This document shows positions 1-64,000 of a stretch of DNA of 64,000 bases, in pieces (position 1 is the first letter of the stretch; the number at the start of each line of letters is the position of its first letter). The notes beneath the pieces were generated by a model. It made no database searches and was not told the DNA's origin. It was given only the letters and a program-made list of their open reading frames with translations. Made by a program: the position numbers and the translations under genes. Source of the DNA: Tilletia caries (Eukaryota > Basidiomycota > Exobasidiomycetes > Tilletiales > Tilletiaceae); assembly GCA_032718865.1 (NCBI GenBank), contig JALUTQ010000009.1, forward strand, positions 347,773-411,772, read 5' to 3'.

Positions 1-2020
1 CTGATTTTCAACTTCCTCAATCGCCTCGGAATCACAGCGTCTCAGCGTTATGCCTATCGAGCTGTGACGTCGATGTCGACACGTATGGTGGAACAAGCTG
101 CTTCCTCGGCTCGTAAGCACGATCGGATACCAATCTTTGTGCTGGACAACATCAACATATACGTTCGCCCCGCTGAGCAACGGATACAGCAGAGTCCTAC
201 CATGCATTCATTCACGATGCGTACAATGTTGGAGCTGGGACCTGAGTTCAAACCCGCAGACCTGACGATCGAAGACTGCGAAGCGCTCAGATTGGCGGAC
301 AAAACAGCACTCCAAGTGAAGGATCTCGAACCGGACGAGTCTTTTTCTACACGATGCAGCACTCATCCACATCAGTGAGGTCCTCTTTCGTCACATGAAG
401 CTCTCTCGCCGACGCCGAAAGCAGATCTTGTCCGAGGTCCACCGAATGCGTCGAAATCACGATATTGACGTTCTCACCACTACTCAGACTGAAATCCACC
501 CTCTCAAACTCGTACAGGAGGACGAAGGCAACTTGTCGGGAATGCAGCAAGTGCTGCATCAGACGATGAGAGATGTGGGATGGAATGTGGGCGACAAGGC
601 TCTTCCAGTGGTGGGAGACCTGCTTACGGTCAACAATATCCTCAGCGTTGTCGCGGTGTCCGAAGACGAGCCCGAACCCATCAATCAACTCAAGTTCCTG
701 GCTCCTTGGGCCGCGCCATGGCACATGCTGCTAGCATGGACCAGGCTGCTCTTTCGTCAGAACTATCTCACTGGCAAGGCAGGGTCAGATCTCTCGCTGG
801 ATCGAGTGCGAGAGATGCTGAATCGCGGAAAGACGGGATTGAACGAGAAGGAGCCTCAGTTCAACGAGGGTTGGGCCCTGCTACGACATACTTTCGAAGG
901 AAGACTTCTTGCGGCCATGAAGTGAGTAGCTTTGTCCTGTCGCTGCGTCTTTATCCGGTCAGCATGCTCATGAAGCTCTTCAATCTTCAGCACCGTTATG
1001 GGAGAGGAATGGAATATAGCAGAATGGACACCTCCGAAGCGCGACTTCTTTGCAGCCTGTCGCCGCCTGTATCGTGATCATATCTCTCCGGAAGCGGTGG
1101 TCACTGCTCAACAGAACAAGGACCAAGTGAAGGCGGCGGCAGGTCTGTTCTTGCGGGACTCTCTCATTGGGATAGAATACGAGGACGCAACGAAGAAAGG
1201 AGACATCGGTCGCATGGCGCAAACGGAGAGATACATGCTTCTCGGCTTCATCGCCATTGGACAACATAACTACAAGAACAATCTGCTCAGTCGCGCCCTT
1301 GCGGCCAAGGTCCTTCCATCCCGGGCCCTGCGAGTCTTGTACGGGGCGTCGTTGGTGAACAGGCATGGAAGAGCGGGAGATTGGGAGGCAGCGGATCATC
1401 TACAGGAGACGTTTGTGAAAGAGGTAAAGGTGAGCACATCGCACCGCGTCCTGAATCAGATGGCGCCAGGCGATGTGCAAGAACTGACTTCACTTGCACA
1501 TGAGCAGGCTACAGCGTGGACGCAGAGTGGTTCCGATCTTGGACAACGCCTGGAAGACCGAATCTCGGCACTGCCGCACGTCTCTCAAGCAACCAAGATC
1601 ACGGCGAGTGCCCAGCTTGGGCTTCAACTTCATATCCGTCAACGCACAGCGAAAGATGCGTCAAGAGACATCACCTTGATACAATCCACGTCAACAGGCA
1701 AACGGCTGTTCACTGTGACTCCGCATCGTGGTCTGGAGGGTGCTGTGCAAAGGAAGAAGGGTCGCAAAAAATATGGTAAAGCTGTTGCAGCCGCATGGAA
1801 AGACTTTCAAACACTTCACAGCAAGATTCATGTCGACGATATCATCTCACAAGGATGGTCCAAACTTCGCAACGGCAGCTTGCGCAAGTTCCAACGCTCA
1901 GGAGATGCACTTTTGATTCGGGAGGCAATGCTGAAGACAGTGGTGCGACAATCGGACGAGGAGGAAAGCAGCGAGTCCGGCGACGAAGGAGCAGGCGATG
2001 GTGTGGATGACGAGCAATAG
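1..2020 (+). pseudogene. DUF6589-family protein, copy A, partial and frameshifted
   Basis: The frame is open from base 1, so the gene begins outside the window. It resembles the basidiomycete DUF6589 family: a DNINIYV block (near 147-170), then a VVGDLLTV block (near 610-636), then a Trp/His-rich segment and an EGWALLRHTFEGR block. An intron at 922-990 joins in frame, and 1,430-1,507 looks like a second, optional intron of 78 nt without stops. The frame breaks once, at a T5 run (342-346); reading four Ts restores a protein aligned with copy B. The C-terminus is acidic (EEESSESGDEG). The function of the family is not established to my knowledge; its position inside an element with inverted repeats suggests a transposase (inference). 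Confidence 0.7.
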
Positions 2021-2116
2021 GACGAAGCGGATAGGGGACTGCGAGCGCGACTCGCTGCAGAGAGGAGCGATGGTGGACTTCTGAACGAGATGTAATCCGG
2101 GCAAAGAGGAGTGAAT

Positions 2117-4971
2117 TCATGCGATGTTCAGAGTGTTGACTGTTGCGTGCGGAAAACCAAACTCACCATCAAGCTTGATGTGTTTTCTTCTCACGCCAGT
2201 CACCACCTTTGGTGAGATCCTTTGCAAAGTCTTGAGCAGTGGACTGACGTGCCCAAGTAAAGCAAGCATCGGAGAGAGATTGCAAAAAAAGAAAGCGGGC
2301 AAGATGTCCGCTTCGGTACCCAGGAGCTGCCGAAGCGGCTCCACGTCGAATCGATGATAGGTTGCTCCTAGTTTCGCTATGCGCCCTGCCATCGCTACGA
2401 TGCGAACCACACTGAGATCAGAGAGAACGCTTTCGGGAGAGGGAAGAAACCCTCCATGCGTTCTTCGCTGCTGAAATAGTTGGTGCCGCCAGTCCAGGAG
2501 ATGCTGCCCAAGGCTGAGACGGAGAGGGGACAGAGCTGCATGTGGGCGTGGAAAACGATAGGCTCTAATTGAGCGGGAAGATTCGGCGGCTTCGGGTATT
2601 TCGCGTATGTCGAACACCCTCAATGGCGAGTCGGGCACGCAAACGTCGCAGCATGACGTGGCTGCACATTCGCGTCGCTCGCTCGATGGCTCGATCCAGA
2701 GACATGCTTGCATGCGGCTGTGAGACGGAGAGGAATCCGACATGAACGGTAATTGCGGTGAGACTGTGTTGTGCGGTGAAGCAAGAAAGAAGAAGGAAGA
2801 CTCGATCAGCTGAGAATGCATCCACTCGAAATCCATCCTCATCGACTCCATCACCACTGCTCGTCGACAGCAGCCACCCTGAACAAAACGCAATAGCGCG
2901 GGCTCGACTTTGGCTCGCCGAGCAGCTTTGGCCGAGGATGGTTCGTCTCCGCCAGTGCCTCTGGCGGCAGAATGGCTGGTATTAGCGTGTTGAGAAGCGG
3001 AGTTGGTGGTGGTGGTGAGGTTGTTCCGGATGTTGTTTGATTCAAAAGCCCACGACTCAGCCAACAAAACAGCGACCCCTGTTTTGCTCAGCTGCCGCAC
3101 GGCACGTCCCGCATGTTGAAAAAACTCGGTCAACGTTCGAGAGAGTCGAAACTGGATGATGAGATCCACATCGGCCACATCGAGTCCCATGAATCCGAAG
3201 ACCGCTCGTTTTGTAGAAGCGCTGCAGCACGTCGGTTTTCAGCGCATTGGTGCCCAGAGACGTGAACGAGCAGACGGTGGAGGCTAGGCAGGGATCCAGA
3301 AAACCCTTAATGGCCTCTGCTGCCTTGTATGCCTCGTTCTTGGTCCGGACATAGATGATTGTCTTGGGTATGTGTTCGGGCTGTTTTTGCAAGGGGGGGA
3401 GAAGAAGGAAGCGAGATCACGAAACGAGGTATTGCTGTAGGACATGGCGCGCACCTCGAGCCTGATGTTGGGACGATCTGTTCCTGCATCACAGGCAAAG
3501 AAGCTTTGTCTGCCAAAGTCCAATACTCTCCAGGCGGTCTTGAGGGTGCTGGAAGGAAGCGTGGCGGTACAGGCAAGCACAGGAACACGGGCTCCAACGA
3601 GGTGCCGGAGCACACGGATCTTGCCAAAGTCGGGTCGAAAGGCTTCTTTTGTGCGGAGACTTTCTTGCGTGCCCCATTCGTCGACGACGTGGGCTTCGTC
3701 AATGAAAAATTCCGCCAACCTTGGCCCGAAAGCTCTTCTGCGAGAGGGCGTGAGACACGGGAGAGTTGGAAATCAGAGTCTCTGGAGAGGCAAAGATCAG
3801 ATTGAACGCGCCACGCTTCAATTCTGCCAGCAGTTGCGCGCGACGGCTCTGCCTCCGTTCTTCTTCCGTAAGGCTGCTGCTCGTCGCACTGCAGGCAAAG
3901 ATGAAGAGAGTCCTGATTAGCACAAAGTCACAAGTCACAACAGATCAAGATGTACATGTACTCTTCCGAGTGTCGACAGCGACTCATTCATTGACCATTC
4001 TGTTCCTGTCTCCAACCCAAGTTCCCAACCGTCTCTGAATCCTGCTCTGCGACCTGCGTCGAGAATCGGGGTTCCGCACCCTGAACCTAGAGCGCATTCA
4101 ATTCCACCCATCCCAATGAACAGATCTCTGAGCCGGAAGTCCAGGTGTCAAAGACTCGGCGGCCAGGCTCCGTTGTACCCATTAAGCCCACAACACGCAC
4201 ACTCTGACCTCTGTACGCAAGACTGAGAACGTACCTTTGACTCTGGAGATCAGGTATAACCTCTCTTCTTCCGCTCAGGGTCTCTGCGTCCAGATTGATG
4301 GCCTTGATCGTTGTACCCTTGAACTTCGACGCCTGTGTGAATCACGATGGAGATATGGACAATGAAGACCCAATAAGGAATATCACAAGTCACAACACGG
4401 TCAGAATTTGGAACTCAGAGATATGGAAACAACAGAATAATGGGCCAGTGTACATGAAAGTGGGACTCACTTGTTCCTCCTGAAGAGATTGCAGCGGAGA
4501 AACGACTATGAAGGTCATGTCAGGGCGAAGCCGGGCGGCAAGCTCCATCAACATTGACTTTCCAGACCCTGTCGCAGACATGACTATGCCATCGTGCCCA
4601 AGAAGCATTCGACGCACAGGTTCAACTTGAAAGTGAGCAAGTTGAAAAGCTGCGTCATTTCGTGCCGCCCGAATCACCGCCTGGGCTCGACGCATGAACT
4701 CCTTCTGGGACTCGACCGAGTGTTCTCCGTCCTGTTCGTGGTCTGATTCGTCCTCCCAATCCTCCTCCTTGTCCATCTCTCCATCTCTGTCGTCTGTGCG
4801 GCTGCGCCTGGGCCTGCAACGACGCGCCGCATCAGTTGACTGCTCCGATGTTGAGGGCTGTTGCGGCTCTGCAGGACTGGAATCTCGAGCTGCTTTGCGC
4901 TTTGACGAACGCTGAGACCGAGTTTGAGGACGTACGTTGTTGCTGACATTAGCGAGCGGCGTGCGAGGCAT
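2117..4971 (-). pseudogene. RecQ-like SF2 helicase, copy A, multiply frameshifted
   Basis: Exon 1 (from 4,971) has a basic and acidic N-terminal tail, then Walker A (SATGSGKS) and motif Ia (IVVSPLQSL). A donor follows EEQ near 4,472. A small exon near 4,345-4,245 and a larger one from about 3,900 continue the helicase core. The large exon carries FASPETL, IDEAHVVDEWG (motif II) and CTATLPSSTLK (motif III), then PKTIIYVRTK and the Q-HAGRAVRQ block (motif VI). The frame breaks at runs of T5, G7, T5 and A4-type sequence on the + strand between about 3,690 and 3,200. Each break is explained by one extra base. The gene is convergent with the DUF6589 gene. Related fungal proteins include telomere-linked RecQ helicases, but the element context fits a transposon accessory helicase better. 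Confidence 0.75.
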
Positions 4972-5396
4972 ATTGGTAACTTGGTACTGTCATGGTATGA
5001 TGGTTCTGGCTCACTGGCAACTGGCAAGGTTCAAACAATGCGTGACAAACGGCAGACGCGTATCAATCTCAAGAACAGATGCGTTTATTGCGCAGTGGTG
5101 CTGAATCCAATCAGAGTGGTTGTGAGTCGTGACGCGTGACTCGTGAGTCGTGACAGAATCTCAGCGGCTCAGTGCTCAATCTTGAAAAAACGAAGTTGCA
5201 AGTCACCCTCCCACACGGTCCCAACGATAGCTAGGATTCTCAAACTCCGCAAGAAGATACTGATACACGCGATCTCAAAATATTGTTACAGAGTCAAGAG
5301 ATCTTCATAAGCTGCATCTCGAGCTGGGAGCTGTGGAAAGGAGGGCATTTGGCCGTTTTGGTCAGCCAGCTCTGCCAGTTTTTGGAAACTCGTCGC

Positions 5397-5424
5397 GTGA
5401 CCCCCCCGACAAGCGGGGGGTCAC
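5397..5424. repeat. Terminal hairpin of element A
   Basis: A near-perfect inverted repeat: GTGAC plus a C-run, a loop GACAAGC, then a G-run plus GTCAC. It is followed at 5,421-5,433 by a second short palindrome (TCACG...CGTGA). The same order, hairpin then short palindrome then element end, occurs at both ends of element B, although the bases differ. It may be a transposase recognition structure. Nothing here suggests a transcription terminator of a host gene. Confidence 0.6.
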
Positions 5425-5436
5425 GGGTCGTGATTA

Positions 5437-5930
5437 GGACTGGGGAAGCGAAGCTGGAGTGGAGGATTTTTCACTGGACGCCAGTCGGCAGTCGGAGTTC
5501 GAACAAATAGAACGTCATCGTCGCATGTTCCCGGCGATTCCGGGCTCTGGCCCTCTATCATCTGGGCTCTGGATCGCGCTGCGCGCACGTCTTGCCTGCA
5601 GCCTGCAATCTGCATGCTGGCTGCGTTCGAACTTCTCACAGAGAGAGGGAAGGTGGGAGTGGAGTCTGGCCCTGGTCTTGGTCTTGGTCTGCTTCTTGTG
5701 GTAAATCCGGAGTCTCAGGCAGAGAGAAAATGGTGAAACAGATTGATTGACGTGTGAGTCGGTGAGATGCTGAGAGAAGTTGGCGTTCCAGTGGCCTATA
5801 TAAGCCCGCCCATTCCCTCACACCCGCTCACCCGTGCCGCCCTTCCCTCCCACCACATCAGCATATATTCTGCATCCACACATACCCAGCTTCACACGCA
5901 ACCCACCAACACATCACCAGTAACCCAACA
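5437..5930 (+). promoter_or_regulatory. Promoter and leader of the coiled-coil protein gene
   Basis: This stretch between element A and the next gene contains no open gene. A clear TATA element, TATATAAG, lies at 5,797-5,804. It is followed by a CT- and CA-rich leader of about 125 nt running to the ATG at 5,931. CT-rich leaders of this kind are typical of strongly expressed fungal genes, so the downstream gene may be highly expressed (inference). Confidence 0.6.
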
Positions 5931-6779
5931 ATGTCAGACAGCATCGCAGCCTCCAACGGACAGCCCACCGTCCACGTCGACGTCAAGATCGCACACCCTG
6001 ACGGATCCGTGACCTCGCCCGCGACCACTACCGACGCGCCCGCCTACGACAACAGCTCAGCAGTCGCTGTCCCCGCTGAGAAGAGCGCAGCACTCAACGC
6101 ATCCCCCGCCGCAGCTGCCACTTCCACTGACGCGCCCGTCGCCGCTGAGTCCTCTACCGCCGCCGCCAAGGCCGTCGAGGCTGGCGAGGCCCCGGCTGCT
6201 GCCACCTCTACCGACGCACCCGCCGCCGCCGAACCCGCCGCCGGTAGCTCAGCCATTGTCGCTCCCATCGACACCACCGACACCGCCCCCGCTGCTGGTC
6301 CCGGCTCGGCTGCTCCCACCACCGCACCCACCACTGGCTCGACCATTGTCACCCCTGCCCTCCCACCCAAGGAGCTCAAGAAGCTCGACAAGATCCAGCG
6401 TACCGAGGCCAAGAACCAGGAGTCCGAGCTGAAGAAGGCCATCAAGGACGCCGCCTCTTCCGAGAAGCTCTTCCGCAAGGCCCGCAAGGCCGAGGTCCAG
6501 TCCCAGAAGCGCCACGCCAAGGCACGCGACGCTGAGCACAAGACCGCCAAGGCACTCAACAAGGCCAACGAGGCACACCAGAAGTCGGTCAAGACGCTCG
6601 AGAAGGCGCTCGAGGAGCTCAACATTAAGAAGAAGCACACCGAGACCACCAACGAGAGCTACGAGAAGACCAAGCTACGGATCGACGAGAACCGCGAGCT
6701 CAAGGCGAAGGGCGACCAGGAGCGTGCTGTTCGTGCCGCCGCGATGCACGGTACTCCCCAGCCTTCCACCGTCGCATGA
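5931..6779 (+). CDS. Ala-rich, charged coiled-coil protein (Ncp1-like?)
   Basis: A single-exon gene of 282 codons. Residues 1 to about 145 are low-complexity Ala/Pro/Thr/Ser with repeated STDAPAA-type units. Residues about 145-265 form a long, highly charged alpha-helical coiled coil rich in Lys, Glu and Ala. There is no signal peptide or membrane segment. Small proteins of this architecture in basidiomycetes are sometimes annotated as DNA-binding protein Ncp1; I recognise the style but not a diagnostic motif. Codon use is strongly biased to C-ending codons, and with the TATA box at 5,797 this suggests high expression. The start is the first ATG after the CT-rich leader. The function is not known. 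Confidence 0.85.
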   Translation: MSDSIAASNGQPTVHVDVKIAHPDGSVTSPATTTDAPAYDNSSAVAVPAEKSAALNASPAAAATSTDAPVAAESSTAAAKAVEAGEAPAAATSTDAPAAAEPAAGSSAIVAPIDTTDTAPAAGPGSAAPTTAPTTGSTIVTPALPPKELKKLDKIQRTEAKNQESELKKAIKDAASSEKLFRKARKAEVQSQKRHAKARDAEHKTAKALNKANEAHQKSVKTLEKALEELNIKKKHTETTNESYEKTKLRIDENRELKAKGDQERAVRAAAMHGTPQPSTVA

Positions 6780-7447
6780 AGAGCGTCTATCTTTCCTCTC
6801 TCAACGCGAAAACCCGCTGTCTCCTGCCTTCGTCTTCCTCCAACCACTCGAGGAGGGTAGTCCCTTTTGATACCCAAACACCTCCTCTTCGGTAAATCAA
6901 CACCCACATACCATTTATACTCCCAAGCGACGCGGAACCTGCCCAAACCCAACTCGGAAATTTTGCGCACCCCCACCCTTTTTTCTCTCTCACCCTCCTC
7001 GCCCTCACTTCGCTTCCACTTCTTTCTACAACTTTGCCCACCTCGACCCGCAACCCCCACAAAAACCGATATACCCCATTCCGGTCTTTTTTTCCTCGCT
7101 CCTTTTCTGTTCGCTTGACTGTTTGTTTGTGCAGCGCGTAGCATTTATACCAAGCTCACACTCTCCCGCACATGGAATGATGGAATGGAGTCCTTGTTTC
7201 AAAGTCTTCCCAGTTCCCACGTTCCAGTCTGGTCATCCCAATATCCCAAGGTCTAGACGGTAAAACAGGGTTCAGTTGTCAAAGGACAGGTAGGACAGAG
7301 ACTAGAACAGAATGCGTAGCAAGAGTGATGGGTTGTGTTGTAAGAGAGGTCGCCGATGACAGATCCGTGGAGACTTAGAGTACACTGGAAGCCCAGGAGA
7401 AGGACGAGAAGATGGAGACAAGGAGGACAGCACCGACCAGCATCGCC
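6780..7447. other. Intergenic 3' flanks, no gene seen
   Basis: This region lies between the convergent coiled-coil gene and urate oxidase gene. It holds pyrimidine-rich sequence and T-runs, consistent with 3' untranslated regions. No open frame with family resemblance and no RNA gene was recognised. Confidence 0.6.
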
Positions 7448-8587
7448 CTAAGGCGTCCCCTTCCCAGCAGCAGCCCTGACAACCTTGGCCTTGATCAACC
7501 CACTCGGATTCGCCTGGGGCAAGAACACCTCCGCCTCGCTCTCCCCCAAATTGCCCAGCCCCACAAAGCCCAAATCAACAGGCACATAGTGCTTATTCGG
7601 CAGCGTGTACTCCACACTGCTCACACTCGTGCACCCTTCGTCCGAGTCTTCCAGCGTGGCTTGGGCCATCTTGAAGAGCGTCGCTTGGACGGAGGCGGAG
7701 GCGTCGGTTGCGAAGAGGCGGAGGGTGTGTGCGAGGATGCGGGCGTGGAGCGCGTTGAAGTCGAGCGGGGAAGGGGAGGAGGAGGGGACAGCAGATTTTG
7801 TCCCGGAAGGGGGGTAGCTGAAGGGCGAGGGCTGGATGAAGGAGGACAGGGGCCCGGGCAGATCAATCGTGTCTAGAAGCGCGTCCAGAGCAGGATAAAG
7901 CACGTCAGACACCAAAGAACAATTCATATGCAGAAAGAAAGGCAGAGCGCGCCGCGCGCATTCGAACTCACATGTGCACTCGATTGCCGTCGAGAAGACG
8001 CGGTCCTGGACCGGCTTGAGCGTCGTCAGTTCGTCGACGTGATAGCCGTGGAAAGCCGAGCCGGAACTCTTGAGCACGAGCAGGTTCTTGACTCCACCCT
8101 GGAGCGTATCCAGCACGAACTCCCCGGCTCCTGCGGTGTCCGTTGCTGACCGGTGCATGACGACCTTGGCGGTCCGGACCGAGTCCCCATCGCGCACAAA
8201 GCTATGCTTATGCGGTCCGCCCGCCTCCGCTCCCAGATCAATCCTGGACCACCTCAACGAATCCACATCGACCTCCACGCCATCCACATGCGCATACCTC
8301 CTCAAGAAGTGATCAGCGACATGCAACGCGAACCGCTCCGGAACGAGCACGACGTTCGCGCCGTCCAAGCTCTTCGCAAGGACGTTGACCGTGTTCTTGA
8401 TGGTGTCCGTGGGGACGATGAGGGTGTTGTCTGCTTGGGTGTAGGAAGTCGCGAGGGAAGAGCCGGTGAGGAGACAGCGGACTGTGTATTCGGCGACTTG
8501 TTGGGAGGAAGGGTCGGTTGGGTCGCGTACGACGCGGAGGAAGCGGACGAGGTCTTTGCCGTATTGGTAGGAGGCGAGTTGGGCCAT
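7448..8587 (-). CDS. Urate oxidase (uricase)
   Basis: Converts urate to 5-hydroxyisourate in purine breakdown, normally in peroxisomes. Recognised from several family blocks: the N-terminal YGKDLVRFLRVVRD strand, PTDTIKNTVNVLAK (with the catalytic Thr region), LKSSGSAFHGYHVDELTTL, and DRVFSTAIECT. An intron of 99 nt (7,873-7,971) has GTGAG...CTAG ends. Being a multiple of three without stops, it leaves the frame open if retained; splicing gives about 346 residues and the expected ECT-Y-TIDLPG joint. The C-terminus ends GKGTP and lacks the usual SKL-type peroxisomal signal. A TATA-like element (reverse of TATTTATA, 8,738-8,745) lies about 150 bp upstream. Identity is secure; localisation is uncertain. 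Confidence 0.95.
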   Translation of the reverse strand: MAQLASYQYGKDLVRFLRVVRDPTDPSSQQVAEYTVRCLLTGSSLATSYTQADNTLIVPTDTIKNTVNVLAKSLDGANVVLVPERFALHVADHFLRRYAHVDGVEVDVDSLRWSRIDLGAEAGGPHKHSFVRDGDSVRTAKVVMHRSATDTAGAGEFVLDTLQGGVKNLLVLKSSGSAFHGYHVDELTTLKPVQDRVFSTAIECTCEFECARRALPFFLHMNCSLVSDVLYPALDALLDTIDLPGPLSSFIQPSPFSYPPSGTKSAVPSSSPSPLDFNALHARILAHTLRLFATDASASVQATLFKMAQATLEDSDEGCTSVSSVEYTLPNKHYVPVDLGFVGLGNLGESEAEVFLPQANPSGLIKAKVVRAAAGKGTP

Positions 8588-8737
8588 TGTTTCTTTTGTA
8601 CGATGAGGGGAGGGGGGAAGGGGGATTGAGGGGATTGAGGGGATTGGGAGGGCAGGTAAGTGAGGGAGAGGGAGAAGAAGGGTAAGGTACGGTATGAAGA
8701 GGGAGAAGGAGAGGTCAGCAATCTGATTTCATGGTCC

Positions 8738-8745
8738 TATTTATA
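8738..8745 (-). promoter_or_regulatory. TATA-like element of the urate oxidase gene
   Basis: The - strand reads TATAAATA about 150 bp upstream of the uricase ATG, in a suitable position for a core promoter. This is a motif match only. Confidence 0.4.
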
Positions 8746-9700
8746 CCCCAATCGCGTTGGGAAAGCGCATCGCTACGAGACACGAGTACGAGTACGTTGC
8801 ACGGTGCTACAGCAGAGCCGCGAGGCAGAGTCGGGCGGGGCCGAAGCAAGGCAGGCAGGTCGGGCCGTCTCTGCCTCGTCTCGTTTCCGTAGTTCTCATG
8901 TTTCCTAATTTTTGTGAACACCACAAACACGGAGCCCTTCGCTCGCTCACTCTCGTTGGCCGACTACACACTCTTTCTCCGCTTCCACTACTACTCCTCG
9001 TACTTTTTCTGCTGGAAAGGAATCGAAGTCCCCCCCACCGTTGTTGTGTTCCCGTTTGGGTCTTCGAGCTTCGAGGCTTCTGCCGGACGGATGGGGACCT
9101 GGTGTGGTCGGAAGGTCATACGACCTGCACCGCTGCACCCATCTCTTCTGGTTTTGCCTTTTTGCTCACCCTCATGACCTCCTGTAGCCTTCGCACTGAC
9201 TTCTTGAGCTTGATGCGGTACTGTATAAAGAGTGCCGCCAGTACGTCCTGTTCCTCCCTTCCCTGTCCTGCCCAGTTAGAAGTACAGGATCTGACGAGTC
9301 TGATTTCCAAACAGTGCGCGTCGGCGGACGGCGGATGAGCATCCCTCATCGTCGGTCCAGAGCCAGGTGAGTGAGCTTTCTTCGCGACATTTATACCAAG
9401 ATCGAACCCCCATCCGAACGTCAAGCCGTGCGTTCTCTCCCCCTTCTGCAGCGACACGTCCACCTCCCCCTCCACCTCGCCGGAGAGCGCCCGCGATCTC
9501 GCGATGCCTCACCCCAAACCGGACGACGTTGACGACTATCCACGTCCTCGCGCTGCGGCGCCTCGTGCCGCATCTCCGCCTCCCGCTCCTGGTACGGAGG
9601 CCACGATGGAAAACGGTGCCGACATGGCGGCCGGAGGCCCGGACAAGACGAACGAGGGTCCGCAAAAGGAGAAGGAAAATCGGCGTCAGCGTCGGGAGCG

Positions 9701-9706
9701 TGAGCA
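9701..9706. repeat. Left target-site duplication of the MITE (TGAGCA)
   Basis: TGAGCA occurs directly before the element and again directly after it at 10,496-10,501. The host reading frame is restored exactly when one copy and the element are removed. Confidence 0.7.
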
Positions 9707-10495
9707 ATAAGGTTGTCCCCGGAGTAACGCGGAGGTCTCCGCCTCCGCACTTCCAAATTCCGCCGGAATTTTGACTTTCTGAGGCGAGCTCCGCCTCCGT
9801 AGACTAAGACAGAGCGGAAAAAACCAGCTCCGCGTTCCGACGGAATTATACAAAAGTTGAAATCCCAGCTCCGCGCTCCGCGTTTTTTCTGTGCGTTTTC
9901 ATAATGCTCCTCCGTGCTCCGTGTATGCGGAGCTCGGAATTCCGCGGAATTCCGTCGGAGCGCGGTGGTGGTATAAGTTGCTCTCAGAATGACTTTAATA
10001 CACTCAGAGCTATACATTAACCATCCGACATTGTTGCGGTATTGACTCCAGTGCCATCCTGAAGCTCTCAACGGATGATGACGCCTGTTTTATCCCCTGC
10101 GCGTATCTCGAAGATGCCTATTTTCTCGGAATCCCGCACATTTCTGCGGAACTTTTGCGGAATTCCGGCGGAGCGCACTCAAAATGTGGTCACGTGACCC
10201 TTCTTTTCGACTATCACGTGACCTCACAGCTCCGTCGGAACTCCGCGGAAATTCCGCCGGAATTTTCACACAATTTTGACGACTCCGCACTCCGCACTTT
10301 TGGCTAGTAGGCCCAGGATTGGGCTCCGCCTCCGCACAAATTCCGGCGGAGTCCTCCAGGCGGACTCCGTGCTTTTTTAAGGTCAAAAATTTGTCAAAAG
10401 TGAGCTCCGCGCTCCGCCTCCGGCGGAGCCCTCCGTCGGAGGAGTGCGGAGTCCGCAAAACCCCAGCTCCGCGTCAACTCCGGGGACAACCTTAC
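9707..10495. mobile_element. MITE-like non-autonomous DNA element, about 790 bp
   Basis: Both ends carry the inverted repeat TAAGGTTGTCCCCGGAGT (18 bp, identical), at 9,708-9,725 and as the reverse complement at 10,477-10,494. A similar ACGCGGAG motif continues inside each end. The direct repeat TGAGCA flanks it (9,701-9,706 and 10,496-10,501). There is no coding capacity. The interior is packed with CTCCGC/GCGGAG and TTCCGCCGGAA palindromic motifs. The TIR style and a 6-8 bp target duplication would suit a hAT-type parent, but no transposase is visible, so the superfamily is a guess. Confidence 0.85.
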
Positions 10496-10501
10496 TGAGC
10501 A
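10496..10501. repeat. Right target-site duplication of the MITE (TGAGCA)
   Basis: This is the partner of 9,701-9,706. The flanking bases (G/A on the left, C/T on the right) do not match, so the exact duplication is six bases, or eight with two terminal mismatches. Confidence 0.7.
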
Positions 10502-10658
10502 TGCACACGACAACAACTCGGACGGCTACGCTTCGGTCGAGCATCAGCAGGCTTGGAATAACAAGTACTCGAACATGGGAATGGGAGGAGGGTCGGCCCA
10601 TGCGCGCGGCTCGGGTGGGGCTCGGATCGTCCAACCTGAGGGCAAAGGGTTCATGTGA

Positions 10659-11116
10659 ACTCTTTCGTTTCGAGGGACCGACCTCGCACCTCGTACTCGC
10701 AAGCTCTCGCAAGTTCTCCCGCTCTGGCCTTCCCCTTTCGTCTCCGTTCTCCGCATCCGTCTCTCGTCGGTCGAACATCATCCTCGCCTGCTTCCTATAA
10801 TGTACGACGGCGCGCCCCAGTCCAGTGAACCCCAGCACCGGTGTATTTCTACGAACGCGATTCTTTCCTTGTATCATGCCGAGCCCTGCGCCAGCCAGCA
10901 TTCGATGAATCTGAACTTGTCTTTGCCTGCCGTTGTTGTACTTTCCATCGCCTGTATCTCAAGATGGACATGCTGGCTGCTATCTGCGCACGTCCCCCGC
11001 AAATGAGGGGGGTCGGCCAGACCTGTCCTTCTTCCATCCCACCACGACAGGCTCCTCCCTGTGTACACTTTTTCTCATACATCGCGCGTCCGCTTGGAGA
11101 TCCACGTCTGCACAGC
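10659..11116. other. Intergenic region, nothing recognised
   Basis: A CT-rich stretch between the interrupted gene and the thioesterase-like gene. It probably includes a 3' flank and the next promoter. No motif was identified. Confidence 0.5.
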
Positions 11117-12596
11117 ATGGTCGACTACGGTCTTACCAGGATCTCAGCCGCAGCGAGGACAGCTGCGATGGGTCCGGCGCCCCAGGTGTTTCCCCCCGTA
11201 TGGTTCCGCAGGCTCATGGCTTCCATCTTCTCGCCCCAAGTCGCAAGTGCGGTGCCCGGTGTACTGCCCCGGCTCCCACCTTGGCTGCGCTCGGTTTTGA
11301 CGCTGCTCGTCATTCTCAATGCGAAGAACTTTATGGGGGTTTGGCATGCGCGGATCTTCTGTGAGTGGGCTGCCTCCGTCTTTTTTTGTGCTTATCGTGA
11401 GAAGGGCAGATAGCTGAATGTTGGCAGCGTGCATGTACGTCCTACAGGGGAACCGATCCTCTTCCGCATGCGCGCCGTCCCCGCGATTCACCCACTCCTG
11501 CCCTGGATCCGCAGCAACGCCTTCGCGACGCGAGAGCCCGGAGCCGAGCCTCCGCTCAAGCTCGACTCGCTGCCGCTGGGGAAGGACATCTTTGAGTACA
11601 AGACGACATGGACGTTCTATGTCGATCTGGCGGACGCGGACTGGAACATGCACCTTTCGAACTCGTGTTATGCTTCGAGGCTGGACTTCGTACGGGCCGA
11701 ACACATCCAGAAGTCCTTCATGCTTTCCCACTTTGACGGCTGTGGGTGGGCCTTGGGGGGGTACCATCTTCAACTACCACAAGGAGATCCCCATGTTCTC
11801 GAAGTATGCTCTCACGGTGCAGGTCGCTGGGTGGGACCAGAAGTGGATGTACCTGGTCGCACGCTGGACCCCTCCGCCAGACGATGTCGACGAGGAGACC
11901 GCCGAAGTACTCGAGCAAACGAAGCCCAAGCGGACTCTGAGCTCTGTCGAACTTCGCAAGTTTGCTGCGAGTGTTATGCAGAGCCAGCGAGAGGCTGAGA
12001 AGGGCAAAGGAAAAGCGGACGAGGGCAGCGGTGCCGCAACACCAGAGACTCGTCCTTCGTCAAACGACACAGCCCCGAAGACATCGAAATCAACGCCCAC
12101 TACAGTCTATGCCACCGCCGTATCGCGCTACTGCTACAAAGCAGGCCGCAAGACGATCCCACCCTGGTTCATCGTGGCGACCTCCGGCTTCGGAACATGG
12201 GCGAGCACGCGCGAGAACTTCGAAAAAGCCGAGGCGCTCCGTATCCAAACGCTCAATGTGGCCAAGCGCGAACATGCGGCTCGGACCGGATCTGAGTTGG
12301 CCCGGGACGGCGTCTGGGCCGGCCGTGGATATCGTAAACACGGGATCTGTCGAGTGTACGACCCTGCCCGACCTGAGGGTTCTGGGCCCTCTGATGAGCG
12401 CGGATTGGGTGCGTACCAAGACCAGGCGAGCTGGTCGACTGCGGAGTGGGAGGAGAGGAGGGAGAGGGGGTTGGAGGCGTTGCGTGGGTATGGATGTGTG
12501 TTGGCTCCGCCGGGTCAGACGTTGTCTGCGGCGGCTGTGTCTGCGTTGGGCACGCCGACGGGGATGGGGACGCCGCAGGGCGCGGGACTGGCGTGA
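11117..12596 (+). CDS. Thioesterase-like (4HBT/Them6-type hotdog) protein, one frameshift
   Basis: Exon 1 (11,117-11,360) encodes a hydrophobic N-terminal anchor (LPPWLRSVLTLLVILNAK). Exon 2 starts at 11,448; the intron has GTGAGT and CCTACAG ends and joins as IF-W-EPILFRM. The hotdog core follows: YKTTWTFYVDLADADWNMHLSNS, YASRLDFVRAEH, then GGTIFNYHKEIPMFSKY and a long acidic insertion, and later KTIPPWFIVATSGFG. These fit the Them6/acyl-CoA thioesterase-like family found in fungi. The frame shifts once at a G7 run (11,755-11,761). Six Gs would give a continuous protein of about 463 residues, so a sequencing error or a recent allele is plausible. The substrate is unknown. Confidence 0.75.
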
Positions 12597-13161
12597 ATGG
12601 GGCCGGGCGTTGCCAACCGATTTCTTTAGATGCAACTTTCTGTGGCCTCCATCACCTTTGAATTCTGATATTCTGTCACTGCATGTTTCCATCGCAACTC
12701 TCTGCTTGCTCAGCATCAATGGGTTCCTCACCGCCCGCCTTGGTTTTCCCAGAAACACTCGGAACCCGGAGGCCAGACTACTCATGCCCAACCAATCGGC
12801 AGTCGCTGCAATTCAGCTTGCTTGCTTGCACGCTTGCTTGCTCTCCTCCCTTGCACCCTTGCAACTTGCGAGTCCCTTCGGTAAGTCGCGCTTCCCGAAT
12901 CCGACCGAGATCCCCGAAGATCGAAGCCTGCTGATTGCATTGCCTCTGATCGGAACAGACATCGATCTCTCTTTGGATACTACGAGTACGATCGTCTGCC
13001 GGTATATCTTTCTCCTCGCGGTGAGTGCTTGCCCTCTCCAGTTCTTCAACCTGCTCTCCCCATCTCATCCCCTTCTTTGCTTCGTCCTCCGGCCTCCCTT
13101 CTTAGAGACAGCGCCACCTTCTACCGCTTCTGCCCAATCCCAGGAGGTGTTGGAGAGGTGA
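12597..13161. other. Intergenic region upstream of Fanzor
   Basis: Pyrimidine-rich with GCTTGCTTGC repeats (about 12,817-12,842). No inverted repeat matching the region downstream of Fanzor was found by eye. It probably contains the 3' flank of the thioesterase gene and the Fanzor promoter. Confidence 0.5.
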
Positions 13162-15990
13162 ATGAAGGAGATGCCTGCGTACGAGGTAAGCAATCACTGG
13201 AGATCTTGTTGCATAGCTGTGCGTACTATGCAAGATCTGACGCCACTTGATATCACTCAGCCGGAACCTGCGAAGAGGCCCATCGAGTTCTTGGACGAGC
13301 CGCAGAGCGTCGCTGGCCCTAGCGCTGCACGAACTCGCGGACGTCCAACAGGGATTCCGATGCTGGATGCAGATCATGATGATGGTGGTGAGTACATGCA
13401 GTGGTGTCCTTGCGTGGAGTATGTTTTTGAACACAGACTCATTACCCTCTCTCTCTGGTTCAGATGCACGCCATCCTAACCCAGCTCCTCCGCCACGGCC
13501 GCCGTGGCTAGACCCCGATCTCCCGCCCCGGCTTGGCCCCGCAGACTACGAACACTACCAGTCCAACCCAGCTCCCCCCTTCGCCGCCACCGCCAACACC
13601 GCAAGATCTCGCACCGCCACCACTGCCGTGGCTGGACCCTACTCTCGCTGAGAGGGATCGGCCCCCCTCCGCCTCCCGGGTTCGAACTGCAACCATCGCA
13701 ACCACCGCAACCGCCGCAACCGCCCACCTCATCATGGGAATCTATTGCGCGGCTACCAGCGAAGGACAAGCAGGATGCCCTAATTCAAGCACTCCGGTCC
13801 AGTCAGAAAGATGACTGGAAGGCCAAAGTCAACAACCTTCTTGACTTTGCGACGAGCTCCTTGGTGGCGGAAGTTCGAGTGGCGATTTTATTGGCGGCTG
13901 CACCAATTTTTCGCACCATGGTTTACGGATGAGTCAAGCAGACTCTCGCGAAGATTGTGGGGCATCACAGGAGAGAGCTGGACGCAAGAATCCGCAAGGC
14001 TTTCAGACGCCTTTTTCTGCGGGCAAGGATTGGGAATGGGCAACGACTGTCCATCAGCCACGAGCCAATCGGGAACAGGGCATCATTTCTGCTTCATCCC
14101 TGCGGTTCAGTCGACAGCAACTCATCTCTCGTAACGACATGGGGCAAAACGTTTCGGATGCGCGAGAAGGGGCACGCTTTTGGGAGTGCAGGACGTGGGC
14201 AACTCAGCGGCTTTGGGATGCATTCGTGGCGCGGGGCTTGAATACCTCCTCCCTCACGAAGCCAAAGGGGTCGAAGAGGGATACGGGAAAAAGAAAGATG
14301 GAGGACGGAGAAGGCAGCAGAGATTCAAAGAAAGTGCGCAAGCTATCTTACGACGCCGACTCTAAGGCAGCCTTCGAGAGACGTGCTGCCAAGGACAAGA
14401 AGAGAGCTCCACCCAAGCGGAAGGAGCCGGAATGCTTACGAGCTTTGCGACTTCGACTCTATCCTTCGGCAGAACTTGGAGCAAAGCTCCGGGAGTGGGA
14501 ATCATTGGCGGCCTCTTTGCGACAGATGGTTCGCGCTCGCCTCCAAAAAGCAAAGGACGTCGGAGAGAAAACGGATGCCTTCTTCTTGGCCGACCAGACT
14601 TGTCTCAGCCAAACGAAATGGAACAAGATGACTGCAGAGGAGAGGGCTTCAGTCGATCAGAACCGTCAACGCCTCATCGAACTTCCCCACAATTTTCAAC
14701 GCGAACAAGTCCTCAAGGTGGCGGCGAACGCTCGAGCGGCGCAGACAAACCTGGAGCGTGGATGGACAAAGTCCTATCGACTTGATTCCGCCGACGAGGA
14801 TGATAAATCCGTTCTGTTCTTCACATCAGACGCCATCGATAAGCGAGGAGCACTATTCCCACGCATCCTCAAGCACATCGACTCCAACCTTTACGTGCGA
14901 GATCGCATGCTGGCTGGACCGGGCGAGCGCAGGAGAAAGCGATCGGACTGGGTCAAGCTCCTCACGGGAGCTTCCAGAAGCTTCAGCATTCACAGGACAG
15001 GCCGTAAGTGGTACTTGCTTCTGAGCCACGACGCTTGGACGGGACCATACACAGAGGAAGGAAAACGGCAGGGGTTGGACAAGGGATGGAACTCGCGCAA
15101 CAAAGCAGTCTTCGAACCGACAAAGCGAGCCGGAAACTGCATCGCATTGGACCCCGGAGCTCGCGATCTGCTTAGCGGCTACGATGCTCAACGGCAGCAG
15201 TTTTTACACTTATCTGACGGGTTTCAACGAGCACATCGAACGGGCCCATGCAAGCATCGCAAGTGCGCAGTCCAAGCTGGACAAACTCAAGAATGAGACG
15301 GGGCCCACGGTGGACACCGATACCGGCAGAAGAAGACGTCGAGCGCGTCGGCGAGTCAACAAGCAAAGAGGTGGCAAAAAGAAGAAGGGCCGGTCTAGCT
15401 CGGCCGAGCAACGCGCTGCCCGCAAGGCCGCCAAGAAGAGCCATCCCCACTTCGTCCGCCCTAAAGAAAGGTCGATTTTGAGAGCACACGAACGGCTTCG
15501 AGTACACATCACACAGGCCCCAAACTGCACCGTTAATGCCCTCGTATCCAACTACGACCTGGTGGTACTGCCGGAATTCATGACCGCGCGGATGATCAAG
15601 CGCCGACGTCGACGGCAAGGAATGCCATATTCCAACGTACCGCAGCGAGAGGCGGCGGTACAAGGCGATGAAGCAAACGAGGAACCAGCTGCCAAGTTCG
15701 TTTTGGCAAAGCGCTCTCGAGCTACCTTAGCTCGTTTTGGACATCGGCAATTTCGAGAGCGGTTGGTGGCCAAAGCACAAGCTGATCCCAACCATCAAAA
15801 GGATGTCCTCGTTACATCGGAGGAGTACACGACGAAGCAGCACCCCTTTCAACGCGGTCTGCACAGCAAGATCGGTGGGAACAAGACCTGGCATTACTGC
15901 CATCTCCGGGGTAAACGTGACAACGTGGGCGCGTTTAACATTCTTCTGCGCGCACTTACGAAAGACGAAGTGCGGCTCAGCTCCCAATGA
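13162..15990 (+). pseudogene. Fanzor (TnpB-like RNA-guided endonuclease), frame broken at homopolymers
   Basis: Recognised by the split RuvC core of the TnpB/Fanzor family. RuvC-I is IALDPGARDLLSGYD (Asp codon 15,150-15,152), RuvC-II is VVLPEF (Glu codon 15,574-15,576), and RuvC-III is RDNVGAFNILLRAL (Asp codon 15,919-15,921). A basic linker helix region lies between I and II. Upstream is the typical LRALRLRLYPSAE wedge start near 14,440. Introns at 13,186-13,260 and 13,388-13,463 fit a start at 13,162. An N-terminal extension of roughly 400 residues is Pro-rich and otherwise unrecognised. Five +1 shifts (two C6 runs, three T5 runs) break the frame; removing one base from each gives a length of 890 codons with no stop. 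The zinc ribbon near 15,831-15,921 keeps only one Cys. Confidence 0.85.
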
Positions 15991-16116
15991 TCACCAGCAG
16001 AACTTCACGCTTACGCCCTGTCTCAAGGGCCACATTGACTCAGGTCTCCAAACAGGAATCCTGCGGAAACATGTGAATATACTGAGAAGCCTTTACCCGC
16101 AAGGCTGAGCGAGTCG
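15991..16116. other. Fanzor 3' flank, possible guide-RNA region
   Basis: Only 126 bp separate the Fanzor stop from the left target duplication of element B. In TnpB and Fanzor loci the guide (omega) RNA usually lies at or just beyond the 3' end of the gene. No structure was demonstrated here. If an RNA continued past this point, it would resume after 23,808 in the pre-insertion sequence. Confidence 0.3.
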
Positions 16117-16125
16117 AGCAGCGAG
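16117..16125. repeat. Left 9-bp target-site duplication of element B
   Basis: AGCAGCGAG immediately precedes the TTGTCTCG terminus and is repeated exactly at 23,800-23,808, directly after the right terminus. Confidence 0.9.
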
Positions 16126-16206
16126 TTGTCTCGAACGAGACGCCTCCTGCTCCGCCAGGAGGGTCTCGTGTCAAATGTGGAGTCTGCAAGTGGGAACGAC
16201 CGACGG
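16126..16206 (+). repeat. Left terminal inverted repeat of element B
   Basis: It matches the reverse complement of 23,719-23,799. Its order from outside in is TTGTCTCG, a CGAGACG arm, a hairpin with CCTCCTG/CAGGAGG stem, GTCTCGT, then an inner block ending GGGAACGACCGACGG. Confidence 0.9.
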
Positions 16207-17308
16207 TGCGGGTCGACCGCACCCATGAACCTCGTCTTCTCGGCAACGCCCAGCCTTCCTGCTGCTCAACACTCACATCCATCACTGATCACTCGTTGTG
16301 CCTTGAGTGCGGACTCTTACCATCGTGCTGTGAGTATTTGGTGGCGTGTGGCACTGCGCAAAGATCGAACCAACTGCGGATTACGCCTTCATGCTTGTCA
16401 CCCGTTACTGACATGGCTCACGCGTCTTCTCATATACTTCTATCTTTTCAACCCCTCTTCTTCCTTCCTCCTTTCCTATTCCTGTTGCCTTTCTTCTCTT
16501 CCCTTTCACAGGTATCAGGAGCATCGCCGGGCCTTCTTTCTGGTGGTCCCGCCCCGCTGCCGAGCCTGTGTGCTTATTGTTGCCTGCTTCCGTTGTGAGT
16601 GGCTCGGCACCTCCACGGCCCCATGCCCTTCCCACTCTTCATCGAACCTCTCTTCTCAATTGACGTTTAGCCCAACATTGCATTCACAGCTTTTCGAGTC
16701 TCCGTCTCGGCGTCCGCCCCTCTCTTGTGGTTTTCCGGCTCAAGGCTTTACACGCGTTCGTCTCTGCAATATAAGCGATCATAACCCATAGAGCATCACA
16801 CGGGAGACTTCAAGAGTGATATTTAGCGCTATATCTGGAACTGTGAGTAGCAGTCACTTGCCAATGCATCCGCAGATCTCCAGGCTTTTATTTCTTGCAT
16901 TTTGAGCTGGAATTCACTCATCCTCCTATTGATATCTTTATTGCAGTCTTCGGACCAGAAATCCGTCTGCCTTTCTGCTCGTAACAACCATCTGAGAGTT
17001 AGGCCTGGTTGTATTAATTTACTGCCAGCGGCGGGCGGCCTGCGTGTATCCTGCGTTATTACTGTTAACTTGTGAGTATGAAGAAGAATCAGAGTATCGG
17101 ACATACGTTAAGTGTTAAGTGCCAAGTCACAAATGCTCAGCCGACCCTCGTCTACACCGCTGACTGATCAAGTATCTCACACCTCATTATTCCTTGATAC
17201 GTCTATGGCTGCAGACTGTAGATTACAGACTACCCCGCGCGGCCGCGCCTCGCGCCTTCCTCTCACCTTCAGAAATCATATTCAGCAGTCGAATACTCCA
17301 TACTCTCA
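16207..17308. other. Element B left subterminal non-coding region
   Basis: About 1.1 kb between the left inverted repeat and the DUF6589 start. It includes CT-rich stretches near 16,430-16,510. There is no gene with family resemblance. It presumably carries the DUF6589 promoter. Confidence 0.5.
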
Positions 17309-20300
17309 ATGTCGAACCAGGAACGTCGACAGGCTAAGTTGCGCGACATACTGCAATACATACGGCAACAAAACCTCTCCTTCCAAGAGTTCGTTGTCGG
17401 AGTGATAGGTTCGCAGGATCCAGATGTACGACTCTCCTCAACAAAATGGCTCGACAGTCATGCCAGTACGGATGCATCGAAGTACGGTCCGACTGTCATC
17501 CTGTCCACAATGAGCAAAGCAGTGCGGAGTCGAGCAACCCCAGACCACGTTCACGGTTACAATTGTGCTTTGGCGGAATTATCTACCTCGTGTTTTTTAC
17601 AAGAACTGGAAGCTGCCGCGGCCGATAAACGTCTCAAGGTGCCCGCATCTATGAACGACAAGCAAGGCCATAATCTTGAGGATGCGATTGCGGGAGGGTT
17701 CGGCGAGATCGAGACGGTCTACCAGACTTTAATGCCATCAACTATGGCTCTATTCTCGGTACTTGCTGGACGGGTTCCTCATCAACCCCAGGAAGAATCT
17801 CCCAGCCCCAAGGTCGGACAGTCGACTCCAGACTCTCTTCTCTCTACCAATGCCATGGAGAATGGGGATCAGGTGGATTCGATGGAGGTGGATGAGGAGG
17901 ACGTCACGGAGGCTGAAATCCACATGGATAAGAAAGACATGGTGCGTATAATGAGGAGTGAACGTCACCTTGGTGGCTATGCTTGTCACACCAAGGTTCT
18001 GACTTCTGACTGGTCTTCTATCTGGACAGTGTGTCATCACAGCTCTGTCGTGCCTGCTGGGGGCTCGAAGCACACGCATCAACCGCTTCCAGATGATCTT
18101 CGGTACTCTGTTTGCGATGCTACGAGTCCCAAAGCTGGCCCTCAGAGTGATGAACATGTGCGAGATCTGCGTTTCTTACAGCACCGCAGCCCGCGCGATG
18201 GAATCTATCTCATCGTCAGCAACGGACAAAGCCCACCAGCTCATGGAGGTACACCAGAACCGAGTTGCCTTCTTCTTCGACAATGTCAACATATCAGTCA
18301 AGCATGTTGTCCCAAGGCTGACTACTTCGAACGCCTCTATTGCTTTGACATCCCGTACCTTATTCTCCTTACCCCCAGAGTGCAAGGTCATACTTCAATC
18401 CGATGTGGACGCTCTGTCAGGAATCAACAGGGACTTGGCAGGCATCCATTTGCTCCTGAAAAACGTCAGCCCCGGCGAAAACATCAACGACAACGATACT
18501 GTCTCGACTGGAGACTCAAAGGACATCATTCACCGGGCAGCAGTGTTGCACATTGGACGATCCCTGCTTCAGTTCCTGCGCGTCGATCAGTCCCGCCGCA
18601 AGACTCTGATGGCTTCACTTCGGCGTCGAGTCGCCAAGCATGTTTGGAACAAGCTGGAGCCATCAACAACAGTTGTTGTCCCGCTCAAGCTCGTCAACGT
18701 CAATGAGGGTACCGTGGAAGGAACAAAGTCCGTTCTCGAGCAGACCATAGCCGAGCTCAACCTTCGGGCTGGAGTCACCTCTCCACTGCTGGTGGGGGGC
18801 GACCTTCTCACGGTGATGAATGTCAACGCAGCTCGCTACGCAGCTCGATGGGAACTGGACAAACAGAAACAGCTGACGAATATATATGCTGTAGCTGTTG
18901 TGAACATTCTACCACTATACTAAAAGGTGAGACCAGTCTCAACCCAAGTGTCATGGATGATGCATATATCCAACAGTAGCAGGTCCATGGCATCTGCTGT
19001 TGAACTGGGTATATATGATGTTCCACCTGTACGGTGAGACGGTCCGCTCGTGCGCCTTGGATCGCTTGCGTCAAGCGCTCGGCAGAGGCAAAACGGAACT
19101 CGACCTCAAACGTCCTCAGTTCGACGAGGGTTGGGCGCTGCTGCAGCACGTTTGGGAGGGACGAATTCTGTCCGCAATGGGGTCAGTTAAACATCACACT
19201 TCACAGCCGTGTGTTTCCAGAAGCGTTATGCTGATGCTAGCCCCCCTTCCTCCAATTCTGCGTACATCTTGTAGACACGAGCTGGCAACAGCCGGAGAGA
19301 CCATCGATGATTGGAACCCAGACACCAAAACGTTCTTCGACGCTATCGATAGACTGTACGAGAATCATCTCACCCAGAACGCCCTTTTTCAAGCCCGGGA
19401 TGCCAATGACAACGATCGAGCGACCTCAATTTTGTTCATGCGGGACTGTGTCGTGGGTCTTGAATACGCAGAGGCAATCAAAGCGGGCGACCTTGGAAGA
19501 ATGGCAGAGGTAGAGAAACCTCTCTGCCTATCGTTCTACGGCGCGGGTCAAACCAAATACGGGTCGTTGCTTTTGGATCGAGCCCTCATCGACCGTGAAC
19601 AACCAGTCGTGGCGAAGACTCTTCGAGCAGCTCAGTTGGTCAATCTTCACGGGCGTAAGAACGGATGGCAGGGAGCGGACCTCTATCAAGAGCAGCTCAA
19701 TCGTAGATTACTGGTGAGTATGGGTTCATCGGCCTTCTTCATGCTTAGACCTGTTGCACATCAATGCTTGCTCTCTTACCCTTAATCTCTCTGCTCTCCT
19801 CTTGCATCGCAGATGTTTCACCCTAGTCAGTCACCAAATCACACAGCCATTCGATATGAAGACAGGATGTCAGCGTTTGTTGGGTTGGGGCAGAGGCTGG
19901 TCGCTAAGGTACAACGCTCGCTGGACATGATGACGGACTCTCGGCACAAGAAGTCAGAAGAAGAAGGCATGCGAGGCGGACATTAGGCTCCTGGCAAAAG
20001 ATGCAGATACACATCGTCTGAACGTTGCCCAAGGGCCAAGAGCGTCCTCGTACAGAACTACTGCCATCCTCGAACAACTCAAAGAGGAAAAGCAAGATGT
20101 CGGCAATGGAACAAGCGAAGCAAGTGTGGAGCGAGAACAAGGAGCAGACGACGGCAAAGGATGTGATCGAGATGGGATACCTGAAGCTCATTGGGGGTGC
20201 ATTACAGCGATACAAAACCAAAAACAGGGATCTTCGAGCGCGGGACGTGGACGTTTACCAGATTGCTACTGGACGGGAGAGCCCGGAGCCGGGACCAAAC

Positions 20301-20387
20301 GACGGGCCACACGGCCGCGCAGAGCAGGGAAATTCTGGAGCAGGAGGGGCGGGAGAAGCTCTTCCGGACGACGACGCCGTGAACTAG
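17309..20387 (+). pseudogene. DUF6589-family protein, copy B (putative transposase), frameshifted
   Basis: Exons 17,309-17,941, 18,030-18,926, 18,977-19,181, 19,275-19,713 and from 19,813 join with standard GT-AG introns (88, 50, 93 and 99 nt). The N-terminus (RQAKLRDILQYIRQQNLSFQEFV) is the typical helical DUF6589 start. Family blocks follow: FFFDNVNISV, LLVGGDLLTVMNV, AGPWHLLLNWVYMMF, RGKTELDLKRPQFDEGWALLQHVWEGR. The C-terminal block aligns with copy A. One base is missing near 18,903 (VV-EHSTTILK), and at least two more frame changes occur between about 19,940 and 20,110. There is no known activity for the family that I can cite; an RNase H-fold transposase role is inference from the acidic blocks and the element ends. 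Confidence 0.75.
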
Positions 20388-20541
20388 GCTGAACATCAGC
20401 TGCTGGAAGATGCCGGCTGTCGTCAAGAAGAGATGGACGAAGGCGAAGTCAGTGATGACTGATGCATGAACATGATGGGAATATACAGCAACTACATTAC
20501 CACCATCCCAAATAAACTCACATGCAATGTTTTGGAGACTT

Positions 20542-23282
20542 TTAAGTAGGACGTGATGGTCGCGGTGCTGGGTGGCTGAGGAATGCACCTCTGGAGCTGA
20601 TGTGATGCATGACCTCCGTGTTTGAGGCCGAATACGATTTGCACCACTGGTCAACTGCAAGGGCTAGAGAGTCGATGATGCCGGGATAGATCAGAGAGAC
20701 CAAAGGACCTAGGTCCTCCACCAGCAGCTCGGTAGTAAGTTCTTCTTCCCGACCACGACTGGCAAGGAAGCGCGTGGTCAGAGCAAGGATGCGCTCTGCC
20801 ACAAGATCAGGTAAGAGCGCGCGGGAAGGCAGAAGGGAGGGAAGTTGCCGGCTCTTGTGTGTTGTAGATCGCCAAAGGATCAAAGCAGCTTTGAGGCTCT
20901 GCTGTACCACCAAGAACTTCGGATGGGCCGGTGGAGCTGACACGACCGAACGAGAGGATGAGGAGCTGGCGGCGGTCGTGAGGGCTGTACCCAGAGTGGC
21001 TGATGCTGTAGAGCTGGAAAAAGCTGCTGCTGCCAGACTGCCGGAGCAGGGGCGCGAGGTGCAGCAAAATTCGGCTGTGACAGATGTCGGTGGTTTGTGT
21101 GTGGAGGCAGCGAGAAGAAATTCGTTCGAAGGGTTGTCCGAGCACTCCGCAATGTGGTCTGGAATAGTCCAGAGCCCACCTTTAACACATCGCAATGAGA
21201 ACAAAACCTCTTCGACCGTCCGCAAGTTGAGGCGGGTCTCCGAAATGATCGTTTGCCTGACGCATACGTTCAAGTCGGTTATCCGCCGAAGACTTGCTGA
21301 GAGGGCGCTGCGCTGACGCTCGGCGTGAGCGGAGATCGTCATGGTCTCGTTTCCGGAGTCAACGACGCTCCAACGCTGCGCCAGTAGGCTCGAGCGTCCG
21401 GGTTTCGACTTCACGCGCATGGTTCGCCCAAAGTGTTGAGCCAGATCGAGAACGTCGTTGGGGATCTCGAACTGAACGACATGATCGATGTCTGGGAGAT
21501 CGATGCCCAGACCTCCTGCTTCAGTCGCAATCAGGACACGCACGTGGCCTCCAGGCTGAAATGCGTTCGAGATCGTGTCCAGCTTAAATTCAGAAGAGGA
21601 CAATGCTGTAAATGGTCGGACGATACCATCAAAGGCAGGTCCGAAGCTGTCGAAATGATGCTGCAGGGCTGCCGCCGCCTCGTACGCCGCCGCTCTCGTC
21701 CGCACGTAGATGAGGGTCTTTGGGACCGCCTGTGGGGAGGATGGGGGCGATGTGAAGAGAGAGATTAGATCATTGAAAGAGCCAGCTGAGTGTGCCAGGG
21801 GGGAGACCGTGTAAGCAACGTTCGGTCGATCTACGCCGGCTTCGATCGCGAACGTGTGTTTTGCTCCAAAATCGAGCAAAGGCAGTATGGAACGAACGGT
21901 CGCCGCAGGAAGCGTTGCAGATACTGCCAGAAGGGGAAGGTGAGCTCCGAGACGAGTGCGTAAGGTCTGTATCCTGCTGAAAGCAGGGCGGAATGGCAGG
22001 GCAGATCTCGCCGAGGGTGTAAGACCCCACGTCTGGACCACATGAGCCTCGTCGACGACCAGGGCTCGCAGTCGACCTTTGAAGATCGGATCCTTCAAGA
22101 GGTCCTGCACAGATGGATTGTCGAGGACTGCCTCAGGCGACGCAAACACCAAATGAGCGTGCTCCGAGATGATCATTTTGCGAAGATGCTGTCGTCTGAG
22201 CTCTTTGATTCGGTTGTGGCCGACTTCAGATTCTGCACTGCTAATGAAGAATTGACGAACACATGAACAAGACAATGGTAAATCAGCAAACTGAACGCAT
22301 TTGTCAACAGCGGATCAGCGATGACAGAACGTAGCCCATCAGACCTTCAAGCCACCCCACATTCGACAAAGAAAAGACATTCTCCATCAGATGCCAGCTG
22401 CCGCAGGCTAGCAGAGTAGCAGGCGTCGGCCGTCACCACGAAGCCATCCTGCATTCTCTGTGCCTTCCAACACCAAACTGTGCATCGAATATGTAGTGAC
22501 ACTCCATCCTCCATACGACCATACCTCTCTGTCTGCCGGCTGCCCTTCCCTCACGCTAGGTTCTCGGAGCTCGTCCACCCACTCACTCACTGACGCACCG
22601 AGCCCCTACCCACAACAACACGTCTGAGACTCAGGAGACAGGAAGATACTCACTTTTTGACCGTATAGAGAGACTCAGAGGTAACTTGACTGAGAGACAC
22701 GGCCCGAATCTTGGTGTCGCGGTATTTGCCGACCTAGATGAGAACAAGCAATGAGGCAAGGAAGAGAACGCAAGGTCAGAGAGAGTTAACGCGAGCATGG
22801 CAAATTGGCAGGTAACATAGAACAGCGCGACGCAACATCCAGGGACTACTCACCTGGTCGGCTTCTAGTGCGATGAGAGGACAGATAACCATGATGGTGT
22901 GCTGTGGATATAGAAGTGCCAGCAACTCCCATATGAGGGATTTCCCAGATCCTGTAGCGGCTCCATAGATGCCGTCCCAGCCGTGATACGTTCGCAATGC
23001 AGCTTCGAGCTGCTCTTCGCGAGGCTGGAATTTGGGATCGCCCCGGAAGACGCGAACAAGATCGATTAAGGCCTGTACTTGCTCGGCAAACGGCGCATCT
23101 GCGTTAAGGGCTGGAGGGGCACTCTCTGACGAGACTGTGTTCATGCTTGTTGGTGCGCCTGTCGCCTGCTTTGCACCGCCAGCGCGATCCACATCTTGAC
23201 TGAGCCGCTCACTGCGCCGCCGCTTTCGCGCAGGTCCTTCTTCGTCATCAGAGACTCGATTTGTGATATCTTTAAGAGCCAT
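20542..23282 (-). CDS. RecQ-like SF2 DNA helicase of element B
   Basis: Three exons: 23,282-22,854, 22,733-22,654 and 22,240-20,542. They join in frame to about 735 residues. A basic N-terminal tail (RKRRRSERL) precedes the RecQ-type Q-motif region (FQPREEQLEA), Walker A ATGSGKS (residues 109-115), ICPLIAL (Ia), LVFASPEAV, VVDEAHVVQTWG (II), AVSATLP (III), KTLIYVRTR (IV), ATEAGGLGIDLPDIDHVVQF (V) and QHFGRTMR (VI). Motif VI departs from the usual GRAGRDG. No RQC or HRDC domain is evident; the C-terminal third is Ser/Ala-rich. The gene is intact, convergent with DUF6589 and contained within the inverted repeats, so it is likely an element-encoded helicase helping excision or replication of the element (inference). 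Confidence 0.85.
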
Positions 23283-23718
23283 AGAAGATGAAGGCTGATA
23301 GGCGAGAGCTGTAAAAGTAGATACTGGACGCTGGATGTACGAGTGATGGTCAAGACTCAAGACAAGATCAAGATTCAAGAGACGCGTGAGAGTTGAGACT
23401 GCTAATGAGATGGCGTGTCGTCGCAAACTTGCGATATCAGACAGGCAGACCTCAGACCTCGGATTTCACGGCTCCGCTCCCTCCACAATCCACATCCAGA
23501 AAGAGCAGCTGGATAGCCAAACCTCATTTCTGCAGCCTGCGCGCTGAATTTTCCACTTTGTTCAGGGCTGTGTGGAAGGCCACCAGGACCATCAATGCAC
23601 CTCAAATTTGAACAGGAAGAACATGTACACACATTGAGAAGCTGTCCAAAATTATGGGGGAACTTGTTAAGTGAGATCAAGAGCAATCTGGACTCCAAGA
23701 GGGGGCAAAACGAGGTTG

Positions 23719-23799
23719 CCGTCGGTCGTTCCCACTTGCAGACTCCACATTTGAGACGAGACCCCCGCGCCACGACGGGGGGCGTCTCGGCCGAGACAA
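23719..23799 (-). repeat. Right terminal inverted repeat of element B
   Basis: The reverse complement of the left repeat. Its hairpin stem uses CCCC/GGGG-type pairs where the left repeat uses CCTCC/GGAGG, so the pairing is kept while the bases change. It ends ...CGAGACAA at 23,799. Confidence 0.9.
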
Positions 23800-23808
23800 A
23801 GCAGCGAG
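23800..23808. repeat. Right 9-bp target-site duplication of element B
   Basis: AGCAGCGAG, identical to 16,117-16,125. Confidence 0.9.
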
Positions 23809-24256
23809 GCTCGCACGGTTCGGGATCGGGCGAGAGGATGGAAATCCGGCTCTTTGTTCTGCCGCTCTTCGGGAACTGCGAATGCGAACTGGGAAGTTGG
23901 AACTGGGAACTGAGAACTACTCTGGGAACTACATAACAATTGCACGACCACCATGGCCGATTTATACCTGATCCCTCCCGACGCTTCCGACCACCTTCTG
24001 CAAGTCGTCCCCACTGGGAATGACAGGAGGGGAACCATGCTGAACGAATGATGAGGTGCAGGATGAAGAGCTCCCAGCCAGGTTCCCGCAATGAAGTTGG
24101 GCCCAGATTCATGTCGGCGTGTTGGAGCTCACTCTTCTCATATCCTCACCTTCCTTCTTGACAGGCTTGCAGAATGTAGATGCCCCTACTTCCAGAGACC
24201 CTTCCACATCGTGGATCTCCAACCCGCACCCATCGGTCCCAGCCCTGGCGCAAGCC
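23809..24256. other. Intergenic region with GGGAACT repeats
   Basis: Before element B inserted, this sequence followed the Fanzor 3' flank directly. It holds repeated GGGAACT/GGAAGTT motifs (about 23,870-23,935) of unknown meaning. It leads to the F-box gene. Confidence 0.45.
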
Positions 24257-25027
24257 ATGCCATCCTTCCTCGAAACTCCGTCAGCGTCCGACATGCAACA
24301 AGCTCATGTCCCAGATGAGGATGCTGGTTCTGTGCCAGATGAGGACGCTGGTACTTTGGCTACCAGCTCGGCAGCCCTTCCCAACCGAGCTGCAGCGTTC
24401 AGCCTTCTCGATCTGCCCAACGAGCTGCTCTTCCCGATCCTGGACGGCCTGGACTATCGAGCTCTCAATGCCTTGCGCAGCACATGCAAGACGCTTCGCC
24501 AGATCCTCCTACTTCCGCGGTTCGATCACGCGCTCTTCCGCAGTGGTTACGAGGATCACAGGGACTACGCGTTGGGAAATGTGATCTTTGAACACCAGAA
24601 GCGCGACAGATTCTCAGGGTTGGTGAACATGCGCGAGAGCATGCATAATTCTGCGGTACCACCCTTTCCAGTAGAGGTTCATCCGATATTGCACTCACTC
24701 GGCCAGCTGGATGAAGGACGAGAACAGCAGACAACCTCGCCCTGGGATTATCAACAAACACGACCCGTCTGGCTCGAGGAGACAGCCACCCGGCCCCCAC
24801 TGTCTTCTCTTACGATCCGAGCTTACTGGCCACATCCCTCTATGCCCGTGGACGGTCGCGGCCGCGGAGGTGCTGTCACGGTAGAACAGGTCCTTTTCGT
24901 GCTTCTGGCGCCTTGTCCATGCAAGGCCGGCAAGCTTCCAAGGGCCTGTTCAGGGGACGGATCTGCACCCTTCTTATTTGGGTGGGAGGATCTCGTGGCG
25001 ATACTGTTCCCATTTCGATGGTTGTGA
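24257..25027 (+). CDS. F-box protein
   Basis: An F-box motif is clear: FSLLDLPNELLFPILDGLDYRALNALRSTCKTLRQI (near 24,400-24,505), followed by LLLPRFDHALFRSGY. F-box proteins bind Skp1 and recruit substrates to SCF ubiquitin ligases. The N-terminus has a tandem PDEDAG duplication (24,310-24,356). The open frame ends at 25,027, but an overlapping frame stays open to 25,263, so the true C-terminus may differ through an intron or a frame change. I chose the ATG at 24,257; an earlier exon is possible because a TTGACAG acceptor-like site lies at about 24,164. The target is unknown. It sits between a transposon and a decayed gene fragment and may itself be accessory. Confidence 0.65.
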   Translation: MPSFLETPSASDMQQAHVPDEDAGSVPDEDAGTLATSSAALPNRAAAFSLLDLPNELLFPILDGLDYRALNALRSTCKTLRQILLLPRFDHALFRSGYEDHRDYALGNVIFEHQKRDRFSGLVNMRESMHNSAVPPFPVEVHPILHSLGQLDEGREQQTTSPWDYQQTRPVWLEETATRPPLSSLTIRAYWPHPSMPVDGRGRGGAVTVEQVLFVLLAPCPCKAGKLPRACSGDGSAPFLFGWEDLVAILFPFRWL

Positions 25028-25798
25028 ACCTCAACAAGGCGATTGCTGCAGCCTGCAAATGCTTCGAGTCGCAGACCGACACTCCCGAGTTCCCGACCAC
25101 TCTGAACCCTCAGCGGCGCAGCCGAACGACGGACATCCTACCACTTGCAACGTCGTCTCCCCCACGTCCTCCAGCCTGCCTCCGTCCGCCCGGTCTTTCT
25201 CTCTTCTGCTCATGGTCAGTCTTTTTCATCCTTTTGCTATCAGCCAACAGCACCTCCACGTAATGAGTCATCCAGAGTCGCCACTTCTCCATGTATGGCT
25301 GCTCAGCCGAGAAACTGACTTGACGCTTGCTTTTGTCAAGGGTCAGCGACAAGTCCACACAAACAAACCTACTTCTTCTAATGATTTCCACACCGTCTGG
25401 GCCTCTTACATCTCCTGCACTTACCTTCTTTGCAGAATCTTTGGCCCACCATCCTCTTCGCTTCAGCCTGGCACATGTTTCTCGCCTTTTTTTTTATCTG
25501 CTGAATGCGATCGCTTCCTCTCCAGGTGATCCAAGCCTTCTTCCCTCTCTCCCAACAGGTCAGCTCATCCCTTTTTCTCACAGCCTGTAAATGCAAGACT
25601 TTCTGACATCGACCGCTGTGGGCACAAATTGACCCGCATACATTTACGTTCTGCAGTCCTTGCGCGAGATAAGCCCGAATCCAGGCTCACCAAAGGCCTG
25701 GGAGACTTCATCATGCGCTGGGTGAGTCGTCAGCTCGAAGGATAGTCAGCAGACTTCGCAGGACAGCCTCTGACCTCTCACTTCCTCATCTCCCGTGT
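25028..25798. other. Degenerate region before the FAS relic
   Basis: No intact gene is seen. Short open stretches (for example 24,978-25,529) show no recognisable domain. It may include eroded upstream sequence of the FAS fragment, but I could not align it. Confidence 0.4.
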
Positions 25799-26690
25799 TC
25801 CCTTCGGCCAGCGCGAGCCGAACTTCACCGTGCGCTTCTTGCCAGTCAACCTCCCTTTCCACTCGCCTTATCTGCGTGGCGTGTCCGACCGCATTGCGTC
25901 GCATTTCTACACCGGTGTCGACCTTTGCAGCCCTGAGGAGCTCGCCATCGAGGTCCGCGGCAGATTTCACGGTTCCTATCTGCGCGCCTACACGGACGAA
26001 GGCATTCTCCGCTCCATCCTTCGACAGATCTTTGACCGGCCCGTGCATTGGAGCAAGGCCACCAATCTCGGTTCCAACATCACTCCCTGCGTCTCCACGG
26101 TGGATACCGGCTTCGATGTCGTCGTCCTCGACGCGGGCTGCCAAATCGAGGCGTATCGTGAGGGCCTACCACTTCCGTCGCTGCTGGTATCCCCGCCACT
26201 GAGAACTCCGAGGACATCATCGCAGATCTTCGTGACCTCGTCTCCTTCAAGCCTGGATCGGCCGATGCCATTCGCCAGGTGCGCAGTATTGCAGCTGCCT
26301 ACCCTGATGACTTCCCCATCATCCTTCAGTGGACCGGCGGCCGGACCGGAGGTCACCACTCGGCGGAAGACTTCCACCAGCCTATCCTGGCGACATACTC
26401 CCGTATCCGACGTAACACGAACATCTCCCTCGTCACGGGCATCGGCTTCCGCAGCGCTGACGACTTATGGCCCTAGCTCAGTGGTGACTGAAGTGTCGAC
26501 AAGTTCGGCGTGGAACCCATGCCGTTTGATGGTGTCCTGTCAGCAAGGTGATGGTCGCAAAGGAGGCTCGCATGTGCACGGCGGTCAAGCAGCTTATCGT
26601 TGATGCTCCTGGCATGGAAGATACCGCTTGGAAAGCCACCTACGACCAGGAAACCGGCGGCTTCATCACCGTTACTTCAGGTGTCTTTGC
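25799..26690 (+). pseudogene. Fatty acid synthase relic (acyltransferase to enoyl-reductase part)
   Basis: A decayed fragment of type I fungal FAS. The first part (25,811-26,130) matches the acyltransferase segment: VRFLPVNLPFHSPYLRGVSD and IFDRPVHWSKATN. After a shift near 26,180 come SFKPGSADAIRQV, FPIILQWTGGRTGGHHS, EDFHQPILATYSRIRRNTNISLV and FRSADDLWP, all from the enoyl-reductase region. An in-frame TAG follows DDLWP. MPFDGVL, KVMVAKEA and VKQLIVDAPG continue to about 26,690. Several hundred residues that normally lie between these parts are missing. The frame changes at least three times, so it cannot encode a working synthase. The functional FAS gene must be elsewhere. Confidence 0.85.
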
Positions 26691-27441
26691 AACGTGTGAT
26701 CTACACTCACTACATATTACTGACTTACTCCTGGCTCACCGACTGAAAACATGGGGCAGAGATATACGATACACACTAACCCGCATCCGAAAGGCGAGTC
26801 GGTTTCCCTCATCTACATACGTTACATACCTGTCGAGGGCAACGGTGCAACCCCCCGCTGAACGCTAACACCCTCTCATGTACCACTGGTGCATGGACTC
26901 GCACGTACCGTTGCGATTCTGCAGTCCGAAGCCGAGATCTAAAACGTCGCCACTGTCGAACGTTTCCCCTCAAGAAGCTAGAGCGTTGCTTCTACGAGGG
27001 CGCTTTGTCGAGGGTCCGGACATCGACAGTAACACTTAACGACGCGTCTCAGCCTCCATCTTTCAGTACCGCCTTGAAAAGTGAGTACGACGCATTGCTA
27101 AAACGCCTTCTACGGGACGAGGTAGCGAGGCTGAAGGCAGACCCATCCTCTACAGTTGCCGCTACAGGTGTCGATGATGCTGGACTGTAACATCCGGACA
27201 GGCTGTTACATACTTCGCAGGACCAACTGGTATCCTTGGAGGTCCGAGCCTCCCAAGCCGGAAGGAGGGTCGGGCATTCGAGAGGCTGAAGGCCTCATAC
27301 CCTGTTGGAGACCTCCGGAGGCCCCCTCCGCGCGCTGCAGAGGCAAGAAACGACGACGAGTACGCCTCCGCTGTGGTGATGGCCATGGTCGGAACACATA
27401 AAAGCTGGTCGCTACGAGCTGATCCTTTCTGTTGCGTCTCT
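26691..27441. other. Degenerate intergenic DNA and HsbA promoter
   Basis: No gene is supported. A TATA-like CATAAAAG lies at about 27,395-27,402 upstream of the HsbA-like gene. The first half may hold more eroded sequence of the relic. Confidence 0.45.
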
Positions 27442-27471
27442 TCACTCACTCACTCACTCACTCACTCACTC
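27442..27471. repeat. (TCAC)n microsatellite in the HsbA leader
   Basis: About seven tandem TCAC units in the leader, about 70 bp upstream of the ATG at 27,538. Confidence 0.8.
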
Positions 27472-27537
27472 TATCACTCTACCTGACCAGCCTCGCTCTT
27501 CTTCTCCCACCCACACTCCAACCTTCTTTCTCTCAAC

Positions 27538-28146
27538 ATGAAGTTCTCCATTGTTATCATCGCTGCTGCCCTCATCGCGGGTGTTGCCGTAAGTCCTGCA
27601 GGGCCCGTGTAAATCTTCCCTTGCTCCCAGCTGACCGAGTCGCATCTCCTCCATCTCCATTCTCTCCTCTCTCGCCAACAGGCCGACTACGCCAAGGTCC
27701 ACGACGACGTCGTGAATATCAAGATCTCCGTCCAGAAGCTCGCCAAGATGCTCAAGACCGCTGAAGGCGCCAAACTTGGTGAATCGCTCGGCGTCCATTT
27801 CGCCGCCCAGGACCTGAACAAGGCCATCGGCGATGCGAACGAGGAAGCCAAAGCCACCCCCAGCGTTACCGAACCGCAAGCCAAGACGATCCTCTCCATT
27901 CTGACCAGCGCCTACCCGTACGTGGTCAACGCCACTGACCAACTGGTAGTCATCGAGCCCAACTTCAAGAAGATTGGCGTGGTGGATATCGCAAAGAAGG
28001 ACATCAGCGACATTGCGGAATCGACCAAGACGTTCACGGTGTCGCTGGTGGAGAAGGCACCGGCGTCGCTGAAGGAGTCGGCCAAGGCTCTGGCGGACAA
28101 GTACAACAAGACGCTGGCTTCGGCCGTCGCTCACTACTCCGACTGA
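27538..28146 (+). CDS. Secreted HsbA-type (hydrophobic surface binding) protein
   Basis: Exon 1 (27,538-27,588) encodes a classic signal peptide (MKFSIVIIAAALIAGVA). A 93-nt intron follows, and exon 2 (27,682-28,146) encodes an all-helical, Ala/Lys-rich mature protein of about 154 residues. Spacing and composition (DYAKVHDDVVNIKISVQKL, ILTSAYPYVVNATDQL, EKAPASLKESAKALADKYN) fit the HsbA family, small fungal secreted proteins that bind hydrophobic surfaces and were described with lipase or cutinase recruitment. Codon use is highly biased, suggesting strong expression. There are no cysteines, so it is not a hydrophobin. The role here is inference from family. Confidence 0.75.
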
Positions 28147-28753
28147 GCGGGATGCCCTGCGCCACCTCCCTTCTCCGGACGCTCTGTATCGGTTCTCCTT
28201 CTTCCCCTCCCTGTAATCCGGATTTATCGACCTCTCTGAAATGACCACTTTCTCTGGTGCGCTGTGCGTACACATGTCCCCATCCAACCCATCCTTGTCT
28301 CTGGCCTCTGCCTCGCATTGAATGTCTCCCAGGCCATGAAGACCCAGCTCAAGGTCTCAAGAACGCGAAGATTGCATGAGTCCCTAACACATCACATGGG
28401 TGTCCTCATGTACCATCGACGTTCCGGACCAGCTCGATAAGATCTGGCAACGGGAAAGTGATATTGAAAACGAATGTTAGAGTGACGTCGAGTCAGGAAT
28501 TGAGATAACAGAGCAGGTCGATGTATATCGGTTGCAGTCAGAGCAGGGAAGAGATGTGCAAGCAGGTGGCCAGGTGCAGCACAGGAAAACGAGTACAAAG
28601 CAAACGAGTGTTGTGTCAGGAGTGCTGGCGAGAACGTGAGGATGCGCGGAAGCCAAATGAGTGTGTTGCGCGTCGAAAGCTGCTGGAGATGGTTCGGATC
28701 GTGGGAGTGAGATCAGGGCCGTCGTGCTGATAGATACGTGCCTTCAGACACTG
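28147..28753. other. Convergent 3' flanks, no gene seen
   Basis: This lies between the convergent HsbA-like gene and the Ser/Arg-rich gene. No RNA gene or further open frame was recognised. Confidence 0.55.
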
Positions 28754-30980
28754 TTATCGACCGCTGGAAGTGGGCAATCGTGCGCGGCCGACTGCCTTCG
28801 GGCGCGGTGTGAGCGCATTCTCGTCGCTATCAGACACCGCAGAGTGCAAATGGCTGAGATTAGAGGCACTTGACCCGCTGTAGACCAAAATGCGATGGAA
28901 ATTGCCAAGAGTGTCCCTCTTTGCGGTGCCACGGCGTTTCTTGGACGAATTTGGCTCCTTCGACGTATGCATGCCTGCGTCTGTAGAGCTGGTCGATGCC
29001 AGGGAAGATTGGCGAGATGCTCGCCTCGTCATGCGACCGTCCACATTCTCTTGACCGCGGTAGTCAAGAGGCCTCGCTCGTCTACTAGTCGTATCCTGGC
29101 TCCCCACTTCTACCTTCGACGAAGGTTCGTTCTGGATAGTACAGCTCGTGCGGACGCTGTGCACCAACGCCTCGTACTCGTCGGAGCAGCGAGCGCCAGC
29201 ATCGTTCCGAGAAGACGCGCCAGAACGTTCCATGCTAGCTGTTCGGAAGCTCTGTGGCGAAGTCGATACGCTCGTCCCGTCATCTACTGCAAAGCTCGAG
29301 CTGGCGCGGAAGGTGTGCAGCCAGGTTTCGTGCTCGTCTGACCGTCTCCGATTACGCTCCTTTTTGATGCGATGCAGCGGGACGAGAAGTTTTGGGTCGT
29401 TCTCCTTATCCCGAAGCGCATGGGTGTTATGTGAAGCCCGGTGGACCGCGACAGGGGTGGACTCTGATACTGTGTGTGACTTCTCGCGCTGTGCACTTTC
29501 GCCAGTGATCTGTAGCGATGACGGATTGTCAGATAGCCCAGAACGAGGGCGTCGAGCACCGTCACGCGCTGTCTCTCGATCCTTTGGCCAAACCGTGTCC
29601 TTCGGCTCGTGCTTGACGTCGTGAGTGCGTCGTTTCGTTCCCTTGTAGTCAGAACTACCTGCTCGACTCGGCGCTTTCGAGCTCGTGGTAGCTTCCTCAG
29701 CATCGTCGACAGCGTGCAGCTCGAATACGTAGAGGTCTGCGAGTAGCGTCTTGATTTGATCACCGGTTAGATCGGCCGCCCCAGCATCGCTGCCGCTCCT
29801 CTCCAGTTTAATGTCGCGGTCGCACTGCGCCTCGCTGAGCTTCCCGGCCGTCGAAGTGTGCATCGACTCGACGGACTGACGGCGGAAGGACTTGAAAGGC
29901 GTTCCTTTATCCATATCACTAGAACGTTGCCTGAGGTCACGTCGCTGTGGCTGATGGTCGGCTCCACTCGCAGAGGCCAGCTCGTCGTCGGAATAGGTTC
30001 TCTTAGCTCGATCATTTGTCGCTGTCCCAGTTGACTTGATCTTGGCTGCTCGTCGCTCTCGCTCGGAGGCCGGGGGCCTTATGGTCGTCTCGATTGCAGC
30101 GTTACGTGACGATTTCGCACCATCAGTCCGTCCAGCACCTAGCGGCTCCTTTTCGAGTGTAGCGTTGTCGTGGCCATCCGAAAGTCGTTTTCCCGCTGTG
30201 GCCTTCCCTTTCACGGTGGAATGGCCCTTGTTTGTCGCAGCTCGGTCGGTGGGAAGCGCAAGATCTCCTTCATGAAATGCGCCGGTATCTGACTTCGACC
30301 CTCTTTCGTCCAGGTTCTGCAGAGCTTCGTTCTTTTCCCTCGCCACTTTAAAACCCATTTTCGTCAGCTCACAGAGTACTGCTTGAATTTAGAATGCTTA
30401 GGAACTCACACATGAAACTGATATCGCCTTCGTCGTATTCATATCGAAGGTCATGGGCCCATTTTGACAACTGACGTCTGCGAGCATCGGAGAGTGCTCG
30501 AGGCTTGGGATCCACCATTGACAGTCTGTATAGGAGTGAAAGAAAAGCTGGATCATTGGTTATATGCTCTCGTGAAGTGCAAGAGTGGATAAAACTCAGA
30601 ACTTACCTCGGAAAAGCCTTCTCGACTGTCCGCGCCGATGTATACGCGTCGATAGCATTGACAGCGTCAAAATACGCATCGCCCAAGTGATCGAACTGTG
30701 AAGAAGCCTTCTCAAACATGTCGACGAGATATGAAAGGTTGGCGTTCGTTCTTTCCATAGACGCTCTGAAGGCACATATCTTCTGATACGCAGTTTCGTC
30801 GTGTACGGCAGATACGAGTTCATCGAAGGGATCCTCCAAGACCGCACGGAGAGTGTTGGCGCCTTCGAGAGCTGCGTCGATGGCCCTTTTCTTGTTGTTG
30901 AACTGCCGCAGAAAAAAGACGGCGAGGAGTTGGACCTCGCTGTTCGGTGGGAGACTGGTCGGGGCAGTCAATGGGGGCAT
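28754..30980 (-). CDS. Unknown protein with helical N-terminus and long Ser/Arg-rich tail
   Basis: Three exons: 30,980-30,607, 30,525-30,410 and 30,378-28,754, totalling 704 codons. The second intron is only 31 nt (GTGAGTTCC...TTCAAGCAG), and splicing it gives an in-frame ISFM-LLCELTKMGF joint. Residues 1 to about 165 are helical (FLRQFNNKKRAIDAALEGANTL, ARTVEKAFPRLSMVDPKPRALSDARRRQLSKWAHDLRYEYDEGD) and look folded. The rest is disordered, rich in Ser, Arg, Asp and Glu with several basic clusters. A longer start at 31,073 would add a basic, mitochondrial-like leader. I do not recognise a family. Nuclear or RNA-associated roles are possible from composition only. Confidence 0.65.
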
Positions 30981-31694
30981 CTTGGGGACCTCGTACTGGG
31001 AAGACAGAAGACGTTTTCCAACGCGGAATCGAAAGAGCTTGGAGTGAGTTCTCCGGAAAAGGTTCAGGAGCATCTAAAGAATCATGGATACCGTCTTTGC
31101 AGATCTGGGAACATCAAAATTGAAGTAAGATGTCCAACCTCCGAGCCCAAGCGCACTGGAAGCCTGCACATCGACCGAATATCATTCAACATGCCTGCGC
31201 GCAGAACGTACCTGGATGCAGATGCGTTGCACGCCAGCGCGAGGAAGCGGCCCTAGATACACGTTGCGAAGTCCGTCCGGGCTTCCGCTGTACGCAGCCA
31301 TTGATTGTGTACGTGATCCCAAAAGTCGCTGGCTGCACAAGGACGCTCTGAGTGACAAGGCGACGTGCCTGATGGTTTGTTTGTTCGTGAGGAATTGTGG
31401 AACGTTTGTTTGTTTGTTGCACTAATTAAAGAAGCGTTAGTTTCACATGCGTCGATGCAAACTGTTCGACCGAACAGTGTGAGATCTGAGATGTGAGACG
31501 CCAGCAAGAACGTCGCCAGCAGGTCTCCCAGCGCGTCAATGATGCTATGTAAGCTTGTTCTGACCCGTGCTTCGGCGCAGCCTTTAGGCTTTGAGTGTGA
31601 CATGTGTGCTGATGTGCTACATTGAACCGATTAAATGCTACAGAGGTATCGGACAGAGACGACCACAGACCAAGAACAAGCCTGAACAAGAAAC
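30981..31694. other. Intergenic region
   Basis: Between the 5' end of the Ser/Arg-rich gene and the 3' end of the DHH gene. It includes a possible upstream coding extension (to 31,073). Nothing else was recognised. Confidence 0.5.
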
Positions 31695-33744
31695 CTACAC
31701 CTTCTTAAAATAGTTCATAAGCGTGTTGGACTGTGGTGGGCCTGTGCTGTCTTTTTTCTTCTTCCTTGCCGGAGACGTCGAGCTGCCCGGTTCCACCGGG
31801 TCCTTGACGCCAATCTCCATGAGAGCCACGAACCGCTCGAAGAACTCGTGCGGAATGATGCCTCCGGATGCTTGCCTGTGTCCGCGAGCAAAGTTTCCGA
31901 CCGAGACTCGATCTTGTTGTTGCTGGCTGGAACCCTCAGCCGACGATGACGGGCTTGATAAGGATGCCGTTGTCTCGCCCTTGGTAGGCTGTTCCGGAGA
32001 TGTACTGGCGATTATTGGGCCAAGATCGTCCCCTTCATCGATTCCACTCTCGCTATCTTCGGTCGCTTGCTTCAAGTCGCGAAGAAAGTTTGGGTCCCGT
32101 GCTGCGTAGTCATGCAACAGATCGATGAGATCTGGATCTTCACCACTGCCACAACGAACCCCAGCGTCTGTCAGCGATCCAGTTTCAAAGAAAAACTCTG
32201 TACAGCCTTCCGTTGGTCTACTCACCGAGTTTTGGCAGCTTGTGCGATGCGGCAGCTGAAGTGTGTCAAGCCTCCTCTTGGCCCATCAGCATCCTGTTGG
32301 GCAACGATACCGCCAGCCGCACCAGCAGATGAGCCCGACTCCGAGTACCCATCGTTCGCACACATCACCGCCTGCAACTTTTTCGCCCCACGCAACGTAC
32401 CGGACCATCGAGTCGCAATGCCCGGATGCACCTGAAAGCCACTTCGAATGCGCAACAGGGCGATCCGGCCGTCTCTGCTGAACTTGGGTGGCGTATGTGT
32501 GCATCGTTCTGTCTCGGCTGCTACGGATTCGCGTGCGGCGTGGAGACGGGCGAGATCCTTGACGAGCTCGGCACTGTGTGTGCTTGAAGCAGGGGAGTTG
32601 AGACCGTCGGCGATGAAGGCGGGCGAGTCGGCTTTGAGGAGCACTCGCCAGGCAGTGATGGTGTCAAAGGCCGGTGTTCTTCGTGCTGTTGGCGGGGAAC
32701 AAGGAGAGCACGTCAACAATTGTGATCCGTCAGGGTACACGGAGAGGCAGATGACGTACGTGCATTGAGCAGAGCGATGGCCGTCCCAAGCTTCTTCTTC
32801 GTCCACCGCTTGATCTGCGCCGCCATGTCCGGAAAAGGTGGATCCCACTTGACCGACACGCTGAGATCACCCATAGTTCCAATGAGGCAGAGCCAGTCAA
32901 TAAGATCGCCCGCTTCTGCATCGGAGAGACCGGCGCCGGACTTTGCTTTGGAGGATGTGAGGAGTGGGCGGCATAGGTGCCAAGTCAGCAAGGCAGTGGT
33001 GGCGACTGGCTCACTGTGTGATGCATTAACGAGCAAGGCACCACGAGGTCCGCCTTCCGTCGGGTTGGGAAGGAAGTGATGATCTAGAACCATGGTGTAG
33101 ACCTTGTCGGCAGAAGACATCGTGCTCTGGGGATCGTCGACTGCCTCCCATTCCCACCCGTGCTCAGCTCCTTCCACCAAGGCAGGTCCTTCTCTGCTGC
33201 CTTGGTCCAGCACGATGACCCATTTTGCCCCGTATGCTTGCATTGCCTCGCGTTCGGACGTTGAGGCAGGATGATTGCCCTTGCTCATAAGATGGACGTC
33301 CAGCAACGATTCATCCAGCCCGAGCGCCCGTAAGGTTCTATAGAGGATCACGCCTGCGCTGAGACCATCTGCATCTTTGTCTATGGAAGCATGGAGAAGA
33401 AGACGGTAAGGTAAGATGGGCCTTCTCCTAAGCAAGGCACATGTCAAGAACGTACCTGGAACGAGAAGTACCTTTTCTCCTGCCCGAGCACAGCGTAGAA
33501 TGAAGCGTTCCGCATTCTTGAGCGCGGAGGCGGGTGCTGGCCAGGCGTACGCTTCTTTCCCGACCACCTGCTTTCGTACGGACCCGGTTGAAGCCGACGG
33601 AGATGGGTGTGATGCTGCTGATGGCGAGCGTTTGCGTTTGCGAGTAGGAGAGGTCGTCTGATCGTGCTGAGCTTTGCTTTCGCTCATGATCAGTCGATGC
33701 TGAGCACCGGACGCCGCGGCAGGGAGATTGAGAGGGCTTCCCAT
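31695..33744 (-). CDS. RecJ-like DHH phosphoesterase with PIP-like C-terminus
   Basis: Four exons (33,744-33,456; 33,380-32,760; 32,685-32,226; 32,145-31,695) give 606 residues. A basic Ser-rich N-terminus (TRKRKRSPSAAS) is followed by DHH-family motifs: DKDADGLSAGVIL (motif I), VIVLDQG (II), MVLDHH (III) and IGTMGDLS (IV). A DHHA1-like region follows (ARLHAARESVAAE, KLQAVMCANDGYSESGSSAGAAGG). The tail contains GNFARGHRQASGGIIPHEFFERF and ends SNTLMNYFKKV, which resembles a PCNA-interacting peptide lacking the usual Gln. The DHH family includes RecJ, Cdc45 and exopolyphosphatases. The Gly-rich nucleic-acid-binding style and PIP-like end favour a replication or repair nuclease (inference). In-frame upstream codons to 33,855 could add a mitochondrial-like leader. 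Confidence 0.75.
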
Positions 33745-35039
33745 TTTGAAAGAGGAGGAAGGTGAAGGCAGGTGCCTGTAAGTGCTTAGACGATGAATGG
33801 TCGCGAAGTTACGTGTCCGAGCGAGGATGAAGCGACCGAGAGCGGAATGCAGCATCGACGCCAGGAATGAATAATGAATCCTGCTTGACTTTTTTGCTCC
33901 AGTCCGCAATGAAAGTAGTCCGCGCTCTGGAGCTCAGGCTATACGCTCCGTCTTCAATCTTCATGCGTCCTGGAGATCAGAGGAGATCAGTGGTGAATGC
34001 CAGCGCAAATGTGGTCAGCGCGGCCATCCTGTCGAGGTTTGGCCTTCCCGATGGATGATGCTGAGCTCGTCCGTTCTCAACCTCTTCTGAGCTCGTACAC
34101 AAACCATTCATACCGTGTCGGTCCCATTTCGCACTTCACCTTCGCTGGACGCTGGACGCTGGCCAGCATTGCAGGCCATCCATCGACGCGTCAAGCGTCA
34201 AGCATCACGACGGCTGGAGCAGACGGAGTGCAGACAGCAGACAGGGAAGGATGTGAACTCTGGACTGCGGCTGGGTGCTCGTATACATTCACACCACCGG
34301 TTCGAATTGCCAAAGTCTTCTCCGGGTTGCTTGCCTTCCGAGTTCCCGGCGCGGTCAATTATATAACGCGACTCACTGACTTACATATAGGTCGGCTGCC
34401 CAGTGCATATCTTCGGTCTTCAGCGCTTCAGCGCTCTGGCCGCTACATATACTCGTACGTAGCGTGGATAGGATGCCCGAAGGTCAGAGCGTTGAGCTGA
34501 TGATGTGACGCTGTGACGACTGACGATGTCGCTATCTGGCTAATTGAGCTTCTGGACTGTCTCGTTCGGGATGGCAATAGTGTCTTCCGAAGTCCCGAAG
34601 TTCTATGCACATACCGGTCAAGCATCATCGTAACTGCCCACATCAACGCATCAACGCCAGCGCCACCAACATGGACGTGTGCTGAGCCGTGAGCCGTGGG
34701 CGTAAGCTGAGGCCCGCTATTCACGATGCTTCTGTGTGGTACTCGCCGAGGATGCGTGGATGCTCTCTATAGATGGATAGCACAGCCGCTATATCTGCAA
34801 TGAAGATCCTCGCACGCGCCGCTCGAGCTTATCTGTCACGACGAGCTGCACTCAGCTGCTCGCCAAGGTGAAGCGACGGAGATGAGATGGATAATGCTGG
34901 CGCTGACGGTGCTGGCAGCTGGACGGCAGACGGCACGCAGCGCGCGACGCAGCACGCGTGACACGGTCGCGCGCCCTGGATTAGGCTGAGTATATTTCAG
35001 GGCAAAGTGAAAAGTGAGGTCTTTTTACTCCTTATCATG
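33745..35039. other. Long intergenic region, no gene recognised
   Basis: About 1.3 kb without a convincing gene on either strand. It contains a CGCGCGACGCAGCACGCGTGACACGG GC-rich patch near 34,940-34,970. It may carry regulatory sites for the Mig1 gene. Confidence 0.5.
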
Positions 35040-36562
35040 GTTTGATCGACACTGAGGAGATGACGGGGCCCCACTTCCGGTTATCCCCGAAACACGAAAA
35101 GGTGGCGGTTTTTGAGCCCGAGACCGAGGTGGGGAGGTGGGACGTGGAAGCCGGCGAGAGGATCGTCCAGTCCAGAAGCGCCTGCCCGCTGCCTGGCTGC
35201 CTGGCGCCTCGCAACTCTCCGCGTCCCGCAAGGAGAGCAGATGAAGATATGTAATATAGGCAGCGGCCGGCTGTCGTCTGTCGATCAAGCTCGATGCATG
35301 TGTGGTATCTGTCCAGTCTCCGAGTTGAGGTTTTTTTGCAGCGGCCCCTGACTAAAATTTTCACCCCACACGGCGGTACGGCGGTTCCTCGATTGATCTC
35401 ATCATCTCAGTCGACTTCCCCACTCCCCCTCACTTCCCTCTCTCTCTCTCTTTGCTTGCTTTCTCCCTCCCTTCCCCATCTTCTCTTAGTTCGCCGAGGG
35501 ACCGAACAGACACACGCGGAGCCCAGAGACGCAAGAAACGCCCAGCATCTGGGGCAGCCCGGGTGTCCCGAAAGCGAAACTCACAAGGCACGCACGCACA
35601 GCACTTCACACAGGCCACAGCAGACGCGTTAGACGCGGGCGGGGAAAAAAATCTTCTCCAGTCCGCTTTGTATGTGTGGGGAGGGAGGCAGCCAGACTTC
35701 TATCTCCCCTCACGCCTCACGCCTCACCGCTCACCCCACCGCTCAGTCGCAAACAGAGCACCGGAGAACGGAGAACGGAGACCGGCAAGGAAAAAATAAG
35801 GAGGTATTCGCAGGCACAGCCCGCAGCCCGCAGCCCGCAGCCCATTCCAATCGCAAGAGAGAAAGGGAAGGATACGAGAGTAGCTCAGCTCAAGCTCACA
35901 CACTGCGATTCCGCCCGCTCTCTCGAATCCCTTCCCACCATTCTCGCTCGTCCTTCTCTCTCCCCCAACCGCTCTCCACACGCCGAGCCTGTCAAGCAGC
36001 GTCAGCACCCTCGCCAGCGCATCAGCCCTCAGCACTCTCATCAGCCCATCGGAATTTTCTCAACGCATAGCATCTAGCACGCGATTGATTACACACTGAC
36101 TCGCGCGACGATCAACATCAACTTCGACATCAACATCAACACCAACACCAACACCAACACCATCACCAACGATCCCGAGCACCGGATCCGCACGTGAACG
36201 CCCGGACCTCGCCGACGCGGTCTTGACTCTGTAGAAATTACAGGCATCTTCATTGAGCAAGGTGAGCTGATATCCCAGCCAGGCAGTCGCTTCCTGTTCA
36301 TTACCACAACTTGCGATCTCATCCCGACCTTCTCCCATATAACCTTCTCACAGCTTCTTCTTGCGATCCACGACATCAAGCTTGATACCCGCCGCCGATA
36401 GCAGCGATCAACCCTCGCTCACTCACACATAGTCAGTACCTCACCAGCGCACACCGCTCATCGTATCTTCGCAGCTTGACTGACCATCGATCTCCACCGC
36501 TCGCTCGTCTCTGAACAGGACCGAACCGGACAACTTCCTTCACCACACCGTCTCCAATCCCA
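35040..36562 (+). promoter_or_regulatory. Promoter and long leader of the Mig1/CreA gene
   Basis: About 1.5 kb without a supported gene directly upstream of the repressor. It holds CT-rich tracts (35,400-35,480), a CAGCCCG tandem (about 35,817-35,841) and a CATCAACAC-type tandem (about 36,110-36,165). The leader directly before the ATG at 36,563 is CA-rich. Long leaders with upstream start codons are common for fungal regulator genes. Whether introns lie in this leader cannot be decided from sequence alone. Confidence 0.5.
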
Positions 36563-39500
36563 ATGAATGCGCCCCAGATGATGAAGGACGAACAGGACCC
36601 AGCCACAGTTCCCTCCGAAATGGAGATCAATAGCACCGACAACGCCATGGACGGTGGCGATGTGCAAAATGGCGACGGTTCCATGGACAAGTCCAACATA
36701 CCACGCCCATACAAGTGCCCCCTCTGCTCCAGGGCCTTCTATCGTCTCGAGCATCAGACTCGACACATTCGCACCCACACCGGCGAGAAACCTCACGCCT
36801 GTACACACCCCGGATGCGGAAAGCGCTTCAGTCGCAGTGACGAGCTCACTCGCCATGCCCGCATCCACACCAATCCCAAAAAGACCACGACTTCCACAAC
36901 TTCCAAGGTCGACAAGAAGGCTGCTGCTGCCGCTGCTACGACATCGGCTGCCGCTGCTGCTGCAAACGCCATCGTAGCAGCATCGTCCAGCTCCCCCGAT
37001 CCGGCAGCAGTACTTATGCAACAAGATCCCCAAACAGGGCCCAAGAAGAAGTCATCGGCCCGCTTCCACGTCGGAGGCGACGACGATGACGCGGCTGACG
37101 GTGACAGCGACACTGAACGCGACCAACCCGGCTTGCATGCACGCGACCCAACTGCAAGCAGCAGTACAAGCAGCAACAAGAAGCGATCTCGATCAAACGT
37201 AGCACCCGCTCTGTCGGGCGTCCCTGACCTGCCGCATGTATCGGAAGAGATGTCAGCCTTGGCCATGCTTGCTACGGATGAACTCAATGCTCTCAACCGC
37301 GCTCAGCAGAACCAGGCACATCACCCACCTCTCTCGTCCTGGTACCCTGTACAACATCCGAACGAGCTCCCTAAGGACTCAATGGTGCCACCACCATTCC
37401 CGCACACGTCCCACCCAGGAGCTTTCAACTTCCACAGACATCCAGTTCCCGGCCAGTCCGCTCCTCCGCTGCCTCCCCCACCGTTCAGTGAGCAGAACCA
37501 GACAAGTGGTCCACCAATGGCGCCACACGCTTTCGGAACTGCCGTCTTCCCCGTCGATGCTTGGGGCAGGCCGATCGTGACTGGGACCGGGCCATTCGGT
37601 CCTATAGCCATCGAGGGGCCGCCATCCTGTATGCATGACGAGTGCCATCGAAGATATGCTGAGCGTCAAGCTATGGCAGAGCAGCACTTGCACCGAATGG
37701 GCATGCATCCCGGATCGCCAATGACGAACATGCCAGGGGTGCCAGGCTCCCAACAACATCATTTCTACCCTGGGCACGCCCCCTTCGTCGGCGGAAGCAA
37801 CGGCATCGATGCCCACCTGGGCCACATGCCGGCGCCTCCGAGCACGAGCAGCGGGCTCAGCAATCACACGGTCATGGAGGACCCTCCAGGAAGTGCGCAT
37901 GGCCAGCACTTCCCGCTGCCGACGGGCGATGGTACCCACCATCTACCGACCGGCATCGTAAACGGAGCCAATGGAACGAACGGGATCCATCACCCTGTCC
38001 AACCGCAGGATTTTGGATCGAACCCGAGCAGTATGCCGAGCAGTGCGGAACATTCACCTCATTTTTCACCGAATGACAGCATTGCGACTGAGGAATACGG
38101 CGACGTTGACGTCGACCGATCCGAGGGCGAGCGCGGAGGCGAGCTCAAAGCTACTGCTCAGTGCATGATGCAGCAACGGCCCAGTGCCGCTAGCACCAGC
38201 GCCAGATTACCAGCCGCACGCCGGGTATCACACCCGGCTCAGTTGGCAGCGCTGCGCAGCTCCATGCACGACACTCCAGGCGGAGGGGTTCCTTCAATTG
38301 CTGCCTTATACGCGCCCCACAACCAAGCCCAACAGGCTCACCACTACCACCAGTATCGTCAGCAGCAACATCCAAATCATTCACATTCTCACATCTCACC
38401 GCCTCAGCACCCGGCTGCACTTGTTCATCGGACGAGCGGTCCGGCTGGTCATCTCATCAGAGAAGCTCGGCCGGAATGGACTCCCTCGAGCAGTCCTGTG
38501 CTCGGTCCGCTCCGCAACATGAGCCTGTTTGGGAGCCAGACCGTACCCAACAGCCCTCAGCCGTCACGTCCAGGATCGCCTGATCACCATCACCACCAAC
38601 ATCAGCAGCAACAGCAGCAGCAGCAGCAAATGCGGTCTCGATTCTCGCCTCGGCGGCCCGGGGATGAACTTTCTCCTCCTCACCCTGTTGGCTGCGGTCT
38701 TCACAGCAATCATGGCTCACACCACCACTTGAGCAGCCTGGGTCACCACCACGAAGGTCCCGCTCATGTGCCTGGTGCCGGTCATCATGGCTCCCACCGC
38801 CATCGCAGCCACCCGTACGGATTGCCCCCTCCCGACAGCGCCCGCTCACGCTCGCACCACCATCTGTCCTCGCTGGGCACGACGTCAGGAGCGGGTTCAA
38901 TTTCGTCTCACCATGCCAGCACGTCGACGGAGCGCAGCACTGCGCTGGCTGAGCGGTCTCCTACGATGAGCCGGCCGGGAAGCAGGCGTCATTCGCCCGA
39001 ATTGCTTACGGTTGCGCCTAAGCTGGGTCGGTCACAGAGCTTCCGTGACAGTCAGCGGGCACACAATTTCAGCTTGAGTGCGTATCATCTCGCTTCGCCG
39101 GGAGAGGAGGGTCCGAGTCGGGTTCCATCGGGAAGCTCGTCGCGAGCGGCATCGCGGGGCGAGGGCCACTATGCCGATGATCATTCTTCGCATCATCTGT
39201 CTCAGGGTCATCACCATGCTGCTGGTTCGCTCTCAGCTGGAAACTCGCGCGTCTCTTTGACTGCGTTAGCTGCGGCTTCGACTCATTCGTCGATTGGATC
39301 GCGAATTCATATGTCGCACCCGCCTCTCGGCCATGCAAGTGGATCAGGCGCACTGCACGGGCATTCCAATCACTCGCACGCGCGTGATGATCCCCACCAC
39401 CACCACCATCACAATAATCATCACCACCACCAACATCACCACCCGTCCTCGCAGCACCCGCACCCGACAGGCTCAGGCTCTGCTGTCGGGCTCTCGCTCA

Positions 39501-40387
39501 AGGACCGCTACCGTTCGTCGGCATCTCGATCGGCTCCTGCTTCTGCTGCGAATACTCCGCCTGGCTCTCCCTCGATGACGCGGCGTGAGTTGTCGGGGTT
39601 GGCGATGCGACCGTTGCACGGGGTGGGAGGTCCGAGTGGTGGGAACAGTGCTTCGAGCAGTGAAGTGAGCTTTGGGTTTGATCGTAGTGGATCGGGTGTG
39701 GGCCTGAGTGCCGCTGGGACGAGTGGAGGCCCCGCGCTGGGAAGTGGTGTTCACAGCGGGGAGAGTAGTCCAGGTACCGCGTACAGCTCATTGCCAAACA
39801 GTGCTGCTGCCAGTCCGCGCGGTCAAGCAGCTGCAGCGGCCGCTGCCGCTGCTGCTGCCGGTGGTGGTGCATCACAGCCACCGCTTGCGCGGAACAAGTC
39901 GAAGGGATTCGTCGGGCTGAACAAGTTTACGCCTATCACGGATCCTGGCTCGCTCATCTCGAACACGTCGCCTTCGTCGACCAGCACTGTGCTCGGAGGT
40001 GGAAGTGGAGGTGGAGGCTCGGGTACGACGCTGCCCTCGCTGCAGCAGGCGATCAGTCGGGAGGGCAGTCCTTCGGACGTGATTCTGCCGCAGCCTTTGC
40101 TTCGTTCTTCGTCGAGTCAGAGTACGGGTAGTGCTGGAAGCGGCGGGGTGGCGCGGATGCCTGGTCCTGTGCGGATCAACAGTAGCGGGTCCACTTCCTC
40201 GGGCGGCGGTGGTGGTCGGTTGCCTGAGGAACCGTTGCCTTCGAAGAGTGGTCCGCCGGGCCGTTCGGGGAGCTGGGTCTCCGGTGCCCAACAGCATCGC
40301 GAGTCTGTTTCGCATGGAGCGGGCGGCAGCGAGGGCGGCGACGGGGGCAAGAGCGAGGTTATGGACCTCGATGATGAACGGGCTTGA
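36563..40387 (+). CDS. MIG1: Mig1/CreA-type C2H2 carbon catabolite repressor
   Basis: A single-exon gene of 1,274 codons. Residues about 47-105 form two C2H2 fingers, [31 protein letters not shown] then [28 protein letters not shown], which are diagnostic of Mig1/CreA. The family binds GC-rich SYGGRG sites to repress genes for other carbon sources when glucose is present. The rest is disordered: poly-Ala after the fingers, a His/Gln-rich middle (runs near 38,580-38,630 and 39,395-39,455), an acidic patch, and Gly/Ser-rich repeats. [12 protein letters not shown] and [18 protein letters not shown] are short conserved-looking islands. It is longer than ascomycete CreA. Start: first ATG of the open frame, directly before the finger region. 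Identity secure; targets inferred from family. Confidence 0.93.
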
Positions 40388-41042
40388 ATGTTTATACGGC
40401 CCTGCGACTTTTTTTTTTCCCAACGCGCCTTCCCACTCACTCATCATGCGACCTTTCGACTGGCTTCTTTTAACGCGTCTGCGCCATCGACTTCTCGGTC
40501 CATCTCGATACCCGCCATCTCGCGGCCCTGGCCTTTATTTCTCCCTCCTCCCGACTTGCCCTTGGTCCAACTTTTTCGGTCTATCTTTCCCCTCCCGGCT
40601 CGCCTCTGAACCGCTTCTATTTTTCTTTCGATTGCTTCTCCACCCGCTCCCCACTTCTCTCTCCCCCGGCCCCCCACCTCTTCGAGTTATTTCCAGTCCT
40701 CCAATTGGAGCGCGCTTCTATTTCCCCACCACTGCCTTCTCGCTTTCTCTCTCTCTCAGCTCGGCTCTCGTCCCCCAACCTCCCCCTCCGTAGATGTCGT
40801 CGTCCGATAGCTTCCGTTCCTGTTGTTCTTCGTTCATCTTGGATCTCCTTCTTCCATAGACGAAATTGATGTCTGCCAGAGAACGTCTTGTCTGTCAGTC
40901 AGTCCTTGCTCCGTTACGCGTTGCGTTCCCGCCTGAATGCGATTCTGGATGACGTCGGTGCGGTCGGTGAGATTGGGCAAGGACATGGGTTGTGGTAGGG
41001 ATGAGAGCGACCATCATCAGCTCCCACCCGTTGTGTGATAGA
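40388..41042. other. 3' flank of MIG1 and promoter of the DUF726 gene
   Basis: Strongly pyrimidine-rich on the + strand, with T- and CT-runs. No gene is supported. Confidence 0.55.
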
Positions 41043-44000
41043 ATGATGTCCTCTTCTCATGGCAGCAGCAGCAAGGGCGCTGCTGGCGCACTCGACCTCA
41101 GCGCGCTCGAGTCCCACTCCGGTTCTTGGTCGGCCGACCTGCGCTGGGCAGTCTGCATTGCAGTCGCCTACGCAGCCCAGCGATGCCTGCTCCGCGTCCA
41201 GGTCACTTCGGACTCTGGCTCCAGTGCCAGTGCTCCTGCGCAGGCCCAGCCGAACGCGCTCCCGCTCTCCCGGCGCCTTCAAGAAGACTGGCAGACCTAC
41301 GGAGACGGCTTCGTTCAGGCGACCTGCCAGCATCTCGGTGTCGACCAGTCTGCCCTGCCTCCCGGTCCGCTCACCATCGAAGACGTCCTCTCGGCTTCGC
41401 ACGGTCGTATCAAGGACGAGGAGGCATACGACATCTTCCAACACACCGTCGTACACCCGCACGAAGCAAGTCTTGAGCAAGGCATCTCCCTCGAGAGAGA
41501 GATTACTGCGCGCCAGGCTGCTCTGCGCAAAATCCGGCGTCAGCAAGAGGAGGAGCGAGGAGAGCTCGCCCATGACGCTGATGAGGACGCAGTCGAGCTC
41601 TCATGGGACCATGTCTCCGAAGAGTCTGCTAAGAGGCGCCGTAGGTTCATGAAGATGCAGGCCGTCCTCCACCCCGACCGCACAGGCGGTCCCTTGACGG
41701 AGCATGGAGACCGAGGCGACAGTCAGAGCCAGCATAACGCAGATCAGATCCCACATGAGCTCCTGCTCATCGCACTTGGACTGGGCCGATATCGGGACGA
41801 GCATACATCAGGTTCAGAGCCCCTGTTCGAAGGAGAAGCTGCCTTCGGCTCCGCGCAGCTCGACCACAGGGGCACCGAGAAGGCCAACGCCTTTGAATCT
41901 ACGGAGCTCGGCCGCATTACCGTCGAGAAAGCCCAGGTTGAGCAGGAGAGGGAACTTGTCCAGAAAGAGCTTGAGGAGCTTCGAATTGCGCAAGGTCCAG
42001 CAAAGACAGCCCAGGCTCAAAAAGTTCAACCGCAGCACCGACCACTGCCAGCCCCACCGCAGGCAGCGCCTGTAAACGCTCCAGCGAAGCAGAAGAATCC
42101 TGCACCAGTGGAAAATCAGCCTCTCGGACAGGCTGGCGCAGCCTTCGGGAAAGCGTGGTCATCCTTCGCCAAGGGCGCCTCCACCTTTGCCGCCAACACA
42201 GCCGCAGCCGCAAAAAACGCAACACAGCAGACGTTCCCTGGCCAAGCATCTCCCGAAGCACAAGCGCAAGCAAAAACGCCAACTTCATCTGCGGACAGGT
42301 CTCCGGCCGGCGAGAAGCAGGCTGTGAAGCCGAATGAGCCTTTCCACTTCGACTCGCGAGCCCGTGCGATCATTTTCGTCGCATTTTTGGCCATGGGAGG
42401 CGAAGCTGTTGATATTTGGAGGGCAGAAAAGGTATTGGCTCAGGTGAGTCCCATGCTGCGCTTGTTTACTTTGCCTCTTACATGGCTTAACATTAACCCG
42501 AGGCACGTATTTTTACCATTTCGCAGACCATCTACTTCATCATGAGCTCGGCGCGAGCGAATCAGCACGAACAAGGTAAACAGGACCCCCTCGCGACGGG
42601 CGGCGGAGCAGCAAACGATCGCACCGAGAGCATGAATCAGGGATCGGCCACATCGATTGCTCGCGAAAAGCTTCGATCCTCAACGTGGGCGAAACGGGCT
42701 GCCATAGGAGCGGGCTTTGCCGTCGGAGGTGTCGTTGTCGGTCTCACGGGAGGTCTGGCAGCGCCCTTGATCGCCCCTGCCCTCGCTGGCTTGACCGGAA
42801 TGGCCTTTTTGGGCTCAGCAGGTAAGTAAATGCTCAACTTTCAAGGGGAGCGGCAGGTCTCTGACACTTACATATCCCACACATAGGCGGAGTTATTGCG
42901 CTTGGGACCTTACTTGGGCTCGGAGGAGGCGGTCTGGCAGGCTATCGCGTCCGGCGACGACTCATGGGTGTCGATTCCTTTACATTCGTCGAAGTGGGTG
43001 AGGGCGCGATGATCAAGAAGGAACTTGAGGAAGGCGGAATGGCAGGAGGCAGTAGTGGTCTGGCCAGCCTGCACGCCACAATCGCTGTCCCTGGTCTCTG
43101 TCTGACGGAAGGCTCTGGGGTTAAAATGTGGGACCGCGCGTTCTCAAATGCACCGCGGCTGATGGGTGCACAATCTGGTCTGTCGACCGCCAAGCCGGAC
43201 GGCCGGGACGTCTTTGTTAGCGTCTTTGAGCAGAAGCTTATGGCGGAAGCGGGCGAGGGACTGTACAGCTTTGTCCGGAGTACTGCTATCAAGCAAGTTG
43301 GTGCGTATTGCCTCCCGGGAAACGTAATGGTCCGTACCATGATATCTGACTGACAAGCCTTTGCTGCACCTTCACGCAGGCACCAGAGCTGCAACGGAAA
43401 TCTTGAAGACCACCGCAATGGCTGGACTCGTCGCAATCACTCTGCCATTGACGGTCGTCAATGCCACGGGCATGGCCTTAGACGGGCTCTTCGCCCGAGC
43501 CAAGACCAGGTGCGCCAGGGCCGGCTTGGTCCTAGCGGAGACCCTCATCGAGGAGAGACAAGGCCATCGACCGGTCATCCTGATCGCCCACTCCCTCGGC
43601 TGTGTCACAGTCATGGAGGCTCTCCTCGAGCTCAGCCGGCGCGCGGAAGGCCAGACGTGCGCAAGTGACACGGCCCCGCCGAGCAAGGACGGTTCTGCCC
43701 TTCCCAGCGTGACCAGTACTGGCAAAGTTCCCGCCAATCTCTCGCACATCGTCGACAGCGTCTACCTCATCTCTGCGCCGTGTAGGTACAACTCCCAAGA
43801 CTGGGCGCGCGCCCGGAGGGTGGTGGCCCGGCGCTTCGTCAATGCGTTCTCGTCGAAAGATCTCGTCTCGTCGGTTGCGACGATCCTGGGCGACGGACTG
43901 ACGTTGCGGGGGATTGCGCAGGGCAGTCTGACTAAAGACGTGGGTGTTCAAGCGGCGGGGAGCGTCGGGGTGGGCCAAGAGATCAGTGAGCGGGATGGGA

Positions 44001-44134
44001 TCGAAGATGTGGATGTGAGCGATATCATTATCGGTCATTTTGACGGGGTGGTCGACCCGCCGGACAGGAGCGCGGTAGAGCCACGGGATCGACTTCATGA
44101 AGTCATCCAACGTCTGGGAGTCTTCGACCACTGA
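41043..44134 (+). CDS. DUF726 (TMCO4/Mil1-type) membrane alpha/beta hydrolase
   Basis: Exons 41,043-42,443, 42,527-42,821, 42,887-43,300 and 43,380-44,134 give 954 residues. The N-terminal half is soluble and charged, with a coiled coil (VEKAQVEQERELVQKELEEL) and a Pro/Ala-rich linker. Exons 2 and 3 encode two hydrophobic Gly-rich segments (KRAAIGAGFAVGGVVVGLTGGLAAPLIAPALAGL and GVIALGTLLGLGGGGLAGY), the hallmark of the family. A fungal hydrolase elbow follows: GHRPVILIAHSLGCVTVMEALLEL (Ser in HSLG). The C-terminus has DSVYLISAPCRY and a RRFVNAFSSKDLV block. Yeast Mil1 and animal TMCO4 are relatives; their substrates are not settled. An in-frame ATG at 41,001 is an alternative start. Confidence 0.85.
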
Positions 44135-44258
44135 TCGTTTGACCTGATGGACATTGTTTTGTTTCGTGTGTTGTACCCAGTCTCAAGGCATAAATAATCC
44201 TCATCTTCATCAACAATAATACGCTGGTTGGATTCCAAACACATGCGCAGCGAGAAAG

Positions 44259-46375
44259 CTACTGGCCAATGGCCCCCTCCTGTCGTAGCCTCGCAATGTC
44301 CGCATTGCTGTACCCAAGCTCGCTGAGAACTTCATCGTTGTGCTGGCCGAGCACAGGAGGAGGACGAGAGAGCTGCGAGAAACAAGAAGCCCGAGCATAC
44401 AGTTCAGAACCCGTCGATCAGCCAAATCGAGCACGCCCAAAGCATATCTTAACTCACCGGCATCTTGCCACCGCCATACGAAACAGCAGGGCTAACAACT
44501 TTGATCTCGCCCGCTCTGGGATGGTTCATAATCTGCGTCATCCCGCGCGCCTGTGTCTGCGGATGTTCAAAGGTGCCCCTCATATCCCTAATAGGCGCGA
44601 CTGGGAAATGCGGCGGCGGCGCGTTCCGGAAGAGGTCGAGCCACTGTTCTGAGGTCTGTTGCGAGAGAAGGTCGTTCAAGAGAGAGATGAGGACGTCCCG
44701 GTTTGCCACGCGGTCTCCGTTCGTGAGGAAGCGTGGGTCGGTGGCGAGCTTGGGAGCGCCGAGGAGGCGGGTGAGTGTTTTGAATTGGCCGTCGTTTCCC
44801 GCTCCGACTAGGGCAAAAGGAGAAGTCAGGTTGGGTGCCCATGGATGACAGCGAAATAGTTAGGACGGATTCGTTAGTATCCAGATATGCATCCATCTTA
44901 CTCACTCATGATGAAGCCGTCTTTTGTAGGGAATCTGTGGAAGGAGACAGTAGCTTTGAGAACCGGAAAAGTTGGGGAGCGGTGCCATTCTTGTCCGATC
45001 TGCACTCACACTTGGTACGGTGCGATGCTCGGGTGAGCTGTGCCATGTCTTCCCGCTTCGACGCCGGCAACTAGGTAGTTGCTCGCTATGTTTGCCAGAG
45101 ACGCAATCTGAGATTCGAACAGACTGCCAGCCAAGGTTGATCACCGACGTTTGGACCGACTCTCTCTTTGTGTCAGAAACACTCCAGCTGGGAAAGGGCG
45201 ATACTCATGTTGCCGGAAAGGGGAGGCTGCTCACCTTGCGTCGATGTGGACACCTTTACCTGTCTTGGCGCGACCGAGGAGGGCGGCCATGATGGCTCCG
45301 TGGGTGTAAAGACCCGTGGTGAGGTCCGTCATCGCAACACCGATCTTGACTGGCGGCCGATCTGCTTCGCCGGTGCTGTAGAGTAAAAAGAGAAGAATGT
45401 TAAGAGAAGAAACTGTTGCCAGGTCAATCTGAGCCTGTATGTGAATCTACTGCCTCACATGTGCATCAGACCTGCATCGGCGGCAATAACGACGTCGTAG
45501 CCAGGCGAGGTAGCGTAGGGGCCGGTCTGTCCGTACCCAGTGATGCTGGCGTAAACCAGGCCTGGGTTGAGCTTATTGCAGGAGTCATAGTCGAGCCCGT
45601 ACGACTTGAGCTTTCTGCAAGAGTCAACGAGTGAATGAGCAATAGATTCTGGAAGGAGCAAGCTAAGAAAGCACTCGGCATCTCACCCTGGCAAGTAGTT
45701 CTGTGGGGTGTCAGAAGTCCGGGAAGACGAACCTCGTTCAGCCAGTCAGCACAGTGCCTTGACTCTTTCGTCGCTTTCCGTGAGGCTCACCTCAACGAGG
45801 ACATCGGCTGCTTTGACAAGATTGTGCAGTACTTCTCGTCCTTCCGGCTTCTTCATATCGACAGTGATGCTGCGCTTGCCGCGATTCACACAGAGAAAGT
45901 AGGCACTTTCCGGAGGCAGATCTTTCCAATGTGGGCTCGGCTGGCTGACCCCTGCCTTCTGTGCGACCGCCAGAGCTTCCTGGTCAGACTGAGGCGCAGG
46001 GGCGAAAGGTGGGCCCCAGGATCGGGTATCGTCTCCGCCTTTGGGATGTTCGACCTTGATGACATCGGCACCTAGATCGGAGAGAAGCATGGTGGAGGCT
46101 GGACCAGCAAGGATTCGGGTAAGATCCAGGACTCTGATTCCTGCCAGGGGCTGTGGGATGGATGCCTGGGGCGCTTCATTTGAAGCTGACGCGGCATCCG
46201 ACGTGTTCGAGTAGGACCGGCAGTCGAGAGAAGTCGAAGTAAGTCGGCTGCTGGCTACGATTTTGGCGGTACATTGACGGAAGGCAGGACCACGGCCAAT
46301 CCAAGCATGTGACGAGGGTGTAATTCTCGTCACGGGCCGAAGCACGGTGGCAGATGGGGCGAACATATTCTGCAT
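44259..46375 (-). CDS. CaiB/BaiF-type CoA-transferase, mitochondrial (SUGCT-like)
   Basis: A multi-exon gene. Exon 1 (from 46,375) has a basic, Ser-rich leader typical of mitochondrial import, then [48 protein letters not shown] and [23 protein letters not shown], all class III CoA-transferase signatures. Middle exons hold [31 protein letters not shown], then a segment near 45,300 ([12 protein letters not shown]). Later come [32 protein letters not shown] and [14 protein letters not shown]. The last exon ends [26 protein letters not shown]...GAIGQ with TAG at 44,259. Family members move CoA between dicarboxylic acids; SUGCT (glutarate) is the nearest eukaryotic relative. Internal splice sites between 44,900 and 45,450 were not fully resolved. 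Confidence 0.85.
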
Positions 46376-47006
46376 GGACAGGAGGAAAGGTGAGCCTTGT
46401 AGAGAGCCTGTATAAAAAGCGAGAGAGAGTCCAACTCACATCAATATGGAAACAAAAGATCTGGCGAACGAATCGGTATGTACTTGACGCTTGACGAGGA
46501 TTGAGAGATATTGAGGACTTGAGGTCCTCACAACTTCACCGCTTCGCGTCTCGTGTTCGAGCTGCGGGACGATAGGAGCGTTCAGCGTTCAGCTTTCCCT
46601 TACTCGAAGCTTGCCTGGAATTTGGACCTTTATAGTCGTGTAGGCGTTCCTCCAGCGTCAAAGCGTCGAACTGGGGTCTGTGACTTGGGACTTGGGACTC
46701 TGAGAGGTCCAAGCTGGCCAGGGAAGGGGGGAAATCCGCCTCGTCCGCTCCCCGCTTCCCGAGCTCGGTGACTTCCTGGTTCGTGTCGGGCCGAGCACCT
46801 TGCAGCGCATCCGAATCCAGGTTCCGCCAAGATGGGCGTCATTGCGCAGGGGAAGCGTGGGTCCGCTCTCCGCTCTCCGGTCCTCTCATCGCTCATCGAA
46901 CGCGTTCCCCTTTCGCTCGTCGTTGAGTCCTGCCTGGCTTTCCTTTCTTTCTGCTTCTCCTGCTCCTGCTCCTTCGTGCTGGCCAGCCTTCAAGACTTTG
47001 CTGCCA
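46376..47006. other. Divergent promoter region
   Basis: Separates the CoA-transferase (-) from the EHT1-like hydrolase (+). A TATAAAAAG-type motif lies on the - strand near 46,410-46,418. No gene is supported. Confidence 0.5.
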
Positions 47007-49214
47007 ATGCTTCTCTTTGCCAGGGCGTCGTCGTCGTCGCAGCAGAAGGCGACGCTGATCCGGTCCGCGCTGCCCAACTTGCAGCGTCTCGTTGCTGAAC
47101 AATGTCCTTCGCTCACCCCTTCTTCCAAGTCTGCCTTCCGACCGAGCCCTTTCCTTCGCACAGGTCATCTCCAGACGCTGTACGCATCCATTTGCGATAC
47201 GACCCAGATCGACAAGATCCCGTTCTACCGCAAGCTCATCATGACACCAGACGGAGGCCTCATCGCTCTCGACATCACCGCCTTCCCAAGTGAGGGAAAG
47301 CACGACGACGACGAGACTCCCACCCTCATCGTCACTCACGGTCTCACCGGTGGAAGCTCGGAATCCTACGTCCGAGCCGTCTTGTACCCGCTCTGCTCGC
47401 CAAAAGCCGAAGGAGGCAAAGGATATCGAGCGGTCGTCATTAATTCGCGTGGATGTGCACATACGCCAGTCACGTCTCCTCAGCTCTACTCGGCCTCCAA
47501 AACGGCAGACGTACGATGTGCTTTACTCTGGGCCACCAGGGCGTTTCCGAACTCTCCCTTGATCGGCATCGGCTTCAGCTTGGGCGCAAATTTCATCGCA
47601 AAGACAACGGCTGAAGATGGCGAAGACACTCCGTTTGTCTCCGTCATTCCCGTCGCCGCGCCATGGGACTTACTCCGCGGCAGTGAAGCTCTGGAGGGGG
47701 ATGGACCAGGAGGAAGCATACTCTCATCCACATATTCAAACGTCTTGGCCAGCAACCTCCGAGCCGTCATTGGTTCCCATTGCGCAACTTTGGCATTGCA
47801 CACGCCCCTCAAACCCCATCTTGCCGCCCTTCTCCGCCCGCTCAAATCCAAGACTGAGTACTATCAGTACTGTCAAGCTCATCAGACTGCCGATGAAGGG
47901 GAGTGGACCATCCCTGCGGGTCGGCCCGAAGGATCACACTTGGTCACTCCCAAGTCACTGCGCCATGTTGACGACACGATCACCCGCTTGGGTGGAGGTC
48001 ACAGCCATCCCTACGGCGAATTCCCTCTCCGCTCCGCAAAAGCATACTACGTACAAGGTGGTGCAGGACAGACACGCCTCTTGCAGAACGTCCGGGTACC
48101 GATGCTCGCTCTCAATGCCGACGACGATCCCATCGTGCCGCTTCCCGTCCTTGCAGGCGTCTTCGAGATCATGGGAGACCAAGCGAAGGAGGTTTACAAC
48201 CAGTTTGCTACCAAGTTCAAGCTGCCCCACCACGTTCCTTGGCACAGCACGGAGGAAGTGAAGGAGGAACAGAAGAGGTGGAAGGAACAGAGTTCCTTGT
48301 CGGCAGACCCGGCTCCCGTCGTGAACGAGAACGTGACGTTGGCCTACACTCGCGGTGGCGGCCATCTAGGATGGTACACCGGCTCCCGTCCTACTCGTTG
48401 GCTAGCCAAACCCATCGGCGAATGGGTCGACATGATCTCTCACCGAGTCGAACGTGCGCGAGAGCTAGCCCGGGCCGAAGCGGAGGAATTCAGCTCCATC
48501 TCAGGCAAGGGATCTCTTGTGAACGAGGACGAGCGCAGAGAGCGAGACTGGGCCATGCGATCCTTCAACAAAAGTCTCTGGCGCCGCGACGAGCAGTCTG
48601 CACAGCGAGACGACGATCATCGACGCATCCGCACTGTCGAAGTCCAGGTCGAGCTTGTCGACGAGCGAAAGTTGCCAGTGTACGACTTCGAGACGTCTGA
48701 CTTCGCAAAACACCCTGAACAGGTCCCCAAGAGCGGAAAAGCTGCGCCCCCAATCTCTCCGCTCCGGAGCAAAGTCCCGTTCCTGCTCACAAAGCTTCTT
48801 GAGCACGCGCCGCTGGTACACCCGAAGGACGCCAGCATTGGCTGGCACAACGATCCAAAGCAGAGGCGTCCTGTGTATGACGGGTCATGGGAACAAGGCA
48901 AAATCATCAACCTCACAATGGTAAGCTTCATGAGCGAACGTACGTGCTTGGAGGGGTTACCGTCTGGCTGACCATCCAATTCCTTTCGGAATGACAATCA
49001 ATAGCACATCGACTCTGAACATCCGGAAGTCGGCTTCGCTGAGCTCCCGGCGGATTCTCAAGTCGCAGGAGTTGGCGTCACTTTCGATGCCGCCTCCGAG
49101 GTTCCGGGACAGAGCGAGGAGGAGGAGAAGTGGTTCAAGGCGAACACAAAGAAGTCGTGGTACAAGGCTTGGAGAAAATCCTCGAGCCGCGCTGGGGTAG
49201 TGCGCGGTCTTTGA
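47007..49214 (+). CDS. Alpha/beta hydrolase of the EHT1/YheT (ABHD1/3) family
   Basis: Exons 47,007-48,920 and 49,005-49,214 give 707 residues. The core shows FRPSPFLRTGHLQTLYASI, IVTHGLTGGSSESYVRAVL, YRAVVINSRGCAHTPVTSPQLYSA, the nucleophile elbow GIGFSLGANFIAK, the acid LALNADDDPIVP, and the His region TRGGGHLGWYTG. These define the yeast Eht1/Eeb1 group (medium-chain acyl-CoA:ethanol acyltransferase and esterase activity) and bacterial YheT. A long insertion before the His and a C-terminal extension (HIDSEHPEVGFAELP...EEEEKWFKANTKKSWYKAW) are additions. Upstream in-frame codons back to 46,800 lack an ATG, so 47,007 is the start unless an upstream exon exists. The acyl substrate is inferred. 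Confidence 0.88.
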
Positions 49215-50084
49215 TCACAACGTTACTTCTTCACCCTTTGCCATCCCACATCATCAGCCCAAGGTACACTACGTAGAGACGTTTGTAGGACGAAGAACAC
49301 GAACAATTTCAATTGGTTTGCGGCTGACCTCTGCCTCCGTTTGCGTGTATGTATGAGGTAGAATACAGTTATGTTTGCAGGCTGAGCACCAATGTGACGT
49401 GTTTTGCAAGACCAAAGTGGCCGCCCCGACATGTCGATTTTTTTCGGAAGACCGGCTGGGAAGCCAAGGGAGGCAGCCTCAGCCTGGAATTTTGCTTGCT
49501 TAGAAGGAAGAGCGACAAGGAGAACCGATGGATATTGTTCGGGATCCCCCTTGGTCGGTGGTTAAGCAAGATATATGTGCGTGTGGACCGAGCCCCCGTG
49601 CGGGTATCTTGGAGACGGTCGAATGGCACCGAAAAAGCCGGTGGTAGCAGACGGAAGATAGAGTTCTGGTAGTTGTGCGTGTATATGGTGTAGACGAGAA
49701 CACTTGGCTGCTGGATGCGAATGCGGCTTGAGTTTGATGCTTTGCTAAGAAGAAAAAGAAAAAAAAGGAAAGAGGCTTCCACGATGGTTTTGGTTGAAAG
49801 GCATGGAAGAGGGTTGGATAAACGGGTCGGAGATCGTCCTCGCGTTTCTCTGGGGGGTAAGAAGGGGAAAAAGAATTGAGGGGGTTGCTGGTGGAAGTCG
49901 AAATTGCAATGTATAATGATCGCTTCTGAATGCTGCGTGCTGTAATAGGAAAGGAAAGTATGATGAGTGACCGCCAAGCGTCGTACCATTTGTAGTAAGG
50001 ACGCGACAACTCACCGGAACCCAACCAAGGTTTTGAGGCCGTCTCAGAAAGCCATAGATAAAATGGACGCGGAAAAAAGCTGCT
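49215..50084. other. Convergent 3' flanks
   Basis: Between the EHT1-like gene and the YTH gene, which converge. It contains an A-rich patch (49,750-49,772). No gene or RNA gene was recognised. Confidence 0.55.
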
Positions 50085-53000
50085 CTAATTTTCAGCTTCC
50101 GCTCTACGTGGCCGTTCCGAGCCCGCCGCTGCCCTGGCTTTCCCTTTAACACCAGCCGCCGGTGGCTCAGAGGGTCCTTCGCCTTCCCCTCCTCCCCCTT
50201 CAGCAACGAAGCGTTCCCATTCAGCAACGAGCTGATCACCCACGCTCGGTTCCAACTCCGTACCGTCGCGGGACACTTTAATCTGCCGGTTGTCTCGCCA
50301 TGGATTCCGGAGATGCTGGATGCGGCGGAATGGCAAGGGCTTCGTCTGCAGCCACGTGATGGGGAAGGGCTGACCAAGGACATCCGTCTTTGGTGTAGGC
50401 GGCAGAATCACCTTGGCTTGTTGCTCGTCCTGAATAACTCCCGCTCCGGTATCTTCAGACTGACCCTCAGAGATCTTGAGATGCTGCTCGAGTTCCTCTG
50501 CTTGGCGTGTGCTCTCCCGTTCGTCCAGGCGCAGGTTGAGGATGATGGCGCGCATGGCCAGTTGCTGCGCGGCACGAGCGTCGTACGAGGCTGAGTCGGC
50601 GGGCCCAAGCGAACTGTGATCGCTCAGATTCGGACTAGAGACCATAGGTCGGTTGGTCAATTCCTTGCCGGTATCAGAGGTTCGCGGACCTTCGCTGTCC
50701 ACGGCGTGCTCGTCAACCAATGAACCCCCCGATTCGATACCGACGGAGTGATCGCTTTCTAATCGCCCGGCAGTGTGATGTTGCACATCAGCGCCGACGA
50801 CAGGTGAAGGGTTCGTGTCCAGCCCGATATCCTCTGGCCAAAAGAGCCCCGGTCGATGAAGCTGCGAGAGGAGCTTTGGCGACAAGGTCGCACCGCGAGC
50901 TAAAGGGTCCCCCCTGGGTGCCGCATCCGTCAATACACTGGGCCACGTAGCAGGGTGTTCAGAAGTATCGACGATGTATTCAGGAGGCACATCCGGCTCG
51001 TCTTCTTCCGCCGGCGTCAGCTGAAGCGGCGAAGCGACACAGGCCCTGAATGCGTCCGGGGGCATCAGGGGCAGTGGATCGCTGGCGCTGGATTCGGCCG
51101 ACACAGATGATTCTGCTGTGGCCGGTGCGCCGCTCGCTCGCGACATGGCCTCGTCAGTTTCCTCGGGCATGATGGCCAGGCCGCGCAAGGGAGAATCGGT
51201 GTGCACCGGTGGAGGTCCTGGCGGGCTACTCGCGTTGCTGGTCAATTTGCCACTAGAGCCGCCGCTGCTGTTCGAAGCAGGACTCGCCTCTGGCCCAGGC
51301 CGGACGGGACCTGACATGCGGGCATATCCGTAGAATTCGCCACTCTGATTGGCACCGAGAATGAGAATGACACTGGCACTCAATCTGTATGCCTGGTCCA
51401 GAACCGCTTCGTTGTGCGGCTGAGTGGCCCAATGTCCCGACTCCACGCTCAAGTCCAAGTCGTCCCGCGTCCGGCTTTTGAGGATGAAGTACCGCACTTT
51501 GAAGGCGGGGTGCCGCAAGACGCTTGAATTAGTGGAGGTGAGAGAGAGGGAGGTCATGGACGAGGTTTCGAGGGAGCTTGAGGAAGGGTCATGAGCATGA
51601 CCGCGCGATGTGCTAGTCACTTGCGGCCGAGGCGTTGTGGATGGCGTAGTATATTCGTCAGGAGTTGGAAGCGCCTGGCCGAGTAGGACGTTCCCGACGG
51701 GTGCAGGCGACGTCGTCTGGGAAGGAGTTGGGACAGATAGCTCAATACTCGGGACGTTCATGGCAGTGTCCACCGCTTCAGTTGCAGCATTTTCGCCCCT
51801 CCTGGCAGCCGCGACTGCATCACGTCGTTTCCGTTCGTGCTCCTTGACCCACTCGACGTGCATGCCCCGTCCACGTTGACCAGCAACGCCGGCGCGCTCT
51901 TCATCGTCCTTTTTGCGAACACGACATATCATCGGCAGGCAACGTTTATCCTGCGGCCGTACCGGCTGACCGGAGAAAAAGGTGACGGCACGAGCGAGAT
52001 GTTCTGCAGTCGCATAGTTGACGAATGCACAATTCGAGCGGGAGATCGGAAAGACGGAGATGACGCCGTGGGCGGCTTGTTCGGCGCTTGTCGATTCGTC
52101 GCTTGGAGGAACCAGAGCGGTATCCACGACTCGCACAGAAGATGGCCGCCGGTCTCTGGACACGTTCGCATCCGGCTCGTTATCAGGATCACCAGCTGCT
52201 TTAGTATCGGTTGACTCGGACGACTGACGCGTCGAGCTATCCACGGTCTCGTCATGTGCAGGCAGCGATGGTTCAGTGGCGTCAGTCACATCTGGGTTGG
52301 CCGAAGAGGCCGCAGAATCCGAAGCGGGCAGCTTGGAGAAGACCTCGAACAACTCTTTGACCGTGGCATCCTGAGGGACATTTCCGACCCACATGACGTG
52401 CTCTGATCGTTCCACGGTCTGGGTGGGGACAACGACGGCCGGGTTGGGTGATGCTTCTGGCTTGGTGCGACCGGTGCCGGACCGGACATCGACGTTACTT
52501 GAAGCCCGACTCGACTTGGCGCGGCGAGATGTAAATGAGGCAGGGAGGGGTTCCGCCTCCGGTGCCAAGGCAGTGACTGGACTGACGCTCTGTGGACTGG
52601 AGCCGGTAGGTGATGGAGTATTGACTGTTGATGGCATCCCTAGATGCGGACTTCCTGAGGTGTGTACCACGTTGGGAGAGCCCTGGTGATGGCGGTTGAT
52701 GTGCTGGGGCATGTGGGGCGTGGAGTAGAAGGTGCTGCCCATGTATGCACCATCAGGAGGGCGGGAGTATGACCCCTTGCCGCACTGACAGGGGAACGCC
52801 CTTTCTCCAGTGTGTCTTCTGTGCGAAATGAGAAGGAAAGTGTTGAGCTTTTCTTGATCTGTGCGTGAGGCAGAGACAAATGGAGACAGCTACATATTAC
52901 GCACCTTGCATGCCTTCCCATATGATGTTCGCACGGACCTGCGGCGTTTATGTATTGCTGTTGAGTTGCATACATCTGGTGTTGAAGATGCGAAGGATGG

Positions 53001-53477
53001 GCTTGATGAGGGTGTTGGTGGTGTGGATACTGATGCTGCTGACGATGGAGATGTTGCTGTTGCTGTTGCATGCGCACATGTTGGGGTGCATGCGCATGGT
53101 GATGCATCATGGAAGGATTTCCGAGCATGACCGCATGCTGTTGGTCGGAGGAGGAAGCTCCGGACTGCGCATACATCCCAGCCTGGTGCTGGTGTACGGA
53201 TACCTGGTCGTGCATGTGAGACTCGGCCGGATGGTGGTGGTGGTGCTGCTGCATGTGTTGGTGTTGGGGCAGGCCCTGAGAATAATGATGCGCCTGCGGA
53301 TGGTGTACGCTGCCGATCTGCTGCTGACCGTGTTGACCGGCGGCGAAGGTCGGGGAACCGAAGTGGTAGGGCGACATGGGGTCATCGAGCGACTCGGCCC
53401 CGTACATGCGGTGATTCTGACCGCCATCCAAGGCGGCAGGGCCGGCGTGCTGGAAGGAATGCTGCCGATGATGCGCG

Positions 53478-53509
<32 letters not shown>

Positions 53510-53704
53510 AAGATACCTGCCACTCGGGTCGGCGCCGGCCTGGTGCGGATAGGCGGGGTGTGAGTGATACTGCTGCTGCTGCTGCTGCTGCTGCTGGTGA
53601 TGCTGGTGCTGAGCCATCTGGAGATTTGGACTCGCCGAGCTCGAGGCAGAGGCGGGGGTGTGCGCGGCTTCCGGCCCAGACGACGCCGGACTGGGAGCTA
53701 CCAT
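50085..53704 (-). CDS. RRM-YTH domain m6A RNA reader with interrupted YTH
   Basis: Two exons (53,704-52,905 and 52,818-50,085) give 1,177 residues. Exon 1 is Gln/His-rich with long poly-Gln runs. Across the intron a finger-like CEHHMGRHARRHTGERAFPC segment forms. An RRM follows: RNP2-like HVMWVGNVPQDATVKELFEVF, an insertion, then RNP1-like NCAFVNYATAEHLARAV. The YTH domain begins FKVRYFILKSRTRDDLDLS, GHWATQPHNE (first cage Trp) and SVILILGANQSGEFYGYARM (near 51,310). Its second half, GQPFPITWLQTKPLPF (second cage Trp) and HLRNPWRDNRQIKVSRDGTELEP, appears only near 50,380, after about 310 inserted residues. YTH domains bind N6-methyladenosine in RNA; fission yeast Mmi1 is a relative with other RNA specificity. 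The C-terminus is basic. Confidence 0.9.
53475..53610. repeat. Two (CTG/CAG)n trinucleotide tracts coding poly-Gln
   Basis: Tracts at about 53,479-53,508 and 53,571-53,597 read CTG on the + strand and encode Gln runs of about nine in the YTH gene on the - strand. Confidence 0.85.
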
Positions 53705-54398
53705 GACTTCTCTTTCGGTCTACTGCTCTCGCATAGGCGGGGGGGCCAGCGTGAAGCAGGGGAAGTAAGATGAAGCAGGTCCCTCCCTTCTCAAGCGCGA
53801 GTGCGGGTGAGCGACTGGCTGAGGGAGGACAGACTGAGAGAAGATAGCAACGCGAAAAGCAAAGCACAGCGAGATGCACATGCAGCGAAGGCCGCCGCCA
53901 CCTCAAAAAGAACAAGGGAACAAGCGACAAGCAAGGGAACCCAAAACTCACACACAGCGCGGCGACTGAGACCTCACACAGATGGACAAGACTAGAATTT
54001 TTAAGACTCCCTCTTTTGAGGCAGTCGCAGCCCGCAGGGTCCATATGAGCTCAAAAGTGATGCCATCCTGCGTCAATGCCGGCTCTAATAACAAGATAAA
54101 TCAATCAAATGAGCGGATGGAAGGATCTATTCTGAGGCCCGAGCGTGCGGGTTTCGCTCCACGTGGCTCACCGCCAGATGCCGCCAGACACGCGAGCCGG
54201 GCAACTCTGCCAAAGTGGTCAAGTTATGAAGTAAGCCGGCGTTCGCTTTGAGAAGCCATGCGGCTGTCGGCACATCAGCCCAGCGCAACCGATGAGTCGA
54301 CGGCATCGTGTCCTCCTCGTCTGACGTCTCCTCCCCAGCTCAAGCTCACGTGGGATCGCAGCAAAAATGGATCCCTCCATTGCACTCTTCGTGGCCCT
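53705..54398. other. Upstream region of the YTH gene and 3' flank of the GT31 gene
   Basis: Leader and promoter of the YTH gene (both genes read on the - strand). No gene is supported. The first about 60 bp upstream of the ATG are CT-rich on the coding strand. Confidence 0.5.
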
Positions 54399-55990
54399 TC
54401 AAAATCTCCAGAGCGCATCCGTTCCAAGGAGGGCGAGCGTCGTCTCGAGGAACCACTCCGACTTCTTCAGGAAATGGACGACAACCGTTCCCCCATGCGG
54501 ACGATTTAGATACCGCCGCGCCCGCACTTGCGCCGCGTCCTCTTCCGGCGCAGCGGAATGGGGCTTGGCCGAATGCGTCCAGAACCCATCCCATCGTCCG
54601 CCGCCTTCGACAAGGGCCTCGATCTCCTCTTCGATCGTCATCCCGGGGACCGGAACGACGTACGGCTCCTGCCACTTGCTCACCGTGCTCGCGCTGTGCT
54701 TCTGTCTCCACTCTGCCGATCGGGGTGGTTCGGGGACTTTGCCATGGACGGAGCTGCCGCTTGGAAAGTGTCCGCCTGCACCGACGATCGCGCCGCCCGC
54801 GTCCTGGGATGCCTCCTGCGCCGCGATCCGTTTGAGCTTGTCCACGTAGTCCGGGAAAAGATACCCATGACTGTACGCAGTCCCAGTCTTGGGCCCGTCA
54901 TAGATCCAACACCGCTCGCTGACCCAGTTCAGGCTGCTCACATTCGGATGCATGTTCATCCACTGAGCCACCTTCTTGTCCTCCTTCCCGTGGGTGTAGT
55001 GAACGACGTCCGGCGAGGTCGCGATGTACCGAACAAGATCGTGCGAAAGCGCATAACATTCGCCCGCCATGAACCATTCTCGAATGAGATCTGATTGAGT
55101 GAGATAAGAGGAAAGTCAGCGAGGTGAGCCCGAAAGCGATGGAGGTCTGACGGTAGAGGATACTGACAGCCCCAGTATGTGTTTGTGCGTGGAGAAACGC
55201 GAAGGTGTCTCTCGAGCTCGGAGAGCACAATGAAGGCATCGTCGTCTGCCTTGACCACATAATCAGCCTTCTTCCAGCCGATAACCGTCTTCTTGGAGGT
55301 CAAGGAAGCCCCAACCGAGCTGTGAGAGGAATCTTGAGACTGAAGGATCGGCACCGTCGCGTTTTCGGATGCCCACCGAAAGTATTCGTACGTCTTGCCC
55401 TCATTCATGTTTTCTTCCATGTCAAGCACAACCATGTCGTTGTACGTCTCCGCCTCGAGCGCGACTTTTCGCGCATTCTGCTTTTGAGGTCGTCCGAGGA
55501 TGAACTTGAGCTGAACGTGGGCAAGCGGGGCACCTGTGCGGGCATCGCGCGGGAGCGTGTGGGTGCCATAAGTAGACCGAATGAGCTGCCTGCGCTCGTA
55601 CGACGCGTCGTAGCTGAACACCCCGACGAAGACGTTGACCGGAGGGAGACTATCCGCGAGTGCATGCGGGAACTCGTCTTGTGAGGTGCAGAAGTACTGC
55701 CACGTCTTCGGTTCCTTGTCCGGGTTGAGAATGTAGATGATGAGCTTGGTGACGCCGGTGACGAACGCGATTGTCAGAAGAAGCGCGCCGAGATATGTCC
55801 ACCGCCAGCGAGGTGATGATGACCATGGGGTGGAGAAGGCGGAGAAGGTCCAGGAGGGTCTCCGCCGAGGCAGGTGGTTTTGATGACGCTGGTGTGGAGA
55901 AGAGAGTTCTGGGCTGGATCGATACCGAGGAGAAGCGCCGCCTGCGCCGCTGCTGCTCTGGTCCAACAGCCGATACAAGCTCTCGCTCAT
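54399..55990 (-). CDS. Family 31 glycosyltransferase (galactosyltransferase-like), Golgi type II membrane
   Basis: Exons 55,990-55,168 and 55,090-54,399 give 504 residues. The N-terminus is cytosolic and basic, followed by one membrane anchor (YLGALLLTIAFVTGVTKLIIYIL, residues about 66-88), typical of Golgi type II enzymes. Then come VNVFVGVFSYDASYERRQLIRSTYG and FILGRPQ, DMVVLDMEENMNEGKTYEYFRWA, the metal-binding KADDDAFIVLSELERHL (DxD-type), and, after the intron, TYWGYLIREWFMAGECYALSHDLVRYI with DVVHYTHGKEDKKVAQWMNMH. These are the ordered motifs of GT31 beta-1,3-transferases, which extend glycans using UDP-sugars. The C-terminal about 150 residues are less conserved. Sugar and acceptor are unknown. 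Confidence 0.88.
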
Positions 55991-56303
55991 TTTCCCTCGT
56001 TCACTCCGTCGTTGTTCGTCGTCTGGCCGCCAGCAACGGGAAAGGTCACTGGGAAGCTCATCACGCCCAGCGGGAAGTGGGAAGTGGGAACTGGGAAGCT
56101 TGCGCTTGGGCCGACCCCGATCTCCGCGATCACGTGCTCGCGAACATCATCCGCAGCGAGGATTTGTAATCAACGAATCAGAACAAAGGTCATCCTCGTC
56201 TCACTCACTCTCACTCACTCTGCGCAGCCAGCATTCGCCTTGCTTCCCCATTCCCCTGCGACCTGCCACTCCCACGACAGCCTCTCTGCACTCCCCGAAC
56301 ATC
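55991..56303. promoter_or_regulatory. Shared divergent promoter (GT31 / glutaredoxin)
   Basis: Only about 310 bp separate the two start codons. It contains tandem GGGAAGTG/GGGAACTG motifs (56,069-56,098) and a (TCAC)n run near 56,194-56,219. Co-regulation is possible but not shown. Confidence 0.5.
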
Positions 56304-57407
56304 ATGGCCACCCCCGCACCCACCAAGCCGGTCGACGTCACCTCCAGCGAGCACTTCACCTCGCTCATGGAGGCCGACCTCACCAGAGTCTCCGTCCTCA
56401 ACTTCTGGGCCCCATGGGCGGAGCCCTGCAAGCTCATGAACGACGTCGTCTCCGCACTGGCGAACAAACACAAGAACGTCCTCTTCTTAAACGTGAGTTG
56501 CGTGCGCGCGCTATCTGACAGTTAATCGCAGGAAAAAAACTGACCCCCCATAATCGGATCTTGCTCGCAGATCGAGGCAGAGGGCCAATCAGAAGTGGCG
56601 GACTCGTTTGACGTCGAGTCCGTGCCCACCTTCGTCCTCCTCCGCGGCCACACCCTCCTCGGCAAGATCTCCGGCGCGAACCCAACGGCACTATCCAGCG
56701 CAATCGAAACCCACGTCGGCGGCGGGCCCGGCGCTTCCTCCTCCCTCGATTCCTCTTCCCAGACCACATCCTCACGATCGAACGGCCCACTCTCCTCCAC
56801 AGACGCGAAGCCGCAAGCCCCACCTCCCGGGAACGACGATGAGGATGACGAAGAGGAGGAGGAGGAGGAAGAAGGCGAGGCAGAGACACCAGAGCAGATC
56901 GAGGCGCGCTGTCAAAAACTGATGGTACAGGCTCCCATCATGCTCTTCATGAAGGGCAATCCGGACACACCACGATGCGGTTTCAGCCAGAAGACGATCA
57001 ACCTGCTGAGGAAAGAGGGCGTCGAATTTGGGCACTATGATATCTTGAAGGACGATAACGTACGGCAAGGTGAGTGTCCCCCCCCCTCGGATGCGCGTGG
57101 CGTCACGGAAGGGCAAACGAGGGATGGATCGGATTTGCGCTGGATGGGTCTTGAAGCTCTTGCATACTGACTGGGGCTTGCCCTTCTCGCCACCTTTTTT
57201 CCAGGCCTTAAGAAGCTCAACAACTGGCCAACGTTCCCCCAAATCATCATCAAAGGCGAGCTGATCGGCGGACTCGACATCTTGAAGGTATATCCACATA
57301 TCTAGAGAGCGTACTGGAGTTCGGTCAACATAGCTGACCTCTTCTTGACTCTGTCTCAGGAACACATCGACAATGGCGAATTCAAGGCTATGATCGAGGA
57401 TGTATAA
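56304..57407 (+). CDS. GRX4: Monothiol glutaredoxin Grx3/Grx4 type
   Basis: Exons 56,304-56,492, 56,571-57,069, 57,205-57,287 and 57,360-57,407 give 272 residues. A thioredoxin-like N-terminal domain has [16 protein letters not shown] and [20 protein letters not shown] Ser-rich and strongly acidic linker ([15 protein letters not shown]) leads to the glutaredoxin domain: [30 protein letters not shown], with the CGFS active site, and [21 protein letters not shown]. Single-glutaredoxin-domain Grx3/4 proteins bind a glutathione-ligated [2Fe-2S] cluster and signal iron status to transcription factors in fungal nuclei and cytosol. All four exon joints keep the frame. The family call is firm; the iron role is from family knowledge. 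Confidence 0.95.
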
Positions 57408-57801
57408 TAATGAAGCGCTATGGGTCACCAATCTCCAATGCCAACGCAAGCTTCACCATTCGCAAGTTCTGAGCGGTCTTATGATCGCCACCCTCCAAGC
57501 ATTCGATGTATCAATTGTGAATCATGAGGAGATGACGAGGGCACGCGTATGCTGAGAGTCCACAAGCTTCCAAGGGGGAATATATAACCCAAGGTGCTTC
57601 TGCAGCAGGATCGTGAAAGATACTAAGATGAATTGGGAAACCGTGATGCACAGTCATATGTACAGATGGGAAAAAAACGGGGAGCGAGGAATGGCACCCA
57701 GGGGTCATTCATGTGGGCCCTCCGCTGTGTGTATGTATCGAGGTTCCTGGAGAGCTTTGACGTGTTGCGTTTGATGGGAAAAGCGTTCGGAAACGCGCAC
57801 A
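57408..57801. other. Convergent 3' flanks
   Basis: Between the glutaredoxin and NCS1 genes. Nothing else was recognised. Confidence 0.55.
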
Positions 57802-58798
57802 TCAAACGAGACCGTCGTACAGGGATAGAGCCTGTACGATGGTGGGATCTTGCTTGGACCCTTCTTGGAACTCGTCGAACGACACTGTGAGGAAGAAGCG
57901 AATGATGAAACGCGTGTGTGGGGGAGCATGAGCACGTTAGCTTCCAATGTATAGAAATGCTAAGAGGAATGAAAGCAATACACTCACATGACGCGTTCTG
58001 ATCCTTGTCCATGAGTGCGAAGATCTTCTTGACGCGCTGCAGGGGGTTCAAATGAGATAAGAACAGTGCGTCAGGGGGGGGGAGGAGTCCCGTGCGAGCA
58101 GGATGGGAAGATAGGCAGACAAGCGCGGAGCGATTCGCGCGTAGAAGCCAGACGTACCTTTTCTGGAGTGTCCTCGTCTTCGGGGAGCTTGACCATCTGC
58201 CCCGTCATCTTGTAAATGCTCCGTACGATGGCTGGAGCGCGCGACGCCAGGGGGGGGTAAGAAAGAATCCGATCAGCCCAAGTAATAGAAGGAAGGGACG
58301 CACATGGCGGGAGAAAGAAAAGAGACGTACTCAGCATTTCGTCAAATGTGATCTGTCCATCTCCATCAATGTCGTAAAGCTGGAATGCCCACTGGAGCTT
58401 CTCATCCAATCGCCCACGCGACGTGATGCTCAAGGCACAGATGAACTCCTTAAAGTCGATGGTGCCGTTCTTGTCCTCGTCAAAGACGTTGAACACGTAC
58501 TCGGCGAAGGCGGTCGGGTCGCCGAAGGGGAAGAACTGCTTGTAGATGCGGCAGAATTCGGGCTTGTCGAGGACGCCAGAGGGGCAGTCCTTGGAGAAGC
58601 CTTTCCACCATTGCTGGAGCTCTTTGCGGTCGACTGTGAGGGGGGAGGAGGGAAGCAGGGTGATCAGTTCTGTGACAGCTGTATGCTGAGCGCGGGCGCG
58701 AGGGGGGGTGAATGTGTGCGCGGGTGAAACTGACAGTATGTGACTTTCTGGAGGTCGGCGAGAGCCTCGGGCGAGAGTTTTGACTGGCTCTTTCCCAT
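57802..58798 (-). CDS. NCS1: Neuronal calcium sensor 1 / frequenin homolog
   Basis: Five exons (58,798-58,735; 58,633-58,331; 58,231-58,158; 58,036-57,988; 57,884-57,802) give exactly 190 residues, the usual NCS1 length. The N-terminus [11 protein letters not shown] is a myristoylation signal. EF-hand 1 is degenerate ([13 protein letters not shown]). EF2 is [15 protein letters not shown]3 is [13 protein letters not shown], and EF4 is DKDQNASLSFDEF. The C-terminus [19 protein letters not shown] is characteristic. In fungi Frq1/Ncs1 activates phosphatidylinositol 4-kinase at the Golgi and acts in calcium tolerance. All introns are GT-AG and keep frame. EF4 has Ala where many orthologs have Gly at position 6 of the loop. 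Confidence 0.96.
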
Positions 58799-59337
58799 GT
58801 TTGCGAGTGTTGCAGAGTTGCGATCGAAGGATGTTACGAGGTGAGAAAGCTGAGGGAGGGGGAGGATCCGATTGACCGTGTAGAAGTGGGTGGGTGATCG
58901 ACGTACAGAAGAAGCTGGATGGGCAGTCGAGTAACGTGAGTGGTGATGAGGATGGAAAGAAGAGCGGGCCTCGCGAACAGGCCAACGCTCGTCGCTCGCT
59001 CGCCTCACTTGTATCCCATTCATTCCATTCATTCATTTCCCACTTCGGTCCCTTGTTTTCTCTTGGCAGGGAAGCGCAGATCGTGCGCACAGCCCGCAGC
59101 CACCACTTGGCCTGCAGGTCCCGACATCTCTGATCCCACCCGCCTTCACCCAGCTCGGAACGAGGGCTGTGCAAGTTAAAAGCGTGCGGAATCCACACCC
59201 ACACCGGTCTCCAAATTACGCCCGGTCCACATTATCGTCCAGCTCTGTTATACATACATACCAGCACCCAGGTCCCAGTCCCGCTTCCCGCTCGATCTTG
59301 TTCGTCGTGAGACCGGTCCGTCAAGTCAAGGCACAAG
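58799..59337. other. Divergent promoter region (NCS1 / USE1)
   Basis: No gene is supported. It contains a CATTCATT run near 59,015-59,035. Confidence 0.5.
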
Positions 59338-60027
59338 ATGGCAGCAGTCCACTCCACAGCCCGCCTTGGCTCTCTTCGCTCAGCGGATCTCCATCCAGCA
59401 CTTCGACCCTTTGTCCGTGGCTCCCTTTCGACTCAGCGGGGAGATGCTTCATCCCCTTCGGCCTCTTCCTCGAGTCGACCAAGATCAGCTGAATACCCAT
59501 CCAGAGTCCAACAAAGCCTGGAGGAGGACGAGGACGACGGGGAGGATGAGCTCGATTTCGAATTCGAGTACGCCACTGAAGACATCGAGCAGGAATATGC
59601 TAGGTCGCCACCAGGGGTAACGAAGACGGAGGATCAACAACAGCAAGAAGCACCATTCTCAGCACCAGTCCACAGCAACGAGTCTCATCACGCCTACCCA
59701 CCACCAGGCATTGACTCCGCCACACCCGCCCCAGCACTCGCCCAAGACCAACCTCTGCACGACGCCCTCTCGTCCGAATTACTCCGGCTCTCCACCGTGC
59801 TCAAATCGAATGCGGTGGCCTTTGGAGCGACTCTGGAGCGAGACCGTCTGTTACTCGCGAAGAGCTCCGATCTGCTCGGTGCGAATCTCGACTTCATGAC
59901 CCGCACCCGCGGTCGGTTGGGCGAGTACAGTCGTCGGGCCAGGGGGATGGGATGGTTTACCCTTGGGAGCATCGCCATCGTCATGGTCAGCTGGGTGCTC
60001 TGCTTCATCCTCATTCGCCTCACATGA
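59338..60027 (+). CDS. USE1: Use1-like ER SNARE protein
   Basis: A single-exon gene of 229 residues. The N-terminal half is polar and acidic (EEDEDDGEDELDFEFEYATEDIE). The SNARE-like helix runs ALSSELLRLSTVLKSNAVAFGATLERDRLLLAKSSDLLGANLDFMTRTRGRLGEYSRRARGMGW, followed at the very C-terminus by one membrane anchor (FTLGSIAIVMVSWVLCFILIRLT). This tail-anchored layout and the EL..LS..LK.NA..F...L..D pattern match Use1, the SNARE for retrograde Golgi-to-ER transport. Yeast Use1 has Asp at the SNARE zero layer; here the central layer is not obvious by eye. The ATG at 59,338 is the first in the frame. Confidence 0.8.
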   Translation: MAAVHSTARLGSLRSADLHPALRPFVRGSLSTQRGDASSPSASSSSRPRSAEYPSRVQQSLEEDEDDGEDELDFEFEYATEDIEQEYARSPPGVTKTEDQQQQEAPFSAPVHSNESHHAYPPPGIDSATPAPALAQDQPLHDALSSELLRLSTVLKSNAVAFGATLERDRLLLAKSSDLLGANLDFMTRTRGRLGEYSRRARGMGWFTLGSIAIVMVSWVLCFILIRLT

Positions 60028-60351
60028 GCAGGATCTCCCTCGCTGGCTTCTTGCTAATCCACATCCTCACATCTCGCAATGTCAACACTATATTGGCGAC
60101 GCGAGCATGTGCGTATCCCTCTTGGGAGAATGAGATTCAGACATCAGGCAACTACTCATCCAGATCCACATCATTCATTGGAAGAGTGAACATGGCCGGC
60201 CTTGTCAGGGATGAAGAAGGGGGCGAGAAGAGAGTTACAGTATACATGCATGCACCTTGTGAGACGTGAGTGGGACGTGAGAGCGGGCGAGTTCGTTTCA
60301 ACAACATGTCCATTCTGCGAAACGGACGATCCTAGTCGTGACGTGTGCTGA

Positions 60352-61036
60352 TCAACGATGGAGGAAGTCGACCGAGAGATCGAGGCAGAGCAACGGCTCG
60401 TCGTCGACACTGAAGGCGCCAACATGAACACCGAACTTGGCTGCAGAGAGGGAGAGATAAGTCACTAGTGAGTGAGGGCCAAACTGATCCGTTGCAATTC
60501 CCCCAGACCAAGGACTCACCAGGTGGGATCTGAGAAGGCAGTTGGACCGTCTGTGTGATGTCGTACTCGTCCGGGTCAATAGGGCACTTGACCTCGGCGT
60601 CGTTCCTGCGCGCCTCCTCGCAGATGTCCACCTGGCGATGGAGCAACCGTATGTAACCGATCTTGACATCGACCTCGGCGTATGCGCCCTCCTCGATGCG
60701 CTTCTGCACTTTACCCGTGGCGTGGATGGTCATGTTCTTGCCCCGCTGCGGCGGGTCCGGGCTGACTTCGATCGTGTGCACCTCGACGAGATCCTCGGGA
60801 TCGCCACAGTTTCGCCAGCTCCACGCTTTTCCGGCGCCGTCCAGGACAGTGACAGGGGGCGACGATGAAGACGATGTCCACAGAGATGATGCGGGGGCGG
60901 GAGCTGTGTTGAAGAAGGCGTGCTGGGCAGCGGCGAGCAGGTCCTGGCCCGGAGGGTAGGCGGGGAGCGGCTGCTGGGTGAGCTGGAGTACGGAGGTGGC
61001 GAAGAGGCCCCAAACAGCTTTGACGACAGATGGCAT
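60352..61036 (-). CDS. NPC2: NPC2/ML-domain lipid transfer protein
   Basis: Exons 61,036-60,520 and 60,440-60,352 give 201 residues. A hydrophobic N-terminus (VVKAVWGLFATSVLQL) serves as a signal peptide, and a Pro/Ser-rich spacer follows. The ML domain has WSWRNCGDPEDLVEVHTIEVSPDPPQRGKNMTIHATG, IRLLHRQVDICEEARRNDAEVKCPIDPDEYDITQTVQLPSQIPPAKFGVHVGAF and CLDLSVDFLH. Six Cys-type positions expected of NPC2 are partly visible (NCGD, DICEE, VKCP, LCLD). Fungal members are vacuolar PG/PI or sterol transfer proteins. The intron joint PP-AKFGV restores the conserved strand. Confidence is high for the family. Confidence 0.92.
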
Positions 61037-61431
61037 CCTGACGGGCTTTGACGAGATTACTGTCAGAGAGAAGAAGGACAGCGAGGACGGAGGACTGAGC
61101 AGGCTGGTCAGAGAGGGGGGCGGGGGCGATGATGACGGGGGAGCCGGGTAGCAGCGGCGGAGGACTGAGGAGAGGGGGGGGGGGGGGTTGAGATTTCGTC
61201 CACAATCAAGTGAGTCGGTCATCATAAACCCAGATTTGGTGACGCACACTCTCCAATTTTGAAAAGTGGCCCTAGGGAAAGCACCACCCACGCTGGCGAC
61301 AGGGTGTTGCGATTACGTAAGCGTCTCTGTTGCTCCCCTTCTTCGCGCCTTCCCAACTTTTTTTGTGTGAAGGCCTTGACGCCTTGACGAGGTCGAACAT
61401 CTGCAAGTTATCATTCGGACAAAAGAACAAG
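61037..61431. promoter_or_regulatory. Divergent promoter with a G14 run
   Basis: Separates NPC2 (-) and the RsfS-Rrg9 gene (+). A run of about 14 G lies at 61,174-61,187 and C-rich sequence on the opposite strand is in the NPC2 leader. Long G-runs are error-prone in sequencing. Confidence 0.5.
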
Positions 61432-63921
61432 ATGATGCGACGCAGTGCAGCAAGCGGAGCGACGGCGTGGAGCGTGTCGCGCGCGGCGTGCGTTTCGGGG
61501 GATGTCTCTTTCCGGCTCGCGTTCTCACCAGCAGCGCATCCGACATCGACACCAGCAACGACGCGGACATTGCGCAGCCAGTTTGTATGTCAACACGCTC
61601 ACCACGCACTCAGACAGCACTCCACCTCCGCCCTCGCACAGAGCACAGCCAGCACACAGCACCCCAGTGCCAATGCCGAACAAGACGAGGACGAGCTGCC
61701 GTGGTTCATGCAGGAACAGGAACAGGCACAGCCTCAGCCAGCATCGCTTCCTCCTCTAGAGGCACAGCAACAGCAGCAGCAGCGGCACTCCCAGCCCGAC
61801 GTCCTATCACAACCCGCCCATCTCGCACGCACACCACAGCTCCAAGATCTCCACGCCATCCTCACCACGGGCTCCCTCGCGAACCTCGTCGCACGTCCCT
61901 CCGACCTGGCCATCTACGACCCAGACCAAGACCCAGACGCTGCTCCCAGTGCCGACAACCCCGCAGACGAACAGCCCATCATCTTCCTCCCTACAGCAGC
62001 CATCGCAGCCGCGCTACCCCCGCACGAAGGCGCAGGCGTTGCATACGCGGACTGGATCATCCTCATTCGCGCACACACATCCGCCGGTGGCGCCCTCGGT
62101 CGACTCGCCCTCGAAGTCGGCGAGTTCCTCAAGAGGACTCGGCCGCCGCTCTCCAGAGCGCGCTCCAGGTTGGAGCAGGTCGAGCGGGATCATGGATCGG
62201 CCCATCTCGGTGCGGATCTCTTTGGGCTGGGCGAGGATGGGGCTGCGGTGAGCGCCAGTCAGGAAGAGTTTGCCGAGTTGGTCATTGCATTGCACTCCTG
62301 GGCGCGCAAGCATAACCTCCCGTCGCCGCTACCTCCCAGCGATCTCGAAGCCGGTGACGCTCTCGGTCTCTTTGCAGAAGATGCCGATCCGGACTCTCGG
62401 TCTCTTTCCCTCACCAATCCGGTCTCCTCCCTCCGGTCAGCACGCATCAGGCGTACATACCGGCCGACACCCATCACCACCATATCCTCTCCCGACAACA
62501 ATCAACCAGCTTCAACGGGAGAACCCGACGACCTGGCCACTCGCGGTCCCCGCCCCGCAGGTTGGTCACGCATCGAGTGGGATGCAGGCCGCCGTCTGCC
62601 ATCCTGGGGCGTACAGAAGGAGGCCCTCCGGCGTAAACTCCTCCTCAAAGCATCAACACAGGAAGGTGACGGCTCTTCGACCTCATCAACACCACCAAAA
62701 CCCTTCTGGCGGCCCGGCAAAATCCTCTCTCGCTCGGCGCAGGATGGAATCAGGACCCTGCACGCCTTCGACCCTAAAGTCCGCTTCTCCGCCGCCGAGC
62801 TCAGTCGGGCCTTCGGCATCTCCGTCGAGAGCGTGCGGCGGATCCTACGCGCGGGTGGCAGTCGCTGGCGAGCGTCGCAGCAAGATCTAGATGACGACAA
62901 TGGCGAAGAGGGAGGAGCGAGCGAGGAGCAGCGACAGTTTCGTTCGTCGACCCCTCTATCTGAGAGCGGGGCCGAACTGGAGGCGGCTCCCGTCCCGACG
63001 TCGGCGTCCCACGTTCCCTCGTGGCTCCAACGCGAGAACGAGCGGGCTGCCGGCAGTGGCACTGATGAGGGGCAGGACGAGGAGAGTGTCGAGCAACGGC
63101 AGGAACGCCGGGCACGCGAGCGTCGTCTTGAGCGTGTCAGGAAGATTGTCGAGCGCATCTCGCGCGAGCGGGTCGCTATGGAGCACGATGGCGAGGAGGA
63201 GGGGTCCGAGGAGATTGTGTTGGATCGGGCTAGGGACGCTGGTGCGCCGGAGCACCTGGACCGCGAGGACTACGAGACGCAACGGCTCGTCAATCGACTT
63301 ACGAAGCGATCGCCACCACATACCACCAAGTCCCGTCCTCCCCCCGCGTCCTTCACTGGGGAAGTCGACCTATCGACGGAACCACAGCGCGAAGACGGCA
63401 ACGGAGCATGGTCGCAGCCGATACATTACGAAGGCCTTTCCCCCGCCCAGTCTACGACGCTCTCCTCTGCCGCCGCCGCTACAAGCAGTCGACCGGCCTT
63501 CCAATCCTCCCGCGCCGCCCTCCCCTCCCGCACCAACCGCGCCGCCAAGGGCGACGGCGACGGTAACTGGGTCATCGTCGACGCCTCCTGGTGCGTCGTG
63601 CACGTCCTGTCGGAGAGCGGGTGGGAGAAGTACGGTCCCCGGGGTGGAGTTGGGAGTGTGTGGCGCGAGTGGATGGGGATGGTCGAGCGCGAACGGGGGT
63701 GGGGCATTGAGGAGGGGATGAAGGGGAAGAAGGGGGCGAGTGTGGGCGTTTTGGCCAAGGCGTTTGGGATGGGGGAGAAGAGGGGTGGGAGGAAGAGTGC
63801 TGCTGCTGGGAGTGGGACTGTGAGGGCAGGTGCGAGTGATGCGTCGCGTTCGCCGACGACTACGAGCGATTCGTCGGCAACGCCGCAATCAACCAGGCAG
63901 GACACGAGCTGGAGGACATGA
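61432..63921 (+). CDS. Mitochondrial RsfS/Atp25-N domain protein with inserted Rrg9/neugrin domain
   Basis: A single-exon gene of 830 residues. The N-terminus is Arg/Ser/Ala-rich without acids for about 70 residues, a mitochondrial presequence. DELPWFMQ and the stretch DLAIYDP...ADWIILIRAHTSAGGALGRLALEVGEFLKRTRPPLSRARSRLEQVERDHGS match the first half of the RsfS-like domain of Atp25. Next comes KPFWRPGKILSRSAQDGIRTLHAFDPKVRFSAAELSRAFGISVESVRRILRA, the Rrg9/neugrin motif, plus an acidic and Arg-rich helix (EQRQERRARERRLERVRKIVERISRERVAMEHD). Then NWVIVDASWCVVHVLSESGWEKYG matches the second RsfS half. RsfS-type proteins act on the mitochondrial large ribosomal subunit; Rrg9 is required for respiratory growth. 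The combined role is inference. Confidence 0.75.
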   Translation: MMRRSAASGATAWSVSRAACVSGDVSFRLAFSPAAHPTSTPATTRTLRSQFVCQHAHHALRQHSTSALAQSTASTQHPSANAEQDEDELPWFMQEQEQAQPQPASLPPLEAQQQQQQRHSQPDVLSQPAHLARTPQLQDLHAILTTGSLANLVARPSDLAIYDPDQDPDAAPSADNPADEQPIIFLPTAAIAAALPPHEGAGVAYADWIILIRAHTSAGGALGRLALEVGEFLKRTRPPLSRARSRLEQVERDHGSAHLGADLFGLGEDGAAVSASQEEFAELVIALHSWARKHNLPSPLPPSDLEAGDALGLFAEDADPDSRSLSLTNPVSSLRSARIRRTYRPTPITTISSPDNNQPASTGEPDDLATRGPRPAGWSRIEWDAGRRLPSWGVQKEALRRKLLLKASTQEGDGSSTSSTPPKPFWRPGKILSRSAQDGIRTLHAFDPKVRFSAAELSRAFGISVESVRRILRAGGSRWRASQQDLDDDNGEEGGASEEQRQFRSSTPLSESGAELEAAPVPTSASHVPSWLQRENERAAGSGTDEGQDEESVEQRQERRARERRLERVRKIVERISRERVAMEHDGEEEGSEEIVLDRARDAGAPEHLDREDYETQRLVNRLTKRSPPHTTKSRPPPASFTGEVDLSTEPQREDGNGAWSQPIHYEGLSPAQSTTLSSAAAATSSRPAFQSSRAALPSRTNRAAKGDGDGNWVIVDASWCVVHVLSESGWEKYGPRGGVGSVWREWMGMVERERGWGIEEGMKGKKGASVGVLAKAFGMGEKRGGRKSAAAGSGTVRAGASDASRSPTTTSDSSATPQSTRQDTSWRT

Positions 63922-64000
63922 ACGTGCGTACTCACGCGTCACGCATCTTTCTGTAAATAGCATTCATCTGTGGGAAATGTTATCTTCCTTACTTAGTAGC
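63922..64000. other. 3' flank at window end
   Basis: Only 79 bp, with no feature recognised. Confidence 0.5.

What the first reader, a model, noticed from the sequence alone, without database searches (positions are those of the whole stretch)
16117..23808. A complete DUF6589-RecQ DNA transposon with long TIRs and a 9-bp target duplication
The sequence shows about 81-bp inverted repeats (16,126-16,206 and 23,719-23,799) starting TTGTCTCG, and the exact flanking duplication AGCAGCGAG. Inside are only two genes, DUF6589 (+) and a RecQ-like helicase (-). This is direct evidence that the DUF6589 gene is carried by a cut-and-paste-type element. I know of no named transposon superfamily defined by DUF6589 plus a RecQ helicase; RecQ-like genes are usually discussed as telomere-linked helicases.
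Basis: partly seen in the sequence, partly recalled or inferred. Interest (0 to 1): 0.92.

Follow-up and report, generated by a model that had tools for sequence, protein, structure and literature searches.

The report
A helicase-carrying DNA transposon (AcademH type)
This stretch of a bunt-fungus genome is a jumping gene that carries a DNA-cutting enzyme and a DNA-unwinding helicase; this kind was already described as AcademH, but the evidence points to a job, transposase, for a protein family (DUF6589) that is listed as having no known function.

Summary
Window 16,126-23,799 is a DNA transposon with 81-bp terminal inverted repeats (68/81 identical) and a 9-bp target duplication. A 98-99% identical sister copy has the same tips and its own 9-bp duplication. 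In this Tilletia genome, 42 of 48 DUF6589 loci found have a RecQ-like helicase gene within 5 kb, always convergent. Of 13 pairs whose ends I read, 9 have inverted repeats plus an exact 9- or 10-bp duplication; 3 of these have empty sites carrying one copy of the duplication.

DUF6589 (a mushroom member, pLDDT 89) models as an RNase-H-type transposase fold, nearest Hermes, RAG1 and P element. The presumed acidic triad is kept in 64, 68 and 69 of 69 sequences.

I could not compare DUF6589 with a named Academ transposase. The focal copy is structurally complete, but its DUF6589 gene carries an 80-bp insertion. Apparently new: the DUF6589-transposase link, and hairpins inside the repeats whose arms differ between the two ends yet mostly keep pairing.

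The parts
16117..16125 (.). left target-site duplication AGCAGCGAG
16126..16206 (+). left terminal inverted repeat, 81 bp, tip TTGTCTCG
   Evidence: same tip in the sister copy
16136..16168 (+). hairpin-forming stretch inside the left repeat
17309..20387 (+). DUF6589 gene, presumed transposase (approximate limits; several exons; PF20231 matches at 18495-18842 and 18976-19710)
   Evidence: fold of a family member
18896..18975 (+). 80-bp insertion in the DUF6589 gene with 5-bp duplication GTAGC, absent from the sister copy
20542..23285 (-). RecQ-like helicase gene (approximate limits; exons include 22776-23285 with a GSGKS motif and 20542-22314 with DEAH and GRTMR)
23719..23799 (-). right terminal inverted repeat, 81 bp, tip TTGTCTCG
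23757..23789 (-). hairpin-forming stretch inside the right repeat
   Evidence: weaker
23800..23808 (.). right target-site duplication AGCAGCGAG
1..5436 (+). second, related element, left end outside the window: DUF6589 at 329-1444 (+), helicase at 2963-3733 (-), right tip TAATCAC ending at 5436

Best explanation
The feature is a DNA transposon of the AcademH type. The DUF6589 protein is the transposase: an RNase-H-fold enzyme that binds the terminal inverted repeats, cuts at the TTGTCTCG tips and joins them to target DNA with a 9-bp stagger (9 or 10 bp among its relatives); the host fills the gaps and so makes the duplication. The convergent RecQ-like helicase is a fixed partner that travels with the transposase and most likely opens DNA at the ends or at the target; the hairpins in the repeats are a possible substrate. 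Shown: ends, duplications, empty sites, pairing of the two genes, similarity of their divergence, transposase-like fold of the family. Inferred: catalysis, the residues named as catalytic, the role of the helicase and of the hairpins, and the filing under AcademH.
Confidence: 0.82

Rival explanations
1. A superfamily of its own: DUF6589 is a transposase not homologous to Academ's and acquired a RecQ helicase and a 9-10-bp stagger independently.
For: Homology to a named Academ transposase was not testable here. DUF6589 was found in no held paper, so nobody in that library has tied it to Academ. Helicase capture has happened more than once: KolobokH also carries RecQ (passage).
Against: RecQ partner, 9-or-10-bp duplication and fungal host all agree with the published description of AcademH.
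Confidence: 0.15
2. KolobokH: a Kolobok transposon with a RecQ helicase.
For: KolobokH encodes RecQ and is known only from fungi (passage of PMC9587614).
Against: There RecQ lies downstream of the transposase domain; here it is a separate gene on the other strand. Kolobok targets TTAA (recalled, from no call); the 9 duplications here are 9-10 bp and none is TTAA.
Confidence: 0.02
3. Telomere-linked or other host RecQ gene lying by chance beside a DUF6589 gene, with chance inverted repeats.
For: RecQ genes in Ustilago maydis lie close to telomeres (passage of PMC7593156).
Against: 42 convergent pairs against 0.7 expected, exact duplications and empty sites. No TTAGGGTTAGGG in the window. Several pairs lie far from contig ends, for example C7 at 2.10 of 2.69 Mb and C32 at 0.76 of 1.46 Mb.
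Confidence: 0.01

Closest known systems
AcademH (Academ superfamily; Kojima 2020, Mob DNA 11:15; not held, known through citing papers)
   Same: DNA transposon with inverted repeats, a second gene for a RecQ-type helicase, 9- or 10-bp target duplications, present in Basidiomycota (passages).
   Different: Nothing tested differs. Untested: kinship of DUF6589 with the Academ transposase, gene order, and whether AcademH ends carry hairpins.
AcademX
   Same: Academ superfamily member.
   Different: 3- or 4-bp duplications and a nuclease in place of the helicase (passage; XPG type recalled).
KolobokH
   Same: Fungal transposon with a RecQ helicase (passage).
   Different: [quoted passage not shown] TTAA target (recalled).
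hAT (Hermes), P element, Transib/RAG1, ISCth4 transposases
   Same: Nearest solved structures to the DUF6589 model.
   Different: About 8-13% identity and no Foldseek match at E up to 0.001: fold resemblance, not membership.

Membership tests
AcademH | 9- or 10-bp target-site duplication | tested here: met
   9 bp in focal and sister; 9 or 10 bp in 9 of 13 pairs read; empty sites for 3
AcademH | encodes a RecQ-type helicase | tested here: met
   scores below NCBIfam cut-offs, which are set for bacterial and archaeal proteins
AcademH | terminal inverted repeats | tested here: met
AcademH | transposase homologous to the Academ transposase | not testable with these tools
   no named Academ sequence reachable; paper not held
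AcademH | DDE/RNase-H-type transposase | tested here: met
   [not shown]
AcademX | 3- or 4-bp duplication | tested here: not met
   9-10 bp here
KolobokH | RecQ downstream of the transposase domain | tested here: not met
   separate convergent gene
KolobokH | TTAA target duplication (recalled) | tested here: not met
   none of the 9 duplications
MULE/MuDR | MULE transposase domain (MULE elements also make about 9-bp duplications, recalled) | tested here: not met
   Pfam scan of the reading frames at E up to 0.01 gave only DUF6589 for this gene
Telomere-linked helicase | subtelomeric position | tested here: not met
   no telomere repeat in the window; other pairs far from contig ends

The most novel reading that the evidence does not exclude
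DUF6589-RecQ elements read their ends partly by structure: each inverted repeat holds a hairpin whose arms change in sequence between left and right ends and between families while pairing is largely kept, and the helicase that always accompanies the transposase acts on these structured ends. If DUF6589 also proves unrelated to the Academ transposase, this would be a separate superfamily of structure-marked, helicase-assisted transposons.
Probability: 0.2. Interest if true: 0.7.

Novelty: new member of a known kind. Interest (0 to 1): 0.47.

Why it matters
DUF6589 is listed in Pfam as a family of unknown function, and its members are annotated as ordinary hypothetical proteins throughout mushroom-forming fungi. 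Reading it as a transposase would remove many false host genes from fungal annotations and give a profile for finding these elements; PMC6416283 notes that Academ copies are often annotated as host genes (passage). The Tilletia genome, with many related copies, empty sites and fixed gene pairs, is a good place to ask why some transposons need a RecQ helicase.

Tried and rejected
Rejected: telomere-linked helicase, KolobokH, AcademX and MULE (see the membership test). Rejected: chance pairing of the two genes.

Led nowhere: the first structure job (P0009, Tilletia maclaganii, no alignment) gave pLDDT 36.9 and was not used. The alignment search A1 found one protein. No empty site for focal, sister, C6, C36a, C32 or C7. 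For C7 the left flank recurs at several other places and those matches stop at the junction; unexplained. No inverted repeat was recognised for C4 and C34, and for C23 only a 72%-identical 184-column repeat without a duplication. No short non-autonomous copy was found: of the four further places with focal-type ends that I read or saw, C32 is a 1,237-bp right-end fragment, C40 a 97-bp end, C1 a 42-bp tip, and C28:926671 was not fetched. The viral and pdb libraries hold no Academ structure that I could recognise; absence from the fold list excludes nothing.

Against the hairpin reading: one search gives the focal right repeat z 0.02 over 81 nt and -1.35 over 47 nt. In one search, 4 of 19 ends are weak (focal right -0.65, C7 right 0.14, C28 right 0.44, C36a right -1.31). 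The covariation controls are modest: 36 of 500 and 7 of 500 shuffles reach the observed score, with only 5 sequences each. Several of the 19 ends are near-identical copies. Ends not used in that count: the sister left end (interrupted) and the C27 right end (too little sequence).

Full report
What was checked. The genome is 38.1 Mb in 40 contigs and the window is the last 64 kb of contig C9. The closest named proteins to a DUF6589 relative in it are from Tilletia: 17 of 18 hits, one fully identical stretch in T. controversa. I therefore call the host a Tilletia and do not fix the species.

A second copy. At C35:1525162-1538484 lies a sister copy, 98-99% identical over the aligned pieces, with the same tips and a different 9-bp duplication, GGCGGACCG. 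Its left repeat is split by a 5,732-bp insertion with identical 251-bp direct terminal repeats and a 5-bp duplication GTCTC, so a recent LTR retrotransposon. The focal copy has another lesion: an 80-bp insert in the DUF6589 gene, flanked by GTAGC, absent from the sister. Each copy is thus structurally complete or nearly so, but neither looks untouched.

Pairs across the genome. PF20231 gave 75 matches and the focal helicase 67 (lower bounds by the tool's own note). Merged, these are 48 DUF6589 loci and 52 helicase loci; 42 of 48 DUF6589 loci have a helicase within 5 kb, all 42 convergent; 6 have none, and 10 helicase loci have no DUF6589. About 0.7 would be expected by chance. Over 13 pairs the two genes diverge in parallel (r 0.91, 0 of 5000 permutations; several pairs are near-identical copies).

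Ends and empty sites. I read both ends of 13 pairs. Nine have matching tips and an exact duplication of 9 bp (focal, sister, C6, C32, C36b, C7) or 10 bp (C28, C36a, C27) (in one search C36b was off by one base and is corrected). C33 has tips but no duplication, C23 a long inverted repeat but no duplication, C4 and C34 none recognised. Three kinds of tip occur: TTGTCTCG/TAGTCTCG, TAGTCTGG and TAATCAC. Joining the flanks of the nine copies and searching the genome gave uninterrupted sites for C28 (three places over all 210 bp, two at 100%), C27 (five places across the junction) and C36b (at least five places across the junction). I read one empty site for each and found a single copy of the duplication. 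None was found for the focal copy: its left flank ends in a repeated Fanzor-like unit and its right flank is unique.

The helicase. RecQ-type by NCBIfam (recQ_fam 72.6 bits; DpdF 76.8; both far below cut-off) and by solved relatives (RecQ E 2.9e-10, then RECQ5, WRN, BLM). GSGKS, DEAH and GRTMR motifs are present.

Hairpins in the repeats. The 13 mismatches between the focal repeats lie mostly inside a hairpin-forming stretch. Of 19 ends examined, 17 hold a stem of 9 or more pairs with at most one mismatch, against 4.5% of 400 random 75-mers; 15 of 19 fold with z of -1.5 or lower, 4 do not, among them the focal right end. In two families, four stem pairs in all change on both sides between ends; controls are modest and the sequences few. 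I treat this as a lead.

Comparison with the known. The held library has no paper with DUF6589 (one search gave four papers with the string pf20231 and none with 'DUF6589 domain', seen only as listings). AcademH appears in seven papers. Passages say that AcademH makes 9- or 10-bp and AcademX 3- or 4-bp duplications (PMC10045372), that RecQ helicase occurs in Academ (PMC3627910), that fungal Academ copies carry DEAD and recQ-type domains and are mistaken for host genes (PMC6416283), and that AcademH is found at low copy in Basidiomycota (PMC10799480). The founding paper is not held. On this basis the element works like AcademH and is most likely one; the transposase homology remains to be tested.

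Noticed in passing
window 1-5436: A second DUF6589/RecQ element of the TAATCAC family; its left end lies outside the window, its right tip ends at 5436.
   Followed up: partly
window 15025-15990: A Fanzor/TnpB-like reading frame next to the focal element (PF07282 22.6 bits and NCBIfam guided_TnpB 26.9 bits, both below cut-off). Its 3' part recurs at 9 places, 7 of them on contig C34, 98-100% identical.
   Followed up: partly
L059 1605-7336 (C35): A 5,732-bp LTR-type insertion with identical 251-bp terminal repeats inside the sister's left inverted repeat.
   Followed up: partly
L007 1501-1542 (C1:1294259): An isolated 42-bp piece equal to the focal left tip with its whole hairpin, inside other sequence; possibly an excision or deletion remnant.
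   Followed up: partly
window 20542-22314: The helicase scores slightly higher against NCBIfam DpdF, a bacterial defence helicase, than against recQ_fam; both far below cut-off.
   Followed up: no
C7:2096569-2096679 and similar flanks: The left flank of the C7 copy recurs at several other places and each match stops at the insertion junction.
   Followed up: no
window 24095-25027: An F-box reading frame lies just to the right of the element.
   Followed up: no
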